Source: Sedimentisphaerales bacterium
GTDB taxonomy: Bacteria > Planctomycetota > Phycisphaerae > Sedimentisphaerales > Anaerobacaceae
Assembly (NCBI GenBank): GCA_016932095.1
Contig: JAFGDN010000019.1
Coordinates: 1 to 64,000 of the forward strand
Direction: 5' to 3'
Length of the DNA: 64,000 nt
In this document: piece by piece, positions 1 through 64,000 of the stretch
Layout of the letters: every line of letters starts with the position of its first letter
How positions within the stretch are numbered: position 1 is the stretch's first letter
Notes under the pieces: generated by a model
The model's input: only the letters and a program-made list of their open reading frames with translations
Told to the model about the DNA's origin: nothing
Databases searched by the model: none
Program-made: the position numbers and the translations under genes

Positions 1-196
1 CCTGCATTTCAAAATCAGATCCTTCTATCTGCATCCCACCAAGGCTTGTAATGCCGGAAGTAATGATTGTGATCTCATCATTGATGGTTGGCTGTTCCGG
101 AAAAACATTGACATCCAAAATTATTGCTTCTGCCGGATCCGTAATAAAGGGAAGGGCAATACAAATTATTATCGCTATAATTGCTTCCTGTTTCAT
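1..196 (-). CDS. Exported protein, N-terminal part only (cut by window start)
   Basis: The frame opens with ATG at 196 and runs off the window after 65 codons. It starts MKQEAIIAIIICIALPFI, a short positively charged end and a hydrophobic stretch that look like a signal peptide with probable cleavage near the A-E-A at residues 23-25. An AAGGAG ribosome site (minus strand of 202-210) lies 5-6 nt before the ATG, and an extended -10 promoter lies upstream. The visible mature part reads like the start of an immunoglobulin-like or beta-sandwich domain, but the family cannot be named. The next gene upstream is also a secreted protein. Confidence 0.75.
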   Translation of the reverse strand, partial: MKQEAIIAIIICIALPFITDPAEAIILDVNVFPEQPTINDEITIITSGITSLGGMQIEGSDFEMQ

Positions 197-247
197 TTTT
201 TGGACTCCTTAACTTACTTGTATTTTTTCTATCACATCTTACTAAAC

Positions 248-274
248 ATTATACCACATTAGACCTTTTTTCAA
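248..274 (-). promoter_or_regulatory. Extended -10 promoter for the exported protein at 1-196
   Basis: On the minus strand TTGAAA (269-274) and TATAAT (248-253) are 15 bp apart. The -10 is preceded by TGG, giving the extended form TGnTATAAT, which would compensate for the short spacer. It sits about 50 bp before the start codon and touches the stop codon of the upstream PEP-CTERM reading frame. Confidence 0.55.
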
Positions 275-1152
275 TGTATTTTTTGATGTAGAATCTGTAT
301 AAAACCAAGACCGAACAACATAATAGTAGCTGGTTCGGGAATCGTGTAGATAAAGCCATGTCGGCCGATATCATCAATATAATCCCCTACAATATCGTCG
401 CCTGATATGTCTCTCGCGAATGTGTAAGTTGCTCCAGGTTTATAAAAGGTGGTCCAGGTTAAGCCGTCATATAAAAAACCTTTACCAATACCTTGTTGGG
501 AAGCATAACCAACAATTCTACTTCCTTCGATACCATAAGGAGATGTACTGCCTCCCCAGGGCGCATCGAGAATTGTCCAGCTTGTTCCGTCGTAAAGAAA
601 ACCATGGTCGCCTGATTCGTCGATATAACGACCAACAACATTTCCGCCGTCTATGCCATACGCATATGTTGAGCCATCCGCCCCCGGCGCGTCTAGGATA
701 GTCTAGGTTGAGCCATCATAAATAAAACTGTGTACTCCCCCTACCATAAAACCATTTAAATCGTACTGACCAACAATATTGCTGCCATCAATTCCTTCTG
801 CGGTTGTATAAGGGTCTGCTCCTTGTGCGTTGAATGTCTCCCATGTTGAATCTGTTATATCATATATGAAAGCACCACCACCATGGCCGCCGACAATTTT
901 AGTATCATCAACACCAAGTGGAACTCCAGGCAGAATGGTCCAGCTTAATCCGTCATAGAGAAAACCATGCTGACCGGAGCCGTCAATATAATAACCTACT
1001 ATATTGCTGCCATCAATGCCCATTATAGCTGTTTCTTCTGCCCCCGGCGCATCAAAGGTAGCCCAGGTTCCTGCCAATGCAAGTTGGGATGACGCCGCGC
1101 CAGCCAATACAAGCACAATTACTCCCACCCTCCCCAGAATTACATTCTTCAT
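271..1152 (-). pseudogene. HAF-repeat PEP-CTERM protein, interrupted by an in-frame TAG
   Basis: One reading frame runs from ATG 1152 (AAAGGATG ribosome site, signal peptide) to TGA at 271-273, broken only by TAG at 703-705. Both halves carry the same repeat, roughly I-x-G-S-N-I-V-G-x-Y-I-D-x-S-G-x-H-G-F-L-Y-D-G-x-S-W, close to the HAF extracellular repeat. The TAG falls exactly where the repeat has Trp (DGST* against DGTSW and DGLTW), so a single TGG to TAG change explains it. The C-terminus is IPEPATIMLFGLGF followed by a short polar tail, a PEP-CTERM sorting signal for exosortase. The intact product would be 293 residues. As read, only 149 residues without the sorting signal are made. TAG is a normal stop elsewhere here (7010-7012, 54891-54893), so recoding is unlikely. 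A sequencing error is possible. Confidence 0.85.
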
Positions 1153-1179
1153 AATCCCATCCTTTCAAAAAGTATATGT

Positions 1180-1208
1180 ATTTTACCAAATAAAAGCCCA
1201 TTTTTCAA
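1180..1208 (-). promoter_or_regulatory. Sigma70-type promoter of the PEP-CTERM gene
   Basis: Minus-strand TTGAAA (1203-1208), a 17-bp spacer and TAAAAT (1180-1185), about 28 bp before the ATG at 1152. Spacing is ideal and both boxes are one mismatch from consensus. Confidence 0.6.
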
Positions 1209-1348
1209 TGTTTTTTTCGACATATCACTTCCGGTGAGTTTTCTTCCAATCCCATTTATCAGTTTACACATAAGTCCCAAAAAGTCAAGAAAAATATCCA
1301 CAAAAATGCGCAAAAAGCACATAATTTGCCATCCTCTGCCTCCCGTCT

Positions 1349-1507
1349 TTAGAGTTTAGTCCCGGTAAAATTGCCGACAAGTGCATTGCTATCGACAGCC
1401 ATAACACCCCAGGCCTTAATAGAGCTGGCCAAAGCGGACTGAGTGTATGATGCTAAAGTAGAGGCGATAATTAAGGCGAGAACAAGCTTTTGTATTTTCG
1501 TTCCCAT
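1349..1507 (-). CDS. Small exported protein, 52 residues
   Basis: ATG at 1507 follows an AGGAGA ribosome site by about 5 nt, and a well-spaced promoter lies upstream (1545-1573). The protein begins MGTKIQKLVLALIIAST, a signal peptide with likely cleavage after ALA near residue 27. Only about 25 residues would remain (SSIKAWGVMAVDSNALVGNF and four more), ending at TAA 1349-1351. The mature part is too short to assign. It may be a small secreted peptide or the stub of a longer secreted protein lost by truncation. Its neighbours are secreted proteins too. Confidence 0.6.
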   Translation of the reverse strand: MGTKIQKLVLALIIASTLASYTQSALASSIKAWGVMAVDSNALVGNFTGTKL

Positions 1508-1544
1508 AGTTTTTCTCCTAACTCCTTCAATATTAACAACTTAA

Positions 1545-1573
1545 ATTCTATGCTTCCAAACGCATAAATGCAA
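1545..1573 (-). promoter_or_regulatory. Promoter of the small exported protein
   Basis: Minus-strand TTGCAT (1568-1573), a 17-bp spacer and TAGAAT (1545-1550), about 38 bp ahead of the ATG at 1507. The remainder of 1508-1721 shows nothing I can name. Confidence 0.55.
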
Positions 1574-1721
1574 GCATTTTTAGCTGCGCCACTAATAGTA
1601 ATAGTCCTTTTTCAAGTCCATTCGTTGCAGTTGTTTTTGAAAAAAAGCGTTTATTTGTCAGTTTTTGGCTTGATGCAGAAGTGCTTTTATAAGAAGAGGG
1701 CGCTGCTTCGTTAGAGGGTGA

Positions 1722-3269
1722 TTACAGGCGTTCGGCCTTTTCGACGGCCAAGCGGCGTGAGAAGCTGCGCCAGGCGTCCATCGACCTGCTGAGGTTATCC
1801 CGTGCGGCCCCTCCAATTCCGTGGCCCTGAAGGCCGATGGGGCCTTTGAATCCCTCCGTATTGAGCATTTTTAAGAAGGCGTAAACGTCGTATGTTCCCT
1901 TATCGAGCGTTTCTATGGAGCCGGCAGGCGATGAACCGTTTGTCGTTACGATTGATAAATACGGCATCGCCTTTTTTATCGTGGCTTCGATATTAGCGGG
2001 GCCTTCGGCCTTCAAATGATGATAAAGGTTGAATATCACGCTTACGTTACGCCTGTTGGATTTTTGTGCGAGGCGGACGGCGTCGTCTGTTTTTTCGAGC
2101 CAGAAATCGACGTGAGGATATAACGCGACTTCGACGCTCGCCTCGTGTGCGGCATCGGCGATTTGCCTGATTATCGCAACCGCCCGCTGGTCGCCGGCCG
2201 GCGAGGATTTTGGGCTGGTATCGCTTGTTACGGCCAGCCATACGGCTGATTGTTGCCCGCTGAGCCGCCGGATGCTTTCGAGAATCGGCCCCAGTATCTT
2301 TTCATTCGGGTCTTCGAGCTTGATTGTAAAATACACGCCGTAGATTTTCAGGCCGCGCGTGCTCAGCTCGTTTAACATTTCTGCGAGGCCCGCAGAACCT
2401 CTGTTTGGTTCTCTTTCCCAGTAGGCGATGCCGGCGTAATCAAGCTCCTTGAGCATTTGTGCCTGCGACCGGGGGGTTTTATGCGCCTCGTCAGTCGTGG
2501 CGGTGTCCATCGCGAAAAACGGATTGGTCAGGCCGTCATTTTGCGGGTCAATGGGGGCAATCCAGATATTACGAAACGCCGCCTGCCCGCGGTTGCCTTT
2601 GAGGACTATCGGGCCGGTCGCAGCTTCATCGGTTTGGGGGCTGTCTTTCGTAGGCCCGGTTACTTCAACGTTTTCGTGTATTAATATCCCGTTGAGAAAG
2701 ACCTTTTCGAAACAGGCGTTGGCGCTTTTTTGGCCTCTCTGGTCGAAACGAGGAGCCCTGAAAATGACATCGAAGTTTTGCCACTGGCCGGCGGGTCTGG
2801 AGGCGTTGATGCGGGGTGAGCGGCCGTCGTATGCACGGGCCAGTCCGCTATCGCTCCACCGGGGATATACCCCGCCGCATTCGAGACCGGCTGTTACGGA
2901 GTTTGAGTCGTCCGAACCGTCGCAGATATTGAGCTCGTATCGGCCCTGAAAAAAGACGCCCGAGTTTGTCTTTTTGGGTATCATAAACTCGATATGCGCG
3001 CGGATGTCGCCGAATTGCGCAATGCTGACGAGCGGCTTACTATCTCCCCTTCGGCCGTTTACGATTATTTCTCTTCCTTCTTTAATGACAAGGATGTTCT
3101 CGTTGTTCGGATTCAAAAAGGCGTCTCCCGCGACAGACCAGTCCGTTCCTGCCGTCCATTGCGATAGATTAGAGCCGGTCAGGAATACCTTTTCGCAGCC
3201 AGAGCTTGCGCCGCTTAAAAGCGTCGCTATGAATACAAATCCGACAAGCGTTGTTCTTATATTTATCAC
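1722..3269 (-). CDS. Exported DUF1080 (3-keto-disaccharide hydrolase-like) plus TIM-barrel protein
   Basis: About 515 residues. A GTG at 3269 overlaps the TGA of pyrD (GTGA), which suggests coupled translation; an earlier ATG at 3320 would add 17 residues and overlap pyrD further. The N-terminus is hydrophobic and ends in a possible lipobox (A-S-S-G-C). Residues about 30-240 resemble DUF1080, a laminin-G-like jelly roll, with the typical SGVFFQGRYELNI and GNRGQAAFRNIWIAPID stretches. The C-terminal half (GIAYWEREP, GLKIYGVYF, ALYPHVDFW, GLQGHGIGG) resembles the xylose-isomerase-like sugar phosphate isomerase/epimerase barrel. These two domains commonly meet in planctomycete sugar-degrading proteins. 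The substrate is unknown. Pairing with pyrD is probably positional, not functional. Confidence 0.8.
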   Translation of the reverse strand: MINIRTTLVGFVFIATLLSGASSGCEKVFLTGSNLSQWTAGTDWSVAGDAFLNPNNENILVIKEGREIIVNGRRGDSKPLVSIAQFGDIRAHIEFMIPKKTNSGVFFQGRYELNICDGSDDSNSVTAGLECGGVYPRWSDSGLARAYDGRSPRINASRPAGQWQNFDVIFRAPRFDQRGQKSANACFEKVFLNGILIHENVEVTGPTKDSPQTDEAATGPIVLKGNRGQAAFRNIWIAPIDPQNDGLTNPFFAMDTATTDEAHKTPRSQAQMLKELDYAGIAYWEREPNRGSAGLAEMLNELSTRGLKIYGVYFTIKLEDPNEKILGPILESIRRLSGQQSAVWLAVTSDTSPKSSPAGDQRAVAIIRQIADAAHEASVEVALYPHVDFWLEKTDDAVRLAQKSNRRNVSVIFNLYHHLKAEGPANIEATIKKAMPYLSIVTTNGSSPAGSIETLDKGTYDVYAFLKMLNTEGFKGPIGLQGHGIGGAARDNLSRSMDAWRSFSRRLAVEKAERL

Positions 3270-4198
3270 TGGACTGCCCCAATTAAATCCCTGATGGAAC
3301 CGATTTGATGGTTTTCGCAATATTTCCTGATTCCTTCGATAATTTTAACGGCGCTGTCGGGTTCGATGAAGGTAGCTGTTCCGACGGCGACTGCTGATGC
3401 GCCGGCGAGGATAAATTCGAGCGCGTCCGAGGCCGTCCTTATGCCGCCCATACCTAAAATCGGCATCCTGGTTTGTTTTGTGACCTCATTATATACTTTA
3501 TTAATCATATATATCGCAATGGGTTTTATCGCGGGTCCTGACAGCCCGCCGGTGCGATTGGCCAATACGTGCTTTCGGCTCTCGATATCTATGACCATAG
3601 CTGTAAAGGTATTTACCATACTGAGGGCGTCGGCCCCGCCTTCGACCGCCGCCTTGGCCGTAATTGCTATATCTGTTACGTTCGGCGTAAGTTTAACCAT
3701 TAAAACCTTGCCGGCGCAGGCGGATTTGACCGCCGATGTAATCTCCTTTACGACTTCCGGCTCAGTGCCGAAGGTAATGCCGCCGTGCTTGACGTTTGGG
3801 CAGCTTATGTTCAGCTCGAATCCCGCGATTGCCTTCTGCTCGCACAGCCGCCGAACAACCGCAACGTAATCCTCGATGGTTTCGCCCGCGATATTGACAA
3901 ACACCGCGCAGGACAGTTTCTCTATTAGCGGGATTTTTTCTTCGATAAATTTGTCCACGCCGAGGTTGGCAAGCCCGATGGCGTTTAACATACCGCTGTC
4001 GGTTTCCACGATGCGGGGCGTATCGTTTCCCTCCCTCGGCTTGAGCGTTACACTCTTGGTGATAAACCCGCCGAGCTTGCCTAAATCCATAAAATCGCTT
4101 AGCTCATCGACGTATCCGCACGTCCCCGAGGCCGTCCAGACCGGGTTTACCAGCTTTAATCCAGCGAAATCAATTGACGTATCAACCTGGTTTTCCAT
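3266..4198 (-). CDS. pyrD: Dihydroorotate dehydrogenase, class 1B type catalytic subunit
   Basis: Oxidises dihydroorotate to orotate with FMN in pyrimidine synthesis. The family is clear from SIDFAGLKLVNPVWTASGTCG near the N-terminus, the catalytic-cysteine stretch ELNISCPNVKHGG, and the C-terminal phosphate-binding glycine motifs (PILGMGGI, AGASAVAVGTA). I place the start at ATG 4198 (MENQVDTS); the open frame extends 21 codons further with no family similarity. The product is about 310 residues, normal for PyrDB. Class 1B enzymes usually work with an FeS/FAD partner, PyrK, and none is visible here. It is divergent from the tetrapyrrole genes. Confidence 0.93.
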   Translation of the reverse strand: MENQVDTSIDFAGLKLVNPVWTASGTCGYVDELSDFMDLGKLGGFITKSVTLKPREGNDTPRIVETDSGMLNAIGLANLGVDKFIEEKIPLIEKLSCAVFVNIAGETIEDYVAVVRRLCEQKAIAGFELNISCPNVKHGGITFGTEPEVVKEITSAVKSACAGKVLMVKLTPNVTDIAITAKAAVEGGADALSMVNTFTAMVIDIESRKHVLANRTGGLSGPAIKPIAIYMINKVYNEVTKQTRMPILGMGGIRTASDALEFILAGASAVAVGTATFIEPDSAVKIIEGIRKYCENHQIGSIRDLIGAVQ

Positions 4199-4251
4199 CA
4201 AACTTCCGTATTGAATTACATTTGAATAATTTATTCTACTATCTGAAGTTA

Positions 4252-4257
4252 TATAAT
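4252..4257 (+). promoter_or_regulatory. -10 box for the SUMT-HemD gene
   Basis: A perfect TATAAT lies 16 nt before the ATG at 4274. A start of transcription about 7 nt downstream would leave a leader near 10 nt, and no Shine-Dalgarno site is visible there. The upstream TTTATT is a poor -35. Confidence 0.4.
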
Positions 4258-4273
4258 ACAATAGTTTGTATCA

Positions 4274-5809
4274 ATGAATGAGATGAGTAAAAAAGGAAAG
4301 GTATATCTTGTCGGGGCGGGGCCTGGGCGAGTTGACCTGATAACCGTCCGCGGGCTTGAGCTGCTTAAGACCGGGGATTGCGTTATTTATGACAAGCTCG
4401 TAAACGCCGGCCTTCTGAAATACGCCAGGCCAGACGCTGAGCTGATTGCCACGCCCAAGCGCGCCGGCGACGAGTCATTCACCCAGCAGCAAATCAATAA
4501 GCTGTTTCTGGAGAAGGCAAAAGAAGGCAAAACCATCGTTCGACTCAAGGGCGGCGACCCGTATATCTTCGGCAGGGGCGCTGAAGAGGCCGTCTTCCTT
4601 GCCGAAGCGGGTATCGATTTTGAGGTCGTGCCGGGCGTTACCGCGGCTATTTCGGCAGGCACATACGCAGGCATCGCCATCACCGACAGGAATTTCGCTT
4701 CAGAGGCGATATTCGTCACGGGCCACGAGGCCGAAGGCAAGCAGCAAACCGGTATCGACTGGCAACTGCTCGCCCGTTTTTCAGGAACAATCGTCTTTTA
4801 TATGGGTATGGGCAACCTCAAGTTCATAACTACCCGTCTGATTGAAAACGGTATGTCAGCCGATACCTCTGCCGCAGTCGTTGCCGACGCCACGCTGCCG
4901 ACGCAAAGAACGGCCAAAGCGACGCTGGCCACAATAGCCGACCGGTGCGAAAAGCAAAAAATCGGAGCGCCCGCCCTTATTTTCATAGGCCCGACCGCCA
5001 GGGGGGACGCCCGCCTCGACTGGCTCTCGAGAACGCCTTTGTTTGGAAAGACCATCGTAATTACCCGTGACGCACACGGCAACGCGGCGTTCGCCCCTAA
5101 AATCGCCGGCAAACTTGCTGTTCCCATTGAGCTGCCCGTCAGTAAAATCAAAGACCTGACCGATTCGAGCGCCTTCATCGAGGTAATGGCTGAAATCCAT
5201 TCTTATAATTGGATAATCTTAACCAGTCCCAACGGCGTCGAGGTGTTATTCAGTGCTCTGGCAAAATTGAACAAAGACGCACGCGTATTCGGCCAGGCCA
5301 AAATCGCCTGTATAGGCAGCCAGACCGCGGCAAAACTTTCGTATTTCGGCCTCAAGGCCGATTTTATCCCCGCCGAGTTTACCAGTAAAGACCTTGCCAA
5401 AGGGCTTATCGAGTCCATCAACCTGAAGGGGCAAAAAATCCTCCTTTTGCGTTCGCAGCTTGCGGCTGATGACCTGCCGCAGCTGCTGGCACAGGCCGGC
5501 GCTACAGTCGCTCACGTCCCCATCTACACCCACGAGAAAAACATCTGCGACCTGAAGGCGTTTTCTGAAATGCTGGCCGAAAAGCATGTTGACTGGCTCA
5601 CGTTTGGAAGCCCATTTGCGGCGACGTGCTTCTTTGAACAGGTCCCTGTCGATTTCGTAAAAACAGGCAATGCGAAAATCGCCTCCATCGGCCCGGTTAC
5701 ATCGAAAAAGCTCGCCGACCTCGGCGTTAAGGTCGATATCGAGCCGGCTGAGCACACAATCGACGGTTTGCTATCCGCGATTGAAGAATACGAACGTCAA
5801 ACCAAATAA
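4274..5809 (+). CDS. Uroporphyrinogen-III C-methyltransferase / uroporphyrinogen-III synthase fusion
   Basis: A 511-residue fusion. Residues 1 to about 250 are a SUMT (CobA) domain: VYLVGAGPGRVDLITVRGL at the N-terminus, LKGGDPYIFGRG, then VVPGVTAAISAGTYAGI. It methylates uroporphyrinogen III to precorrin-2. Residues from about 254 (FGKTIVITRD) to the end form a HemD domain that closes hydroxymethylbilane to uroporphyrinogen III, with the family's LTSPNGVEVLF and GPVTSKKLADLGV motifs. The fusion channels the substrate into the siroheme branch. The next gene begins at the base after its stop, so both are surely co-transcribed. Such fusions occur in several anaerobic lineages. Confidence 0.95.
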   Translation: MNEMSKKGKVYLVGAGPGRVDLITVRGLELLKTGDCVIYDKLVNAGLLKYARPDAELIATPKRAGDESFTQQQINKLFLEKAKEGKTIVRLKGGDPYIFGRGAEEAVFLAEAGIDFEVVPGVTAAISAGTYAGIAITDRNFASEAIFVTGHEAEGKQQTGIDWQLLARFSGTIVFYMGMGNLKFITTRLIENGMSADTSAAVVADATLPTQRTAKATLATIADRCEKQKIGAPALIFIGPTARGDARLDWLSRTPLFGKTIVITRDAHGNAAFAPKIAGKLAVPIELPVSKIKDLTDSSAFIEVMAEIHSYNWIILTSPNGVEVLFSALAKLNKDARVFGQAKIACIGSQTAAKLSYFGLKADFIPAEFTSKDLAKGLIESINLKGQKILLLRSQLAADDLPQLLAQAGATVAHVPIYTHEKNICDLKAFSEMLAEKHVDWLTFGSPFAATCFFEQVPVDFVKTGNAKIASIGPVTSKKLADLGVKVDIEPAEHTIDGLLSAIEEYERQTK

Positions 5810-7012
5810 ATGATAAACATTTCAAAACTATATTCCGGCCTTGCAGGTCAGTCCGACGAATTGAGATATGCTCATACCGCCAAAACCGGCCCAATCGTTG
5901 TCTATAACTGCACCGCCAAATGCAATCTGCGTTGCCTTCACTGCTATAGCGCCTCGGACGCATCCCGAAAAGACGCGGAGATGACCACCGAACAGGCCAA
6001 AAAATTTATAGCAGAACTGCCCGAAATAAATGCCCCCGTCCTTTTATTCAGCGGCGGCGAGCCCCTTTTGCGAGGAGACCTCTTCGAGCTACTCGCGGAA
6101 GCCAAACGGCTGAGGATTCGCACCGTTATTTCAACAAACGGCATCCTTATTGACGAGCCGACCGCGGGCAAACTCAAAAACGCGGGACTCTCTTACATCG
6201 GCATCTCGCTCGACGGCGCCGAACCCTTCCACGATAAATTCCGCCAAAAAAAAGGCGCGTTTAATGCCACGATAAAAGGCATTCAGAACTGCCAAAAAAT
6301 CGGTCTGCGCACGGGCCTTCGATTCACAATAACAAAATCAAACGCATCGCAAATACCGCTCGTGTTTGACATCGCCGTTGAAAATGAAATCAAGCGGTTA
6401 TGTTTTTATCACCTGATTCGCAGTGGCCGGGCGACCGAAATCGAATCCGAAATCCTAACCGGCCAGCAGACCCGTGACGCCGTCGATACCATAATCCAAA
6501 AAACCGATGAATTTGTCCGCCCCGCACCTATTTTGGACCGCAGCCATCCCCGAATCCAAACGGTCTTTGCAGGCCAAAATAGGTGCGGGGTCGAAGAGGT
6601 CTTGACGGTCGGCAATCACGCCGACGGGCCATACCTGCTTGTCAAAATGCAGCAAAAGGGTATTTCTATTGACCAGCCGCAAAAACTGCTTCTCGCAAAC
6701 GGCGGCAACCGAATAGGCCAGGGCATCGTCTGTGTCAACTGGAAGGGCGACGTCTTCCCTGACCAGTTCTGGCAAAATTATTCCTTAGGCAACGTTATGC
6801 AAAGAGGACTGCGGGAAATCTGGACAAATCCCGATAAGCCGGTGCTGAAAAAGCTCCGCAACAAGGACAAATTCGCCGACAAACGCTGCCTGCGATGTAA
6901 ATGGTTTAATCTTTGCAAAGGCAATTTTAGATTTCTCGGCCCCGACCCAGCCGACGAGAATTGGCTGCTCGAACCCGCTTGTTACCTGACCGACAACGAA
7001 ATCGGCCTATAG
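5810..7012 (+). CDS. Radical SAM enzyme of siroheme-dependent heme synthesis (AhbC/NirJ-like)
   Basis: 400 residues. The radical SAM cluster motif is CNLRCLHC (C38, C42, C45), followed by the glycine-rich SAM site FSGGEPLLRGDLFELL. The C-terminal third holds further cysteines (RCLRCKWFNLCKGN) for an auxiliary iron-sulfur cluster, as in SPASM/twitch proteins. The opening MINISKLYSGLAGQSDELRY and the GNHADGPYLL stretch match the AhbC/NirJ group, which removes acetate side chains from didecarboxysiroheme. AhbD, the last decarboxylase, is the alternative. Position directly after SUMT-HemD supports the Ahb route to heme. A perfect 17-bp inverted repeat lies inside the gene at 6520-6590. Confidence 0.87.
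   Translation: MINISKLYSGLAGQSDELRYAHTAKTGPIVVYNCTAKCNLRCLHCYSASDASRKDAEMTTEQAKKFIAELPEINAPVLLFSGGEPLLRGDLFELLAEAKRLRIRTVISTNGILIDEPTAGKLKNAGLSYIGISLDGAEPFHDKFRQKKGAFNATIKGIQNCQKIGLRTGLRFTITKSNASQIPLVFDIAVENEIKRLCFYHLIRSGRATEIESEILTGQQTRDAVDTIIQKTDEFVRPAPILDRSHPRIQTVFAGQNRCGVEEVLTVGNHADGPYLLVKMQQKGISIDQPQKLLLANGGNRIGQGIVCVNWKGDVFPDQFWQNYSLGNVMQRGLREIWTNPDKPVLKKLRNKDKFADKRCLRCKWFNLCKGNFRFLGPDPADENWLLEPACYLTDNEIGL
6520..6590. repeat. Perfect 17-bp inverted repeat inside the radical SAM gene
   Basis: CCCCGCACCTATTTTGG at 6520-6536 is the exact reverse complement of 6574-6590, with 37 bases between. Both arms are translated: arm 1 gives PAPIL and arm 2 gives QNRCG, in the linker before the GNHADG stretch. 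Confidence 0.9.
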
Positions 7013-7027
7013 GTCCTTTCTTAAATG

Positions 7028-7471
7028 TCATTCCCGTGAGTTGGAATGTTTCTCGTATCTAATAATAATTTCACTGCAACTGCTTTTTTCATCGTAAACA
7101 GATATTACTTTGCCCCATGATAATTTATAAGGCGATTTGTGAAATTGACTGTGTAAATATTCATCATGTTTTATTTTTCTTTCCTTTTCAAATTGAACTG
7201 TATGATCGGACCAATTACGAGGTTCATTCGGTGTAATGTACATTAAACTTAGTTCGCATATCAGGTTTTTGTAAAAAGTAATACTTACAAGGAATATTTG
7301 CTTATCTACCAGGTGAGGTCCAACCTTAAAAGTAGACCACCCTTCATTAGTAATAATTTCTTGTGCTTCCCGTCCCAGGTCTGATTGCAAAAAAGCATCT
7401 TTACTGACAAGGGGTCCAATATTATATTCTTTTCCCTCAACGCTTATTTCTCCAGTATTGATATTTATCAT
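7028..7471 (-). CDS. Hypothetical protein, 147 residues
   Basis: I place the start at ATG 7471 because AAGGAC lies about 7 nt before it; the frame stays open for 11 more codons upstream. It reads MININTGEISVEGKEY and has charged, aromatic-rich sequence with a lysine-rich stretch near residue 110 (FEKERKIKHDEY). There is no signal peptide or membrane segment. The AT-rich composition differs from its GC-richer neighbours, which hints at transfer. Gene-poor immunity-type loci often carry such proteins, but I do not recognise the family. It is convergent with the radical SAM gene. Confidence 0.7.
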   Translation of the reverse strand: MININTGEISVEGKEYNIGPLVSKDAFLQSDLGREAQEIITNEGWSTFKVGPHLVDKQIFLVSITFYKNLICELSLMYITPNEPRNWSDHTVQFEKERKIKHDEYLHSQFHKSPYKLSWGKVISVYDEKSSCSEIIIRYEKHSNSRE

Positions 7472-7570
7472 AGTATTGTCCTTGTGGAAAATAGGATCAG
7501 CCAACTATTTTCAAAACCAGTTCATAATTAGTTATCATAATTCGGCAAACCTGTGGGCATAAGCCAATTA

Positions 7571-8059
7571 TTATTGTTTTCTGTTCATTTGTTCCCGAAC
7601 TGCTTTTAGCTGGATAACGGCCTGCTGGTCTCGCGGGCGGCGCATCGCCTCTTTGGATTTAATCAATGCGTCTAAAGTCAATAAATTTAACCTCATACCC
7701 TCGGTTTCAATCGTCCGGCTTACTTTAATAACCTGCTCAAAGCCGCCTATGCCTTCTAAAAAGCCGACGCAATCCAGCGTTCCGAGGTCGGTATCGAGAA
7801 ATAGATTTTTCAGCCCCTTAACCGCCTCAGCAATCGGCTCGAACGGCTTGCGATTCGGGGTCATCCGGTGAACTGGATGCACGTCAGCTAACGCTTTTTG
7901 CAGACGTGATAGGTTTTCCGCTGAAAATTCACAGCAGATATCTATGTCCTGCGTGACTATAGTGCAGCCATATACCGTTGCGGCAAACCCCCCGATTACG
8001 ACAAAGGATACCTCGGCCTGCGTAAGTCGTTTCAGAATTTCCAGAAAGTCACTGTTCAT
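7571..8059 (-). CDS. Nucleotidyltransferase-fold protein (DUF6036/AbiEii-like)
   Basis: 162 residues. VVIGGFAATVYG then TQDIDICCEF near residues 20-45 are the G-G and D-x-D elements of a minimal nucleotidyltransferase fold, and TLDALIKSKEAMRRPRD near the C-terminus is typical of the DUF6036/AbiEii-like group, which often acts as half of a toxin-antitoxin or defence module. Its ATG overlaps the stop of the small gene upstream (ATGA at 8056-8059), so translation is coupled. Whether the pair acts as toxin and antitoxin is inference. Confidence 0.8.
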   Translation of the reverse strand: MNSDFLEILKRLTQAEVSFVVIGGFAATVYGCTIVTQDIDICCEFSAENLSRLQKALADVHPVHRMTPNRKPFEPIAEAVKGLKNLFLDTDLGTLDCVGFLEGIGGFEQVIKVSRTIETEGMRLNLLTLDALIKSKEAMRRPRDQQAVIQLKAVREQMNRKQ

Positions 8060-8271
8060 ACAGGCCCGGCTTTTCGCAGTTGATTCATCGCGTTCAGCGC
8101 CGCCTGGTGCCGGTGGATACGCTCCGAAACGGGTCGCCGCAGATTGTCTAACAACAGCCCGATGTCCACGCCATACCGGGCCGCCTCCGCCAGCGCGGGA
8201 TATTTTTTCAATAACGCCTCGATATGCTGTGAATCGTCTTCAGCAGGTCTTTGTTGACTCGGTTGCTTCAT
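8056..8271 (-). CDS. Small charged protein, partner of the nucleotidyltransferase
   Basis: 71 residues, MKQPSQQRPAEDDSQHIEAL at the start, polar and helical, with LLDNLRRPVSERIHRHQAAL in the second half. It overlaps the next gene by four bases (ATGA). Small helical proteins of this size placed just upstream of a nucleotidyltransferase gene are a recurrent two-gene layout in toxin-antitoxin-like modules. I do not recognise a named family. Confidence 0.7.
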   Translation of the reverse strand: MKQPSQQRPAEDDSQHIEALLKKYPALAEAARYGVDIGLLLDNLRRPVSERIHRHQAALNAMNQLRKAGPV

Positions 8272-8284
8272 AAGTCAAGGGCCT

Positions 8285-8674
8285 TTACTGTTTTACCGGG
8301 GGCTGTTTGGTCTGCGCTTCGACGTATTTTTGCAGTTGTTTGCTCATATCCGGCTTGAGCAGCGATATACCGGCTGTTAAAAGAACGGTGGCGATTTTCG
8401 TCGGGATTAAAAGGAATAAGAAAAGAACCGTATAAGCCGTAACGATAAAAATCTGTCTGGGCATCTCGACTCTGCCGGCAGGCGTGTTAACGCTGACGAC
8501 ATCGCCCGTGTCGGGGATGATTTTCTGGATTATCGCGGGGCTTTCAGGACCGTTGATTATGCCGTTGACCGTTGTAAGGACCCAGATACCCAGCGGTACG
8601 GCAAGTATAATAAGAGCAATGGCGATACCCATTTTGATGGTGGCTGATTCCTGCTGTTGTTGCTGTTCGAACAT
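8285..8674 (-). CDS. Small inner-membrane protein
   Basis: 129 residues, start MFEQQQQQESATIK with a run of five Gln. Two strongly hydrophobic segments are visible, about residues 15-35 (MGIAIALIILAVPLGIWVL) and 75-105 (FIVTAYTVLFLFLLIPT and following). GGGAGA precedes the ATG by 5-6 nt. The C-terminal tail is polar (QKYVEAQTKQPP). No family recognised. It ends 13 bp before the small gene at 8271, so the three minus-strand genes may be one unit. Confidence 0.72.
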   Translation of the reverse strand: MFEQQQQQESATIKMGIAIALIILAVPLGIWVLTTVNGIINGPESPAIIQKIIPDTGDVVSVNTPAGRVEMPRQIFIVTAYTVLFLFLLIPTKIATVLLTAGISLLKPDMSKQLQKYVEAQTKQPPVKQ

Positions 8675-8781
8675 ATCCGTCTCCCTGAATTTAAGACGCT
8701 AAAAATGGCTTTTCAATACTTATTCAGAGTGCTATTGTATAGCCAAGTAAAAAATAGTAAATAATAAATGGAAATTCACTT

Positions 8782-9768
8782 ATGGCGTTTCCAGATATCA
8801 GAATGCGCCGGCTGCGAAAAAGCGAATCGATACGTCGCCTGGTCCGCGAAACGACCGTTACCGTCGATGACCTCGTTTACCCATTGTTTGTCCGCAAAGG
8901 CAAAGGTCTGAAAGAGCCGATTGAGTCGATGGCCGATTGCTTCCACTTCTCGCCCGATACGATAGTCGCAGAGGCACAGGAAGTCGCCAAATTGGGTATT
9001 CACGCGGTTTTATTGTTTGGCCTGCCTGATAAAAAAGACAAACTCGGCTCAGAGGCATGGGCTGAGGATGGCGCGGTGCAGACCGCCATAAGGCAAATCA
9101 AAAAAAACGTTCCAGAACTTGTCGTTATTACTGATGTTTGCTTATGTGCCTATACCGATACCGGCCATTGCGGCGTCATAAAAGATTGCTCAGTCGATAA
9201 CGACGCCACCTGTGAGCTTCTGGCCAAGGTCGCCTTATCGCACGCCCAGGCCGGTGTAGATATTGTCGCCCCTTCCGATATGATGGATGGCAGGGTTAAG
9301 GCAATCCGTGAAGCGCTCGAAGCCAACAACTTCAAAGATGTTGCGATTATGTCTTATTCCGCGAAATTCGCCTCCGCGTTTTACGGCCCGTTCAGGGACG
9401 CCGCCGAATCAGCCCCCGACGCCTCTACCGGATTGGCCGACCGCAAAACCTACCAGATGGACCACGCCGACGCCCGCCAGGCATTGGCTGAAATCGCACT
9501 CGACATTGAGGAAGGCGCCGATATCGTTATGGTCAAGCCCGCTCTTTCGTATCTCGATATTATTTATCATGCCCGGCTGCGTTTCGACTGCCCCATTGCC
9601 GCCTATAACGTCTCAGGCGAATATATGATGGTTCACGACGCCGCCTCCGCCGGCCACGTTGAAAAAGACGCAGCGATGATGGAAATCTTAACATCAATCA
9701 AACGCGCCGGCGCCGATATTATTATTACCTACTTTGCGAAACAAGCCGCGAAAAAGCTCAAAAGGTAA
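8782..9768 (+). CDS. hemB: Delta-aminolevulinic acid dehydratase (porphobilinogen synthase)
   Basis: 328 residues, the usual length. Condenses two aminolevulinate molecules to porphobilinogen. The zinc-site cysteines are present in [14 protein letters not shown]; the two catalytic lysines lie in [15 protein letters not shown] (about residue 194) and [11 protein letters not shown] (about residue 251). It therefore belongs to the zinc-dependent type. The gene supplies the tetrapyrrole path that SUMT-HemD and the radical SAM gene continue; the minus-strand accessory block at 7028-8674 now separates them. The transaldolase gene follows after 20 bp. Confidence 0.97.
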
Positions 9769-9788
9769 AATTATAGAGAGGAATGGCT

Positions 9789-11078
9789 ATGTCAGAGTTT
9801 GAAAATAAAGCCGGGCTTGAGGAGGAGCTTAAAAATTTTGTCAAAAAGGGATTTTCACCGCAGTATGACGAGCTGAAAGACACATTTCCATCAAAGCCGC
9901 ATTGGCAAAAATTGAACGAAGTGGGCAGCCGGCTATGGCTCGACTCCGGCAATATCGAGGAAATCGAAAAATTCTGGACGCGGCAGTTTAGCGCTGTAAC
10001 AACCAATAATACACTGTTAAACAAGGAAATTCAGTCGGGACGATATGATTCCTTGATTCCTGAAATAATGAAGATATTAAATTCATACCCGCAGCTCGAC
10101 GAGCGAAAGAAAATCCTTGAAATAAATTTCGTTCTCAACGCCTGGCACGGCCTGCGGCTTGTCGAAAAATTCGACGCCAATGTGTCAGTGGAAGAACATA
10201 CCGATTTGGCAAATGATGTGGATTTAGCGGTTCGCTACGGGGAAAGATTTTACGCGATTTGTCCGGAGCGTTTTTACATCAAGGTCCCCTTTACACCCGC
10301 CGGTCTTCTTGCGACCTGCAAGCTTTCCGCCGATGGCATCCCCGTCAATCACACGCTGGGTTTCTCCGCCCGGCAAAATTACGTCATAGCTCGAATCGCC
10401 AGGCCGGCGTATGTGAACGTCTTTTTGGGCCGGCTGAATAGTTTAATCGTCGATAACAAACTGGGCGACGGCGCTTACGTCGGCGAAAAGGCGACGCTTG
10501 CCTCGCAAAACATCATTGAGGATTTACGGCAGAAAGATTTGACCCCGGCTCATCAAATCGGCGCAAGTTTCCGCTCCGGCCGGCAGGTTCTCGATTTGGC
10601 GGGTATCGACGTTATGACTATGCCGCCCAAAGTCGCCGGCGAGTTTCTCGATTTGGGCGTCGATTTGGATTCAATCATTGACAAGGTCGATTCTCAATAT
10701 TCGGTAGGTGTAAATAAGGACGTTGATGTCGAGGCCATTCGGCTGGATACGTTATGGAACGTTGACGAAAAACTGGTTGCCTGCGTAAACGCCCTCGAAA
10801 AAGAGAACCTCGACAGCTTCACCCCCGATGACCTTATTGATTTCTTTGCCGAGCATCGTTGCGGAGACGTGCTTGTCCGGTGGGACGCCTCGCAAATCGA
10901 AACCAGCTATAAGGAAGGCAAAATCCCCCGTATTGTCAACTGGGCCGATGTTCTGAAAAGCAAACAAATCGGCCTTGACGCCCTGATGAATCTCGCCGGC
11001 CTTAACAGCTTCCGAAGCGACCAGGACGCGATGGATGACCGTATCAGGCGATTACTTGGGTCCGGCGGCGTCGCCTAA
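9789..11078 (+). CDS. Transaldolase family protein
   Basis: About 429 residues. I choose ATG 9789 because GAGAGGA lies 6-7 nt before it; ATG 9783 would be too close to that site. The active-site stretch FYIKVPFTPAGL holds the Schiff-base lysine at about residue 165, AVTTNNTLLNKEI matches the N-terminal TIM-barrel motif, and GASFRSGRQVLDLAGIDVMTMPP the late barrel strands. It transfers dihydroxyacetone units in the non-oxidative pentose phosphate pathway. At 429 residues it exceeds classical transaldolases (about 220-320) by an N-terminal and a C-terminal extension. Its 3' end overlaps the convergent gene by 27 bp. Confidence 0.88.
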   Translation: MSEFENKAGLEEELKNFVKKGFSPQYDELKDTFPSKPHWQKLNEVGSRLWLDSGNIEEIEKFWTRQFSAVTTNNTLLNKEIQSGRYDSLIPEIMKILNSYPQLDERKKILEINFVLNAWHGLRLVEKFDANVSVEEHTDLANDVDLAVRYGERFYAICPERFYIKVPFTPAGLLATCKLSADGIPVNHTLGFSARQNYVIARIARPAYVNVFLGRLNSLIVDNKLGDGAYVGEKATLASQNIIEDLRQKDLTPAHQIGASFRSGRQVLDLAGIDVMTMPPKVAGEFLDLGVDLDSIIDKVDSQYSVGVNKDVDVEAIRLDTLWNVDEKLVACVNALEKENLDSFTPDDLIDFFAEHRCGDVLVRWDASQIETSYKEGKIPRIVNWADVLKSKQIGLDALMNLAGLNSFRSDQDAMDDRIRRLLGSGGVA

Positions 11079-12713
11079 TGATTCTAACCGGCTGCGAAGC
11101 TCTTCAGCCAAGTTGTCGGCCTTTTTAATCTCGGCTATCTCAATCGCACGCCGTAAATGTGCTTTGGCTTCTTCGGGCCTGCCCAGCTTGACGAATATCT
11201 CCGCGAGGCGATAGTGCGTCAGGGCAAAGTTTTCAAAAATTTCAAGCGATTTCAGGTAGTTGCCCGCCGCGTCTTCCAGTCGGCCCTGCTTTTGGTCTAT
11301 GGCCGCAAGGTTACTGTAAAAATCCGAATAGGCGCGAGGGTGAATCGTTCGCAAATAGGACGCAAGCTCAATCGTTCGCTCCAAATACGACCTTGCCTGT
11401 TCCAGCTTTCCCTGCCTGAAAGATATATCGGCGAGCTGGCTTTGCGCCAGCCACGAATCGCGATTTTTATTTAGGGTGTCTTCCCACAGCGTCTGCTTAT
11501 CGGTGTAGATTCGACATTGCCGATATGTCAGGACGCCCAGCGTAAAAAGAAGGACGCCCGCTGCGGACAGAAGTATGGTTTTTTGGTTATAGCCGACCCG
11601 GCGATAAAGATATGCGCAGCCCGCCGAAACAATCGCAATCGGCCCGATGGCTGACATATATTGATAGTGGTCGGCGACAAAAGAATACACAAACGTGTAT
11701 AACGGAAAAAATCCCAGCATCGGGAACAGCATCCCCGAGAAAAACAATAAGCCGGCCAATAACCCCCGCCCCAGACGTTTTCGTAACAGCCACGCGCAGA
11801 TAATCAGCAAACAAAAGCCTGCAGGCCGCGCATATTGAGCGATTGAATCGGTATCAATCTGCCAGCGGGGATAGCTGAACGTCAGATTAACGGGCCAAAA
11901 AACCTTGGCTAAATAGAACCACAATGCCCTTCCTGCGATTATCAGCTTGTCCGCCGGGGTCAATCCGAGGTCAACAAAACCGGTCCCCTGATGATGCTTT
12001 TCCCACCACATCACGAGAATCGCTATCCCGATTCCCATCGCGATATAGGGAATTATCTGCTCCAGCCGTCTGATGGTGAACGGTATTCCTTTGAACCATA
12101 ATATCAGAATAAGCGCTATCGGCAGGGTGCAGGCGGTCGCCTTGCTGAAAAGCGCAAGCGCACAAAACAGGATTGAGCAAATGTATAAGTGGTTTTTTTT
12201 GCGGTTTTTTGAATTTCCCGAACCAAATTTATCCGCCGCGACGGATTCAATCCAGCATAAAATCGACAGAAGCGAAAACAACAGCATCAGGACGTTTTTC
12301 CGCTCCGTTACCCAGGCGACGGATTCGACCTGGACTGGGTGCAGGGCGAAAACAGCCGAGGCGAACCACGCCCCCGGTATATTAAGCCGCCTCAGAATCG
12401 CCCAGATTAACAGGGCGTTTATGATATGAATCCCGACGTTAACGGCGTGGTAGCCCGCCGGGTTGAATCCCCACAGTTTGTGCTCGATTAGGAACGTCGT
12501 ATAGGTCAGCGGAAAGTATTGCGATGGCGAGTCGGCTGTAAGCCATATTCGATACAGCCCGTCCGGCGCGGTTAAAAGCGGATTGGCGGTAACATATATG
12601 TCGTCATCCCATATAAATCCCGCCTTAATTGCCGGCAGATACGCGATAAAACAACCGAGGACAATCGCGACGACCCCTGTGATTAAAATTTTATTGGACG
12701 AATTATTACCCAC
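11052..12713 (-). CDS. Polytopic membrane protein with C-terminal TPR repeats (TMTC/GT-C-like)
   Basis: 553 residues. The N-terminal 370 residues hold about ten membrane segments, with the family's FIWDDDIYVTANP acidic loop after the first segment and FALHPVQVESVAWVTERKN, both typical of TMTC-type proteins (GT-C fold, lipid-linked sugar donors). From about residue 420 TPR units follow (WLAQSQLADISFRQGKLEQA, NLAAIDQKQGRLEDAAGNYL, HYRLAEIFVKLGRPEEAKAH). Such proteins are thought to glycosylate exported proteins; the substrate is unknown. The start is GTG at 12713 without a Shine-Dalgarno site, 6 nt after a TATAAT box, so the mRNA may be leaderless. Confidence 0.8.
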   Translation of the reverse strand: MGNNSSNKILITGVVAIVLGCFIAYLPAIKAGFIWDDDIYVTANPLLTAPDGLYRIWLTADSPSQYFPLTYTTFLIEHKLWGFNPAGYHAVNVGIHIINALLIWAILRRLNIPGAWFASAVFALHPVQVESVAWVTERKNVLMLLFSLLSILCWIESVAADKFGSGNSKNRKKNHLYICSILFCALALFSKATACTLPIALILILWFKGIPFTIRRLEQIIPYIAMGIGIAILVMWWEKHHQGTGFVDLGLTPADKLIIAGRALWFYLAKVFWPVNLTFSYPRWQIDTDSIAQYARPAGFCLLIICAWLLRKRLGRGLLAGLLFFSGMLFPMLGFFPLYTFVYSFVADHYQYMSAIGPIAIVSAGCAYLYRRVGYNQKTILLSAAGVLLFTLGVLTYRQCRIYTDKQTLWEDTLNKNRDSWLAQSQLADISFRQGKLEQARSYLERTIELASYLRTIHPRAYSDFYSNLAAIDQKQGRLEDAAGNYLKSLEIFENFALTHYRLAEIFVKLGRPEEAKAHLRRAIEIAEIKKADNLAEELRSRLESLGDAAGPK

Positions 12714-12719
12714 GTCGGC

Positions 12720-12748
12720 ATTATAGCCGTGGTTTTCGTCTTCGTCTA
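12720..12748 (-). promoter_or_regulatory. Promoter placed for a leaderless transcript
   Basis: Minus-strand TATAAT at 12720-12725, with TAGACG (four of six consensus bases) 17 bp upstream at 12743-12748. Transcription would begin at or next to the GTG at 12713. Confidence 0.4.
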
Positions 12749-13101
12749 TAACGCGTGAGGATAGACAAGAATTCGCAGTGGTTTTTATACATACAGGTTG
12801 CTTGTAGTTATTCTGAGCTTAGGTTCAAACTCCGACTGTTCTCCCGGTATCCTGTCATTAGGTCCTTTTAAATTTTTGAAATATAAATGCCCATCCAAAC
12901 GTCAAGATTATATAGCAGAAACGATAAAGTACGCCTAAATCCGTGTCGATACAGGACATACAATCGTCAAAACGCATAAAGTTTCCGCCGCTATCCAGAC
13001 CCGTGGAACGCTTTAGGGCTTTAATTTATGGGATGTTTTTGATAAAATGATACAAAATACGCAAACCGGTTATTTTGAGGTCGGTTTTGGAGCGGGGTAG
13101 A
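12749..13101. other. Divergent intergenic region without a gene
   Basis: Between the TMTC-like gene and the TolC-like gene. I see no ORF with a ribosome site, no clear hairpin and no consensus promoter. The region presumably holds the exporter operon promoter; GATAAAATG near 13040 is the only AT-rich -10-like element and it lacks a good -35. Confidence 0.4.
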
Positions 13102-14793
13102 ATGGCAACCAGGCGTCAGCCGAAAAAATTTGTTTATACGGCGATTGCCCTGACTTTGGCAATTATGTCGGGGTGCAGCCCCGAATTTCACAAGGATGAC
13201 GCCGACAAGGAGGTCTATAACATCATTGACCATAAGTGGCGTGCCGGATTCGGCGAAAAGGCCAATTACATCGTTTCAGACAGTAACCTCGCAGACCAGA
13301 ATGAAATAAAAATCACAAGCTACCCCGTCGCGCCGGAAACGATGAGCTTGGCACAGGCCGTCGGGATAGCCACCGCAAACAGCCGAAATTACCAGGCCCG
13401 TAAAGAAAATCTTTACCTTAATGTGCTTTCGCTCACGGGCGAAAGATACAAATACGCCGTCCAGTGGTTCGCTACCGTTGACGTCGGATACTCCAAAAGC
13501 GGAGAGTCAACCGAAGATATAGAGGCAGGAGCAGAATTCGGCGCCAGAAAAACCATACTGACGCCAGAGGGTATTATTGCCAGCTCGGCGCTGAAAATCA
13601 ACTGGTCAAGATTTCTTACAGGCGACCCCCGCATAACGCTTGCGTCGATTCTTACAGCCGATGTGATTGTGCCGTTACTGGGCGGCGGCGGCGGCAAGGC
13701 CGACTGGGAAAACCTCACTCAGGCCGAACGCGACGTGCTATATGGCATACGGGAATTCAACCGTTTTCGACAGACCTTCGTCGTCGATACGATAAACGCA
13801 TATTACGGGGTGCTTCAGCAGCGGGATACGGTTACCAATGCTCAGAACAATTATCAGCGAGTTCTTGAATCCCAGGACCGGCTCGAAATGGAGGCCGAGG
13901 CGGGCCGAAGAACACGTATCGACGTCGATGAGGCCCGACAAAACGTACTGAGGGCACAGGAAAGCGTCGTAAGCACACGACAAAGATATGAAAGGACCCT
14001 CGATGACTTCAAATTCCGGCTGGCGATAGCGACCGACGCAAATATAGAGCTTGACCAGAATGAGCTGGCGGCGCTGAAGGAAATGGGAGTTACAGAGCCG
14101 ACGTTTGCCCTGGACGAGGCAATCGAGACGGCCCTTGTGAGCCGGTTGGACCTGGCGAACAGCACAGACAAAATCGACGATAATCTGCGAAAGGCAAAGC
14201 TGGCGGCCGAAGGACTCGGCCCTCAACTCAACGTAAAGGCCACAATCGAAGCCGCAAGCCCCGACGAGGAGACCGATTTCGAGAGGATAAGGTTTCACGA
14301 GGGCGATTACACAGTCGGGTTTGATGCGGACCTGCCGTTTGACAGGAAAAACCAGCGAAACGCCTATCGGACATCCCTGATTAACCTCGAACGCCAAAAA
14401 AGACAATATGCCGCAGACGTGGACAGCGTCAAGCTGGAAGTCAGGGACGCATACCGCCGACTTATTCAGACGGCTGAACAATATCGAATCCAGGACAACA
14501 GCTTGAAGCTGGCGACCCAGCGGGTGGAAAGCAATAGATTGCTGTTAGACGCGGGAAGAGTAACAGTTCGAATCCTGCTGGAGTCGCAGGATTCGCTGGT
14601 AAACGCCGAAAACGCGGTAACGGCGGCCCTGATTGAGCACCTGAACGCCAAACTTAGTTTCTACCGCGACGTAGGTATATTACACGTTAAGCCCGACGGT
14701 ATGTGGGCACAAATTGATACATTTACGGGAAACACGAAAAATGACAGAGAACGACAAAAATCCCGGCTCATCGGGGCTGAAGAAAATTTATAA
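13102..14793 (+). CDS. TolC-family outer-membrane efflux lipoprotein
   Basis: About 563 residues. Start ATG 13102 (MATRRQPKKFVYT); the frame is open 9 codons earlier without support. A signal peptide ends in the lipobox IMSGC, so the protein is lipid-anchored. Long alternating helical stretches (residues about 240-300 and 460-520, for example NNYQRVLESQDRLEMEAEAGR) and the repeated halves are those of the TolC/OEP barrel-tunnel family. It forms the outer-membrane channel for the adaptor and ABC pump encoded next. The three downstream genes overlap or abut, so this is one operon. Confidence 0.9.
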   Translation: MATRRQPKKFVYTAIALTLAIMSGCSPEFHKDDADKEVYNIIDHKWRAGFGEKANYIVSDSNLADQNEIKITSYPVAPETMSLAQAVGIATANSRNYQARKENLYLNVLSLTGERYKYAVQWFATVDVGYSKSGESTEDIEAGAEFGARKTILTPEGIIASSALKINWSRFLTGDPRITLASILTADVIVPLLGGGGGKADWENLTQAERDVLYGIREFNRFRQTFVVDTINAYYGVLQQRDTVTNAQNNYQRVLESQDRLEMEAEAGRRTRIDVDEARQNVLRAQESVVSTRQRYERTLDDFKFRLAIATDANIELDQNELAALKEMGVTEPTFALDEAIETALVSRLDLANSTDKIDDNLRKAKLAAEGLGPQLNVKATIEAASPDEETDFERIRFHEGDYTVGFDADLPFDRKNQRNAYRTSLINLERQKRQYAADVDSVKLEVRDAYRRLIQTAEQYRIQDNSLKLATQRVESNRLLLDAGRVTVRILLESQDSLVNAENAVTAALIEHLNAKLSFYRDVGILHVKPDGMWAQIDTFTGNTKNDRERQKSRLIGAEENL

Positions 14794-16741
14794 TCTGACT
14801 GCCGGCAGGCGTATATGGCTGATTGCGGTCGGGCTGCTGGCGATGATAGTCGTGTTGATGATTTTACTGGCGTCGAACAAATCCGGTGCGTCCGCTCCCG
14901 CGGGAACATTAAGCACTTTCAAGGCGAGAAAAGATGACCTGACAATCACAGTTACCGAAAGCGGAAGTATAAAGGCGCGCAATTCCATTGACCTGAAGTC
15001 CGAGGTCGAGGGCAGGGCGACTATAATCAATATTGTTCCCGAGGGCTCATATATTACCACTGAAGACGTCAATAAGGGCAAAGTACTCGTCGAGCTTGAC
15101 TCAGGCGACCTGAAAGAGCAGCTAAGCCAGAGAGAGATTGATTTCACCACCGCCGAGGCCAGCTATGCGCAGGCAAAAGAGGCATACGACATCCAGGTCA
15201 AGCAAAATGAAAGCGACATATCGGCGGCAGAACTCAAGGTGAAATTCGCCCTGATGGATTTCCAGAAATACCTCGGTGAAACACTCGCCAACCGGCTCAT
15301 CGAAATAGTCGCCGAAGCCAACGACCCGAACGCCGATATCGGCACTGTTATTAACGTGAACAGTTTGCTTGACGACCCCAACAGCTTAGGCGGCGAGGCG
15401 TCCCAGCGGCTTGGCGAGCTGCACGATAATATTCTTCTGGCCGAGGAACAACTCAAGGAAGCACAGAACAAGCTTGACTGGACCATTCGTCTGCGTGAAA
15501 AGCAATACGTATCAGAAACGGAGCTCCAGACAGACCGCCTGAGCGTTGAATCGCTCGAAATAAAATACGGCCAGGCCAAAACCAATCTCAATCTTTTTAA
15601 CGTCTACGATTTCTCAAAGCAGACCCAGAAACTGCTCAGCGACTACTACGAGTCGAAACGCAATCTGGACCGAACTTATGCCAAGGCGCGTTCGCAGCTT
15701 GCGCAGGCAAGGGCGCAGCTTGAAAGCGCAAAATCCCGGCTGGACCTTCAACAGGACCGCTTGGATAAAAGTAAAAAACAATTCGCCGCCTGCACTATGA
15801 AAGCGCCCGGCCCGGGGCTGGTCGTTTACGGCTCAAGCTTAAACCCCTGGCGGAGATACAGCAATGAAGGGCTTATCGCGGCTGGCGAGCAGGTTTATCA
15901 GCGGCAGACCATAATATCGCTGCCCGACACCTCTGAAATGATGGCGGAAATCACCGTCCACGAATCATCCGTAGATAAAGTTAAACCCGGCCAAAAAGCG
16001 ACAATCGTTATGGACGCTTTCCCGGACCAGGTCCTCCACGGCGAGGTTATCAAGATAGCGCCGCTGCCCGACCAGCAGCGGGGATGGCTCAGTCCGGATG
16101 TCAAGGTCTATACGACTAATGTCGGTATTGAAGGCACCCATGACTTCCTGAAACCCGGAATGTCCGCCCGCGTTGAAATACTTGTTGAGCAGCTCCCGGA
16201 CGTCCTTATCGTCCCGGTCCAGGTTGTAGCGAATCGAGGCGGCAGAAAAATCTGCTTTATCGTAAAAGGAGGTCGAACCGAGGAAAGAGAGGTTACGACA
16301 GGGCTCTTCAACGACACATACGTCCAGATTGCAGATGGTCTGCAGGCAGGAGATGACGTCCTGCTTAATCCTCCCCGGATTACCGATACAAAACAGGAGC
16401 CGAGAAGGCAGGTTGCCGACAAATCCCGAAAATCCCAGCCGCAGACCCCTGCGTCGCCCGGCGAAGCACAGGCAGAACCGATTGTTGCCCAGGCAAAGCA
16501 GGGACGACCCCTAATGACGGACCCAAATTTTGCGGGACCGCCTGGGATGACCCCGGTTGATTTTAACCAGCTTGACGACCAGACCAAAGAAAGAATGAAG
16601 CAGTTCAGAGAAAAAATGCAGCGAGGCGAGATTTCACTCGACCCAAACCAGATGGATGAGCAGGCGCGAGAAAGATTCAGAAAATTCAGAAACCGTTCGA
16701 GGGAGCAAAGCGATGGCGCAGCCACCCGACAAGCACCCTGA
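14741..16741 (+). CDS. HlyD/MacA-type periplasmic adaptor protein
   Basis: About 666 residues, longer than MacA (about 370). Start ATG 14741 (MTENDKNPGS) overlaps the TolC gene by 53 bp. One membrane anchor at residues about 25-45 (RIWLIAVGLLAMIVVLMILL), then the biotinyl-lipoyl half GSIKARNSIDLKSEVEGRA, a long coiled coil (AQLESAKSRLDLQQDRLD), the second lipoyl half (FAACTMKAPGPGLVVYG) and beta-barrel domains (HESSVDKVKPGQKATI). The last 100 residues are Pro-, Gln- and Arg-rich and look disordered (DDQTKERMKQFREKMQRGE). It links the ABC pump to the TolC channel. Confidence 0.9.
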   Translation: MTENDKNPGSSGLKKIYNLTAGRRIWLIAVGLLAMIVVLMILLASNKSGASAPAGTLSTFKARKDDLTITVTESGSIKARNSIDLKSEVEGRATIINIVPEGSYITTEDVNKGKVLVELDSGDLKEQLSQREIDFTTAEASYAQAKEAYDIQVKQNESDISAAELKVKFALMDFQKYLGETLANRLIEIVAEANDPNADIGTVINVNSLLDDPNSLGGEASQRLGELHDNILLAEEQLKEAQNKLDWTIRLREKQYVSETELQTDRLSVESLEIKYGQAKTNLNLFNVYDFSKQTQKLLSDYYESKRNLDRTYAKARSQLAQARAQLESAKSRLDLQQDRLDKSKKQFAACTMKAPGPGLVVYGSSLNPWRRYSNEGLIAAGEQVYQRQTIISLPDTSEMMAEITVHESSVDKVKPGQKATIVMDAFPDQVLHGEVIKIAPLPDQQRGWLSPDVKVYTTNVGIEGTHDFLKPGMSARVEILVEQLPDVLIVPVQVVANRGGRKICFIVKGGRTEEREVTTGLFNDTYVQIADGLQAGDDVLLNPPRITDTKQEPRRQVADKSRKSQPQTPASPGEAQAEPIVAQAKQGRPLMTDPNFAGPPGMTPVDFNQLDDQTKERMKQFREKMQRGEISLDPNQMDEQARERFRKFRNRSREQSDGAATRQAP

Positions 16742-17438
16742 TTTCACCGCCGACGGCGCCATTCTCGTCTTTGATAAACTCTGTAAAAATTACCAGCTTG
16801 GCGCCTTCGAGTTAAAGGTCCTGCAGGAAATCGACCTTGTAATCAGAAAGGGCGACTACTTAGCCGTAATGGGGCCCAGTGGTTCTGGAAAATCCACCCT
16901 GCTCAATATCATCGGCTGTCTTGACCGCCCAACCAGCGGCAAGTACTTTCTCGGCGGACAGGATGTTTCCCTGCTCGAAGACAATGACCTGTCCGCGATT
17001 CGAGGCAGGCATGTGGGGTTTGTATTTCAATCGTTTAATCTCATCTCGCAGCTTAACATCATCGAAAATATTGAGATACCGATGTTTTACCAGGGATTCT
17101 CAGAGCATCAAAGCTCAGCTAGGGCGCAGGAGCTTGCCGAGCTGGTCGGATTGGGCGACCGCACCAGGCACAGACCATCGGAGCTGAGCGGCGGCCAGCA
17201 GCAGCGGGTCGCGATTGCACGGGCGCTGGCCAATGACCCCCTGATAGTCCTCGCGGACGAGCCGACCGGCAACCTCGACAGCCAGAGCGGCAAAGAAATA
17301 CTCGCTCTCTTAGACAATCTCTGCGAACGGGGAAAAACCCTTATTGTAATCACCCACGACGAAAATATTGCACACCACGCCCAAAGGCAAATACGCCTTT
17401 TAGACGGGCGGATTGAAAAAGAATGGTATAACCGTTAA
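16713..17438 (+). CDS. ABC transporter ATP-binding protein, MacB/LolD type
   Basis: About 241 residues. I choose ATG 16713 (MAQPPDKH), preceded by GAGGGAGC at about 8 nt; it overlaps the adaptor gene by 29 bp. Walker [10 protein letters not shown] at about residue 54, Q-loop FVFQSFNLI, signature LSGGQQQR at about 157, Walker [13 protein letters not shown] at about 177 and the H-loop VITHDE are all intact, so the protein should hydrolyse ATP. It powers the permease that follows, in a MacAB-TolC type exporter of antibiotics, peptides or lipids. Confidence 0.95.
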
Positions 17439-17442
17439 CGCT

Positions 17443-18750
17443 ATGTTTTTATATCGAGTCAGACGCACGATGAAATTGGGTATCAAGAGCTTATGGCTTC
17501 ACCGCCTGCGCTCCACTCTGACGGCGCTTGGCATAATATTCGGCGTCTCGTCTGTTATCGCAATGCTGGCAATCGGCGAGGGCGCCAGCCGAACGGCTAT
17601 GGAGCAAATCGCCCGCCTCGGCAGCTTAAACATAATCGTTAAAACCGTCCAGCCGCCCGAAGACCAGCAGGCCACGGGCCAGCAGCAAAGTTTGCAGGAA
17701 TACGGCCTGACTTACAAGGACGCGGAACGATTCCGTAACAGCATACCGGATGCCGAGGTCATAGTTCCCATCCGCCGAGTCGCCCAGCAGGCGTGGTATA
17801 GAAACCGCAAAGTCCCCATCGAGGTTATCGGCACGGTTCCTTGGCATCTCGAAACCTCGCCAATCCGCCTGATTCTGGGCAGGTTCCTCACCTCCGCCGA
17901 CCTGGACTATAAACAGGATATCTGCGTCATCGACGGTGGTATCGTGGAACGGCTTTTCGCCCTCGATGACCCAATCGGCCAATACGTTAAAATCGCCAGT
18001 GATTATTACACCGTCGTCGGCATTGTAAGCTCTCAACCATCCACGGCCGCTTCAAACCAGCAGGAAAAACAGGAAACCGACTCCTCGAAAGCAAAGGCCG
18101 GCGCAAACGCGGGAAACATCTATATCCCGCTGACAACCGTTAAAAACCGTTTCGGCGAGATGTCAATGCAGATAAGCGGCAGCACGGGCAGAAAAATCGA
18201 AAAAGTCGAACTGCAGGAAATCATTGTCAAAGTTACCAACGTTGACCTCGTCCTGCCTACACGAGATATACTTGCGACCCTGCTCGAACGATTTCACAAA
18301 AAAAACGACTACCAGATTATCGTGCCGCTCGAGCTGCTCCAGCAGGCAAAACGCACGCAGAGAATTTTCAGTATCGTCCTTGGCTCAATAGCGGCCATTT
18401 CTCTGCTGGTCGGCGGCATAGGTATTATGAATATAATGTTAGCCACCGTCAGCGAACGAACACGGGAAATCGGTATCCGCAGGGCGCTGGGCGCAAGGAA
18501 AAAGGACATCATCTTCCAGTTCCTGTCTGAAACACTGCTTTTGACCTTCGCAGGCGGAGCACTCGGTATCGTCCTGGGCTGCACGATACCCTTCTTTGTT
18601 ACGCATTTCGGCAAAATGCCAACTGTTATCACCGGCACGTCGCTTTTGCTTTCATTCGGGATATCCGGCGCGGTCGGAATCATCTTCGGCCTTTACCCGG
18701 CTTACCGCGCCGCCAATATGGACCCGATTGAATCACTGCGACACGAATAA
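17443..18750 (+). CDS. ABC transporter permease, MacB/FtsX type
   Basis: About 435 residues from ATG 17443, four bases after the ATPase stop; ATG 17470 is also possible. The first membrane segment follows LWLHRLRSTLTALGIIFGVSS, then comes a 230-residue periplasmic domain (MacB_PCD), and three membrane segments end the protein (VLGSIAAISLLVGGIGIMNI, TLLLTFAGGALGIVLGC and a last helix before GLYPAYRAANMDPIESLRHE). VSERTREIGIRRALGA is the hallmark cytoplasmic loop. The protein has the four segments expected of a mechanotransmitting exporter, not a channel. A strong terminator follows. Confidence 0.94.
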   Translation: MFLYRVRRTMKLGIKSLWLHRLRSTLTALGIIFGVSSVIAMLAIGEGASRTAMEQIARLGSLNIIVKTVQPPEDQQATGQQQSLQEYGLTYKDAERFRNSIPDAEVIVPIRRVAQQAWYRNRKVPIEVIGTVPWHLETSPIRLILGRFLTSADLDYKQDICVIDGGIVERLFALDDPIGQYVKIASDYYTVVGIVSSQPSTAASNQQEKQETDSSKAKAGANAGNIYIPLTTVKNRFGEMSMQISGSTGRKIEKVELQEIIVKVTNVDLVLPTRDILATLLERFHKKNDYQIIVPLELLQQAKRTQRIFSIVLGSIAAISLLVGGIGIMNIMLATVSERTREIGIRRALGARKKDIIFQFLSETLLLTFAGGALGIVLGCTIPFFVTHFGKMPTVITGTSLLLSFGISGAVGIIFGLYPAYRAANMDPIESLRHE

Positions 18751-18771
18751 TATCAAAAAACAATATTTTAC

Positions 18772-18811
18772 CGGCCTGTCGGGGAAATTGACCGGCAGGC
18801 CGCTTTTTTTT
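18772..18811 (+). terminator. Rho-independent terminator of the exporter operon
   Basis: Stem CGGCCTGTCGG / CCGGCAGGCCG (one G-T pair) with a 9-base loop and eight T after it. The 5' arm is identical to that of the terminator at 19592 and shares its first eight bases with the one at 22375. Confidence 0.9.
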
Positions 18812-18897
18812 GTTCCGCACTTGTAAATTACATCCCCAAAATAACCGATATAACAATCCTCAAACAACATATAGCGCCCTCATTAAGGAGAGTACAA

Positions 18898-19545
18898 ATG
18901 AAAAAGTTAATGGCCTTGCTTATTGCGTTTATGATGCTGGGGATATGCTCACCGTCTTCGGGACTGCTTCTTATCTATAAAATGTCCGCACCGGTTAAAG
19001 GCGTTGACGACACGACAGGCCTGGCTGTTTCGGTGCCATTGAAGGCCTACTTGATTCTTGATTTTGACAGCGAAGGCGCGTTTCGGGATGCGAACTTAAT
19101 AACTTACGGCCTCGACAATCTGCGTTCGAAGGTCTTTTACCAGCTCAATGACAGCGACAGCGACGACTTTCTCGACATTGCCCTGTGGGGCAGCGGAGAA
19201 AATGTTCCATACTTCTTCATCGGTTTGTGGTGCTACGGCTCGGAAAGTCCTTTCGAATTCGAGGGGTGTATGTGGGGAAAGATGTCGGCAAAGGATATCG
19301 GATACGGCCCGATGGAATTATGGGTCGTTCCGTCTTCGATGAAGGGGGTTTTTACGTGCTGGTTGGAAATGCTGCTCGATACAAGCCAGGATATTTCAGG
19401 CACAGGAAACCTTAAAGCGAAGCTCGACACCCCGTCAACCAAATTATTGAACGCCGCAGACCAGACGAATGAAGAGGCCGTTACGTATATAACAGGTCTG
19501 TTGCAGGCCGCGGGTTATTCGCAGGGCACGCCGCCGAAACTCTGA
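18898..19545 (+). CDS. Exported protein, paralogue of the protein at 21741-22352
   Basis: 215 residues, AAGGAGA ribosome site 8 nt before ATG. MKKLMALLIAFMMLGIC is a signal peptide. The mature part begins LLLIYKMSAPVKGVDD and continues with VPLKAYLILDFD; the protein at 21741 has the matching FILVYKVTISGKVVDKG and AKVSAYLVLGIY in the same places, so I read them as distant paralogues. No named family. Three cysteines lie in the middle (LWCYG, EGCMWG, FTCWLE). It is flanked by terminators on both sides, so it is transcribed alone. Confidence 0.78.
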   Translation: MKKLMALLIAFMMLGICSPSSGLLLIYKMSAPVKGVDDTTGLAVSVPLKAYLILDFDSEGAFRDANLITYGLDNLRSKVFYQLNDSDSDDFLDIALWGSGENVPYFFIGLWCYGSESPFEFEGCMWGKMSAKDIGYGPMELWVVPSSMKGVFTCWLEMLLDTSQDISGTGNLKAKLDTPSTKLLNAADQTNEEAVTYITGLLQAAGYSQGTPPKL

Positions 19546-19591
19546 AAATAAGACGTTAAAGCTAATAATTTCCCATTCAATGTGTTTTTAA

Positions 19592-19628
19592 CGGCCTGTC
19601 GGCCGATTGACCGACAGGCCGTTTTTTT
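19592..19628 (+). terminator. Rho-independent terminator
   Basis: Perfect 11-bp stem CGGCCTGTCGG / CCGACAGGCCG with an 8-base loop and seven T. Same stem as at 18772. Confidence 0.9.
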
Positions 19629-19688
19629 ATGCCATACCTTGGGGCATTCAAAACACTAAAATCTCCTCATATTTTGCAGCATATTGCG

Positions 19689-19717
19689 TTTACAAAGTTC
19701 GTCGATTTTGATATAAT
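19689..19717 (+). promoter_or_regulatory. Promoter of the GLUG-repeat gene
   Basis: TTTACA (19689-19694), 17-bp spacer, perfect TATAAT (19712-19717), about 77 bp before the start at 19794. Confidence 0.65.
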
Positions 19718-19793
19718 CTAACTATTGCTGCAAGATGGGGTTCTATAGATAAACTGAGGAACGAGAAAAATAGTGTTTTGGAGGTTTTACCTT

Positions 19794-21674
19794 ATGAAAC
19801 GGTTGTTCTTTGTAATTGTGGCTGTCGCAATCGTTTCAATGTCGGCACAGGCCAAATATTCCGGCGGTTCAGGAACCGCCGATGACCCGTATAAAATCGC
19901 CACAGCCAGTGATTTATTAGAGCTGGCGGCAGCTACGGATGATTACGATGCGAACTTCGTGCTTATAGCGGATATTGACCTGACCGGCTACGTTTTTGCG
20001 ACCGCCGTCATCGCAAGAGATACGCACGGCTCTGAAGATTTCGACGGATATGCCTTTACCGGTCTTTTCGATGGCAATGACCATAAAATCCGCAATCTAA
20101 CCATAAACACCGGCGACGCTGAGAATGATTTCTTAGGTCTCTTCGGATGTCTTGGCGACGGCGGCAAGATACAGAACTTGATGTTGGATGACGTAAAAAT
20201 CGCCTGCACAAGTTACTCGCAAGTTATCGGAGCATTAGCAGGAGGGAACAACCGGGGAACTATCTGTAACTGTCGCTCGACAAGCATCATCAAAGGTGAG
20301 CTTAATTCATCCTTAATAGGAGGGCTTGTGGGATTAAACGACACAGGAAATATTATTAATTGCTGCTCGTCAGGCGATGTTTCAGGGGGAATAAGCATCG
20401 GTGGACTGGTCGGAGGTAATGACGGCAATATAAGCAAATGTTTCTCGACGTGCGACCTTGAAGGACCAGACTATTATTCAAATACTTTTGGAGGGCTTGT
20501 AGGAGCCAACAAAGGAGAAATCAGCAACAGCTATGCGGCCGGGACTATTATAATTGGCAAACCTTCAGGTTACTTAGGCGGACTGGTCGGAGTTAATCAA
20601 GGCGGTATCAACAATTGTTACTCGTCGAGCCTTTTGACATGGGGGGGCATTGATAAAAGCTATCTCGGCGGACTGGTTGGTAGTAATTACGACGGCGATA
20701 TAATCAGTTGTTATTTTGTTGTAAGCATAAATAACGGTTTGGGAGAGCTCCTGACAGTTGCCCAGATGAAGGAGCAGGCAAGTTTTGTCGGCTGGGATTT
20801 TGCCGGGGAGAAAACAAACGGCAAAGAAGATATCTGGGATATTGTTGAGGGGGTCGGTTATCCAACATTAATCTGGGTTGATGTGACAAAATGCGCCGTT
20901 AAAGCCGGCAGCAGGGAAAACAGCGACAAAATTTCTATTTCGGGCAAGTTAGATACAGGAGCCAATTATTATTTTATAAACAGCAGCGTTATCAAAATCA
21001 CAATCAAATCCGACCATATACTCACTGATTTTGAACATTCTTTTGATATTAACAGCAAAACGTTTAAGAAGGGCAGATACAGATATTCTGCAACCGATAA
21101 TGGCATGAAGAGGTCTTTCCAATATAACACGAAAACCCGAAAATTCACCCTTTCGGTGAGTAACACCGACCTGTCCGGCCTTGATTGTCCCATCACGTTG
21201 CATGCGAGAGTGGGTGATTATCATAGCGCATCCGAGTTTGGCGAGGAGATAGCTAATGGCAAAAAGCCGATGCCGATGAGCTTAATGATGGGAGTCGAGG
21301 ACTCATTAAGAGTCGATAAAATACAAGTCAAGCAGGGTAAAACCCTAAACAGCGACCAGTTGACGGTAAAAGGCGCCTTCGCTATGAAAAATACGAATGT
21401 TGATATAGCCGGCTCGGACTTAAATATCACGCTGAACGGAGTACCATATACTATAAAAGCAGGCAAGCTGATAGCGACGAAGAACGGATTCGGCTGCAAG
21501 AACGTTGTTCTTGGCGACGGATTCAGCATTGGCTCGGCTGATTTTAATTTCAAGAAATGCACTTTCAAGATAACGCTAAAGAAAACCGAGATTGACGACG
21601 GTCTCAGCGGTCTAATTGACTTCGGTATGATGTTCGGCGACTATGAAGAAAATGTGGAGGTTGAACTGCCATAA
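19794..21674 (+). CDS. Secreted GLUG-repeat protein with two C-terminal repeats of an unnamed domain
   Basis: 626 residues. ATG 19794 follows TGGAGG by about 9 nt. Signal peptide MKRLFFVIVAVAIVSMSAQA. YSGGSGTADDPYKIATASDL opens a beta-helix-like region (about 22-350) with GLUG motifs: GGLVGLNDTGNIINC, GGLVGGNDGNISKC, GGLVGANKGEISNSYAAG, GGLVGVNQGGINNC and GGLVGSNYDGDIISC. GLUG repeats occur in secreted adhesins and IgA-peptidase-like proteins. The last 230 residues look like two tandem copies of about 110 residues (KISISGKLDTGANYYF and following; QLTVKGAFAMKNTNVD and following, the latter ending LIDFGMMFGDYEENVEVELP), which I cannot name. No sorting signal or dockerin is seen at the C-terminus. 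Confidence 0.85.
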   Translation: MKRLFFVIVAVAIVSMSAQAKYSGGSGTADDPYKIATASDLLELAAATDDYDANFVLIADIDLTGYVFATAVIARDTHGSEDFDGYAFTGLFDGNDHKIRNLTINTGDAENDFLGLFGCLGDGGKIQNLMLDDVKIACTSYSQVIGALAGGNNRGTICNCRSTSIIKGELNSSLIGGLVGLNDTGNIINCCSSGDVSGGISIGGLVGGNDGNISKCFSTCDLEGPDYYSNTFGGLVGANKGEISNSYAAGTIIIGKPSGYLGGLVGVNQGGINNCYSSSLLTWGGIDKSYLGGLVGSNYDGDIISCYFVVSINNGLGELLTVAQMKEQASFVGWDFAGEKTNGKEDIWDIVEGVGYPTLIWVDVTKCAVKAGSRENSDKISISGKLDTGANYYFINSSVIKITIKSDHILTDFEHSFDINSKTFKKGRYRYSATDNGMKRSFQYNTKTRKFTLSVSNTDLSGLDCPITLHARVGDYHSASEFGEEIANGKKPMPMSLMMGVEDSLRVDKIQVKQGKTLNSDQLTVKGAFAMKNTNVDIAGSDLNITLNGVPYTIKAGKLIATKNGFGCKNVVLGDGFSIGSADFNFKKCTFKITLKKTEIDDGLSGLIDFGMMFGDYEENVEVELP

Positions 21675-21740
21675 CACAGAGAAAAATCGGTTGGGGTAAT
21701 TCAGATAGAATTATTAACGACTTATTATGGAGGCAGAAAA

Positions 21741-22352
21741 ATGAAGAAGTTATCAGCATTGTTTGTGTTAATGGTCGTACTGGGAACGAGCGTGCCGGCG
21801 TATTGTGCACAGGGTACCAACTTTATCCTTGTTTATAAGGTAACCATCAGCGGCAAGGTAGTTGATAAAGGATGGGAAGAACTATCGTCTGCCAAGGTCT
21901 CGGCTTACCTGGTACTGGGCATCTACCAGCCCAATCCATCCACCTATCCTTTTATCGTCGATTCGAGATTAGTGGTTTATGGCAAGTATGAAGGAGACAA
22001 AATATACGATACCGCCAGTTCCTTAGGCGCCGACATGGAATTATTAGGGGACCCGGAAGACGATATTTGTATTGTTACTATGGAGCCGCCAGGGTCGGCA
22101 GCGGTCATATTTGGAATGGTCAAATTTACGGACATCGGCCTTTCCGAGAAAAAATGGATTCCCACAAAACTAAGCGGCGGAATGGTCATCAATGGCGATT
22201 TCTTCGGTCTGGCGGAGATTGCCGGCTCGGCCAAAGTATCGGCAAAATTTGACTCAAAACTTACAAAGAAAAATGTCTCAGGAAGTGTAAACTCCACGGT
22301 TGTTAGTATCATTGATATCCTGCAAGCCCAACACTATCAACCAAATCCATAA
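21741..22352 (+). CDS. Exported protein, paralogue of the protein at 18898-19545
   Basis: 203 residues, GGAGGC ribosome site 6-7 nt before ATG. MKKLSALFVLMVVLGTSVPAY is a signal peptide. The order of elements follows its paralogue: YKV segment, AKVSAYLVLGIY, VVYGKYEGDKIYD (LITYGLDNLRSKVFY in the paralogue), VKFTDIGL (KMSAKDIGYG), a C-terminal AKVSAKFDSKLTKK (LKAKLDTPSTKLL). The function is unknown. It may share the promoter of the GLUG gene, 66 bp upstream, and it ends at a terminator with the same stem as its paralogue. Confidence 0.78.
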   Translation: MKKLSALFVLMVVLGTSVPAYCAQGTNFILVYKVTISGKVVDKGWEELSSAKVSAYLVLGIYQPNPSTYPFIVDSRLVVYGKYEGDKIYDTASSLGADMELLGDPEDDICIVTMEPPGSAAVIFGMVKFTDIGLSEKKWIPTKLSGGMVINGDFFGLAEIAGSAKVSAKFDSKLTKKNVSGSVNSTVVSIIDILQAQHYQPNP

Positions 22353-22374
22353 ACTCGCTAAAGGCAATCAACTC

Positions 22375-22410
22375 CGGCCTGTTGAGAATAACGCGACAGG
22401 CCGTTTTTTT
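22375..22410 (+). terminator. Rho-independent terminator
   Basis: Stem CGGCCTGT / ACAGGCCG, 13-base loop, seven T. The arm shares its eight bases with the terminators at 18772 and 19592. Confidence 0.85.
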
Positions 22411-22423
22411 ATGCGCGGACTTG

Positions 22424-22438
22424 TCCGCCAAAGGCGGA
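22424..22438. repeat. REP-like hairpin
   Basis: TCCGCC-AAA-GGCGGA, a perfect 6-bp hairpin followed by TTTT. Related hairpins lie at 45069-45083 and 54943-54957. It lies 50 bp before a heptamer array. Confidence 0.7.
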
Positions 22439-22487
22439 TTTTGCCTTGAGAGAAACGGGGGAGGTTGGTAGAGTAAGTCAGAAGACA

Positions 22488-22536
22488 GAACGTCGAACAT
22501 TCAATATTGAACTTTGAACGTCGAACAAAGAATGCG
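22488..22536. repeat. Degenerate tandem heptamer array (7 units)
   Basis: Units in order: GAACGTC, GAACATT, CAATATT, GAACTTT, GAACGTC, GAACAAA, GAATGCG. The period is exactly 7 and the GAA at the unit start is nearly constant. It sits 32 bp before purD. Confidence 0.8.
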
Positions 22537-22568
22537 GATTGCAGAATGAAGAAAGGGATTTTTAACAA

Positions 22569-23846
22569 ATGAGAGTATTATTAGTAGGCAACGGCGGGCG
22601 GGAGCACGCGATTGCGTGGAAATTGAAGCAATCGAAGGAATTAACGAAATTATACATAGCGCCCGGTAACCCGGGAACAGCCCAATATGGGGAAAACGTC
22701 GCGATAAAGGCGGAGGATGTGAATGGATTAGTCAAATTCGCAAAGGAGAATAAAATCGGACTTGCGCTCATCGGGCCTGAAGACCCGCTGGCGGAAGGCG
22801 TAGTGGATATGCTCGAAGCGGAGGGGGTAAAGGCGTTCGGGCCGTCGAGGGCGGCGGCACAATTGGAGGCGGACAAGGCGTTTTCAAAGCAGATAATGCG
22901 GTCAAGCGCGGTATCAACGGCCGAGGGCAGGACGTTTACACGGTTCGCCGATGCCAAGGCGTATATCGCCAGCAGGGATGAGCCGGTGGTTGTCAAGGCG
23001 GCCGGCCTTGCAAAGGGTAAAGGGGTGATGGTGTGCAACGAGCCGTCAGACGGGATACTGGCAGCCGAGAAAATTATGGTCAACAAAATATTCGGCCCGG
23101 CGGGTGATAAAATCGTTGTTGAGGACAAGCTCATCGGAGAAGAGGCGTCGATTCTGGCTTTCGTCGATGGCAGAAGCATTTACGTGATGGAATCATCGCA
23201 GGACCATAAGCCCATAGGCGACGGCGATACCGGGCCAAACACGGGCGGTATGGGGGCATACAGCCCGGCGCCGGTCGTTACCGACGAAATGATGAGCCAG
23301 ATTGAACGCGAGATATTAGTGCCGGTCGTGGATTGTATGAACCGTAACGAAACGCCATACAAGGGCGTGCTCTATGCGGGGATTATGGTAACAGCGGGCG
23401 GGCCGAGGGTGCTGGAATTCAACGTCAGGTTCGGCGACCCGGAGACGCAGCCGATACTGATGCGGCTGAAGAGCGATTTACTGGAGGTGTGCTTGGCCAT
23501 CTGCGAGCAGAAACTCGAAGATATAACGCTTGAATGGGACGAACGTCCCGCGGTGTGCGTGGTTATGGCGTCGGGCGGCTACCCGGGCAATTATGAAAAA
23601 GGAAAGGTCATAACGGGAATTGAAAAGGCCGAAAAACTCGACAATGTTGTTGCGTTTCACGCCGGAACCGCGATGAAAGACGATAAACTGGTTACGGCAG
23701 GCGGACGAGTTCTTGGGGTTACAGCGCTTGGCGACACAATCGCGGCAGCCAGGGCGAGGGCATACGAGGCAGTTGATAAAATAAACTTCGAGGGCGCATA
23801 TTGCCGACGAGATATAGCGGACAAGGCGATAAAAAGCTCAAGATAA
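22569..23846 (+). CDS. purD: Phosphoribosylamine-glycine ligase
   Basis: 425 residues, usual length. ATP-grasp enzyme that joins glycine to phosphoribosylamine in purine synthesis. MRVLLVGNGGREHAIAWKL, IGPEDPLAEGVVDMLEA, KAAGLAKGKGVMV, TGGMGAYSPAP and VLEFNVRFGDPETQ are family signatures covering the N-, ATP-grasp and C-domains. AAAGGGA lies 8-9 nt before ATG. The next gene begins 18 bp after its stop, so purD probably heads the operon that goes on with the envelope-transport genes, an unusual pairing. Confidence 0.97.
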   Translation: MRVLLVGNGGREHAIAWKLKQSKELTKLYIAPGNPGTAQYGENVAIKAEDVNGLVKFAKENKIGLALIGPEDPLAEGVVDMLEAEGVKAFGPSRAAAQLEADKAFSKQIMRSSAVSTAEGRTFTRFADAKAYIASRDEPVVVKAAGLAKGKGVMVCNEPSDGILAAEKIMVNKIFGPAGDKIVVEDKLIGEEASILAFVDGRSIYVMESSQDHKPIGDGDTGPNTGGMGAYSPAPVVTDEMMSQIEREILVPVVDCMNRNETPYKGVLYAGIMVTAGGPRVLEFNVRFGDPETQPILMRLKSDLLEVCLAICEQKLEDITLEWDERPAVCVVMASGGYPGNYEKGKVITGIEKAEKLDNVVAFHAGTAMKDDKLVTAGGRVLGVTALGDTIAAARARAYEAVDKINFEGAYCRRDIADKAIKSSR

Positions 23847-23864
23847 TTAGGGACGACAAAGGAT

Positions 23865-26800
23865 ATGCCGTCGATTGTGAATAAGCCGGGTAAAAAGGGC
23901 AAAAGGAGGGCCGTCGGCTGGCTAGTGGAGTTTGCGTTCACGGTCGTTTTGATGTGGCTTGTGTTTGCTCTGGCCGGCAGGGTGATGCCCAGGATAGCGC
24001 TAAGGGAGATTTCCAAATTAACCAATACCAAAATCGACGCGGAAACCGTTGATTTCAGATTTGACGGGTCGGTTCTAATCAGGCATCTGGCGGTCCGCCC
24101 GCCGATTTCGGCGGAATTCGACAATTCGATTTTAAAGGCCAAGACGATGCGGATGCGTTTTCGGCTCGGCAGTTTGCTGCGATTCCGCCCCCGGGTTAAG
24201 GAGATATTCGTTGATGATTTTGTGCTGAGGGCACAGTTCGATTCCGACAAAGGTTTGTGGAACCTGTCGTCGCTCAAAATTCAGATGCTGAAAAACGGCG
24301 ACGCCCCTTTGCCTCTGGTCTGGCTCGAAAACGGGGATTTGGAATATAGCAAGGTTGTAAAAGGTCGAAGCAGGGTCATTGCCAGAACGCCGGTGTCCGT
24401 GGGTTTGCGGCCGGCAGAGAAAATAGTAGGCGGTTACAGTTTTGACGTAACAACTGCCGGCCGCCAGAGTTTTCAGAAAAGCGCGATATTCGGGACCTGG
24501 CAGCCGGGACGAATCGAGATGGCCGGAAGAATATCTTCCAGGGATTTACCCGGCTTCGAAAGACCCTGGACCGTCAAATCGCTCGAGGCGAAACTTGCAT
24601 ACGAGCCGAACAGTTCCTTTGAGCTTACCGCGAAAGTGAAGAATTTCAATTGCCCCCCCAGCGACCTGAGAGGTATTTTTGCTTTTGACACCAGGACGCT
24701 GGGCGGAAAAGCGCCGTTTATCGACGCCCTGCAGAATTTTTTCAGAAGATACGGCCCGGACGGGACGATTAACCTTGATTTTCAGGCGTCCGGCAATCTT
24801 CTGCAAATGGATAAAAGTAAAATAAACGGCGTTGCGACTATCGTGGACGTCAACGTTTGCGACCGCGATTTCGCATATGCCGTCGAACACATCAAAGGGC
24901 AGATAGACCTGACCGACAAAAGTGTAAAACTAAGGAATATGACCGGTCGTCACGGCGACGTGGTCCTCGCCCTGGGCGGCTGGGCGACCGACGAAGGGCA
25001 ATACTGGAAATATCATTTGCAAATCACCAGCGAAAATATGCTGCTGGATAACGACCTGTATAATGCCCTTAAAACGAATGAGAAAAAGTTCTGGTCTGCG
25101 TTTTCGCCCAGCGGGATTGTCGCGGTAAATTACTCAAACAGCCGGTTATCGCAGACGGATATTAAAAACGCGCTGGCCGTGCAGCTTGTTGATGTCAACG
25201 CCGTCTACGTCGGATTCAGCTACCCCTTGAGGAACACAAACGGATTGCTGTTTTTTAGCCCCGACGGTGTTGTTTTTTCCAATGTAATATCAGAATGGGA
25301 AAACCGCAGGATAACAATAAACGGTAAAGTAACACTTGCCGCGGACCGGCAGCCAGAATACGACTTCCTGGTAAACAGCGTTAATATACCCCTGGATTCG
25401 ACGCTGGAAACGGCGCTGCCTGCCGCGCAGAAGGAATTCTACAGGCAGTTTGAAATGACAGGCATCATAGACGCGAATATAAAAATAGTAAGCGCAGAAG
25501 ACCAAAATGGAATGGGTTCGTTTGCGGCGGACGTCTTCCCGCGGAAAAGCTCGATAAAGGCCAGGGTCCTGCCAATTGTCATCAGCGACGTTACCGGCAA
25601 AATCGCTCTCAATCCCGACGTGGTGGATATTGACGCGCTGGCTGGCTGGTACGGGGATGGTTCGGTTGACCTTTCAGGGCGGGTATGGCTGCGAGACGGC
25701 CGGACTAAACTTGGATATTGCCTTTCAATGAAAGCCGATAAGATTGAGCTGACCGAAGAGCTTGAAAAAAACCTGCCGGGCCAGTTGTCGGCGCTGCTGT
25801 CGCAGTTACATCTCCGAGGCCAGGTCAGTGTTACGGCCGACGTCAGTCAAAACGCCGTCGGCGACTGTGCTCCGAACCGGCTGATTATAGAATGCATCGA
25901 TAATAACATTGACTGTAATTTCCTGCCATATCCCCTGCGAGATATCTCAGGCAGAATCGCGATTACGGACTCGGGAATTGAAATAGATGAATTGTCCGCA
26001 AGGGCAGTGCACAGAATTTGGGGCGAGTCGATAGAGTCGTCAATGAAAATGTCCGGCAAAATTGAGCTAGGGCAGGCGGGGCCGGACGCCAACGAGACGA
26101 CAATTACCGGCGGAGAGATGGGCTTCTCGGGCCGCAACGTCCGGTTCAAGGGAAAGTCATTGGCGAGAGTTGAAACTATTATTGATTACGAAGCCCAGGC
26201 AAGCGCGTGGCTGTCTCGTTATTTCATTGCTGATTTCTACGACGGGAAAATGATTGGTAAGGTGCAGTTGAATAAATCCGGTCAGCGTAATCTGGATTAC
26301 CTTCTGGAAACCGCCGTCGCAGGCGCGGATTTGAAGAAGTTTCTCTCGGACAAGGAGGGCGAGAAAAAGCCCGATGAGCATTTCAGCACCGGTTTGATAA
26401 ACGGCTGGCTCAGCGTTGTCGGTTCCATCAGCGACGATAATATCCGGCTCGGGCGATGCCAGTTGAAGATAATCGATATGGAAGTCGGCAAGCTTTCGCC
26501 GCTGGCCAAACTATTGGCGGTATTGAATCTCACTGAGCCCGGCGATTACGCATTCGACCGGATGACGGTTGACGCGTATATACAGGATAACAGGATGTTT
26601 TTACGAAAGCTGGATTTGGCGGGCAAATCGCTGGCGTTTAACGGGTCCGGCTGGCTGGATTTGAGGAGCGAGGAAATCAATCTGACGCTGACGGCTCGAG
26701 GTCGAAGGTTGTCAACGGCAAGCCCCTCGATTTGGCAGTCGCTTACGGAAGGACTCGGCCGGGCCGTGATGCGGGTGGAGGTCAAAGGCAATATCCACGA

Positions 26801-26876
26801 CCCGCAGGTTTTTACAAAGCCCCTGCCTGTAATCAAAGAGACACTTGAAATTTTGGGCACGCCGAAAGATAATTAA
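23865..26876 (+). CDS. Large AsmA/YhdP-like inner-membrane-anchored protein
   Basis: 1003 residues. After a basic N-terminus one membrane segment (about residues 20-42) anchors it; the rest is periplasmic, rich in beta strands. The start of the soluble part (ISKLTNTKIDAETVDFRFDG then VRPPISAEFDN) and the C-terminal LSPLAKLLAVLNLTEPGDYAFDRM followed by LAGKSLAFNGSGWLDLRSEE match the AsmA-like family, whose members form long repeating-beta-groove bridges that carry phospholipid between the membranes. I infer the same role here. The genes downstream encode an RND pump, a LolA-like carrier and an outer-membrane barrel, which fits lipid or hydrophobic-molecule export. Confidence 0.8.
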   Translation: MPSIVNKPGKKGKRRAVGWLVEFAFTVVLMWLVFALAGRVMPRIALREISKLTNTKIDAETVDFRFDGSVLIRHLAVRPPISAEFDNSILKAKTMRMRFRLGSLLRFRPRVKEIFVDDFVLRAQFDSDKGLWNLSSLKIQMLKNGDAPLPLVWLENGDLEYSKVVKGRSRVIARTPVSVGLRPAEKIVGGYSFDVTTAGRQSFQKSAIFGTWQPGRIEMAGRISSRDLPGFERPWTVKSLEAKLAYEPNSSFELTAKVKNFNCPPSDLRGIFAFDTRTLGGKAPFIDALQNFFRRYGPDGTINLDFQASGNLLQMDKSKINGVATIVDVNVCDRDFAYAVEHIKGQIDLTDKSVKLRNMTGRHGDVVLALGGWATDEGQYWKYHLQITSENMLLDNDLYNALKTNEKKFWSAFSPSGIVAVNYSNSRLSQTDIKNALAVQLVDVNAVYVGFSYPLRNTNGLLFFSPDGVVFSNVISEWENRRITINGKVTLAADRQPEYDFLVNSVNIPLDSTLETALPAAQKEFYRQFEMTGIIDANIKIVSAEDQNGMGSFAADVFPRKSSIKARVLPIVISDVTGKIALNPDVVDIDALAGWYGDGSVDLSGRVWLRDGRTKLGYCLSMKADKIELTEELEKNLPGQLSALLSQLHLRGQVSVTADVSQNAVGDCAPNRLIIECIDNNIDCNFLPYPLRDISGRIAITDSGIEIDELSARAVHRIWGESIESSMKMSGKIELGQAGPDANETTITGGEMGFSGRNVRFKGKSLARVETIIDYEAQASAWLSRYFIADFYDGKMIGKVQLNKSGQRNLDYLLETAVAGADLKKFLSDKEGEKKPDEHFSTGLINGWLSVVGSISDDNIRLGRCQLKIIDMEVGKLSPLAKLLAVLNLTEPGDYAFDRMTVDAYIQDNRMFLRKLDLAGKSLAFNGSGWLDLRSEEINLTLTARGRRLSTASPSIWQSLTEGLGRAVMRVEVKGNIHDPQVFTKPLPVIKETLEILGTPKDN

Positions 26877-26950
26877 AGGAGCAAGATTTCAACGCAGGGG
26901 CTTACGGTGATACAAAAAACCTGTTTTGCGAGAACCGGAGGTTTATATAG

Positions 26951-29566
26951 ATGGATTTCAAACGGGCGACGGCTGATTACTCGGTGAAACATTATAAGCT
27001 TGTGGCGGCGGTAATGATGGTTTTTACGCTGGCGACGGCCTCGTTGATACCGCTTATAAAAGTCGATACAGACCCGGAGAATATGCTTTCACCCGACGAA
27101 TCCGTAAGGTTATTTCATAATCAGGCCAAAGCCGAATTTTCCCTGTATGACATCGTGGTCGTCGGAATCGTTAACAACAAAAATCCGGACGGGGTCTTCA
27201 ATCCTCAGTCGCTTTCGAGAATTTACGAGCTTACTGAGTTTGCGCGAACGCTGACCTGGTCGAGTGAGAAAGAAGAAAACAGGCAAATCGGCGTTGTCGG
27301 CGTCGATATACTCGCTCCATCGACGGTTGACCATATCGGCCAGGGAGGCCCCGGAGAGATAAAATTTGAATGGCTTATGACCAGGCCGCCGGACACGCGG
27401 GATGAGGCGATTGAGATACGCAATAAGGCGATGAGCAATCCGCTGCTGAAAGGGACGCTTGTCTCGGAAGACGGCAGGGCGGTCTGTCTGTATCTGCCGC
27501 TGACCGATAAAGACCTCAGCTACCGGATTTATACGCTGCTCCGCGATAAAATCGCCACATTCGGCGGCGATGAGCAGTATTACATTACGGGCCTTCCCGT
27601 CGCCGAAGATACGTTCGGCGTCGAAATGTTTATACAGATGGCCATATCGGCGCCTCTGGCGATGCTGGTTGTTTTCCTGCTTATGCTGTTTTTCTTCCGC
27701 AAGCTGCTGCTCGTCGTTTCGCCTATGATAATTGCGATTGTCTCGGTTATTTCAACTATGGGCCTGCTTATAGGTTTCGGCTTTCCTGTTCATATTATGA
27801 GCTCGATGATACCGATATTTCTTATGCCGATATCGGTTGTTGATTCGGTTCACATCCTTTCGGAATTTTTCGAATTATATACCAGAGAAAAAGGACGGGA
27901 CGGAACAATAAAGGAGGTTATGGGCCACCTGTTTACTCCTATGCTCTATACCTCACTAACAACAGCCGCCGGATTCGCGTCGCTTGCCCTGACGCCGATA
28001 CCGCCTGTTCAGGTTTTCGGAGTGTTCGTAGCCGTCGGTGTTATGATAGCGTGGGTGTTTACGGTAACATTCGTGCCGGCATACGTGATGCTGATAAGCG
28101 AAAAGTCGCTCGAAAACTTCGGCCAGGCCGCCGTGCACGTCGAAAAACAAAGCCGGCTTGCAAAAATACTGCGCACAACGGGACAATTCACTTATACCGG
28201 TGCGAAACCGATACTGGCTGTGGCGGCTTTAATAACGGCCGTCGCCGTTTACGGTATTACCCGAATACAGGTAAATGACAATCCCGTCAAATGGTTCTCC
28301 AAACGTCATCCCATTCGACAGGCAGATATCGAACTGAACAAACATTTCGGCGGCACATATATGGCTTATCTTGTTTTAGAGCAATCCCCTGAAAGCAAAA
28401 CTAACATAACGGATGAGTCCGAGGATGCCGAGAGCTTATTTACAAAACCCGAAATGCTCGAGTATGTATCGAAACTTCAGGACTATCTCAAACAATCGGG
28501 GCTTGTCGGCAAGAGCAATTCAGTTGCGGACGTGGTCAAGAAGGTGCATCAGGAGCTGATTGACGGCAAACCGGAAAACTATATCATCCCGAGAACCGCA
28601 CCTGCCGTGGCCCAGTGCCTGATGCAGTTTCAAAGCAGCCATAATCCCGATGACCTGTGGCACCTGGTTACTTATGACTATGACAAGGCCAATATCTGGC
28701 TGCAGCTCACCAGCGGCGATAACCAGGATATGGAAAAGGTTGTCAGGACAGTCGATACATTTTTCACCCAAAACAAGCCGCTTGTGCCCCTGACATACAA
28801 CTGGGCGGGTCTGACGTATATTAATACCGTCTGGCAGGATAAAATGGTGTTCGGAATGCTCCAGTCGTTTCTGGGCAGCTTCCTGATTGTCTTTATTATG
28901 ATGGCCGTCCTGTTCCGCTCGGCTCTGTGGGGCCTGATTTGTATGGTCCCGCTTACGCTCACTATTGTGCTGATTTACGGAGTAATAGGACTGGCGGGAA
29001 AGGACTATGATATGCCGGTAGCGGTGCTCAGCGCATTGACTCTGGGAATGGCTGTGGACTTCGCGATTCATTTTCTCGAACGTGCCCGGGTCAGTTGCGA
29101 CCGAACCGGCTCATGGCAGACCAGCGCCGGCGAAATGTTTGCCGAGCCGGCAAGGGCGATAACCAGAAACGTCTTGGTTATAGCCATCGGTTTTTTACCG
29201 TTACTGGCCGCCCCGCTTGTACCATACAAAACCGTGGGTGTATTTATGTGCGTGATTATGGCGCTGTCGGGGATTGTTACGCTGATAGTGCTGCCGGCCA
29301 TTATAAAACTTACTGAGAAAACGTTGTTTAAACCAAAGCAAACCGTAGTATCACCGGGCTGCAACTGCGGCTTTTGCCTCATTATTTCAGCGGCGACTGT
29401 CGTTCTCGTGGCGCTCAACCTGCATCAGTACTGGCATCTGGGGCTGACCCGGCTGACCTGGCTTAGTATAATAACGATACCTGTAATGGTTCTCGTTTGT
29501 GGCGTAATGTCGCGAAGGCAGGTGTGTAAAAACATAAGTAAGGAAGGAAAACGAGGTGTAAAATGA
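26951..29566 (+). CDS. RND-superfamily (MMPL/HpnN-like) exporter
   Basis: 871 residues, GGAGG ribosome site 9-10 nt before ATG. The topology is that of a small RND exporter: one segment at residues 18-40, a periplasmic domain, then a five-helix bundle starting PLAMLVVFLLMLFFFRKLLL, and the same plan repeated after about residue 400 (second bundle from FLIVFIMMAVLFRSALWG). The fold-typical acidic motifs MPISVVDSVHILSEFFE and LGMAVDFAIHFLERA are present, so it is likely proton-driven. Unusually, two more membrane segments follow, after a cysteine-rich GCNCGFC (about residues 800-850). Related proteins move hopanoids and other lipids. Overlaps the next gene by four bases. Confidence 0.88.
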   Translation: MDFKRATADYSVKHYKLVAAVMMVFTLATASLIPLIKVDTDPENMLSPDESVRLFHNQAKAEFSLYDIVVVGIVNNKNPDGVFNPQSLSRIYELTEFARTLTWSSEKEENRQIGVVGVDILAPSTVDHIGQGGPGEIKFEWLMTRPPDTRDEAIEIRNKAMSNPLLKGTLVSEDGRAVCLYLPLTDKDLSYRIYTLLRDKIATFGGDEQYYITGLPVAEDTFGVEMFIQMAISAPLAMLVVFLLMLFFFRKLLLVVSPMIIAIVSVISTMGLLIGFGFPVHIMSSMIPIFLMPISVVDSVHILSEFFELYTREKGRDGTIKEVMGHLFTPMLYTSLTTAAGFASLALTPIPPVQVFGVFVAVGVMIAWVFTVTFVPAYVMLISEKSLENFGQAAVHVEKQSRLAKILRTTGQFTYTGAKPILAVAALITAVAVYGITRIQVNDNPVKWFSKRHPIRQADIELNKHFGGTYMAYLVLEQSPESKTNITDESEDAESLFTKPEMLEYVSKLQDYLKQSGLVGKSNSVADVVKKVHQELIDGKPENYIIPRTAPAVAQCLMQFQSSHNPDDLWHLVTYDYDKANIWLQLTSGDNQDMEKVVRTVDTFFTQNKPLVPLTYNWAGLTYINTVWQDKMVFGMLQSFLGSFLIVFIMMAVLFRSALWGLICMVPLTLTIVLIYGVIGLAGKDYDMPVAVLSALTLGMAVDFAIHFLERARVSCDRTGSWQTSAGEMFAEPARAITRNVLVIAIGFLPLLAAPLVPYKTVGVFMCVIMALSGIVTLIVLPAIIKLTEKTLFKPKQTVVSPGCNCGFCLIISAATVVLVALNLHQYWHLGLTRLTWLSIITIPVMVLVCGVMSRRQVCKNISKEGKRGVK

Positions 29567-30372
29567 AACTTTTGACGGTCGTTACAATAATATTTATAAG
29601 TTCGTCGGCCCTCATTGCTGCTGATGACCCAAACACTCCGGAAAAGATCACCGACGTCAACATTATCGTTAGCAAGGCCAACATTATGGCCTATTATCAG
29701 GGCGACGACGGCAAGGCCAGGGTCAAAATGACGATAACCGACAGAAGGGGCCAGACAAGGAACCGTGAGTTCATTATTTTACGCAAAGACGTGGAGGACG
29801 GCGGCGACCAGAATTATTACGTTTATTTCCTCAAGCCGGCCGACGTCCGCGAAATGGTCTTTATAGTCCATAAACACGCAGATATAAACAGAGACGACGA
29901 CAGGTGGCTGTATCTGCCGGGCCTTGACCTCGTCAAGCGAATTGCCGCAGGTGACAAACGCACCAGCTTTGTCGGCTCGGACTTTCTGTATGAGGATGTT
30001 TCGGGACGAAATCTCGAAGAAGATACCCACGAGTTTATCGAGACAACCGAACAGTATTACGTAATAAAGAACATACCGAAAAAACCCGAAACCGTGGAGT
30101 TCGGCTATTTCACTGTTGCGATAGACCGCTGCAATTTTGTCCCGATGAAGATGGAATTTTACGACAGGAACAGCAAACTGTATCGCGTGATTGAATCCCA
30201 AAAAGTAGAGACGATTCAGGGCTTCCCAACGGTTGTCAAATCCCTTGTCTCGGATTTGAATACGGGTAGCAAAACGGAAATGGAATTCAGCGGCGTGCAG
30301 TATAACATCGGCCTCGGTGACGTATTCACAGAGAGATACCTCAGGAGGCCTCCTGATGAGGCGAGAAAATGA
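29563..30372 (+). CDS. Periplasmic outer-membrane lipoprotein-sorting (LolA-like) protein
   Basis: 269 residues, signal peptide MKLLTVVTIIFISSSALIA cleaved before ADD. The body (QGDDGKARVKMTITDRRGQ, DDRWLYLPGLDLVKRIAAGD, SFVGSDFLYEDVSGRNLEED) is that of the outer-membrane lipoprotein-sorting family related to LolA and to DUF1329, an open beta-barrel that shields lipid. Its ATG overlaps the RND stop and its own stop overlaps the barrel gene (ATGA at both ends), so the three proteins are made together. I infer a shuttle between the RND pump and the barrel protein. Confidence 0.88.
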   Translation: MKLLTVVTIIFISSSALIAADDPNTPEKITDVNIIVSKANIMAYYQGDDGKARVKMTITDRRGQTRNREFIILRKDVEDGGDQNYYVYFLKPADVREMVFIVHKHADINRDDDRWLYLPGLDLVKRIAAGDKRTSFVGSDFLYEDVSGRNLEEDTHEFIETTEQYYVIKNIPKKPETVEFGYFTVAIDRCNFVPMKMEFYDRNSKLYRVIESQKVETIQGFPTVVKSLVSDLNTGSKTEMEFSGVQYNIGLGDVFTERYLRRPPDEARK

Positions 30373-31631
30373 TTTTTCGTCGGATATTCGTATTTTTGCT
30401 GGCAATAATCCTATCCTCGCAGATTTTTGCGAAAGACGATTCGGACTCCCTGCTCGAGGATATTGATATTCACGGCTTTTACGAGGTCAGATCGGGATAT
30501 CGCACGCGAAAAGACCCGTATGAAAAAGATATGTCGGTTATGGAGCAGCGGCTCCAGCTTGACGTATCGTCGTATCAGGACTGGGGCGACTGGAAAGTCA
30601 AAGGTGATACAATAGGCGACCTGGTCGAAGAGCAGGGGGATTTCGATTTACGTGAGGCGTATGTATCGAGCAGGCCGTTCGATTTTATGGACGCCAAAAT
30701 AGGAAGACAAATCCTGACGTGGGGAACGGGCGATCTGATTTTTATAAACGACTTGTTTCCAAAGGACTGGGAATCATTCTTTATCGGCAGAGATACTGAA
30801 TATCTTAAAGCCCCTTCGGACGCTGCGAAAATCAGTATGTTCAGCGACTTCGCCAATCTCGATATTATCTATACACCCCAGTTCGACAGTGACCGGTATA
30901 TCGACGGCAGGCGCATAAGCTACTGGAATTCAAACCTGCAGAGATTGGCCGGCCGGGATGCTGTTGTGCACACAGACAAGCCCGACAAGTGGTTCAGGGA
31001 TGATGAAATCGCGGCTCGGATTTACAAGAATATCAATAATTACGAATACGCGCTCTACGCCTATCATGGTTTCTGGAAAAGCCCCGGCGGGCAAAATCCG
31101 ACCGTTGGCAAAGCGACTTTCCCTGACTTGAGCGTTTACGGTGCAAGCGTTCGAGGCAACATAGCCAAAGGAATCGGCAATATGGAATTCGGTTATTATC
31201 AGTCGGAAGACGACCAGAGCGGCAGGAACGGCAACATTAATAATTCCGAAATCAGGTTTCTTATCGGTTATACCCAAGAGATAGGCAAAGATTTTACCGC
31301 GGGTTTACAATATTTTATTGAGCGTATGATGGATTACGACGACTATAAAAACGGTTCGCCCTCAGGGCTTGACCGCGACAAAACCAGGCACCTGCTCACA
31401 ATGCGGCTGACAAAACTGCTTATGAACCAGAACCTGCGATGCTCACTGTTCACGTATTTTTCGCCATCGGACAAAGACGTCTATATGAGGCCGAACATCA
31501 ATTACAAGATAAGCGATAATTTAGCCGTTGAGGCCGGCGCGAATGTCTTTTTCGGCGATTATCCCGACACCTTCTTTGGTCAGTTCGAAAATAATTCAAA
31601 TATTTACACGGGTTTTCGTTACAGTTTTTAG
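30369..31631 (+). CDS. Outer-membrane beta-barrel protein (DUF1302-like)
   Basis: 420 residues, signal peptide MIFRRIFVFLLAIILSSQIFA. The mature part alternates polar and hydrophobic residues in strands, with IHGFYEVRSGYR and ANFGR-type stretches such as DAKIGRQILTWGTGDLIF, which resembles the DUF1302 barrel family. It ends YTGFRYSF, the terminal Phe being the BAM recognition signal. RND plus DUF1329/LolA-like plus DUF1302 is a recurrent gene trio in proteobacteria, and here AsmA-like is added. The cargo is not known. Confidence 0.82.
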   Translation: MIFRRIFVFLLAIILSSQIFAKDDSDSLLEDIDIHGFYEVRSGYRTRKDPYEKDMSVMEQRLQLDVSSYQDWGDWKVKGDTIGDLVEEQGDFDLREAYVSSRPFDFMDAKIGRQILTWGTGDLIFINDLFPKDWESFFIGRDTEYLKAPSDAAKISMFSDFANLDIIYTPQFDSDRYIDGRRISYWNSNLQRLAGRDAVVHTDKPDKWFRDDEIAARIYKNINNYEYALYAYHGFWKSPGGQNPTVGKATFPDLSVYGASVRGNIAKGIGNMEFGYYQSEDDQSGRNGNINNSEIRFLIGYTQEIGKDFTAGLQYFIERMMDYDDYKNGSPSGLDRDKTRHLLTMRLTKLLMNQNLRCSLFTYFSPSDKDVYMRPNINYKISDNLAVEAGANVFFGDYPDTFFGQFENNSNIYTGFRYSF

Positions 31632-31655
31632 GAATTAAATCGAAAGGAAAATATT

Positions 31656-32066
31656 ATGACACAGGATGAACAGTATCTCAATCTGCTTTCTACTTTTCAT
31701 TTCGTTTACGCAGGTATAAAAGCGTTGTTTTCGTGTGTTTTCCTGATACACGTGGCCATAGGCATCGCTATGCTTTGTGGCGCGATGGATGGTAACGACG
31801 CACCGCCGCGGTTTTTAGGATTATTGTTCGTTTTTATTGGTTCGGCCTTTATCATATTTGCGTGGATTATGGCCGCTTTAATCGTCGCTGCCGGCGCAAA
31901 TCTTAAGCGGCGCACCCGACGCACCTTTTGCATTGTCATAGCCGCTATCGAGTGCATATCTATGCCCTTGGGAACCGTCCTCGGCGTTTTTACTCTCATT
32001 GTCCTGCTGAAGGACTCGGTAAGAGTCCTCTTCGAGGCCCAAAAAGCAACTGGGCAGCATTCGTAA
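31656..32066 (+). CDS. Small polytopic membrane protein
   Basis: 136 residues, AAAGGA ribosome site 7-8 nt before ATG. Three membrane segments are visible (about residues 15-40, 48-75 and 85-120) with GANLKRRTRRTFC as the basic loop between the second and third. No family recognised. It follows the barrel gene by 24 bp and could be the last gene of that operon. Confidence 0.72.
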   Translation: MTQDEQYLNLLSTFHFVYAGIKALFSCVFLIHVAIGIAMLCGAMDGNDAPPRFLGLLFVFIGSAFIIFAWIMAALIVAAGANLKRRTRRTFCIVIAAIECISMPLGTVLGVFTLIVLLKDSVRVLFEAQKATGQHS

Positions 32067-32234
32067 GAAATACCGGATGCTGCACAAGTTGAACTGCTGC
32101 CAAAAAGGCAGCCGGCGGTTGTTTTATTTGTCGCAAACGATTGATATCGCAGGAGTTAGGAAATAGTATAACCCCGGCACACGGTTTGCACATTATAAAA
32201 GGGACGGTATTATATAAACAAAAGGAAGACAGAT

Positions 32235-34820
32235 ATGAAATTCGATAAGTTCACGTTGAAGACGCAGGAGGCGCTGGCGACGGCCCAGCAAACCGCGATG
32301 GCCAAATCGAATACCGTGCTTAGCCCTTTGCATTTGCTTAGCGCGATTGTCAGCGATGATGAGGGTATCGCACCCGAGATTCTCAAGAAAATCGGCGCCA
32401 ACGTTCCGCGTATCAGGGATATGACCGATAGCGAGCTTCGCCGTCTGCCGCAGGGACAGGTCAGCGGACAAATTATGCCCGACCCGGCATTGAATCAGAT
32501 TATCTTAGACGCCCAAAACCGGGCCGACGCGATGGGCGACGAATACCTCAGCGTCGAACATCTGCTGTTGTCGCTTGCGGTGCTATCGAGCGACGCTCGT
32601 GAGGTTTTGCGCCTCAATTCCGTAACGGCTGGCCAGATAGAAAAGGCGCTCAAGGATATTCGCGGCGGCGAAAAAATCACCGACCAAAGCCCGGAGGCGA
32701 AATATAAAGCGCTTGAGCGATATGGAATTGACCTGCTGGATATGGCTCGCAAAGGCAAGCTCGACCCCGTCATCGGCAGAGATGAGGAAATCCGACGATG
32801 TATGCAGGTGCTTAACAGGCGGACAAAGAATAATCCCGTTTTGATTGGCGAACCGGGCGTCGGCAAGACCGCGATTGTCGAGGGCCTTGCCCAGCGAATC
32901 GTCGCCGGCGACGTGCCGACCGGATTGAAAGATAAAAGGATTATCGCGCTCGATATGGGCTCGCTTATCGCGGGAACCAAATTCAGGGGCGAATTTGAGG
33001 AACGGCTCAAAGCCGTCCTGAAGGAGGTAATCGCCGCCCAGGGCGGGATTATCCTGTTCATAGACGAATTGCACACCGTCGTCGGCGCCGGTAAGGCCGA
33101 AGGCGCCGTTGACGCGGGCAACCTCCTTAAACCGTCCCTGGCGAGAGGCGAATTACGCTGCATAGGCGCAACGACCATCGACGAATATCGAAAACACGTT
33201 GAGAAAGACGCCGCCCTCGAAAGAAGGTTTCAGCCGATTTTGATAGACCCGCCAAGCGTCGAGGACACCATAACGATTTTGCGAGGGCTAAAGAACCGCT
33301 ATGATACCCATCACGGCGTGCGGATTACCGATTCGGCGCTCGTGGCCGCCGCGACGCTGTCAAACCGCTATATTTCGGACAGGTGGCTGCCCGATAAGGC
33401 CATCGACCTCATTGATGAGGCGGCCTCGAAACTGCGCATCGAGAATGATTCCCTGCCCGCCGAGCTGGATGATATTCGAAGGAAAATCATACAGTTGCAG
33501 GTCGAACGGGAGGCGTTGAAAAAGGAAACCGACGAGGCCAGTAAAGACCGGCTCAAAAAAGCGGAAAAACAGCTTGCCGAATTACAGGAGCAGGACAAAA
33601 AACTGACGGCGCAGTGGAACCGCGAAAAAGGAGATATAAATTACATCAAGGACCTGAAGCAGAAAATCGACCAGGCACAATTGCAATTCAATGAGGCCCA
33701 GCGCAAGGGCGACCTTGAACAGGCGGCCCGGCTGAAATACGAGACAATCACTAATCTTAAAAAGGAGCTTGCCGAAAAAGAGGCCCTGCTTGCCAAAAGC
33801 AACGGCGCGATGCTGCATAACGAAGTAACGGAAGAGCACGTCGCCGAAGTCGTCTCGAAATGGACGGGTATTCCCGTGGCGAGATTGCTTAGCGGGGAAC
33901 GCGACCGCCTGATGAAGATGGATGAGCACATCAGGAAGCGGGTCGTCGGCCAGGACGAGGCGGTCGGGGCGATTTGCAACGCCGTTCGGCGAAACAGGGC
34001 GGGACTCGGCGACCCGCACAGGCCAATCGGGGTGTTTTTATTCCTTGGGCCTACAGGCGTTGGTAAAACCGAGCTTTCAAAAGCGCTGGCTGACTTTCTG
34101 TTCAATGACCCGTCGGCAATGGTTCGAATTGATATGAGCGAATTTATGGAGCAGCATTCAGTTGCACGGCTCATTGGTGCGCCGCCAGGATACGTCGGCT
34201 ACGAGGAAGGCGGCCGACTGACTGAAGCCGTCAGGAGAAAACCTTATTCCGTCATTCTGCTCGATGAAATCGAAAAGGCACATCCCGACGTGTTTAACGT
34301 CTTGTTGCAGGTTTTTGACGACGCCCGTCTCACCGATGGTAAGGGTCGAACCGTCGATTTCAAGAACACCGTTATAATTATGACCAGCAACATCGCCAGC
34401 CAGCAGATTCAACAGCTTACCGAGGAAAAAGGCGAGGACTGGGAAATCGAATCACAGGTCAAGGATATGCTCAAACAGGTTTTCAAGCCGGAATTTTTGA
34501 ACCGAATAGACGAGACAATCGTTTTTCATACCCTTAAAAACGATGACCTCAAAAAAATCGTGGATATTCAACTACAATACCTTGCCCAGCGACTGCACGA
34601 ACGTAAGATTGAAGTCCAATATACCGACGCCGCAAAAGAGCTGATTATAGAGGAGGGTTACGACGCCTCTTTCGGCGCACGACCCCTCAAGCGGGTAATA
34701 CAGCAGCGACTCGAAAACCCGCTCGCTGCTGAGCTTCTGGCTGGCAAATTCGCCGACGGCGATAAAATCAAAATCGACGCTAAGCAGCATAAATTTACTT
34801 TCGAAAAAGCCCGGCCCTGA
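32235..34820 (+). CDS. clpB: ATP-dependent disaggregase ClpB
   Basis: 861 residues, normal length. N-domain (residues 1-145, [20 protein letters not shown]), first AAA+ module with Walker A GEPGVGKT near 206, the long coiled-coil M domain that distinguishes ClpB from ClpA/C (about 405-525, [20 protein letters not shown]), and second module with GPTGVGKT near 602. There is no ClpP-binding loop seen. It works with DnaK to rescue aggregated proteins. AAAGGAAG lies 8 nt before ATG. No CIRCE element or clear sigma32 promoter is seen; TTGCAC-16-TATTAT (32186-32213) is a weak candidate but would leave almost no leader. Confidence 0.97.
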
Positions 34821-34985
34821 GCTAAGTGCGCCTTTCTTGTTTATCGGTGGGCTTTGCTATTTCGCCGTAAGGCGTCTCTTACGGGATTAGCGAATTGAAA
34901 AGCGGAGAGGGCAGGATTCGATACGCGGTCCGCCTTCGGCGTGTCGAACATGGGTGTTGCCGTTTCGAGTAAGAGGTTATGAATT

Positions 34986-35537
34986 ATGGCAGAAATGAAT
35001 CCTTATGAATTTAGGCAGACAAGCGGCGGGCAGGGGCAAACGGCGGGGCAAGCCCCGCCATACGAAAGGCAGGCGGTTGAAAGGCCGGTGGCGGTTACGG
35101 TGTTCGGGTTGCTGAATATTGTGGTTGGCTGCTGGGGATTATACAATGTTGTTTTGAGTTTACATAAAATTATAATACTCTATAAAGGACACTGGACAAT
35201 ACGCGGCACACTCTATGTACTCGGGCCATTCAGTATTAGTATCGGTTTTATTATCTGGATACTGCTTTTGGGAATCGGCCTGTTGACGATGAAAAGATGG
35301 GCGAGGCGCGGGTCAATAATGTATGCCAGAATTAAGATTGTATTTGCTGTTATTTCAACTGGTCTTTTCATTTTCTCGTTATTCAGGGTCTGGTCATCAA
35401 TCCCGAATGACAGGGTCGGTCCTGTGATATTTTCAATATGCAAGAGTTTTATACGAAACTTCGTTTACCCTGTGCTGCTTTTGATTTTTATGCTGTCGCC
35501 AAAGGTCAAACAGGCGTTTGCGGCCGTAGGCGGGTAA
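34986..35537 (+). CDS. Membrane protein with a glycine/glutamine-rich N-terminus
   Basis: 183 residues. An unstructured head (QTSGGQGQTAGQAPPYERQA) is followed by about four membrane segments (VTVFGLLNIVVGCWGLYNVV, a segment at 75-95, one at 120-140, a last at 155-172). AAGAGG lies before ATG. The family is unknown; short proteins of this plan (disordered N-terminus, four helices) are frequent in planctomycetes. Confidence 0.7.
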   Translation: MAEMNPYEFRQTSGGQGQTAGQAPPYERQAVERPVAVTVFGLLNIVVGCWGLYNVVLSLHKIIILYKGHWTIRGTLYVLGPFSISIGFIIWILLLGIGLLTMKRWARRGSIMYARIKIVFAVISTGLFIFSLFRVWSSIPNDRVGPVIFSICKSFIRNFVYPVLLLIFMLSPKVKQAFAAVGG

Positions 35538-35681
35538 TGGATTTTGGATTGCGGTTACTTTCAGTAACATTCGAGGGGCTTTGCGGGGGAATATGTTTGT
35601 TGATTTTTGTATCGGGCACAGTTACGCTATAGAGGAGAAACGCGGTTGCGATGAATATTCAAATATTGCGGGAGAAATAAA

Positions 35682-36362
35682 ATGGATGGTTTTTTTACTG
35701 GCGCGCTGGCTGGAATCGTCACAGGGGTCGTGGTTGTGATACTGCTTAGAAGGCGCGGCAGGGGTGGCCTGCGAGGGGCAGACGTGCACGTTCACGGCTC
35801 GATAGAGGAGCTTCGCAGTGTCGGTGAGCTTGTCGTGTTTAAGATGATAACCAAGGAAATCGTTACCGCGGCGGACCACTGGTTCGGCGATTTCGGCAAG
35901 CGATACCTGACCTGGCTTTTGAGCAATAAGAAAATGGCGATGATATTCGAATTCGAGATTGATTTCAGATATGACCTTAGAAGCAATGACTTTGTAATCG
36001 AGGCGGCTGGCGGAAATTCATATAGATTGAAAATGCCGAAGTGCTTTTACCAGACGCATATCCGGGACGTGAATTTCTATGACGAGCAAAGCTCGAAGCT
36101 GCTGCCCTGGCTGATACCTGATTTGCTTAATCGTGCGTTCGGGCCGGGTTTCAACGAGTCCGACAAGAATCGGCTCAAGGAAGAGGCCAAACAGCAGGCA
36201 GCCCTTATGGCGAGGGATTTCGTCGAAAAGATGCGTTCGGAGGTGCAAAGCTCCGCAAAAAAGACGCTTGAGACGCTGGGAAAGGCGTTCGGCGCCGATA
36301 GCGTAACGGTGGATTTCAGCGCCTCGGAGCTGATTCAGACGAAGGTGGAAGCGGCGGCGTGA
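35682..36362 (+). CDS. Membrane-anchored DUF4230-like protein
   Basis: 226 residues, GGGAGA 7 nt before ATG. One N-terminal membrane segment (MDGFFTGALAGIVTGVVVVI), then SIEELRSVGELVVFKMITKE and KKMAMIFEFEIDFRYDL, the order of motifs of DUF4230. The C-terminal third is helical and charged (EEAKQQAALMARDFVEKMRS). DUF4230 proteins have no established function. The next 170 bp hold the ribosomal-protein promoter. Confidence 0.72.
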   Translation: MDGFFTGALAGIVTGVVVVILLRRRGRGGLRGADVHVHGSIEELRSVGELVVFKMITKEIVTAADHWFGDFGKRYLTWLLSNKKMAMIFEFEIDFRYDLRSNDFVIEAAGGNSYRLKMPKCFYQTHIRDVNFYDEQSSKLLPWLIPDLLNRAFGPGFNESDKNRLKEEAKQQAALMARDFVEKMRSEVQSSAKKTLETLGKAFGADSVTVDFSASELIQTKVEAAA

Positions 36363-36477
36363 ACGTTCCGGGATTTGGCAGGGGGTAATACCGGCGGCGG
36401 GAATGTACTGTGGGGCCAAACGCTGACGGCCAGCCGGAGGGTTAAAGAAAATCTTATAATTTTAACCGGTTATATAT

Positions 36478-36505
36478 TTGACATATCCGTCTAATTCGCT
36501 AAAAT
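36478..36505 (+). promoter_or_regulatory. Strong sigma70-type promoter of rplM-rpsI
   Basis: Perfect TTGACA (36478-36483), 16-bp spacer, TAAAAT (36500-36505), about 30 bp before the rplM start. It is the best -35/-10 pair I found in the window, as expected for ribosomal-protein genes. Confidence 0.75.
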
Positions 36506-36535
36506 AATGGGCTTTCGTAAGAATTAGGAGTGTAT

Positions 36536-36964
36536 ATGAAGACGTTTTTAATGAAAAGTGAGGACGTGCAGCGAAAATGGCGTTTGGTTGACGCCAACGG
36601 GCAGGTTTTAGGCCGGATGGCGACAAAGATTGCCCTGATGCTGATGGGCAAGCACCAGCCGACATATACCCCGCACGTCGATTGCGGTGATTACGTTGTT
36701 GTCGTGAATGCAGAAAAGGTCCGCGTTACGGGGAGCAAGGCCGAACAGCGGGAATACGATTACTACACGCATTACCCCGGCGGGCACAGGTGTAAGACGT
36801 TTGCGGATATGTTCGCGAAAAAACCCGAAAAAGTCGTCGAGCTGGCGGTAAAGCGGATGCTGCCCAAGAACAAGCTGGCCAGGCGTATGATACTTCGGCT
36901 CAAAGTCGTTCGAGGACCTGAACACCATTACCAGGCACAGAAGCCGGAAAAGATAGCGATATAA
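36536..36964 (+). CDS. rplM: 50S ribosomal protein L13
   Basis: 142 residues from ATG 36536, with TAGGAG just upstream; an in-frame GTG at 36530 overlaps that ribosome site and is unlikely. RKWRLVDANGQVLGRMATKI, YTPHVDCGDYVVVVNAEKVR, and AVKRMLPKNKLARRMILRLK are the L13 signatures. L13 is an early-assembly protein of the large subunit. It forms the conserved rplM-rpsI pair with the gene 42 bp downstream. Confidence 0.97.
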   Translation: MKTFLMKSEDVQRKWRLVDANGQVLGRMATKIALMLMGKHQPTYTPHVDCGDYVVVVNAEKVRVTGSKAEQREYDYYTHYPGGHRCKTFADMFAKKPEKVVELAVKRMLPKNKLARRMILRLKVVRGPEHHYQAQKPEKIAI

Positions 36965-37006
36965 TTGTTCCCGCCGCGGGCGGGTAAATTGGAAAGATAA
37001 GAGAAT

Positions 37007-37489
37007 ATGGCAAAAGCAGAAGAAACAGTTGCAACAGAAGCGGCGATGGCGACAGTAACGGCGAAGCCCGAAACGCAGCCGGCGGTCAAAGGCCCCGATA
37101 AAGGCGGCTTTTACTGGGGAACGGGCAGAAGGAAAACGTCGGTGGCGAGGGTCCGGCTGAAACCCGGCGAAGGAAAGCTGCTCATAAACAACAGGAAGCT
37201 CGAAGAGTATTTCAGGGTCGAGGATGACCGCAAGGCAGTAACGGCCCCGCTTGTCGCGACAAAAACAGAGAAGACGTTTGATGTCTTCATCAACGTCCGC
37301 GGCGGCGGAATTACCGGCCAGTCCGGTGCGACGATGCTGGGTATCGCCAGGGCCTTGAAAAACTACGACCCGACGCTTGCCCAGACGCTGAGGGACGGCG
37401 GCTACCTGACGCGCGACCCGAGAATGGTCGAGAGGAAAAAGCCCGGCCAGTCAGGCGCCAGAAAGAGATTCCAGTTCTCGAAACGTTAA
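37007..37489 (+). CDS. rpsI: 30S ribosomal protein S9
   Basis: 160 residues against about 130 in most bacteria. The core GTGRRKTSVARVRLKPGEGK, GGGITGQSGATMLGIARALK and the basic tail KKPGQSGARKRFQFSKR that reaches the P-site tRNA are intact. The extra 30 residues are an Ala/Thr/Glu-rich head (AKAEETVATEAAMATVTAKP). A terminator follows after 24 bp. Confidence 0.97.
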   Translation: MAKAEETVATEAAMATVTAKPETQPAVKGPDKGGFYWGTGRRKTSVARVRLKPGEGKLLINNRKLEEYFRVEDDRKAVTAPLVATKTEKTFDVFINVRGGGITGQSGATMLGIARALKNYDPTLAQTLRDGGYLTRDPRMVERKKPGQSGARKRFQFSKR

Positions 37490-37513
37490 GCGAATAAAAC
37501 GCTTGAAAACGAC

Positions 37514-37545
37514 AAGGCCACTGGAAAACTCCGGCGGCCTTTTTT
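37514..37545 (+). terminator. Rho-independent terminator of rplM-rpsI
   Basis: Stem AAGGCCACTGG / CCGGCGGCCTT (one mismatch, one G-T) with a 6-base loop, closing in a run of T (37540-37545). Confidence 0.75.
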
Positions 37546-37569
37546 AATTGTCCGGCAGGAAACGAAATT

Positions 37570-38469
37570 ATGTTTATTAAGAACGAAAAACTAAAAGGTG
37601 CGGCTTTTATGGTCTCGGCCTGCGCGATGTTCGGCGTGATGGCATCGTTAGTCAAGCTGGTATCGCATATCGACGCCTTTATGATTGGTTTATGGCGGTT
37701 CGTTATTGGGATGGCCTTAGTGGCGGCGGCGGCGTTTTCCGGAATTATACAACTGCGGTTCAATAATCGCCGGCTGTTACTTGTCCGGGGGCTGCTCGGC
37801 GGGGCGGGAATCGTGATGACGTACTTTGCGATTATAAAACTGGGGATGAGCAAAGGTATGGTCCTCGTCTCGACCTATCCGATATTTGCATGTATTTTCA
37901 GCGTAATACTGCTTAAAGAAAAACCGAGTGTGGTTTCGTCGATAGCGATAGCTGCGGCGTTTGCCGGCATCTTTCTCGTGGCCGGTGGTAATAATGGTGC
38001 GGCGGGGATTTTCGAGAACTTCGGATTTTATGAAATTCTGGCGGTCTGCGTCGGCCTGATTGGAGGCATTGTCATAGTTGCCATACGAAAGCTTCATCAG
38101 ACCGACAATTCGTACAGCATTTATTTTTCGCAGTGCGCGGTAGGGTTTTTGATAGCGATTGTGCCAGCGAGCAGAGGATTCAGCCGGGTCGGTTTGACGG
38201 ACGGCTTGATACTTGTGCTCATAGGGATTACGGCAACAATCGGGCAGCTTATGATGACCCAGAGCTATAAATATCTGCCCGTCCGAATCGGCGCTACGCT
38301 GGCGATGCTTGAGCCGGTGTTTTGCTACATTGGAGGCGTGGCTTTGTTCGGCGAGTTTGTTTCGGCCAAATCCGTTATCGGGACATTGTTGATTATCGGT
38401 TCCTGTGTGGCAGTGGTTTTGCACGGGTATCGCTCGCAACAGTCGGGTTTGCAAAGCGTCGGCGGGTAA
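37570..38469 (+). CDS. EamA (drug/metabolite transporter) family permease
   Basis: 299 residues, ten predicted membrane segments in two EamA halves. Half one starts AAFMVSACAMFGVMASLVKL and ends in ILLKEKPSVVSSIAIAAAFA; half two ends ATLAMLEPVFCYIGGVALFG, the typical glycine and proline pattern with E in the ninth segment. AGGAAA lies 7-8 nt before ATG. Family members export amino acids or metabolites, and argC 54 bp downstream makes an amino-acid role conceivable, not shown. Confidence 0.9.
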   Translation: MFIKNEKLKGAAFMVSACAMFGVMASLVKLVSHIDAFMIGLWRFVIGMALVAAAAFSGIIQLRFNNRRLLLVRGLLGGAGIVMTYFAIIKLGMSKGMVLVSTYPIFACIFSVILLKEKPSVVSSIAIAAAFAGIFLVAGGNNGAAGIFENFGFYEILAVCVGLIGGIVIVAIRKLHQTDNSYSIYFSQCAVGFLIAIVPASRGFSRVGLTDGLILVLIGITATIGQLMMTQSYKYLPVRIGATLAMLEPVFCYIGGVALFGEFVSAKSVIGTLLIIGSCVAVVLHGYRSQQSGLQSVGG

Positions 38470-38522
38470 ATTACAATATCCGGCCGACTAAATCTTATGT
38501 CTTCTTTTCGTAAGGAGCAGTT

Positions 38523-39530
38523 ATGATACGAGTAGCGATTATCGGGGCAAGCGGTTATACCGGGGCTGAGTCGATTGAGATACTTTTGCGGCACGGCGAG
38601 GCGAAACTGACGTATTTGAGCGCGCTGCCGGAAGAGTGCGGGAAGGTCGGCGATATGTTCGGTCGGTTCAAAGGCCGGTGCGAAATGGACGTTGTCCCGC
38701 TGGATTTGAACAAGCTGGCGGATTTGGCCGACGTCGCGTTGTGCTGTCTGCCGCATAAAGTGTCGATGGGGTTTGTGCCGAAGATGCTCGACGCGGGCGT
38801 AAAGGTGGTCGATTTCAGCGCGGACTATCGGCTGAAAGACGTTGCCGTTTATGAGAAGTTTTACGGCGTCAAGCATACTGATACGGCCAATCTGGCGAAG
38901 GCCGCTTTCGGCCTGCCGGAGCTTTTCCGCGAAAAAATAAAAGGCGCCAATCTTGTCGCTAATCCTGGCTGCTTCCCCACAGGAGCGATTCTGGCGCTCG
39001 CGCCGTTGTTGAAAGAAGGGCTTATTGAACCGGATGTTATCGTCAACGCTGTTACGGGCGCATCCGGTGCGGGCAAAAATCCCTCGGCCAAATTCCATTT
39101 CCCGAATATGAATGAAAACTTGTTCGGCTACGGCATCGGCACGCATCGTCATATGCCTGAAATGGAGCAAATCGCGACTGACGTAGCGGGTAAGCCGGTT
39201 ACGGTTTTATTTCAGCCGCACGCCGGGCCTTTCGACTGCGGGATTCTTTCGACGGTTTATTGTAAGCCGAAAAGCAAGCTCCTCAACGAGCAGTTGGCAA
39301 AACTGTATATGGATTTTTACGGCAAGGAGCCGTTTGTGCAGGTCTGTGCAGGCAGCCCCAGTGTGAAGGATGTTGCAGGGACGAATTACTGCCACGTTTT
39401 CGCCGCCATTGTCAAAGGGGCGGTCGTATGCTTCTCGGCCATTGATAACCTGATTAAAGGCGCCTCAGGCCAGGCCGTTCAGAATATGAACATCATCTTC
39501 GGCCTCGATGAAACAATGGGCCTGAAATAA
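38523..39530 (+). CDS. argC: N-acetyl-gamma-glutamyl-phosphate reductase
   Basis: 335 residues, AAGGAG ribosome site 7 nt before ATG. Third step of arginine synthesis, NADPH-dependent. GASGYTGAESIEILLRH is the nucleotide-binding loop; NPGCFPTGAILALAPLL holds the catalytic Cys near residue 149; HRHMPEMEQI contains the catalytic His. The gene is followed, 8 bp on, by the nitrilase-family gene, then by a nucleotidyltransferase pair, then argJ, so the arg genes are interspersed with unrelated ones. Confidence 0.96.
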   Translation: MIRVAIIGASGYTGAESIEILLRHGEAKLTYLSALPEECGKVGDMFGRFKGRCEMDVVPLDLNKLADLADVALCCLPHKVSMGFVPKMLDAGVKVVDFSADYRLKDVAVYEKFYGVKHTDTANLAKAAFGLPELFREKIKGANLVANPGCFPTGAILALAPLLKEGLIEPDVIVNAVTGASGAGKNPSAKFHFPNMNENLFGYGIGTHRHMPEMEQIATDVAGKPVTVLFQPHAGPFDCGILSTVYCKPKSKLLNEQLAKLYMDFYGKEPFVQVCAGSPSVKDVAGTNYCHVFAAIVKGAVVCFSAIDNLIKGASGQAVQNMNIIFGLDETMGLK

Positions 39531-39538
39531 GGTGAGGG

Positions 39539-40345
39539 ATGGCGGAAGGCATTTTGAAAATAGCAACGTGCCAGTTTGCGGTCAGCGCCTCGATAATGCG
39601 AAACGCCAGGCAGATATGCGAATTTATGCGCCAGGCAGCCGACCTCGGCGCTGATATTGTGCATTTTCCTGAGTGCGCGCTAACCGGCTATATCGGCTTT
39701 GATTTTCCGAATTTCGACGGATTCGACTGGGGACTGCTTAAAGACGAGACGTCGAAAATCGCAGATTTAGCAGGGGAATTGAAACTGTGGGTTGCACTGG
39801 GCAGCGTCCATAAGCCGGGCGGTTCAGGCAGGATTAGAAATTGCCTGTATTTGGTTGGCCCGGAAGGCAAAATCGTTGACAGGTATGACAAACGTTTTTG
39901 CACAGCAGCAGAATTGCGGCGGTTTAAGCCCGGCAATCGCTTTGTCTTTTTCAAAATCAACGGCGTCAAATGCTCGCTTTTGATTTGTTTCGATTTGCGC
40001 TTCCCGGAACTGTATCGGGCGTTGTATAAGCAGGGGGTCAATTGCGTCCTGCAGTCGTTTTATAACGCCCGCCAGAACGGCCGCAGCGTTCATACTCACA
40101 TAATGCGGCAGACGATGCAATGCCACGCCGCGACCAACCACTTCTGGGTCAGTATGTCAAACGCGTCGGGGTATTACTCGCCGTATCCATCCTGCTTCAT
40201 TCAGCCCGATGGCGCGATTGTCCGCCAGTTAAGACAGAACAAACCCGGCATTATGGTCAACACGGTCGATTTGAACAGGGAATTTTACGACCCTATGGCC
40301 GGCTTCCGTGAAATCGCCATTTCCGGAAAACTTACTAATGGATGA
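39539..40345 (+). CDS. Carbon-nitrogen hydrolase (nitrilase superfamily)
   Basis: 268 residues. The catalytic Glu-Lys-Cys set is present: E in FPECALTGY, K in VDRYDKRFCTAAE and C in SLLICFDLRFPE. The rest follows the alpha-beta-beta-alpha sandwich of the family. Substrates of this family include nitriles, amides, N-carbamoyl compounds and omega-amides, and the sequence alone does not decide among them. It starts 8 bp after argC and is probably co-transcribed. Confidence 0.9.
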   Translation: MAEGILKIATCQFAVSASIMRNARQICEFMRQAADLGADIVHFPECALTGYIGFDFPNFDGFDWGLLKDETSKIADLAGELKLWVALGSVHKPGGSGRIRNCLYLVGPEGKIVDRYDKRFCTAAELRRFKPGNRFVFFKINGVKCSLLICFDLRFPELYRALYKQGVNCVLQSFYNARQNGRSVHTHIMRQTMQCHAATNHFWVSMSNASGYYSPYPSCFIQPDGAIVRQLRQNKPGIMVNTVDLNREFYDPMAGFREIAISGKLTNG

Positions 40346-40381
40346 TGGCCCTTTATCGGTTATAATTGTCATTGAGACGAT

Positions 40382-40582
40382 ATGATAAAAGACAGGCAAA
40401 AACTGGAAGAGTTCGAACGCAGAATGCTTGCGACCGAAAACCTCACTCACGAGCAGGCGATGGCAATTTTTGATTCGTTGTTCGAAGAAGCAGTGTCGCT
40501 GGGCGTTATCAATGACGAAAACATTCTCGAAGGTATAGAAACCGACATTCGCGTAGCAAGGATTCTTAATCAGTTAAAGTAA
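40382..40582 (+). CDS. Small acidic protein upstream of a nucleotidyltransferase
   Basis: 66 residues, MIKDRQKLEEFERRMLATEN and following, helical and acidic, ending in TDIRVARILNQLK. Its TAA overlaps the ATG of the next gene by one base (TAATG). This repeats the layout at 8056-8271, although the two small proteins show no clear similarity. Possible antitoxin or adaptor; no named family. Confidence 0.7.
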   Translation: MIKDRQKLEEFERRMLATENLTHEQAMAIFDSLFEEAVSLGVINDENILEGIETDIRVARILNQLK

Positions 40583-41148
40583 TGGTCGAGCAAATTCTAA
40601 AACGAATTGCGAAGGTTCTTGACGACTGCAATGTTCCTTATATGGTCATCGGCGGTCAGGCCGCGCTTATATACGGGCTGGTCAGGAACACCCGCGATAT
40701 TGATATTACGCTGGGTGTTGGAACTGAGAAAACAGCCGATATGCTGAGTATATGTGAGAAACTAGGATTGAAGGTTTTATCTGAAAGCCCCCTTAAGTTC
40801 GCACAAGATACACTGGTGCTGCCCGTAGAAGACCCGAGGGCGAGGATACGTATCGATTTTATGTTTTCATTCTCGCCATACGAGAAAACGGCCCTTAAAC
40901 GTGCGGAGCCGGCTAAGACAGGTGATTATCCTGTAAGATTCGCGTCACGGGAAGACCTTATCATTCATAAAATAGTCGCTGGCAGAGCAGTGGATATGGA
41001 GGATGTTAAGGGTATTCTAATAAAATGCGGGAAGTCGTTTGATGTTAAATATATTCGTCATTGGCTCGACGAATTCGCAAAAATGCCTGAATGTGAAAAT
41101 TTGACAGGGCGTTTTGAGGAACTATTAAAAAACGTCGGGCATAAATGA
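40582..41148 (+). CDS. Nucleotidyltransferase-fold protein (DUF6036/AbiEii-like)
   Basis: 188 residues. VPYMVIGGQAALIYG and TRDIDITLGVG give the G-G and D-x-D elements, and FASREDLIIHKIVAGRAVDM-like sequence in the second half is typical of the AbiEii/DUF6036 group, which transfers nucleotides or acts in toxin-antitoxin modules. It resembles the protein at 7571-8059 in order of motifs. It lies between two arginine-pathway genes, 16 bp before argJ. Confidence 0.82.
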   Translation: MVEQILKRIAKVLDDCNVPYMVIGGQAALIYGLVRNTRDIDITLGVGTEKTADMLSICEKLGLKVLSESPLKFAQDTLVLPVEDPRARIRIDFMFSFSPYEKTALKRAEPAKTGDYPVRFASREDLIIHKIVAGRAVDMEDVKGILIKCGKSFDVKYIRHWLDEFAKMPECENLTGRFEELLKNVGHK

Positions 41149-41164
41149 GGAGAATCGATTATAT

Positions 41165-42370
41165 ATGGCAACAAACGAAACGATAACCGCTCCTCGCGGC
41201 TTTCTTGCGGTGGGGGTGAAGTGCGGATTAAAAAAATCGGGTAATCACGACTTGGGATTGGTTGTCTGCCCGTCGGGGGCGACTGCATCGGCGGTATTCA
41301 CGACGAATAAAATCATCTCAGCGGCGGTGCAGATTAGCAAAACACACGTCAAAAGCCGGACGATTTATGCGGTCGTCGTCAATTCCGGAAACGCAAACGC
41401 CTGCACGGGCCAAAAGGGAATCGCTCACGCGATACAAATGTGCGCCGAAACCGCACGCCATATCGTCGTTGACCCGCACGAGGTCCTCGTCGCCTCAACG
41501 GGTATCATCGGTGAGCAGATGCCGATAAAGAACGTTATTGCGGGTATCGCGGATGCGGCGGGCCAGCTTTCTGATTCCGAGTCGGCGGGGATGAATTTCA
41601 CTAAGGCCATTATGACGACCGATACGAGGCCCAAAACGGCCTGCCGGCGAATTATGTTATCGGATAAACAGGTTACTATCGCCGGAACTACCAAAGGCGC
41701 GGGTATGATTGGGCCGGATATGGCGACGACCCTTTGCTTTATCACAACCGATGTTGCGATTACTAAACCGCTTTTAACAAAGGCGCTTCAAAACGCGATT
41801 GGCGAATCGCTCAATAAGCTCACCGTTGATGGGCTCCAGAGCACAAACGACACCGTGTTCATTCTCGCCTCCGGTCTTGCGGGCAATCGGCTGCTCGACA
41901 GTCAGTCGTCGGATTATAAAAAATTCACTGATACGCTTGTCGATTTGTGCCGGGATTTAGCCCGGCAGATGGCTTTGGACGCCGAAGGTGCGACAAGGAT
42001 GTTCAAAGTCATTGTCAAAGGCGCCGCGTCGCAGGCCGACGCCGCAAAGGCCGCAAGAGCGGTCGCCAATTATGATTTAGTCAAGTGTGCCGTAAATGGC
42101 GGCGACCCAAACTGGGGAAGAATTATCTGCGCAGTCGGCTCATCAGGAGTAAAGCTGAATTTACCGAAGATGTCCTGCAAGCTTGATGAATTAGCGGTAT
42201 TCAAGAATGGCGCACCGACTAATTTCGACCGGCACAAGGCCGGCAAAATCGTCTCGCAGACAAGCCATACGATAACGGTCGATTTAGGCGTCGGCAAATA
42301 CTGTGATTTCTGCTTCGGCTGCGACCTCAGCAAGAATTACGTCACCATCAACGCGGAATATCACACTTGA
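41165..42370 (+). CDS. argJ: Bifunctional glutamate N-acetyltransferase/ornithine acetyltransferase
   Basis: 401 residues. Transfers acetyl from acetylornithine to glutamate, so the arginine pathway is the cyclic type. The precursor is cleaved by itself before the nucleophilic Thr in KGAGMIGPDMAT, giving two chains. Other signatures: VVNSGNANACTGQKG and VDGLQSTNDTVFILASG, and CAVNGGDPNWGRIICAVGSS near the end. It is followed by a convergent hypothetical gene only four bases away. Confidence 0.97.
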   Translation: MATNETITAPRGFLAVGVKCGLKKSGNHDLGLVVCPSGATASAVFTTNKIISAAVQISKTHVKSRTIYAVVVNSGNANACTGQKGIAHAIQMCAETARHIVVDPHEVLVASTGIIGEQMPIKNVIAGIADAAGQLSDSESAGMNFTKAIMTTDTRPKTACRRIMLSDKQVTIAGTTKGAGMIGPDMATTLCFITTDVAITKPLLTKALQNAIGESLNKLTVDGLQSTNDTVFILASGLAGNRLLDSQSSDYKKFTDTLVDLCRDLARQMALDAEGATRMFKVIVKGAASQADAAKAARAVANYDLVKCAVNGGDPNWGRIICAVGSSGVKLNLPKMSCKLDELAVFKNGAPTNFDRHKAGKIVSQTSHTITVDLGVGKYCDFCFGCDLSKNYVTINAEYHT

Positions 42371-42373
42371 GAG

Positions 42374-42973
42374 TTAAATCCATTTTTTAGTGTATTTACA
42401 ATAATTATATTCGTCTATAGCTTTAAGCAGATTATCTGCATTATCTTGTTTTCGTAAAAGGGTGTATTGTTGTTTCGTTACTTGCATAAACTTAAGATAG
42501 TTGTCAGCATTTGTCCCGATTTTTTTTAATGATGTTTTATATTCTTTAGCTATGGCACGATCCCATAACGGAAATATGGATGGAGCAATCAAATGTAAGC
42601 TTTTAGCAGCCCCAACAGGTCCAAGGACAATTTCGAAATCTTTAAATATATCTTTTATTATGTATTCGTCATTGCCGTTCAGCCTATCTATTGTTGAATT
42701 TCTGTAATCTTTCAAAGGTCGAAGATGTTTATCGAGAAGTGATTCAATATCGCAATAATGACGAGCATCGAATTTTCTGAATTGATAGTATGCTTTGTTC
42801 CAGGTCTGCAACAATACCGCGATTGATTCGGCAGGCGAGAGGGGTATTTTCCCGTTTAGAGCAAGTTCAACAAGAACTGTAGCAGCACGGTAAAAAACAT
42901 CACGGGGTTCATGTTGTTTGAAAATTTTTCGTGCCTCGTTAATTTTTTCATTTGGTATTTCAAGCGGCGTCAT
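42374..42973 (-). CDS. Hypothetical protein, 199 residues
   Basis: I take ATG 42973 (MTPLEIPNEKINEARKIFKQ) as start; the open frame runs 43 codons further and overlaps the DUF2442 gene, with composition unlike protein. The protein is helical, charged and AT-rich in codon use against its GC-richer surroundings. SLHLIAPSIFPLWDRAIAK is the most conserved-looking stretch and resembles a family of uncharacterised proteins found near defence genes. No signal peptide or membrane segment. Function unknown. Confidence 0.65.
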   Translation of the reverse strand: MTPLEIPNEKINEARKIFKQHEPRDVFYRAATVLVELALNGKIPLSPAESIAVLLQTWNKAYYQFRKFDARHYCDIESLLDKHLRPLKDYRNSTIDRLNGNDEYIIKDIFKDFEIVLGPVGAAKSLHLIAPSIFPLWDRAIAKEYKTSLKKIGTNADNYLKFMQVTKQQYTLLRKQDNADNLLKAIDEYNYCKYTKKWI

Positions 42974-42998
42974 TTCGTAGATCAGTTTTGGAAAAACG

Positions 42999-43232
42999 TT
43001 ATTTTCCAATTTCGTAAAGGAATTCCGGGGCGAAGTCGGCGTTGTTCGGCCAGACAATTGTATCAATATCAGGATTAACCTTAACCTGGCGGAAAAAATC
43101 AATTTTCTTTAACGGCTCGAAAATCGGCCCGTCGAGATATGGCTGTAAATCGACAATCTTAATCGAGTCATCTTCAAATCGCAGTTTCAGCTTATAGTCG
43201 TTTAAATAATCTACATTTGTAACGTAATGCAT
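42999..43232 (-). CDS. DUF2442 protein
   Basis: 77 residues from ATG 43232 (MHYVTNVDYLNDYKLKLRFE), with TAGGTG upstream; the open frame extends further back into the DUF4160 gene. VDLQPYLDGPIFEPLKKIDF and the closing IVWPNNADFAPEFLYE are the DUF2442 signature. It is 7 bp after the DUF4160 gene, a pairing that is common and thought to be a toxin-antitoxin-like unit, though the activity is not established. Confidence 0.85.
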   Translation of the reverse strand: MHYVTNVDYLNDYKLKLRFEDDSIKIVDLQPYLDGPIFEPLKKIDFFRQVKVNPDIDTIVWPNNADFAPEFLYEIGK

Positions 43233-43239
43233 ACAACAC

Positions 43240-43500
43240 CTAAACCAAGGGTTCGATGCTTTTAAGTTCTTCCTTACGTTTAACGTGCTCCCAATTTTCC
43301 AAAAGTTCAGCCCTGTGCTCGAACGCCCATTCGAGAACAAGCGAAATTACCCTTTTTGGCATATTGCCCTCAATAATTCTAAGGTCTTCAATCGAAAAAC
43401 TCGCACGATACTCGCCGTATTTGGCATGAAAATGCGGCGGTTGATGCTCCTTGTAATACATTGCAATAACAATTCCAAAAAACCTGCATATTTCCGGCAT
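43240..43500 (-). CDS. DUF4160 protein
   Basis: 86 residues, MPEICRFFGIVIAMYYKEHQ then PHFHAKYGEYRASFSIED, the constant N-terminal motif of DUF4160. The second half is helical and charged. DUF4160 followed by DUF2442 is a widespread mobile pair. AAAGGA lies 7-8 nt before ATG. Confidence 0.88.
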   Translation of the reverse strand: MPEICRFFGIVIAMYYKEHQPPHFHAKYGEYRASFSIEDLRIIEGNMPKRVISLVLEWAFEHRAELLENWEHVKRKEELKSIEPLV

Positions 43501-43551
43501 AATAAAATCCTTTGTTTCGTAAATTTAATATACTATACGTTCCACTGTTTT

Positions 43552-44157
43552 TCAATATTTGAGATAACGCAATTTTATAAACGCCATCGCCAGGATTGCG
43601 CCGATGAGGTCGGCAATGAGGTCCAGCGCGGTGTTGACATAGTCGCCGACGCCGGATTCAGGAACAGTAGCAGCGACCAGCGCCTCGACGATTTCGTTGA
43701 ATGCCCCGACGCCCAGACCGGCCATCACAACCACCACCGATAACGCGATATAATGCTGAAGGTTTTCCCTCAGCAGGGGCCGAAGCACGTCATACATTAC
43801 CAGCGTGGCAGAGGCAAAGCCGAATATATGGACGAGCTGGTCGTATCGAAAAATAGGGTATTTTTGCGAGGCGGGAATAAGAATCATCTCATACAGCAGG
43901 ACGCCATTTATAAAGACCGAGCCGCCCGCCATATGCATAAACGACCAGATAGTAAGCCCAATCAGCGTGGCAAAGGAATAACCGACCTTGAAAAATGAAA
44001 CCCCTATAATTGTCAGGCAGGCAATTATAGCGCCCACGTAAATCATAAATTCATAATTTTTGCGCATTAAAAATACGGCGCCGAAGGCAATCAGCATAAC
44101 GATGTTTATGGCAAGTAAAACAATATGTCCGGCTGTTATTTTATTGTTCATGTTCAT
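43552..44157 (-). CDS. DUF2238-family integral membrane protein
   Basis: 201 residues with about six membrane segments. YDQLVHIFGFASATLVMYDV and FNEIVEALVAATVPESGVGD with the closing DLIADLIGAILA are DUF2238 motifs (YjdF-like), and the glutamate and aspartates lie at membrane edges. Function unknown. ATG 44157 lies inside the last codons of the rhomboid gene (overlap 17 bp), so the two are translated together. ATG 44151 is an equal start candidate. Confidence 0.83.
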   Translation of the reverse strand: MNMNNKITAGHIVLLAINIVMLIAFGAVFLMRKNYEFMIYVGAIIACLTIIGVSFFKVGYSFATLIGLTIWSFMHMAGGSVFINGVLLYEMILIPASQKYPIFRYDQLVHIFGFASATLVMYDVLRPLLRENLQHYIALSVVVVMAGLGVGAFNEIVEALVAATVPESGVGDYVNTALDLIADLIGAILAMAFIKLRYLKY

Positions 44158-44848
44158 CCGAGTCGTTGTATGTCCATCGCCTGTTTGAGCGTCGGCCGTT
44201 TTTGTTCATATATAAAAAGGCCATAAGCGATACTGCCAGCAGCATCACAGCCCCGTAAAGCAGCGGATTTTCAGATACGATTGAGGGATGCAGGGCCGTT
44301 GCGGTAAGCAGGCCGATGATTGCGCCGCCTAAATGGGCGTCGTGGCCGATATTGCCTAACTGTGTCTGCATACCGTAATATGAGAAAAGAATAAAGCCGA
44401 TTGCGTAAATGTAAGCGGGAATGGGTATAGGTATTAAAAAGAGTTCCACTGACGTGCCCGGCAGCAGGAAAATACAGGCAAATATTACCCCGCATACGCC
44501 TCCCGATGCCCCCAGCGCCCGGTAGGGCTCTTTTCGATGAAGCAGCAGTGCCAGAACGCTTCCGCCGACAATCCCTGCTAGGTAAATTGCGAGAAACATC
44601 AGCCGGCCGTACAGCAGTTCAATTGCGCTGCCGAAGGAATACAAACTGAACATATTAAAAATAAGGTGTGTCCAGTCGGCGTGAAGGAAGCCGCCGGACA
44701 GCAGGCGGTAATATTCCCGGTTGTCTAAAATAGCGCGGTTGTAGAAAATATATTGATTGAGGAACGAAGAATTAACAAAACCCTGGTATGAAGTATAAGC
44801 AGTCAGTGCGATAATGATGATATTGGTTATTGCCAGCGGCCCATTCAT
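44141..44848 (-). CDS. Rhomboid-family intramembrane serine protease
   Basis: 235 residues, six membrane segments. The catalytic Ser is in LGASGGVCGVIF and the His in NIGHDAHLGGAIIGLL; the oxyanion-side His and Asn are in WTHLIFNMFSLYSFG. It cuts single-pass membrane proteins within the bilayer. A basic, soluble tail follows (NKNGRRSNRRWTYNDSDEHE). No substrate is suggested by the neighbours. Confidence 0.93.
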   Translation of the reverse strand: MNGPLAITNIIIIALTAYTSYQGFVNSSFLNQYIFYNRAILDNREYYRLLSGGFLHADWTHLIFNMFSLYSFGSAIELLYGRLMFLAIYLAGIVGGSVLALLLHRKEPYRALGASGGVCGVIFACIFLLPGTSVELFLIPIPIPAYIYAIGFILFSYYGMQTQLGNIGHDAHLGGAIIGLLTATALHPSIVSENPLLYGAVMLLAVSLMAFLYMNKNGRRSNRRWTYNDSDEHEQ

Positions 44849-45015
44849 TTCTCTGCTCTCGTGAAATTAAATTTACGGCTCATTTACCGGATTGTAAATG
44901 AGTATAGAGACAGGGTCAATGGCCGAATAATCTGTTATGGCGCTTAAAAAATGGCCTTTTTGGAATTCGTGAGCGGCGACTTGAGATTTAGGGCGTTCAT
45001 TATTCGGAAAAAAAC

Positions 45016-45043
45016 TTGAAATGGCCGCTGAATTGATTAAACT
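45016..45043 (+). promoter_or_regulatory. Candidate promoter of the membrane pyrophosphatase gene
   Basis: TTGAAA (45016-45021), 16-bp spacer, TAAACT (45038-45043), 75 bp before the start. The remainder of 44849-45118 holds a REP-like hairpin and nothing else I can name. Confidence 0.45.
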
Positions 45044-45068
45044 GTTATGTTTTTACGTTCCCAACTAA

Positions 45069-45083
45069 TCCGCCTCAGGTGGA
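45069..45083. repeat. REP-like hairpin
   Basis: TCCGCC-TCA-GGTGGA, one G-T pair, in the leader of the pyrophosphatase gene. Confidence 0.65.
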
Positions 45084-45118
45084 TGAATATTATGGTTTGA
45101 TGAAAAGGAGTGTAAAAA

Positions 45119-47545
45119 GTGAAGATGCACAGGATTGGAATGATAGGATGTCTTTTGGCGTTCGGCTCGACTTGCCTTGCGGCCGGGGGAAATCCCGCAG
45201 AGGCGGTGGAAATCGCTGAGATAGCAGAAGGGGCGATTCCCCTGCTTTGGTATATTGCCCCGGTCGCCTCGGTGCTGGGTTTGATTGTCGCATATTTCTT
45301 TTACAAAATGATGATGAATTCGCAGAAGGGCAACGAAAAGATGGAGACCATCGCCTCATACGTGCGCGAGGGTGCGTATGCCTATCTGTTCAGGCAGTAT
45401 AAGGTAGTGGCGATGGTGTTTTTGGTTCTGTTTTTGATATTCGTATGGCTTGCGTATATCGGCATACAAAACCCCTTTGTGCCGGTTGCATTTGTTACGG
45501 CCGGCTTTTTCAGCGCGCTGTCCGGCTTTTTCGGAATGAAAACCGCCACACAGGCCTCGAGCAGGACCGCCCAGGGTGCCATCCACAGCTTGAACAGGGC
45601 ATTACAGGTCGCGTTTCGTTCCGGCGCGGTGATGGGTCTTGTGGTCGTCAGCTTCGGCCTGCTCAATATCGCCGTTTGGTATTGGATTCTCGACCGGCTG
45701 GTTTACACTCCTGAACATATGAAAGACGGTTTCTTTCTTTTCGGATTGACGCTGGTAAAGGCCGGTATGGACCCCGCTCATAAGCTTGTGGAAATCACCA
45801 CGACGATGATTACCTTCGGTATGGGCGCATCGACCCAGGCGCTGTTCGCCCGTGTCGGCGGAGGCATTTATACCAAGGCCGCTGACGTCGGCGCTGACCT
45901 GGTCGGCAAAGTCGAAGCCGGCATACCGGAAGATGACCCGCGCAACCCCGCCACAATCGCTGATAACGTCGGCGATAACGTTGGCGATGTCGCAGGTATG
46001 GGCGCTGACCTCTTCGAAAGCTACGTCGGCTCAATCCTCGCCACGTCGGCCTTGGGCGCGGCGTTGTCTGTGAATGTCCTTGCGGACAGGGGCATGAATC
46101 CGTATAAGGCGGTTCTTTCTCCGATGCTGGTCGCGGGTATCGGGACGATTCTTTCAATCATCGGTGTTTTTGTTGTTCGCTGCAAAGAGGACGCCTCACA
46201 GAAAAACCTTCTCAGGGCGTTGCTTATGGGAACGCTGAGCAGCTCGTTGCTGATAATCATCGCAGTTGGGCTGCTTGCCATAACGGACTGGATAAGCTGG
46301 GGTGTTTTTGGCTCGGTCGTTTCGGGTCTGGTTGCGGGCGTCCTAATAGGTCAGTTTACCGAATACTATACCTCCGATGAGTACAGGCCGACCCGCGAAA
46401 TAGCCGAACAGGCACAAATGGGCGCTGGCACGGTCCTTATCACCGGCTTTGCCAATGGTATGATGTCAACAGGATTTCCGGTCATCACAATATCTATTTG
46501 CGTAATCGCCGCGTTTGCTTTTGCGGGCGGCTTTACTGATATGGCGATGGGGTTATACGGCATCGGTTTTGCGGCGGTCGGTATGCTCGCGACCCTCGGT
46601 ATTACGCTGGCGACCGATGCTTACGGCCCAATCGCCGACAACGCCGGCGGCAACGCTGAAATGTCGGAGCTTGGCCCTGAGATTCGTAAAAAGACCGATG
46701 CCCTCGACGCATTAGGCAACACTACCGCCGCGACGGGCAAGGGTTTCGCAATCGGCTCGGCGGCGCTTACGGCTATGGCTCTCTTGGCGGCCAATATCGA
46801 GGAAATCAAAATATGGATTAGCCGCTTTGCTGCCGAGAGTCCCGACGGTGTTTATAAGGTCGGCAACGTCCTTTTCACGCATCCGGGCAGGCAGGTTGAA
46901 GGGGCCATTAACGTCGCCACGGCTCATATTTCCGATTTCCTCGCCGCATACCAGTTAACAATTATGAATCCGCGTCTTCTGGCGGGGCTTTTCCTCGGCT
47001 CTATGATGGCGTTTTTGTTTTGTGCTCTGACGATGAAGGCCGTGGGAAGAAGCGCAGGCAAAATCGTCGAGGAAGTCCGCAGGCAGTTCAAAGCAATACC
47101 GGGCATTATGGAAGGCAAGGCCAAACCCGATTATGCAAGCTGTGTTTCGATAGTAACAGCAGGTGCACAGCGAGAAATGATTCTGCCATCCTTTTTGGCG
47201 ATTCTCGTGCCGATAGCAGTCGGGATAATTCTCGGTGTTCCGGGCGTAATGGGGCTGCTGGCGGGCGGTTTGACTTGTGGTTTTGTTCTTGCCGTTGCAC
47301 TTAACAACTCAGGCGGTGCCTGGGACAACGCCAAGAAATACATCGAGAAGGGCAACCTCGGCGGCAAGGGCTCGCCTGCACATAAGGCCGCAGTCGTCGG
47401 CGATACCGTCGGCGACCCGTTCAAGGATACCTCGGGCCCGAGCTTGAATATTCTTATTAAGCTGATGAGTATGGTCTCGCTTGTCTTTACGGGCGTAATT
47501 CTGAAGTTCGCGCCGGTTGTTGGTAACTGGCTGCATTTGCGATAA
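45119..47545 (+). CDS. hppA: Membrane-bound ion-pumping pyrophosphatase
   Basis: 808 residues. GTG 45119 follows AAAAGGAG by 9 nt, while ATG 45125 is 15 nt away. About sixteen membrane segments; couples PPi hydrolysis to export of H+ or Na+. PPi-binding aspartates are in [20 protein letters not shown] and [17 protein letters not shown], and the last helices carry [38 protein letters not shown] has Ala where K+-independent enzymes have Lys, so a K+-dependent enzyme, often Na+-pumping, is likely. The first 25 residues resemble a signal peptide ([22 protein letters not shown]). Confidence 0.95.
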
Positions 47546-47589
47546 TGCGACCGGTTAGTTGACTTTTGGTTCGCACGGTCGTAATCTAT

Positions 47590-47623
47590 AGGGGTGGCCG
47601 AAATCAGGCCGCCCCTGTTTTTT
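47590..47623 (+). terminator. Rho-independent terminator after hppA
   Basis: Stem AGGGGTGGCC / GGCCGCCCCT with one G-T pair, 7-base loop and GTTTTTT after it. It ends only 13 nt before the rsfS start. Confidence 0.85.
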
Positions 47624-47635
47624 AATGGAGTTGAT

Positions 47636-47992
47636 TTGATAAGAAAAATAAATCGCAAGACAAAGGCATTCGTCATAGCCGCCGCAAAACTGGCGGGCGA
47701 GCGTCATTGCACGGACGTCGTTGCCCTCGATATGCGAAAGGTCTCGCAGGTAACCGATTATTTCCTAATTCTAACGGGCACAAGCGACAGGCAGATGCGA
47801 AGCGTCGCCGATGAAATCACCGATTTGGCAAAAAAGAAGGGTTCCTCGCTTTTCGGCCGTGCCGGCTATGAGCAGGGCAAATGGGTCCTTTTGGATTTTA
47901 TCGATGCCGTTGTGCATATCTTTGACAGCCAGTCGAGAAGCTACTATGACCTGGAGCTCCTCTGGGGCGACGCTAAAAAATTGAAAATTTAG
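47636..47992 (+). CDS. rsfS: Ribosomal silencing factor RsfS
   Basis: 118 residues from TTG 47636 ([20 protein letters not shown]), with TGGAG 5 nt ahead. An earlier start at 47594 would lie within the hppA terminator stem, so I reject it. [19 protein letters not shown]-like sequence ([19 protein letters not shown]), [17 protein letters not shown], and [20 protein letters not shown] are the family core that binds L14 and blocks subunit joining. The last codons and stop (KLKI, TAG) lie in a heptamer array. Confidence 0.9.
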
Positions 47993-48008
47993 AATAAAGA
48001 ATTTAGAA
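47981..48008. repeat. Degenerate tandem heptamer array (4 units) at the end of rsfS
   Basis: Units TTGAAAA, TTTAGAA, TAAAGAA, TTTAGAA. The first two supply the last three codons and stop of rsfS; the array ends 19 bp before argS. Confidence 0.7.
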
Positions 48009-48026
48009 TTTTGCGGGTCGGTAGGG

Positions 48027-49841
48027 ATGCAATCCGTTCTTGACATTCTCGAAAAAAAAATTAGCTCAGTAATGGCCGAAGTAACGGGGCAGGGGGGCTG
48101 TCCCGCATTGGTCAAGCCCGCCACCGACCCCAGATTCGGCGATTACCAGGTCAACGGCGTTATGCCGCTGGCTAAACAGCTAAAGACAAATCCCCGTAAA
48201 CTTGCCGAGCAAATCGTCGCAAAACTCGTCGAGACATCGAGCATCGAGCATCAAGTATCGAGTATCGAGGTGGCCGGCCCCGGCTTTATCAACCTTCGCC
48301 TCAAACCTGAATTTGTCGCTGAAAACTTCTTACAGGTAAGCAAAGACCCCGCTCGCTTAGGTATCGAAAAGACCGAAAAGCCCAAAACAATCGTCGTCGA
48401 TTTCTCAGGCCCCAACATCGCCAAGCAAATGCACGTAGGCCACCTCCGCAGCACAATCATCGGCGACTGTATCTGCCGATTGCTCGAATTTGAAGGCCAC
48501 ACTGTCATCCGCCAGAACCACATCGGCGACTGGGGAACGCACTTTGGCATGCTGATATGTTATTTTTTTCAGAAATTTCCAGATGCATCTATTGAAAAAC
48601 TTGGGCCTTCTATTGGAGTTGTATCTGGAATTTCTGTTGCTGATATGAACATTCCTGATATGGAAGCGTTTTATCGTGAAGCTAAAAAGATCTATGATAG
48701 TGATACTGCCTTCGCTTCTAAATCCCGTGAATATGTAGTAAAACTACAAAGTGGAGACCCAAAAATATGTGCAATTTGGCAATTTATTCGCAGCCAATCA
48801 CTTTACTATTCTTATGATCTTTACCATAAATTAAATGTAACTCTTTCAGAGAAACATGTTCGAGGAGAAAGTGAATATAATAATGATTTGCCGGAAATAG
48901 TTAAGGAGTTGAAGAAGAAGGGGCTGGCTGTCGAATCGGAAGGGGCGATATGTGTTTTCCCTGAGGGATTTAAAGATAAAGAAGGCAAGCCCCTGCCTGT
49001 GCTCGTGCAAAAGTCAGATGAAGCATATTTGTATGCTACAACGGATTTGGCAGCGATTCGGTATCGGGTGGGTGAGCTAAAGGCGGATGAAATCATATAT
49101 GTTACCGATGCTCGGCAGAGTTTGCATTTTGATATGGTTTTCGCAGTAGCCGAAAAAGCCGGCTGGGCAAAACGGGAAATGCTGCATCACGTAACATTCG
49201 GCAGCGTTTTGGGAGAAAACGGCAAGCCGTTAAAAACACGTTCAGGCGAAAACGTAAAACTAAAAGAACTTCTCGATGAGGCCGTTGAGCGCGCAAGAAA
49301 AATCGTTAATGAAAAGAACCCTGTCTTGACTAAAGATGAAAAGGACAGGATTGCAAAGGCCGTGGGTATCGGTGCCGTGAAATACGCCGACTATTCCAAT
49401 AACCGCACAAGCGACTATATCTTCAGCTTTAACAAGATGTTAGCGATGGAGGGCAACACCGCCCCGTATATGCAATACGCTTATGCCAGGGTCAAGTCGA
49501 TTAATCGAAAAGGCGGGGAAAGGGGTATTGATGTTGAAAAGGAAATGGCCGGCTTGAAGGCGGTTTCGCTAACCGAACCAAGTGAATTGGATTTGGCCAA
49601 GCACCTTATTCGCTATGGCGAGGCAGTTGAGGCGGCATTGGCCGACTACAGGCCCAATTACCTGACAAGCTACCTTTACGACCTCGCCCAGAAGTTCAGC
49701 ACCTTTTATAACGATTGCCCCGTCTTAGATGCAGACCCCGACAAACGCCCGACGCGACTCTTGCTTTGCGACCTCACCGCCAGGACAATAAAACATGGCT
49801 TGAGCGAGCTTTTAGGTATCGAAGTTGTTGATGAGATGTGA
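48027..49841 (+). CDS. argS: Arginyl-tRNA synthetase, mosaic gene
   Basis: 604 residues. Class I synthetase: N-terminal Add1 domain, the HIGH box as MHVGHLRSTIIGD (about residue 137), class-defining DARQSLHFDMVF, and the C-terminal anticodon-binding helix bundle ending ELLGIEVVDEM. Two oddities are visible. First, SSIEHQVSSIEV at about residues 71-82 is encoded by five tandem heptamers. Second, 48550-48905 is distinctly AT-richer: I count 23 of 60 G+C at 48601-48660 against about 33 of 60 at 48421-48480, as if a segment had been replaced. The gene remains open and complete. Confidence 0.95.
   Translation: MQSVLDILEKKISSVMAEVTGQGGCPALVKPATDPRFGDYQVNGVMPLAKQLKTNPRKLAEQIVAKLVETSSIEHQVSSIEVAGPGFINLRLKPEFVAENFLQVSKDPARLGIEKTEKPKTIVVDFSGPNIAKQMHVGHLRSTIIGDCICRLLEFEGHTVIRQNHIGDWGTHFGMLICYFFQKFPDASIEKLGPSIGVVSGISVADMNIPDMEAFYREAKKIYDSDTAFASKSREYVVKLQSGDPKICAIWQFIRSQSLYYSYDLYHKLNVTLSEKHVRGESEYNNDLPEIVKELKKKGLAVESEGAICVFPEGFKDKEGKPLPVLVQKSDEAYLYATTDLAAIRYRVGELKADEIIYVTDARQSLHFDMVFAVAEKAGWAKREMLHHVTFGSVLGENGKPLKTRSGENVKLKELLDEAVERARKIVNEKNPVLTKDEKDRIAKAVGIGAVKYADYSNNRTSDYIFSFNKMLAMEGNTAPYMQYAYARVKSINRKGGERGIDVEKEMAGLKAVSLTEPSELDLAKHLIRYGEAVEAALADYRPNYLTSYLYDLAQKFSTFYNDCPVLDADPDKRPTRLLLCDLTARTIKHGLSELLGIEVVDEM
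48236..48270. repeat. Tandem heptamer array inside argS (5 units, translated)
   Basis: Units ATCGAGC, ATCGAGC, ATCAAGT, ATCGAGT, ATCGAGG. Because 7 is not a multiple of 3, the array reads as a 7-residue period (SSIEHQV then SSIEV). Confidence 0.9.
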
Positions 49842-49850
49842 AGTTTTGCC

Positions 49851-49878
49851 TTGCAATCACAGGTAAATAAGCTACCTT
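49851..49878 (+). promoter_or_regulatory. Candidate promoter of the MntA-HepT pair
   Basis: TTGCAA (49851-49856), 16-bp spacer, TACCTT (49873-49878; weak -10), 30 bp before the start. Confidence 0.35.
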
Positions 49879-49907
49879 AATCCCGATAATTACAGGAGTA
49901 TGTAAAT

Positions 49908-50213
49908 ATGGCTTATTCACTTGAACAGAAAATGCCCAAAGATAAACTGGCCGAGTTTTGTAAAAAAAACTACATCAGGAAATTGTCCCTTTTCGGTTCA
50001 GCGGTTAGCGGTGAATTGAAGCCGGATAGCGACATAGACCTTTTGGTGGAGTACGAAGAAGGCCGGACGCCCGGGTTGTTTTCGATAATCAAAATGGAAA
50101 TGGAGCTGGCCGAAGTTCTCGGCAGAAAAGTCGATTTGCGAACCCCAGGCGACCTGAGCAAATATTTTCGCGACGAGGTGATGAGAAATGCACAACTTGA
50201 GTATCAGTCCTGA
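49908..50213 (+). CDS. MntA-type antitoxin nucleotidyltransferase
   Basis: 101 residues, AGGAGT ribosome site. The G-S-x10-D-x-D site is intact in GSAVSGELKPDSDIDLLVEY. MntA proteins neutralise HepT by adding AMP to a tyrosine next to the RNase site. The C-terminus (LREPGDLSKYF-like, DLRTPGDLSKYFRDEVMRNA) is typical. The gene overlaps its partner by 26 bp. Confidence 0.93.
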   Translation: MAYSLEQKMPKDKLAEFCKKNYIRKLSLFGSAVSGELKPDSDIDLLVEYEEGRTPGLFSIIKMEMELAEVLGRKVDLRTPGDLSKYFRDEVMRNAQLEYQS

Positions 50214-50535
50214 AGACAAGGTGAGATTAAGGCATATGCTGGATGCCGCGCTTGAAATCCGGCAATATGTGCAGTCCGCGACGCGCGAAGACCTGAATCG
50301 TGACCCTAAGCTGGTTCATTCGCTTGTTCATCTCCTTGAAATCATCGGCGAGGCAGCCAATCAAATATCGGATGAGCTTAAAGACAAGACACCTGATATT
50401 CCCTGGTTTATAATAATCGGGATGAGGAACCGGCTCATTCACGTTTACTTTGATATTGACTTAAACGTCGTGTGGAGCACTTCGACCGTTGATATTCCTG
50501 TGCTTATAACCGAATTGGAAAAACTTTTCGGCTGA
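50188..50535 (+). CDS. HepT-type HEPN toxin
   Basis: 115 residues, helical HEPN fold (RLRHMLDAALEIRQYVQSAT, IIGEAANQISDELKDKTPDI). The RNase motif R-x4-H-x-Y is exact in RNRLIHVY, where the Tyr is the AMPylation site for MntA. GAGG lies about 10 nt before ATG. Together with the preceding gene this is a complete type VII toxin-antitoxin module. Confidence 0.93.
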   Translation: MHNLSISPEDKVRLRHMLDAALEIRQYVQSATREDLNRDPKLVHSLVHLLEIIGEAANQISDELKDKTPDIPWFIIIGMRNRLIHVYFDIDLNVVWSTSTVDIPVLITELEKLFG

Positions 50536-50581
50536 GTGTCGTAGGATTTGTTTTAACCCATCATTGACAGGAGCGAATACT

Positions 50582-50992
50582 GTGAAAATTATCACGAAGG
50601 ACTTTCATATCAGCACAAGGCAGCATTGCGAATTCGTTGATATAACTGGCGAGGTCGCTTCTGTTGTGAATAAGGCAGGCGTAAAAGAGGGCGACGCAAT
50701 AGTTTATTGCCCTCATACGACGGCCGGCATAACCATCAACGAAAACGCAGACCCCTCCGTTGTCCACGATATACTTTTAACGCTCGAAGAGTTGATTCCG
50801 CATCTTCGCCCCGGCTACCGCCACGGTGAAGGCAATTCCGACGCCCACTGCAAAAGCTCGCTCGTCGGCTGCACCCAGCAAATTTTAATCAGAGATGGCC
50901 AATTGGCCCTCGGCACCTGGCAGGGGCTCTACTTCTGCGAATTCGACGGCCCGCGAAGCAGGCGATTCTCAGTCCAGGTTCGCGGAGAGTAA
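50582..50992 (+). CDS. YjbQ/UPF0047 family protein
   Basis: 136 residues from GTG 50582, with AGGAG 8 nt ahead. QHCEFVDITGEVASVVNKAG, YCPHTTAGITINENADPSV, RHGEGNSDAHCKSSLVG and the closing DGPRSRRFSVQV are family signatures, including the conserved Cys and His residues. Some members show thiamine-phosphate synthase activity as a side reaction; the in vivo role is uncertain. The MFS gene starts 4 bp after the stop. Confidence 0.9.
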   Translation: MKIITKDFHISTRQHCEFVDITGEVASVVNKAGVKEGDAIVYCPHTTAGITINENADPSVVHDILLTLEELIPHLRPGYRHGEGNSDAHCKSSLVGCTQQILIRDGQLALGTWQGLYFCEFDGPRSRRFSVQVRGE

Positions 50993-50996
50993 CACT

Positions 50997-52184
50997 ATGC
51001 AAGCCAATAACCAAAAGGTTGGCTTTCGCAACGTCGTCATTCTCAGCGTCGTCAGCTTCTTGAACGACCTCAGTTCCGAAATGATAATGCCCATCCTGCC
51101 GCTCTTCCTCGCATCGCTGGGCGGCTCAGGCCGGATTATCGGCTTGGTAGGGGGGCTTCGAGACAGTTTATCGAGCATTCTCAAGGTGTTTTGTGGCTAC
51201 CTCTCCGACAAAACAGGCAAACGCAAGGTATTCGTCTATTGGGGCTACGGCGTATCGACGGTTTTCAAGATTCTTTTGGCCCTCTCCAAATCCTGGCCTT
51301 TGGCCGTCGTTTTTGCCTCTCTCGAACGACTTGGCAAGGGCCTGCGAACCGCCGCTCGCGACGCCATTATCGCCGAATCGGTGGCCGCAACGCGCAGAGG
51401 CAAAGGGTTCGGCATACACCGCGGCTTTGATTCCTTCGGCGCGATTCTCGGCTCAGCCGTGGCGTTCCTGCTTCTTTGGTTCGCGGGCTTTCAGCTCTCA
51501 ACTATTATTCTAATAGCCGGCGTCATCGGCCTCGCCTCGCTGCCTCCGCTCCGATTAGTCAAAGAGCCGGAGATTCATAAGCAGGATATAAAGCTGAAAA
51601 TCGGATTGCCTTTGCTGCCAAAACCCCTCCGGCTGTATATCCTCGTTGCGGGTATTTTTGCCCTGGGCAATTTCAGCTATATGTTTTTTGTCCTCAGGGC
51701 GCAGCATTTGTTCACAGGCGAATGGTCCAAAGCCGCTCCCATCCTTTTATACGTCCTTTTCAATGTTTTTTACAGCGCCCTGGCCGTTCCACTCGGCTCC
51801 CTTTCCGACAAAATCGGCCGCCAGCCCATAATCATTTTCGGCTTCACTATGTTCGCCGTTGTATCGTTTGGATTCGCTGTATTCGATTCGCTTGTGGCTT
51901 ATGTGGTTCTCTTTGCGCTTTACGGCGTTGTGTTGGCGGCCATTGACGGCGCTGAAAGGGCCTTCGTTTCGGACCTGGCTGGTGCAAATTTGAAAGCGAC
52001 CGCGCTCGGCGCCTATCATACCGTTACAGGCCTTGCCGCATTGCCGGCAAGCATTGTGGCCGGCGTCCTCTGGGAGGGCGTCTCGCCGCAGGCCCCCTTC
52101 ATTTTCGGCGGCACGGCAGCACTTTTGGCAGTTGCTGTTTTTCTCGCTTTCCGCAGGAGTTTTACGAGGATTGGGCCGGCATAA
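50997..52184 (+). CDS. Major facilitator superfamily transporter
   Basis: 395 residues from ATG 50997 (MQANNQKVGFRNVVILSV), with GGAGAG ahead. About twelve membrane segments; SFLNDLSSEMIMPILPLFLA at the start and LKVFCGYLSDKTGKRKVFVY (MFS loop 2-3 motif with D-K-T-G-x-R) are those of a family often called DHA1-type exporters. VPLGSLSDKIGRQPIIIFGF is the matching loop in the second half. Substrate unknown. Translated close to YjbQ, with no obvious functional link. Confidence 0.9.
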   Translation: MQANNQKVGFRNVVILSVVSFLNDLSSEMIMPILPLFLASLGGSGRIIGLVGGLRDSLSSILKVFCGYLSDKTGKRKVFVYWGYGVSTVFKILLALSKSWPLAVVFASLERLGKGLRTAARDAIIAESVAATRRGKGFGIHRGFDSFGAILGSAVAFLLLWFAGFQLSTIILIAGVIGLASLPPLRLVKEPEIHKQDIKLKIGLPLLPKPLRLYILVAGIFALGNFSYMFFVLRAQHLFTGEWSKAAPILLYVLFNVFYSALAVPLGSLSDKIGRQPIIIFGFTMFAVVSFGFAVFDSLVAYVVLFALYGVVLAAIDGAERAFVSDLAGANLKATALGAYHTVTGLAALPASIVAGVLWEGVSPQAPFIFGGTAALLAVAVFLAFRRSFTRIGPA

Positions 52185-52596
52185 GGCGATTAAAACGCTT
52201 TTTTACGCAAAAAATAAGGCGAGGTGGTGGAACCGGCTGGGGGGGAAACCGGAATACCACGCTGCCTCGCCGAGGTCTGTGAACTGCTATACGCAGTGTC
52301 TTCGCATTATTAAAGATACCAATGAGGCAAAAAGTGGGATGTTCGCCCTCTCCAAAATAAGTGTCAAACAAAAAGTGTCCCGCCCGAAATGCACAGAGGG
52401 GCCTTGTTCACACTACTCTGCCTGAACCATTTCAATAATATATGCTGTCGGCTGAAAAAGCAAGAAAAAAAACAATTTTTTTGAAGTGCCGTATGCCCGA
52501 TTACACCAGCATAAATTGGCTTGAAATTCACGTGTCGTTGGCATAAAGTATAAATCCCGAAAGAAATACGGCGTATAAAAGGGATTTGTAACTGAC
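52185..52596. other. Non-coding region with a candidate structured RNA
   Basis: 412 bp without a convincing gene. At 52218-52271 a 7-bp stem GGCGAGG / CCTCGCC closes around inner pairs TGGT/ACCA and CCGG/CCGG. Next is a second hairpin ACTGC-TATAC-GCAGT at 52283-52297. Further on, CCCTCT and AGAGGG near 52350-52397 could pair. GCG-ATTAAAA-CGC followed by TTTTTT at 52188-52207 might end the MFS transcript. I could not match tRNA, 6S, SRP, tmRNA or RNase P. Confidence 0.35.
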
Positions 52597-53319
52597 ATGC
52601 TTAAGATTGCCGAACGGATTGGACGCGTTAAGGGAAATATCAACGCCGCCTGTGCGAAGGTGGGCAGAAATCCCCTTGAAGTCAAGCTTGTCGTTGTTAC
52701 CAAGTCCGCCTCAATCGACGCAATCGAGGAGGTTATTCGCCTTGGGTATATCGACCTCGGCGAGAACAGGGTCCAGCAGTTGAAAAAAGTGTCTCTCCAG
52801 ATTGAAGAATCGCTTCAGCGCAAGGCCTCGTCGCCGACGCCCGCTTCCAAAGTTCGCTGGCACATGATTGGGCATCTCCAGCGAAACAAGGTCAGACAGA
52901 TTTTATCCGTTATCACCCTCATTCATTCCATTGATACGCTTCGCCTCGCCGAGGAAATAAATTCTTCCGCGGCGAAGCTCGACTTTTCGATTCCCGTTCT
53001 GCTGCAGGTCAATACGTCTGAGGAGACGCAGAAATTCGGCGTCGGCGTCGGCGCCGCGTCCCATCTTGCCGAGCAGATTGAAACACTCCCCAACGTCATG
53101 CTCGTCGGCCTTATGACTATGGCGCCTCTGACGCACAACAAGGACGTAATCAGAAAATGCTTCGTTCGGGCAAGAGAATTGTTTGTTGAAATGAAGGGCG
53201 AAAAAACCGTAGGCCCTCAGTTTACAGAGCTGAGTATGGGTATGAGCTCGGATTACCAGATTGCCGTCGAGGAGGGAGCCACGATTCTTCGTATCGGTTC
53301 AGCTATTTTCTCCGGCTGA
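52597..53319 (+). CDS. YggS/PLPBP-family pyridoxal phosphate homeostasis protein
   Basis: 240 residues. The PLP lysine is in VKLVVVTKSASID, and GENRVQQLKK, WHMIGHLQRNKVRQIL, LLQVNTSEETQKFG, LVGLMTMAP and LSMGMSSDYQIAVEEG are the family signatures. It is a single-domain TIM-barrel without enzyme activity that buffers PLP. It is a lone gene here. Confidence 0.95.
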   Translation: MLKIAERIGRVKGNINAACAKVGRNPLEVKLVVVTKSASIDAIEEVIRLGYIDLGENRVQQLKKVSLQIEESLQRKASSPTPASKVRWHMIGHLQRNKVRQILSVITLIHSIDTLRLAEEINSSAAKLDFSIPVLLQVNTSEETQKFGVGVGAASHLAEQIETLPNVMLVGLMTMAPLTHNKDVIRKCFVRARELFVEMKGEKTVGPQFTELSMGMSSDYQIAVEEGATILRIGSAIFSG

Positions 53320-53609
53320 TTCGAAAACATTTCTTGACGTTATCTGATATTTTTTCGGACGTAATCCGCACAAGTTGGAATTCGCCTTAAAAAAAAGTGC
53401 CGGAAACCGTTTCCCCTGCGTCAAATTGATACCGATACTTTACGATGGCGTCAAAAAAAACAAAATTCAGGCAAAGTGTAACGCCCAACATACCGAAGTT
53501 TCCTGTGCTGGTTCCGGGTCGCACTGGGCGGCCGGGAATAATGTATTCGACGCCTTGTGAATGCAATTTGGATTTGGAGTTTACTCTAAAAGAAAATGGG
53601 GACGATAAA

Positions 53610-54893
53610 ATGGTCAAGAACGGACTTTTAAGCGCTATCGAGCTTCAAAGAAGCTTTACTGATGTTTTATACCTGACCAATCAGAAGCAGATGCCGGCCG
53701 AAATTAAACGGCTTCTCAAGGAAAGAAACCTTACTCATCGTATCCTTCGAATCGACAAGTTCAACGATATCAGGGACAAGCTCGGTATGGTTGGTACTGT
53801 TATCGTTGACGCTAATGATTCTGAGGCCGGTGAGCAGCAGAAGCTCGCCAGGATAATCGAAACGCTCGAAATGGAAAATATCGGCGTCATTCTCATTACC
53901 GACCGCGTGAAAGTTCCCGTAAAAAGCTTCTCGCTGGCGCCGGTGAAAAGCAGCTTCACTATGAGCGGTTCTACCGAGGCAATCTCAGTCGATGAGCTCT
54001 GGACAAGAGTAAGCGTTAATCTCGCCTATCGAAAGCAGAGCGAAGGCCTTGCCGTCAAGCCCGCCATTCCCCCCAAGCAGATTCAGACGATATACAAAAA
54101 CAAGCTCGCCGAGCAGCTTAGTATGACAGGCGCACTCGTCGATAATCTTACCGAGCAGCTTCGTCTGGCAGGGCTTGTCCAGCAGGACTTTTTGCCCACG
54201 CAGCTTCCGCATACCCCCAATGTCAAGTGGGCTACCGTCTTTTTGCCCGCTGAATGGGTTTCCGGCGATATATACAATGTTGTTCGCATCGATGAGAAAA
54301 ACGTCGGCTTTTATGTGGCCGACGTCGTTGGCCACGGTATGCCTGCGGCTTTATTGACTATCTTCCTCAAGCAGGCCCTTGTGATGAGGGCGACCGCGGA
54401 CACTTCATACCAAATCTTCTCGCCTGCAGAGGTTATGAAAAACCTGAACAACAGAATGTCGTCTCAGAAGCTCTCCGGCTATCAGTTCGCAACCTGCTGC
54501 TATTGCCTGCTGAATATTGAAACGCTCGAACTGACGTACTCAAGGGCTGGCCATCCTTACCCCGTCCTGCTCAGGCCCGGCGAATCGCCCAAACAACTGG
54601 AGGTTCGCGGCTCGCTTCTGGGCGTATTCAAGGACGCCGATTACACCCAGGAAAAAATCCAGCTTCAGCCAGGCGATAAAGTCATCCTTTATTCCGACGG
54701 CGCTGAATCTTTAATCGGGCACTTCGACGATTTGACCGGCTTCCATTTCACCAGGGAATTTTGCGAAATCAAGGACCTGGCCATTATTGAAATGATGGAC
54801 AGGTTTAATATGATGGCGCAAAACCAGCCCGTCGAGCCTGCCGAAGTCGATGATATTACCGCCACCGGCCTCGAAGTCCTGAAACCTTCGTAG
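53610..54893 (+). CDS. SpoIIE/RsbU-type PP2C phosphatase with a receiver-like domain
   Basis: About 427 residues from ATG 53610 (MVKNGLLSAIELQRSF), with GGGGAC ahead; the frame is open to 53445 but has no ribosome site there. Residues about 10-110 look like a receiver fold (VIVDAND, GVILITDRVKV) without the usual set of acidic residues, thus possibly a pseudo-receiver. After a helical linker (IYKNKLAEQLSMTGALVDNL) the phosphatase domain starts near 190 (QQDFLPTQLP). Metal-binding aspartates are in SGDIYN, VADVVGHGMPAALL, LYSDGAES and VDDITATG. These enzymes dephosphorylate STAS anti-anti-sigma factors; a STAS gene lies at 60268. Confidence 0.9.
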   Translation: MVKNGLLSAIELQRSFTDVLYLTNQKQMPAEIKRLLKERNLTHRILRIDKFNDIRDKLGMVGTVIVDANDSEAGEQQKLARIIETLEMENIGVILITDRVKVPVKSFSLAPVKSSFTMSGSTEAISVDELWTRVSVNLAYRKQSEGLAVKPAIPPKQIQTIYKNKLAEQLSMTGALVDNLTEQLRLAGLVQQDFLPTQLPHTPNVKWATVFLPAEWVSGDIYNVVRIDEKNVGFYVADVVGHGMPAALLTIFLKQALVMRATADTSYQIFSPAEVMKNLNNRMSSQKLSGYQFATCCYCLLNIETLELTYSRAGHPYPVLLRPGESPKQLEVRGSLLGVFKDADYTQEKIQLQPGDKVILYSDGAESLIGHFDDLTGFHFTREFCEIKDLAIIEMMDRFNMMAQNQPVEPAEVDDITATGLEVLKPS

Positions 54894-54942
54894 TTCGCTC
54901 GCAAAGTTTAACCGCCGCCGGCATTTTATCCGCCGCAGTTTA

Positions 54943-54969
54943 CCCGCCTGTGGTGGGGCGGATTGCCCC
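54943..54969. repeat. REP-like double hairpin between convergent genes
   Basis: CCCGCC-TGT-GGTGGG (54943-54957), overlapping GGGGC-GGATT-GCCCC (54955-54969). No T run, so a terminator role for the two convergent genes is uncertain. The segment 54911-54950 also repeats CCGCC in a loose 20-bp period. Confidence 0.5.
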
Positions 54970-55005
54970 GCCGATTGTTACTCGCCGCTATTTGTCATCC
55001 CTTTC

Positions 55006-58000
55006 TCACTCCTTCGGCCAGTTATCTTCCGTCAGCCAATCGTTGGCAAATATCGCAAAGTCACTGAAATCCACGATGCCGTCCGGGTTGCATTCAGGGT
55101 AAATGTCAACCTCCGTATCGCTTGTAAGCCATTTCTGGCTCATAACCTTCATATCATAAATGTTGACTACGCAGTCAACTGTGAAGTCAGCAGCAAGCCC
55201 CGACACACAGGGCCACGGCCTCATATACAGCCGGATGTTGTCGATTGTAACAACGCCTGTCCCGCCGTAAGTATATGGCGGAGGTCCCCATGAGCATCTG
55301 GGGCCGGTTCCTATATACAATGCGTTGATGTCCGTCAAATCCACGTTTGGATCGTTCAAGTCAGCAAGGGGTATGTGCCATTTCTGCCAGCAGGTTTTTG
55401 CTTGGGCGTTCGGGTCAGGATGATAAGCCAGATTGCCAACGTGGCCGGCCTTGTCTTCAATCGCTATATACATCCTGTCATAGTCCGGATTCGTGCTGTT
55501 AGAGGCATTTCCATTGAACGCGATAGAAATTGCGTTAGGGTCAATAAGGCCGCCGGCAGTCCAGTCAACGCCGACGCCGTTGTTATCCGCTTTGGCTTCT
55601 GACCACGGACAAGCTATTGTCCCTCTGTTATCGTAGCTGAACCGCATCCTGCCGGCGTCCAAAGCGATTGTCCCGCCTGGATTGGAAGCACACTCAGGGA
55701 AGCAGTAGTTCGTTACCGGGGCTGTCCATACGGCATTCATATCCGACGAAGTGTAATAAGAGAAGTCATCTACAATGACGTATTCCCCCATCGAAAAGTT
55801 CCAGATGTTTCCAGTGCAAATATTCGTGTCGTTCACTTCATCAATGCGCCAGTAATAAACTGTGTTAGGGATTAAATTATAATCAGGTAGCGAATTACCA
55901 TCTCTATCTTCCAGCAACCTTATTAGTGGATAGCAGGGGTCTGTCGTCGTTCCCCGGTAGACCCTTGGCGTGTCGGTTGTGGCATTCAAAACCTCGCTGT
56001 AGTCCGTTTCTAAATAAATCCTGTGTCCGTTAATATCTGCCGCCTTACTACCTGCCCTCCAGCTTAGCTCAAGCTTATCTATGTAAAAATATGCGAGATA
56101 ATTGGTAACCGGCGTAGGACAATACGCACATAAAAATATGTTGCAGTCATCCACATAATATTCATCCGCACCCATATCGACGGTTGCTTCACTGGCGCAT
56201 CGGCCATTCATGATCCGGTCTTCGCCGTCGATATCATTCGGCTCCAGACCGCCCGGAGGCGTATTCTTCCCGGCGTCGATGCAGGGCGAGCACAGCGTCA
56301 AATGCAAGCCATCCGAATGTAACATCGGGTCCTCATCTATGTTACCCACGCCCGGCCAGCCGCCCTGAATATCGCTGTAGGTAACTGAGAGATAGTAGTA
56401 GTAGGTGGATCCGCTGATTTGTCCGCCTTGGTTATCCCACAGAATACAGTTCGTCACATTAATATTAGCTTTCGAATGTATACCACCACCGAAATCAGCA
56501 CCGTTTCCCACAAATGTACAGTTTACGACATTCATATCTGTAACATTGAATATCCCACCACCATACATTGACCAGTTATTGACAAACGAACAGTTAGATA
56601 TTGTCGTAATGCCCCGGTTGTACATTCCTCCTCCTCCCCAGACTACCCCATATGCCCCTTCTCCACCGCGGGCCGCGTTACATTTGAATTGGCAATTTCT
56701 CACCGTGGGGCTGCCATCATTATTATACATTCCGCCGCCAACATCATACGGATCATTATAATTGGCATTGCCGCCCGTGATGACAAAGCCGTTTAATACC
56801 GCGGTGTTATTTACTCCGCTACCGGTTACAACGTGATAGCTGTTCTCAGCACGGCTTGGATCGTCGAGCATATCTTGCGGATTACTGACTTGGCTGTCAT
56901 TTCCCTGGAGGTCGCCGCTGAGGATTGTTTCATAAAGAACGGGATTGCGTTCTTCCCACGCGCCTCCGCCTGACGGGAAGCCACCATAAATAGCAACACA
57001 ATTGATAAGCTCAAACGTCGCTGTTCGCTGGTCACAGGGGTCTGTCGGTTCAGAAGGTATATATACCCCCTCGGCTACCCAGACCTCATTACATTCGCAG
57101 TTTTGTGCAGTCAGCAAAGCATCCTGAAGATAGTTGTAAGCATCCTCCCACGAAGTTCCATTGTTGTAATCCTTGGCATTTACATCAACATAAACTACAG
57201 GGCCGTTCCAACAGCAAACACCAGTATGTTCTTCGGTGTTCAGGTTGATACAATCACCACTCAGTTCACAGGTGTTTGTGATTATTCCACCCGGTCTAGC
57301 CCTCGCATTGACCTGAACGACCAGCTCGATACAATCACAGGCATCAGGTGGAAAATCTATACTCCACTCAACTATGTGATTAATTGGATTGTAACTCCCA
57401 AAGGGATCCGATGAGATATAGTTCACCTCGTTCGGCAGGGTATCAGTAATCATGACATTCGTATCACCGTAATCATTGGCAGCATAACAGATGTTGTAGG
57501 TAACGTAATCGCCGGGACCAACGCAATTCCCGTCATTGACATCAACCATCGTAAGCGTTGGATAGTTTGTGCATACAGGGGTATTCTCCTCAGCATATAT
57601 GGGACTAATACAATCACCGTTCAGTTCGCAACTGTTCGTGATTGTCCCGCCCGGCTGAGGGCATTTCACCTCGACTGTCAGCGTAACATAGTTTGTATCA
57701 TTCGGCCCCAATGTGCCGATGTTCCACGTAACCGTACCGGCGATATGCTCATAGTTACCGGTGGCCGAGTCAAACTCCGTTCCGGGTGGCAGCACATCGG
57801 TAATCTCTACATTTGTATCACTGTAGCCGTTGGCGTCGTAACAAATGCTATAGTTAACGTAATCGCCGGGGCCAACGCAGTTCCCATCGCCCACATCCTC
57901 CTTCGTAAGCGTCGGGTACCAAGAGAACGCAGGCGTGTATTCATGAGATGTATTTAAGGGCTGGTTGCCGCTTTTCATCTCGCAGGAGTTTTCGATTGTA

Positions 58001-59508
58001 CTGCCCGGCTGCAGGCATTTCACCTCGACTGTCAGCGTAAAGCAATTTACATCCCCCGGCGAAATAGTCCCAATCGGCCATCTAACAGTATGGGAATTGG
58101 AATCATAAACTCCACCGGCTGAAGCATCATTGAAATCCACCTCTGCCGGCAGATAATCAATAATATTCACATCGTAGATATCACTAAGGAATGGCTCATC
58201 GGAATAGCTGTAACAAATCGTGTACGCTATCTCATCGCCCTGCTCAACATAATTGCCGTCTCCGATGCTGTCATCTTTCTCGAGGGTTGGAATCCGTATC
58301 GGGGCGGATCTCTCCAGCGTCAATAAGGCCCACTCGGTAGCCAATATTGTCCCGCCATAAGGGTCGTTAGGCCAGTAACCACAAGGGTCCTGGGCATTTA
58401 CAAGCGCATCATTGAAATCAGCACACCAGTCCCTTGGGCTGCCACCGACCACTATTTCGCTGAAACCAGCATACACTAAACCCCTCATGATGCAAAATGT
58501 CGCTTGGCAGTGAGGATCATAAGGATTACCCCAGCCGGGATTCTGTGTTGGATTGTTCCATGAACGCCCCAGATAGTCTAATGCATCTTTCAACCGTTGG
58601 GTATCTGGCTCATCACCATGGAAGACCATTTGCAGGACTATGTTGCCGGTTTTCAACATATTAACTGAACCATCTGGACTGCTATAACCGGAACCACCAT
58701 CTTGAGCGTCTCCATCGGCGTCATTCTGGATGTAATCAATCCATATGCTAAGTTCATCCTTTACAAATTGAGGTACGGTACAGTTAAAGCCATAGGCCAA
58801 TGCCTCAGCGTAAGCTAATCCCAGGACTGCATAGCCGGAGTTAGAATTGTCTGCCATTGCTCCTGAATTATCGTAATGCGAATATCTCCAGCCCCCTTGG
58901 CCATAGCTTCTATCTATCTGGCCAAAGGACATATAATCGACCATATCAACCAATACCTCTTTGTAAGTCCATCCATGCACCGGAGAGCCGGGCGAATTGA
59001 CCTCTCTGTTGGGATCTTGACTGACCGCAATGGCCATCATAGCAATGCCCGTAGCGTACGTAAAGTATACTCCGCCTGCAACGCTGACGTATACGAATAC
59101 ACCATTACCATCCCCATCGGTATCGGGATTACCGGCCGGTTGGTTGGGAGTATTGATGATATTTGTCTGACTGAACAGATATGCGAATCCTTTTTCAACG
59201 TTCTCATTATAAGGATAACAGGGGTCAAACGGAGAATATCCCAGCACAAACGCCCGCTCCTGTAGCACAGTAAGGGCAAGCCCCGTAGGTGCAGCTCGGT
59301 GACTGTCATCTTGCCAATATCCATAACAAGGATCTTGTTGAGCTGCCAGCCAAGCGATACCATCTTCAATTGCCTGCTCAATCTCGGCTGGTGTTGCTGC
59401 TACTGCTATTCCGCAAATGCTGGTGATGAGAATTATTGTTGAAATTATGACTGACTTTCCCTCGACTATACTCGGGATGGTGAGCTTGTCGAACCATTTC
59501 GCAGACAT
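55006..59508 (-). CDS. Giant secreted multidomain protein with C-terminal dockerin-like domain
   Basis: 1500 residues, AAGGAGG ribosome site and signal peptide (SVIISTIILITSICGIAVA). Domains in order: squalene-cyclase/prenyltransferase-like helical repeats (about 38-400, EQAIEDGIAWLAAQQDPCYG, STPPDGSVNML-type turns); three DUF11 repeats (about 405, 532, 649; DVGDGNCVGPGDYVNYSICY and copies); a right-handed beta-helix (about 771-1120, DVNAKDYNNGTSWEDAYNYL, GGGMYNNDGSPTVRNCQF); a fibronectin-like region; a jelly-roll domain from about 1241; and a dockerin-like pair (about 1438-1490, ADFTVDCVVNIYDMKVMSQK and PDGIVDFSDFAIFANDWL). Many cysteines and DPC turns. Likely a cell-surface or extracellular-matrix protein; no cohesin gene lies nearby. 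Confidence 0.9.
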   Translation of the reverse strand: MSAKWFDKLTIPSIVEGKSVIISTIILITSICGIAVAATPAEIEQAIEDGIAWLAAQQDPCYGYWQDDSHRAAPTGLALTVLQERAFVLGYSPFDPCYPYNENVEKGFAYLFSQTNIINTPNQPAGNPDTDGDGNGVFVYVSVAGGVYFTYATGIAMMAIAVSQDPNREVNSPGSPVHGWTYKEVLVDMVDYMSFGQIDRSYGQGGWRYSHYDNSGAMADNSNSGYAVLGLAYAEALAYGFNCTVPQFVKDELSIWIDYIQNDADGDAQDGGSGYSSPDGSVNMLKTGNIVLQMVFHGDEPDTQRLKDALDYLGRSWNNPTQNPGWGNPYDPHCQATFCIMRGLVYAGFSEIVVGGSPRDWCADFNDALVNAQDPCGYWPNDPYGGTILATEWALLTLERSAPIRIPTLEKDDSIGDGNYVEQGDEIAYTICYSYSDEPFLSDIYDVNIIDYLPAEVDFNDASAGGVYDSNSHTVRWPIGTISPGDVNCFTLTVEVKCLQPGSTIENSCEMKSGNQPLNTSHEYTPAFSWYPTLTKEDVGDGNCVGPGDYVNYSICYDANGYSDTNVEITDVLPPGTEFDSATGNYEHIAGTVTWNIGTLGPNDTNYVTLTVEVKCPQPGGTITNSCELNGDCISPIYAEENTPVCTNYPTLTMVDVNDGNCVGPGDYVTYNICYAANDYGDTNVMITDTLPNEVNYISSDPFGSYNPINHIVEWSIDFPPDACDCIELVVQVNARARPGGIITNTCELSGDCINLNTEEHTGVCCWNGPVVYVDVNAKDYNNGTSWEDAYNYLQDALLTAQNCECNEVWVAEGVYIPSEPTDPCDQRTATFELINCVAIYGGFPSGGGAWEERNPVLYETILSGDLQGNDSQVSNPQDMLDDPSRAENSYHVVTGSGVNNTAVLNGFVITGGNANYNDPYDVGGGMYNNDGSPTVRNCQFKCNAARGGEGAYGVVWGGGGMYNRGITTISNCSFVNNWSMYGGGIFNVTDMNVVNCTFVGNGADFGGGIHSKANINVTNCILWDNQGGQISGSTYYYYLSVTYSDIQGGWPGVGNIDEDPMLHSDGLHLTLCSPCIDAGKNTPPGGLEPNDIDGEDRIMNGRCASEATVDMGADEYYVDDCNIFLCAYCPTPVTNYLAYFYIDKLELSWRAGSKAADINGHRIYLETDYSEVLNATTDTPRVYRGTTTDPCYPLIRLLEDRDGNSLPDYNLIPNTVYYWRIDEVNDTNICTGNIWNFSMGEYVIVDDFSYYTSSDMNAVWTAPVTNYCFPECASNPGGTIALDAGRMRFSYDNRGTIACPWSEAKADNNGVGVDWTAGGLIDPNAISIAFNGNASNSTNPDYDRMYIAIEDKAGHVGNLAYHPDPNAQAKTCWQKWHIPLADLNDPNVDLTDINALYIGTGPRCSWGPPPYTYGGTGVVTIDNIRLYMRPWPCVSGLAADFTVDCVVNIYDMKVMSQKWLTSDTEVDIYPECNPDGIVDFSDFAIFANDWLTEDNWPKE

Positions 59509-59638
59509 TTTGAACCTCCTTATAAATGTGTTGGTAAGTTATCAGGTGCGTTTTTCACGATAAAAAACAGCTCCTCTTAATAAAAAACAAAACTCAGCCA
59601 TTTTAAATTTTATGGTGAGAAAATCGGGAAACAGTAAC

Positions 59639-59667
59639 ACTATAAGTAGAAGTCCACAACTTTGCAA
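59639..59667 (-). promoter_or_regulatory. Promoter of the giant secreted protein
   Basis: Minus-strand TTGCAA (59662-59667), 17-bp spacer, TATAGT (59639-59644), leaving a leader of about 120 nt before the ATG at 59508. Confidence 0.5.
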
Positions 59668-59789
59668 TATGTTATCGCTTTTTTTCGACAAAATTTCAAA
59701 AAAACCGAACTTGTTACTATGGGTTATTTTCTATCAAATGCAACTTGTTAATCTGGGCAAGATTTCCACGCCTCAGGTAGAACCCAAAC

Positions 59790-59859
59790 TACGATATACG
59801 AGATACGCTTCGCGCTGTCCGCTGCACGCCGAACGCTGAACGCTGTCAACTATACGCTT
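59790..59859. repeat. Degenerate tandem heptamer array (10 units)
   Basis: TACGATA, TACGAGA, TACGCTT, CGCGCTG, TCCGCTG, CACGCCG, AACGCTG, AACGCTG, TCAACTA, TACGCTT in exact 7-bp steps, with CG at positions 3-4 in nine of ten units. Confidence 0.85.
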
Positions 59860-60109
59860 CACAAGCGATGCCAGCGCATACTACTGCATACTAATGCTAA
59901 GTTGCGTTTTTAGCGTAAAAACGAGGATTTTCCTGCATATCATAACCTTGGCCATCTATGGTCATCTGTGGCTATCTGCGTTTTTAACTCAAAAATGAGG
60001 GTCGAAGAACACTGCTGTCAAAAAAGTAACAAAAACTGATGAAAATTGCTAAAAACAGCGTTGTTTTGCGTAAAAAAACGCTAATTTACCATGAAAACCT
60101 GATGTTAAA

Positions 60110-60137
60110 TTGAAAATAGAAAATCGAAAATTGAAAA
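60110..60137. repeat. Degenerate tandem heptamer array (4 units)
   Basis: TTGAAAA, TAGAAAA, TCGAAAA, TTGAAAA; the unit GAAAA part is constant and only the second base changes. Confidence 0.85.
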
Positions 60138-60267
60138 TTTGTCCTGTCCGCTGCGGGTATCGAGTGTCGGGCCGCGAACGGCGAGTTTTTACTTAACCCG
60201 GTCAAATTTTATGCCGATAGGTCGTTGAAACCCGGTGTATCCGGTGTTCCATATTTGGAGAAATGTA

Positions 60268-60630
60268 ATGGGCTTTCAAAACTGGTCGGATGACGTTATT
60301 CTCGTTGACCTGCCGCGAGAGCCGCGGATGAGGAGTGAGCTTAAGACGCTCGTGGAAATCGTCCGCGACCGCGGCGATTGCGACGTCGTCGTCGATTTCA
60401 CAAACGTCGATATAATGACCTCTACAAGCATTTCCGGCCTGTTACGCCTGCGTAAGCTCTTGGCCGACTGCGGCCATAAGCTCATCTTTTGTAATGTCCC
60501 GGCAGCGACAAGGGGCGTCTTCAGCGTCGTTGGCCTCGATGAGGTCTTTGAATTCGCTGACGACAAATTCGCTTCTCTGGCGACCCTTCAGGCAATGTCC
60601 GACAAAAGAAAAAAAATGGTTTCGCCGTAA
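60268..60630 (+). CDS. STAS-domain anti-sigma factor antagonist-like protein
   Basis: 120 residues from ATG 60268 (MGFQNWSDDVILVDLP), TGGAGA ahead. VVVDFTNVDIMTSTSISGLL is the STAS core; the Ser after T-S-T that is normally phosphorylated in RsbV/SpoIIAA proteins is present. LADCGHKLIFCNVPAATRGV and VFSVVGLDEVFEFADD are the typical second half. It would sit in a partner-switching pathway opposite the SpoIIE-type phosphatase at 53610; the kinase is not in the window. Confidence 0.87.
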   Translation: MGFQNWSDDVILVDLPREPRMRSELKTLVEIVRDRGDCDVVVDFTNVDIMTSTSISGLLRLRKLLADCGHKLIFCNVPAATRGVFSVVGLDEVFEFADDKFASLATLQAMSDKRKKMVSP

Positions 60631-60972
60631 CGTCGTTGTCGCTGCTTGACTTTGACTTTGGCTTTTGGGTTTTATTCGTCCTATAACAAGGATTTTTCGC
60701 GCAAACGCCTGAACAAACACCCCTGCCGGACGGCTCAGTGAGATAAATGTGTAATAATTATGGCGTTTGAGACCAAAAATTTTTGCAGAAAACCGTTTTT
60801 TGAATATACTTTATATGGTGAGCATTACGCTCTTGTCAGGTTTTATAAATGAGAGGGATAAGCCCGTCCTGAAACTGTATCTTTTTACCCCCCTCGTAAG
60901 GCCGAAAATTTGCGAAAGCATTTTTTTCGCCAGGTTTTAGCAAGGGCGCTGTTTCTAAAATGAGGAGAGTTG
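60631..60972. other. Intergenic region with candidate pilB promoter and leader
   Basis: 342 bp. Promoter-like TTGCAG-16-TATACT at 60783-60810. A leader of about 160 nt follows, with GAGGG near 60851 and CCCCTC near 60894 able to pair. A GACTTT repeat lies at 60649. No gene is seen. Confidence 0.45.
60783..60810 (+). promoter_or_regulatory. Candidate promoter of the pilB/pilC-type genes
   Basis: TTGCAG (60783-60788), 16-bp spacer, TATACT (60805-60810). Confidence 0.5.
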
Positions 60973-62811
60973 ATGAATCCTGTTCAGGCAGCCACTGAGG
61001 TCCCTAATAAATTGAAAACAACTCATCTTTTTGGTGAGTTCCTCGTATCAAAGGGCATTCTTACTCGCCCGCAGTTGGTAAAGGCCCTCGATGACCAGCG
61101 GCGTCTCGGCGGCCGGCTCGGCGAGGCCCTCCTTCGGCTCAGTATGATGACCGAAGAACAGGTCACACAGGCCCTCGCTGAACACCTTTCTATGGAGTAT
61201 TTCCGCTTCGACGACATTTCCAAAATCGATATGAACGTCGCAAGGGTGCTCGATGAGACCATTGCCAAGCGTTTCTGTCTCGTATGCGTCGGCGAGGTGG
61301 ATGGCAGGATAATCGTCGCCATGGCCGACCCGCTCAACGTAATCGCAATCGATACCATAACGCTCAAAATCAAACGACCCATTAAGGTCGTCATCGGCTC
61401 AGCTCAGGAAATCCGCAAAACCATCGAGCTGGTGTATCACGGCTCTGATATGGAGGAGCAGCGCTTGCGAGAGCTTGTCGCCGGCGAAGACGCCGTACAG
61501 GGCGCAGCCGATGAAAGGGTCGAGTCAATTCTCGAAGAGGCCGCTGACGGCGACGCAGACAACTCCGAAGCCGCCGCAGGCAAGGCCCCCGTCATTCGCT
61601 TCGTCGATTTGCTCCTCAGCCAGGCCGTCAAAAGCAGGGCCAGCGACGTCCATATCGAGCCCCAGGATAAAACGATGATGATTCGTATGAGAATCGACGG
61701 AAACCTTCGTGATATGGTTCCGCCGGCCAGGCATATGCAGGGCGCCGTCCTCGCCAGAATCAAAATCCTCTCGAACCTCAATATCGCCGAACGCCGTCTC
61801 CCGCAGGACGGCCGTCTCAAAATTAAAACAGCTAACAGGGAAATCGATGTCCGCGTCTCCACCCTCCCCACCATTTACGGCGAAAAAATCGTTATGAGAA
61901 TTCTTGATACCTCCGGCGCTTCGCATAACCTCGACAAGCTCGGTATGGATACGAATTCTCTGTCCGTTCTGAAAAACGCCCTTTCTCAGCCCCACGGTAT
62001 TATGATTGTAACCGGCCCGACGGGTAGCGGTAAAAGCACCACGCTCTACTCCTGCCTCAATTATGTTAAAGACCCCTCGGTCAATATCACAACCGTCGAA
62101 GACCCCGTCGAATACCGGCTAAAAGGCATCAACCAGGTTCAGGTCAAGCCCGAAATCGACCTCACCTTCGCTTCCTGTCTGCGTTCGATTTTAAGACAGG
62201 ACCCGGATATCATACTTATTGGAGAAATTCGAGACAAGGAAACCGTCGAAATCGCCATAAAAGCTTCCTTGACAGGCCACCTCGTGCTCAGCACCTTCCA
62301 CACAAACGACGCACCAAGCGCGCTGACGCGTCTGCTCAATATGGGTATCGAGCCATACCTGCTCGCATCGTCGCTGAATCTGGTTATTGCCCAGCGTTTG
62401 GTCAGGAAAATTTGCGACAAGTGCAAGGAGCCGGCCGAACTCGATGAAAATGTCGTCAAACGTCTCAAGCTTGGCCCCGAAAAACTTCAAAACGCAAAGT
62501 TTTTCAAAGGCCACGGCTGCAAATACTGCGGAAACACCGGCTATTTCGGACGACTCCCAATCTTTGAATTTCTCGTTATGGACCACGATATGCGCGATTT
62601 GGTCACCAAATCAGCTCCCGAAGCACAGCTTAGGTTGCTCGCTCGGCAAAAGGGCTATGGCGGCCTTCTCGAAAGCGGCATCAGTAAAATGCTTCAGGGT
62701 TTGACGACCGCTGAGGAAGTCCTTGGCGTAACCTTCAGCGAGGATATCGGCGACGTGAGAGTCGAACAGCAGGAATTGAAAGTTAATATTCCGGATGAAA
62801 CGAAAAAATAA
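60973..62811 (+). CDS. Type IV pilus / type II secretion assembly ATPase (PilB/GspE)
   Basis: 612 residues from ATG 60973 with GAGGAGAG just ahead. N-terminal MshEN-type domain (LGEFLVSKGILTRPQ-like, GEFLVSKGILTRPQLVKALD), then N2 and ATPase domains: Walker A GPTGSGKST near 348, Asp box and Walker B ILIGEIRDKET near 412, His box ILSTFHTND-like (LVLSTFHTNDAPSALT), and the zinc tetracysteine CDKC ... CKYC near 480-518. It powers pilin or pseudopilin extrusion. The cyclic-di-GMP-binding potential of MshEN domains makes regulation by that nucleotide possible. The pilC-type gene follows. Confidence 0.95.
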   Translation: MNPVQAATEVPNKLKTTHLFGEFLVSKGILTRPQLVKALDDQRRLGGRLGEALLRLSMMTEEQVTQALAEHLSMEYFRFDDISKIDMNVARVLDETIAKRFCLVCVGEVDGRIIVAMADPLNVIAIDTITLKIKRPIKVVIGSAQEIRKTIELVYHGSDMEEQRLRELVAGEDAVQGAADERVESILEEAADGDADNSEAAAGKAPVIRFVDLLLSQAVKSRASDVHIEPQDKTMMIRMRIDGNLRDMVPPARHMQGAVLARIKILSNLNIAERRLPQDGRLKIKTANREIDVRVSTLPTIYGEKIVMRILDTSGASHNLDKLGMDTNSLSVLKNALSQPHGIMIVTGPTGSGKSTTLYSCLNYVKDPSVNITTVEDPVEYRLKGINQVQVKPEIDLTFASCLRSILRQDPDIILIGEIRDKETVEIAIKASLTGHLVLSTFHTNDAPSALTRLLNMGIEPYLLASSLNLVIAQRLVRKICDKCKEPAELDENVVKRLKLGPEKLQNAKFFKGHGCKYCGNTGYFGRLPIFEFLVMDHDMRDLVTKSAPEAQLRLLARQKGYGGLLESGISKMLQGLTTAEEVLGVTFSEDIGDVRVEQQELKVNIPDETKK

Positions 62812-62981
62812 AGGTATTATTTCGATGAAAAGCAACATAAAAACGGACGTAAAAACAATCGCTGCCAGTATTGCCGGAAGGAGTTTTTTTACTAAAGCAG
62901 GCCTTTCTCATAGACGATTGCTTAATTGCCTGGTTTAAGACCGGCTAAAACGATTCGTGGAGTTCTTTCAGGGATTTTTGA

Positions 62982-64000
62982 ATGAAAAGCTTTAAATATA
63001 CCGCGTGTGAAACATCCGGCTCAAAAAAGGAGGGGCTTACACAGGCCAACTCCCCAAATGACGTTATCGCCTGGCTTCGTGAGAGAGGGTTGACTCCGGT
63101 TTCTATCCAGGAAATCGTCGAGGCCGTCAAACAAAGCCCCAAAAAGCAAACTCGAAAACGAATCAGGTCCGCCGATGTTGCGGCCCTGTGCTGGCAGTTG
63201 ACCACGATGGTCGAAGGCGGCATTCCCATCACCACCGGCCTTGAAACCATTTCAAACGACATCGAAAACCTTTATCTTCAGGAAGTCCTTCGCACTATTC
63301 TCGACAAAATGAGAAAAGGCGAAAACTTCTCCGGCGGTATCGCCATGTTCCCAAAGGTTTTCGACCAGCTCTCGCGCGCAATTATTATGGCCGGCGAAAC
63401 CAGCGGTAACCTCCCGGGCGCCTTGAAAAGGGTCGCCGAGCATTTCGACAGCAGAGACCGCCTCGCACGAAAAATCAAGGGCGCGATGGCGTATCCCATT
63501 TTTGTTCTTGTATTCATTGTCCTGATTGTTGTATTCATTATGGCGTTCATAATTCCGAGGTTCCGCGCCATTTTCGACCAGTTCGGCGGACAACTCCCAG
63601 GATTTACGCGCGCCTTTATGGGCTTCTATGATTTTATTGTGCACAACATTATTTTCATAATCGCCTCCGTCGTCCTGGTCTCCTGTTCCGCTGTCTTTTT
63701 TGGAAAGTCCCCAAAGGGCCATTACATCTATTCCAAAATCGCCCTGAGGTTCCCTCTTATGGGTAAAATTCTCAGCCAGGGCTTCGTCGCCATTTTTTGT
63801 AAGACAATGGCTACCCTGCTTTCCGCGGGCGTCTCTGTGCTTGAGGTCTTCGATATACTGCAAACTATGACCAAAAACGACATCATCAAGGACGCCATTG
63901 TTCGCGGCCGGGAACACATTGTCCAGGGCTCATCCGTGTCTATGGGGCTGGCTTCCGCCGGCTTTTTCCCGAATATGGTCGTCAAAATGGTTCAGGTCGG
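62982..64000 (+). CDS. Type IV pilus / type II secretion inner-membrane platform (PilC/GspF), 5' part
   Basis: The frame is open from ATG 62982 to the window end (339 codons). It reads MKSFKYTACETSGSKKEGLT, then the two T2SSF domains: the first (WQLTTMVEGGIPITTGLETI, IIMAGETSGNLPGALKRVAE, membrane segment FVLVFIVLIVVFIMAFIIP), the second membrane segment IIFIIASVVLVSCSAVFF, and the second copy of the core (FCKTMATLLSAGVSVLEVFD). It anchors the PilB motor. A 170-bp gap after pilB holds no convincing gene. Confidence 0.95.
   Translation, partial: MKSFKYTACETSGSKKEGLTQANSPNDVIAWLRERGLTPVSIQEIVEAVKQSPKKQTRKRIRSADVAALCWQLTTMVEGGIPITTGLETISNDIENLYLQEVLRTILDKMRKGENFSGGIAMFPKVFDQLSRAIIMAGETSGNLPGALKRVAEHFDSRDRLARKIKGAMAYPIFVLVFIVLIVVFIMAFIIPRFRAIFDQFGGQLPGFTRAFMGFYDFIVHNIIFIIASVVLVSCSAVFFGKSPKGHYIYSKIALRFPLMGKILSQGFVAIFCKTMATLLSAGVSVLEVFDILQTMTKNDIIKDAIVRGREHIVQGSSVSMGLASAGFFPNMVVKMVQV

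Follow-up and report, generated by a model that had tools for sequence, protein, structure and literature searches.

Three consecutive genes in the 64,000-nucleotide stretch of Sedimentisphaerales DNA analysed here (the window) encode an RND pump, a LolA-like periplasmic carrier and an outer-membrane barrel. On balance we read this trio as an export unit that usually sits within a reactive-sulfur/thiol response across its family, that abuts an unrelated purD-AsmA pair in the window, and whose family cargo is likeliest to be zero-valent sulfur or a thiol-reactive toxicant. RND-carrier-DUF1302 trios are already known as a kind; their sulfur company is unexpected. The features of the locus are as follows:

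22569..23846, + strand: purD (GARS; Pfam GARS_A/N/C), partner of the AsmA-like gene, outside the export unit
23865..26876, + strand: gene for an AsmA/YhdP-like envelope protein (Pfam YhdP), a bystander
26951..29566, + strand: RND (MMPL/HAE3-like) inner-membrane pump, 12-helix core plus tail
29345..29563, + strand: residues 799-871 of the RND, a Cys-rich C-terminal tail (C804, C806, C809, two helices, C850, C859)
29563..30372, + strand: LolA-like/DUF1329 periplasmic carrier with signal peptide (PF17131), 4-bp overlap with the RND gene
30369..31631, + strand: DUF1302-like outer-membrane barrel ending in RYSF, 4-bp overlap with the LolA-like gene
31656..32066, + strand: 136-aa multi-helix membrane protein, family unassigned, 24 bp past the barrel gene, membership uncertain
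32235..34820, + strand: clpB, right edge of a variable slot, conserved within the genus

The sequence-only reading had placed the AsmA-like, RND, LolA-like and barrel genes one after another with ATGA overlaps joining the last three, and we found the open reading frames and both overlaps as claimed. Spacing is 18 bp between purD and the AsmA-like gene and 74 bp between the latter and the RND gene. The sigma-70-like match (10/12) ahead of the RND gene at 26845-26873 is weak, because the region holds 21 such matches against 11.0 expected. The 136-aa protein matched no Pfam or NCBIfam model, and was not found next to the trio in relatives or in the corresponding slot of congeners.

A scan of genome contigs supplied 80 loci that are its best-scoring matches and thus a non-random sample. 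Among 100 loci including these 80, drawn from many phyla, the trio is complete in 76, the others holding RND and LolA (11), RND and barrel (6) or RND alone (7). Many of the incomplete loci fall at contig ends. Locus L157 carries a natural fusion of RND and LolA in a single open reading frame with MMPL and LolA_like domains. The proposal that the three proteins form a trans-envelope unit is supported by the complete loci and this fusion, and the data support RND, LolA-like protein and barrel as a widespread, self-contained bacterial export unit. In such a unit the RND, presumably driven by the proton gradient, would extract the cargo, some small hydrophobic molecule, out of the inner membrane, the LolA-like protein would then ferry it through the periplasm, and the barrel would release it outside the cell, outward being the probable direction.

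The protein models agree with these assignments. The RND scored 116.3 bits against MMPL (cut-off 20.5), and its AlphaFold2 model, with the two periplasmic domains and 12-helix core of the MMPL/RND superfamily, resembles MmpL (MmpL4/5), NPC1 and Dispatched in Foldseek searches. It stayed below the cut-off of the HAE3 subfamily (TIGR00921, 161.5 versus 351.9 bits) and lacks about 85 aa present in most relatives around residue 487. D298 and D703, which we take to be the acidic residues of TM4 and TM10 for proton coupling, are invariant in 41 of 41 sequences. The carrier matched PF17131 (177.5 bits) and, with a far lower score, DUF1329 (33.2 bits, cut-off 23.1), in agreement with a periplasmic carrier fold, and has the PDB relatives 9tp6, 4z48, 3bk5 and 3buu. 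The predicted outer-membrane barrel with its terminal Phe was recovered as an AlphaFold2 model of outer-membrane type (mean pLDDT 94.3, 18 main strands by our own count), with DUF1302 at 17.8 bits, under the cut-off of 23.2. A sequence search gave it no PDB relatives, and in Foldseek it matched porins as well as AlgE, an exporter (query-based TM-score 0.57 at most); a FadL-type lipid-uptake barrel was discarded, as the 50 Foldseek matches listed include porins and AlgE instead of FadL.

The GCNCGFC motif and two additional C-terminal helices noted earlier are present in the RND sequence and model; AlphaFold2 places the helices at 806-830 and 834-854 with low confidence. The structure alignments took in the window's own copies together with 58 of the 62 barrels and 40 of the 74 RNDs listed. 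A strict CxCxxC occurs in 37 of 40 aligned tails, and 39 of 40 keep the Cys pair at the end; CxCxxC with a two-helix tail is a conserved feature of the RND clade. The tail is predicted to form a thiol or metal site on the cytosolic face. Homology of the tail to the YgaP-like domain was rejected (hhalign probability 18.5). In a tree of 93 RND sequences the window groups with G022 and G016 (support 1.0).

The gene neighbourhood of the family points to sulfur/thiol chemistry rather than to a proven lipid cargo. After removal of L107, L112, L114 and L182 as repeats of L033, L047, L045 and L031, 96 non-redundant loci remained, most of them from the best-scoring set; within 2.5 kb of the trio, a YgaP-like membrane protein was found in 54 of them, a Cys-bearing ArsR in 42, DUF302 in 16, a CoA-disulfide reductase-like protein in 9 and thioredoxin in 8, and SQR-like flavoproteins lay near the trio in 6 loci and far from it in 1. 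The SQR-like protein of locus L156 reached 597 bits (SQR III cut-off 525). At least one of YgaP-like, ArsR, DUF302 and CoA-disulfide reductase accompanies the trio in 76 of these 96 loci, and all four are missing in 20, some of them trimmed by contig ends. The neighbour-family HMMs are rough because they were built from few members (5-8 each) and from mechanical ORF calls. In 975 kb of control DNA they gave 0 YgaP-like, 3 ArsR, 0 DUF302, 4 CoA-disulfide reductase and 3 thioredoxin matches, densities obtained with HMMs trained on the trio neighbours themselves, which counts against the sulfur reading. Whole-genome Pfam searches provided an independent check on the neighbour counts: across 41 genomes, 6 of 13 YgaP-like copies over cut-off are at the trio, directly after the RND, the gene thus lying inside the trio in six relatives, and 8 of 12 DUF302 copies lie upstream of the trio. 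SQR III had no match over cut-off in the 41 relative genomes.

YgaP-like genes are common regardless (133 of 294 phylum genomes), and DUF302, present in 31 of the 294, overlaps with the 12 barrel-bearing genomes only in G322; presence/absence co-occurrence of the trio with either family across the phylum was uninformative. In five of the six barrel-bearing genomes with a YgaP-like match, barrel and match are no more than about 4.5 kb apart; for G322, the remaining one, no position is listed.

This company of ArsR, YgaP-like and rhodanese/SQR genes recalls YgaVP-type and SqrR/BigR operons. The likeness holds at family level (76 of 96 loci, most of them from the best-scoring set) and does not extend to the window or its genome, which has no YgaP-like (PF11127), DUF302 (PF03625) or SQR III match; none of the sulfur neighbours occurs in the window's own RND subclade (window, G022, G016). 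These absences count against the sulfur reading. Whereas SqrR/BigR regulators sense persulfide through two conserved Cys (alpha-2 and alpha-5), 13 aligned neighbour ArsRs share one invariant Cys (C86) and have none conserved where BigR carries its alpha-2 Cys, and the one tested passed the cut-off of the general ArsR/SmtB model, not BigR. Sulfane-sulfur ArsR regulators have been reported near RND pumps (PMC12423496). Literature consisting mostly of titles and abstract openings yielded no description of an RND-LolA-barrel system for sulfur.

Given the sulfur/thiol gene company, the likeliest family cargo is either zero-valent sulfur in a hydrophobic form (S8, polysulfanes) or some hydrophobic toxicant that reacts with thiols. 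Across the family, the Cys-bearing ArsR would usually regulate the trio, and its partners in the sulfur response would be YgaP-like, DUF302 and CoA-disulfide reductase/rhodanese proteins, joined in some loci by sulfide:quinone oxidoreductase-like ones. The trio would be a proton-driven route exporting small hydrophobic molecules, perhaps with zero-valent sulfur as cargo.

A less probable but serious competitor is a generic exporter of hydrophobic organics (hydrocarbons, terpenes, fatty acids, lipids) related to AmeABCD, beside which the sulfur genes would be co-located through shared membrane/redox stress. According to PMC6394551, AmeABCD of Castellaniella defragrans (DUF1302, DUF1329, YCF48 and HAE3 RND) is a proposed exporter that guards against monoterpenes and, like the window trio, encodes together an RND, a LolA-superfamily carrier and a DUF1302-type outer-membrane protein. 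The window shares its DUF1329 carrier, whereas DUF1302 is below cut-off and the YCF48 partner (AmeC) is lacking: the window's genome has no PSII_BNR (PF14870) match, and of the 41 genomes 5 match PF14870 elsewhere and none at the trio. AmeABCD also lies in a monoterpene island, unlike the trio neighbours. TOL_3187/TOL_3188 of Thalassolituus oleivorans combine RND and LolA-like domains beside a porin-type gene, as does the L157 fusion; they differ in induction by n-C28 alkane (TOL_3187 up 42-fold), the authors proposing porin delivery and passage of alkanes, and the passages seen of PMC6304351 lack the sulfur context of the trio family. According to PMC10866462, Pseudomonas putida PP_0765/0766 are a predicted pair of DUF1302 barrel and DUF1329 carrier, as in the trio, tied by fitness to PP_2018/2019 (periplasmic protein and efflux transporter); unlike the trio, this system has four components at two genomic places and a Tween-20 phenotype. 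In a benzene degrader, a cluster combining DUF1329, YCF48 and MMPL shows high expression (PMC13101534). In these sources, the related published systems answer to hydrocarbons and not to sulfur, which counts against the sulfur reading. Two points speak against a generic exporter: the marker genes (YgaP-like, CoA-disulfide reductase with rhodanese, SQR) belong specifically to the chemistry of sulfur and thiols, and six relatives have the YgaP-like gene within the trio just past the RND. Moreover, a Pfam survey of operon neighbours (111 of 134 unlabelled proteins) showed no hydrocarbon-degradation family among the 25 commonest of 137 families.

Extending the sulfur reading further, we speculate, with little confidence, that zero-valent sulfur (S8/polysulfanes) produced by sulfide oxidation leaves through the trio, which would be the export route across the envelope that has been missing, and that the Cys-rich two-helix tail of the planctomycete/Omnitrophota pumps is a persulfide or metal relay loading or gating the pump at its cytosolic face. 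Its ties across phyla to SQR, YgaP-like, DUF302 and CoA-disulfide reductase make the trio a concrete, knock-out-ready candidate, and some genera that carry it are represented in culture (Marinobacter, Hahella, Marisediminitalea, Bowmanella).

Efflux of metals or metalloids (arsenic, copper, zinc), with the ArsR as regulator and the Cys-rich tail sensing or loading the metal, appears unlikely. In its favour, the tail motif (CxCxxC...C...C) would suit metal binding, and a neighbour ArsR matches the general metalloregulator model; L031 has ACR3 (372 bits, cut-off 282.8) and MntP upstream, and L036 an SO_0444 Cu/Zn exporter. Each metal exporter was met in one locus only, however, LolA folds take hydrophobic cargo, and the RND fits MMPL/Patched models and gave no ACR_tran match at E up to 1, unlike heavy-metal RND pumps. 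These arsenite and Cu/Zn exporters beside two relatives' loci were also counted against the sulfur reading.

That the AsmA-like protein adds a bridge to the trio in a single lipid-export system is very improbable: the genes share a strand, a 74-bp gap and an envelope location, but the neighbourhood survey set beforehand as the test, by which a bridge-plus-pump operon fails if AsmA does not adjoin the trio in relatives, found no AsmA gene adjoining the trio in any of 20 relative loci (some on short contigs), our own AsmA profile (E up to 1e-5) matched in 0 of 100 trio loci, 80 of them best-scoring, and of 10 large same-strand trio neighbours scanned none is AsmA-like. The protein itself is as described, with an N-terminal hydrophobic segment, a YhdP match of 52.4 bits (above the cut-off of 46), a DUF748 match that stays under its cut-off, and no PDB relatives. 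By gene coordinates, 29 of the 34 relatives with both genes carry purD and AsmA next to each other (including G027 and G038). purD does stand directly upstream, as the idea of a purD-headed operon had it, but as part of an old purD-AsmA pair unrelated to the export trio; dismissing AsmA as a system part clears a false lead.

In three congeners other genes take the place of the window's trio: purD-AsmA is followed by GntR, an ABC ATPase and two more genes before clpB, which marks the trio as a lineage-specific occupant. In congener G001, AsmA is split across two contigs. Two unrelated units would therefore abut here, the purD-AsmA pair and then the self-contained export trio in a slot ahead of clpB. 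Recent transfer from a sampled relative was unsupported: RND identity to the tree neighbours G016 and G022 (76 and 71%) is close to that of purD (77 and 75%), and GC content is unremarkable, so the slot difference could reflect an old acquisition, relocation or loss in the congeners.

The draft genome G000 contains the window on a contig of 115,953 bases. The parts described in the sequence-only reading were confirmed, including the ATGA overlaps among the RND pump, LolA-like carrier and outer-membrane barrel genes (the trio). The genes of the region are:

22569-23846, + strand, purD
23865-26876, + strand, AsmA/YhdP-like gene
26951-29566, + strand, RND gene
29563-30372, + strand, LolA-like gene
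30369-31631, + strand, barrel gene
31656-32066, + strand, 136-residue multi-helix membrane protein, directly 3' of the barrel gene
32235-34820, + strand, clpB

Searching Pfam and NCBIfam with the 136-residue protein returned no match. A short repeated motif, gaacgtcgaac, is present at 22480-22540 in the region 5' of purD.

The same reading had placed an AsmA-like bridge and the trio in one lipid-export operon, and this headline proposal fails. Across G000 and 40 relatives, an AsmA-like match was found in 37 of 41 genomes and purD in 36, and of the 34 genomes carrying the two genes, coordinates place them side by side in 29 (adjacency in G027 and G038 was taken from the gene layout of those loci). 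They lie apart in the other five (G016, G028, G032, G033 and G036), and purD was not found in three AsmA-bearing genomes among the 41 (G004, G008 and G037). Among 20 loci, drawn from 18 relatives with closely related RNDs and in part short contigs, the neighbourhood survey suggested by the earlier reading found none with AsmA adjoining the trio; the AsmA-like gene and the trio lie more than 1 Mb apart in G013 and G019, both single-contig genomes. GTDB genomes were then scanned with an RND profile, and in these 20 loci plus the best 80 from the scan an AsmA-family HMM detected nothing at E up to 1e-5. A looser search gave one weak match of 18 bits, several genes from the trio in locus L150, and none of 10 large same-strand trio neighbours scanned was AsmA-like. 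As AsmA and purD adjoin in most genomes and AsmA is beside the trio in none of the relatives surveyed, the AsmA-like gene is a bystander to the trio.

Between AsmA and clpB the window carries the trio and the 136-residue gene. The congeners G001-G003 have a GntR regulator, an ABC ATPase and two more genes there, with purD and AsmA before them and clpB after (slot-gene families assigned from locus L089). Because the congeners hold this GntR/ABC cassette, the trio occupies a variable slot in a lineage-specific manner, and the difference may reflect its transfer, its relocation or its loss from the congeners. GC content is ordinary, and the divergence of its RND from its tree neighbours is about that of purD.

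The trio itself is a real, widespread unit, complete in 76 of the 100 loci; RND with LolA-like accounts for 11, RND with barrel for 6 and RND alone for 7, many of the incomplete loci lying at contig ends. By title, the best 80 include Planctomycetota, Omnitrophota, Auribacterota, Hydrogenedentota, Desulfobacterales, Alpha- and Gammaproteobacteria, Bdellovibrionales, Bacteroidota and others. At 54-75% identity across 14 relatives, conservation of the barrel is strong; its distribution in the phylum is patchy (12 of 294 genomes).

Clustering of neighbour proteins and naming of recurrent families by Pfam yielded a YgaP-like transmembrane domain, ArsR, DUF302, thioredoxin, 1-Cys peroxiredoxin and a flavoprotein with rhodanese; the last is CoA-disulfide-reductase-like, with NCBIfam scores near but under the cut-offs. 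Counts within 2.5 kb of the trio are compared below with 975 kb of control DNA (the same loci beyond 2.5 kb, and purD loci).

Marker families near the trio (96 non-redundant loci; 63 loci with full flanks; matches in control DNA)
YgaP-like: 54; 39; 0
ArsR: 42; 27; 3
DUF302: 16; 9; 0
CoA-disulfide reductase: 9; 7; 4
Thioredoxin: 8; 7; 3
One or more of the first four families: 76; 51; -

These neighbours are mostly on the same strand as the trio. An SQR-like flavoprotein occurs near the trio in 6 loci, with one far match; that of L156, at 597 bits, exceeds the SQR III cut-off of 525, and the other four tested, at about 97-117 bits, are no more than relatives of SQR III. Since the neighbour HMMs were trained on the neighbours themselves, Pfam searches of the 41 whole genomes served as an independent test. 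Thirteen YgaP-like matches exceeded the cut-off, 6 of them at the trio just 3' of the RND (G005, G014, G017, G019, G020 and G038), and 8 of 12 DUF302 matches lie just upstream of the RND (G005, G008, G016, G023, G032, G036, G037 and G040). With few copies per ~3 Mb genome, almost none would be expected there by chance. The association with reactive-sulfur/thiol genes is thus firm for the family. In two Omnitrophota loci (L132 and L143), flavodiiron-type genes (ODP lactamase and flavodoxin) share the stretch with the trio, with a rubrerythrin gene in L143, pointing to redox stress.

Any cargo assigned to the family would be tentative, and more so for the window copy. The subclade of the window RND (with G022 and G016; support 1.0) has no sulfur-marker neighbours, and whole-genome searches of G000 found no YgaP-like, DUF302 or SQR III match. 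The G022 copy adjoins glucose-6-phosphate dehydrogenase; G016 holds two complete trios (L031 and L050), about 50% identical; DUF302 lies upstream of one, and the other, the copy in this subclade, is beside ACR3 arsenite efflux and MntP. Outside the subclade, the G013 copy also lacks markers and adjoins an SO_0444 Cu/Zn exporter and a ferredoxin. Correlating presence and absence of trio and markers across 294 phylum genomes was not useful. The neighbour ArsRs best resemble PagR, NolR, BigR, HlyU and YgaV and lack the alpha-2 cysteine defining persulfide sensors; the one tested scored over cut-off against the general ArsR/SmtB model alone.

The GCNCGFC motif and two extra C-terminal segments of the RND were borne out: a comparable tail is kept in 40 RND sequences, with strict CxCxxC in 37 and a cysteine pair closing the second tail helix in 39. 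Judged by these alignments, the motif is a conserved feature and not a curiosity of the window. Loci bearing the tail are titled Planctomycetota, Omnitrophota, Auribacterota, Hydrogenedentota and, in one case, Deltaproteobacterium; the tail is absent from the Alpha/Gammaproteobacterial loci and from G032 and G036. Because both termini of a 14-helix protein would be cytosolic, all five tail cysteines are expected at the cytosolic face. Relatedness of the tail to the YgaP-like domain was not detected.

The RND model (mean pLDDT 84.7) shows the architecture of RND pumps, a 12-helix core with two periplasmic domains, followed by tail helices 806-830 and 834-854 predicted at low confidence. Among solved structures its closest matches are MmpL4/5, NPC1/NPC1L1, MmpL3, Patched and Dispatched, mostly movers of hydrophobic cargo. 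D298 and D703, presumably the proton-coupling residues given their family role, are invariant in 41 of 41 RND sequences; the window RND lacks ~85 residues present after residue 480 in most relatives. For the barrel, the model (mean pLDDT 94.3) shows 18 main strands by our count and matches porins and AlgE, and profile search identified solved relatives of the LolA-like protein.

The component set is of a known kind (AmeABCD, DUF1302/DUF1329 pairs), but the window copy falls outside AmeABCD, with no YCF48 and DUF1302 below cut-off. Published relatives respond to monoterpenes, alkanes, benzene or Tween 20, and PMC12423496 mentions RND pumps near sulfane-sulfur ArsR regulators, its section 6 leaving the trio unnamed. 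As far as the literature searched shows, what is new is the sulfur-linked setting, the placement of a YgaP-like gene within the trio in some relatives, and conservation of the Cys tail. Such neighbours would make zero-valent sulfur export, a candidate function, directly testable.

Several loci depart from the window arrangement. In a Rhodospirillales MAG (L157:9992-13213), RND and LolA-like domains share one 1,073-residue frame, a natural fusion whose linking helix seems to derive from the carrier's signal peptide; PMC6304351 offers a precedent, an MMPL+LolA-like protein of Thalassolituus oleivorans with an adjoining porin gene. A Saprospiraceae MAG (L162:4869-6188) has the barrel gene ahead of the RND, showing that gene order can vary. 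Between LolA-like and barrel genes lie a 1-Cys peroxiredoxin gene (L048:12405-13058; same-length gene at L049:7697-8350), both loci having RNDs without the Cys tail, or a gene of ~197 residues similar to window ORF 40582-41148 (L038:13074-13667 and L044:3231-3824). Two tandem LolA-like genes follow the RND at L046:16972-18722, the second truncated at the contig edge.
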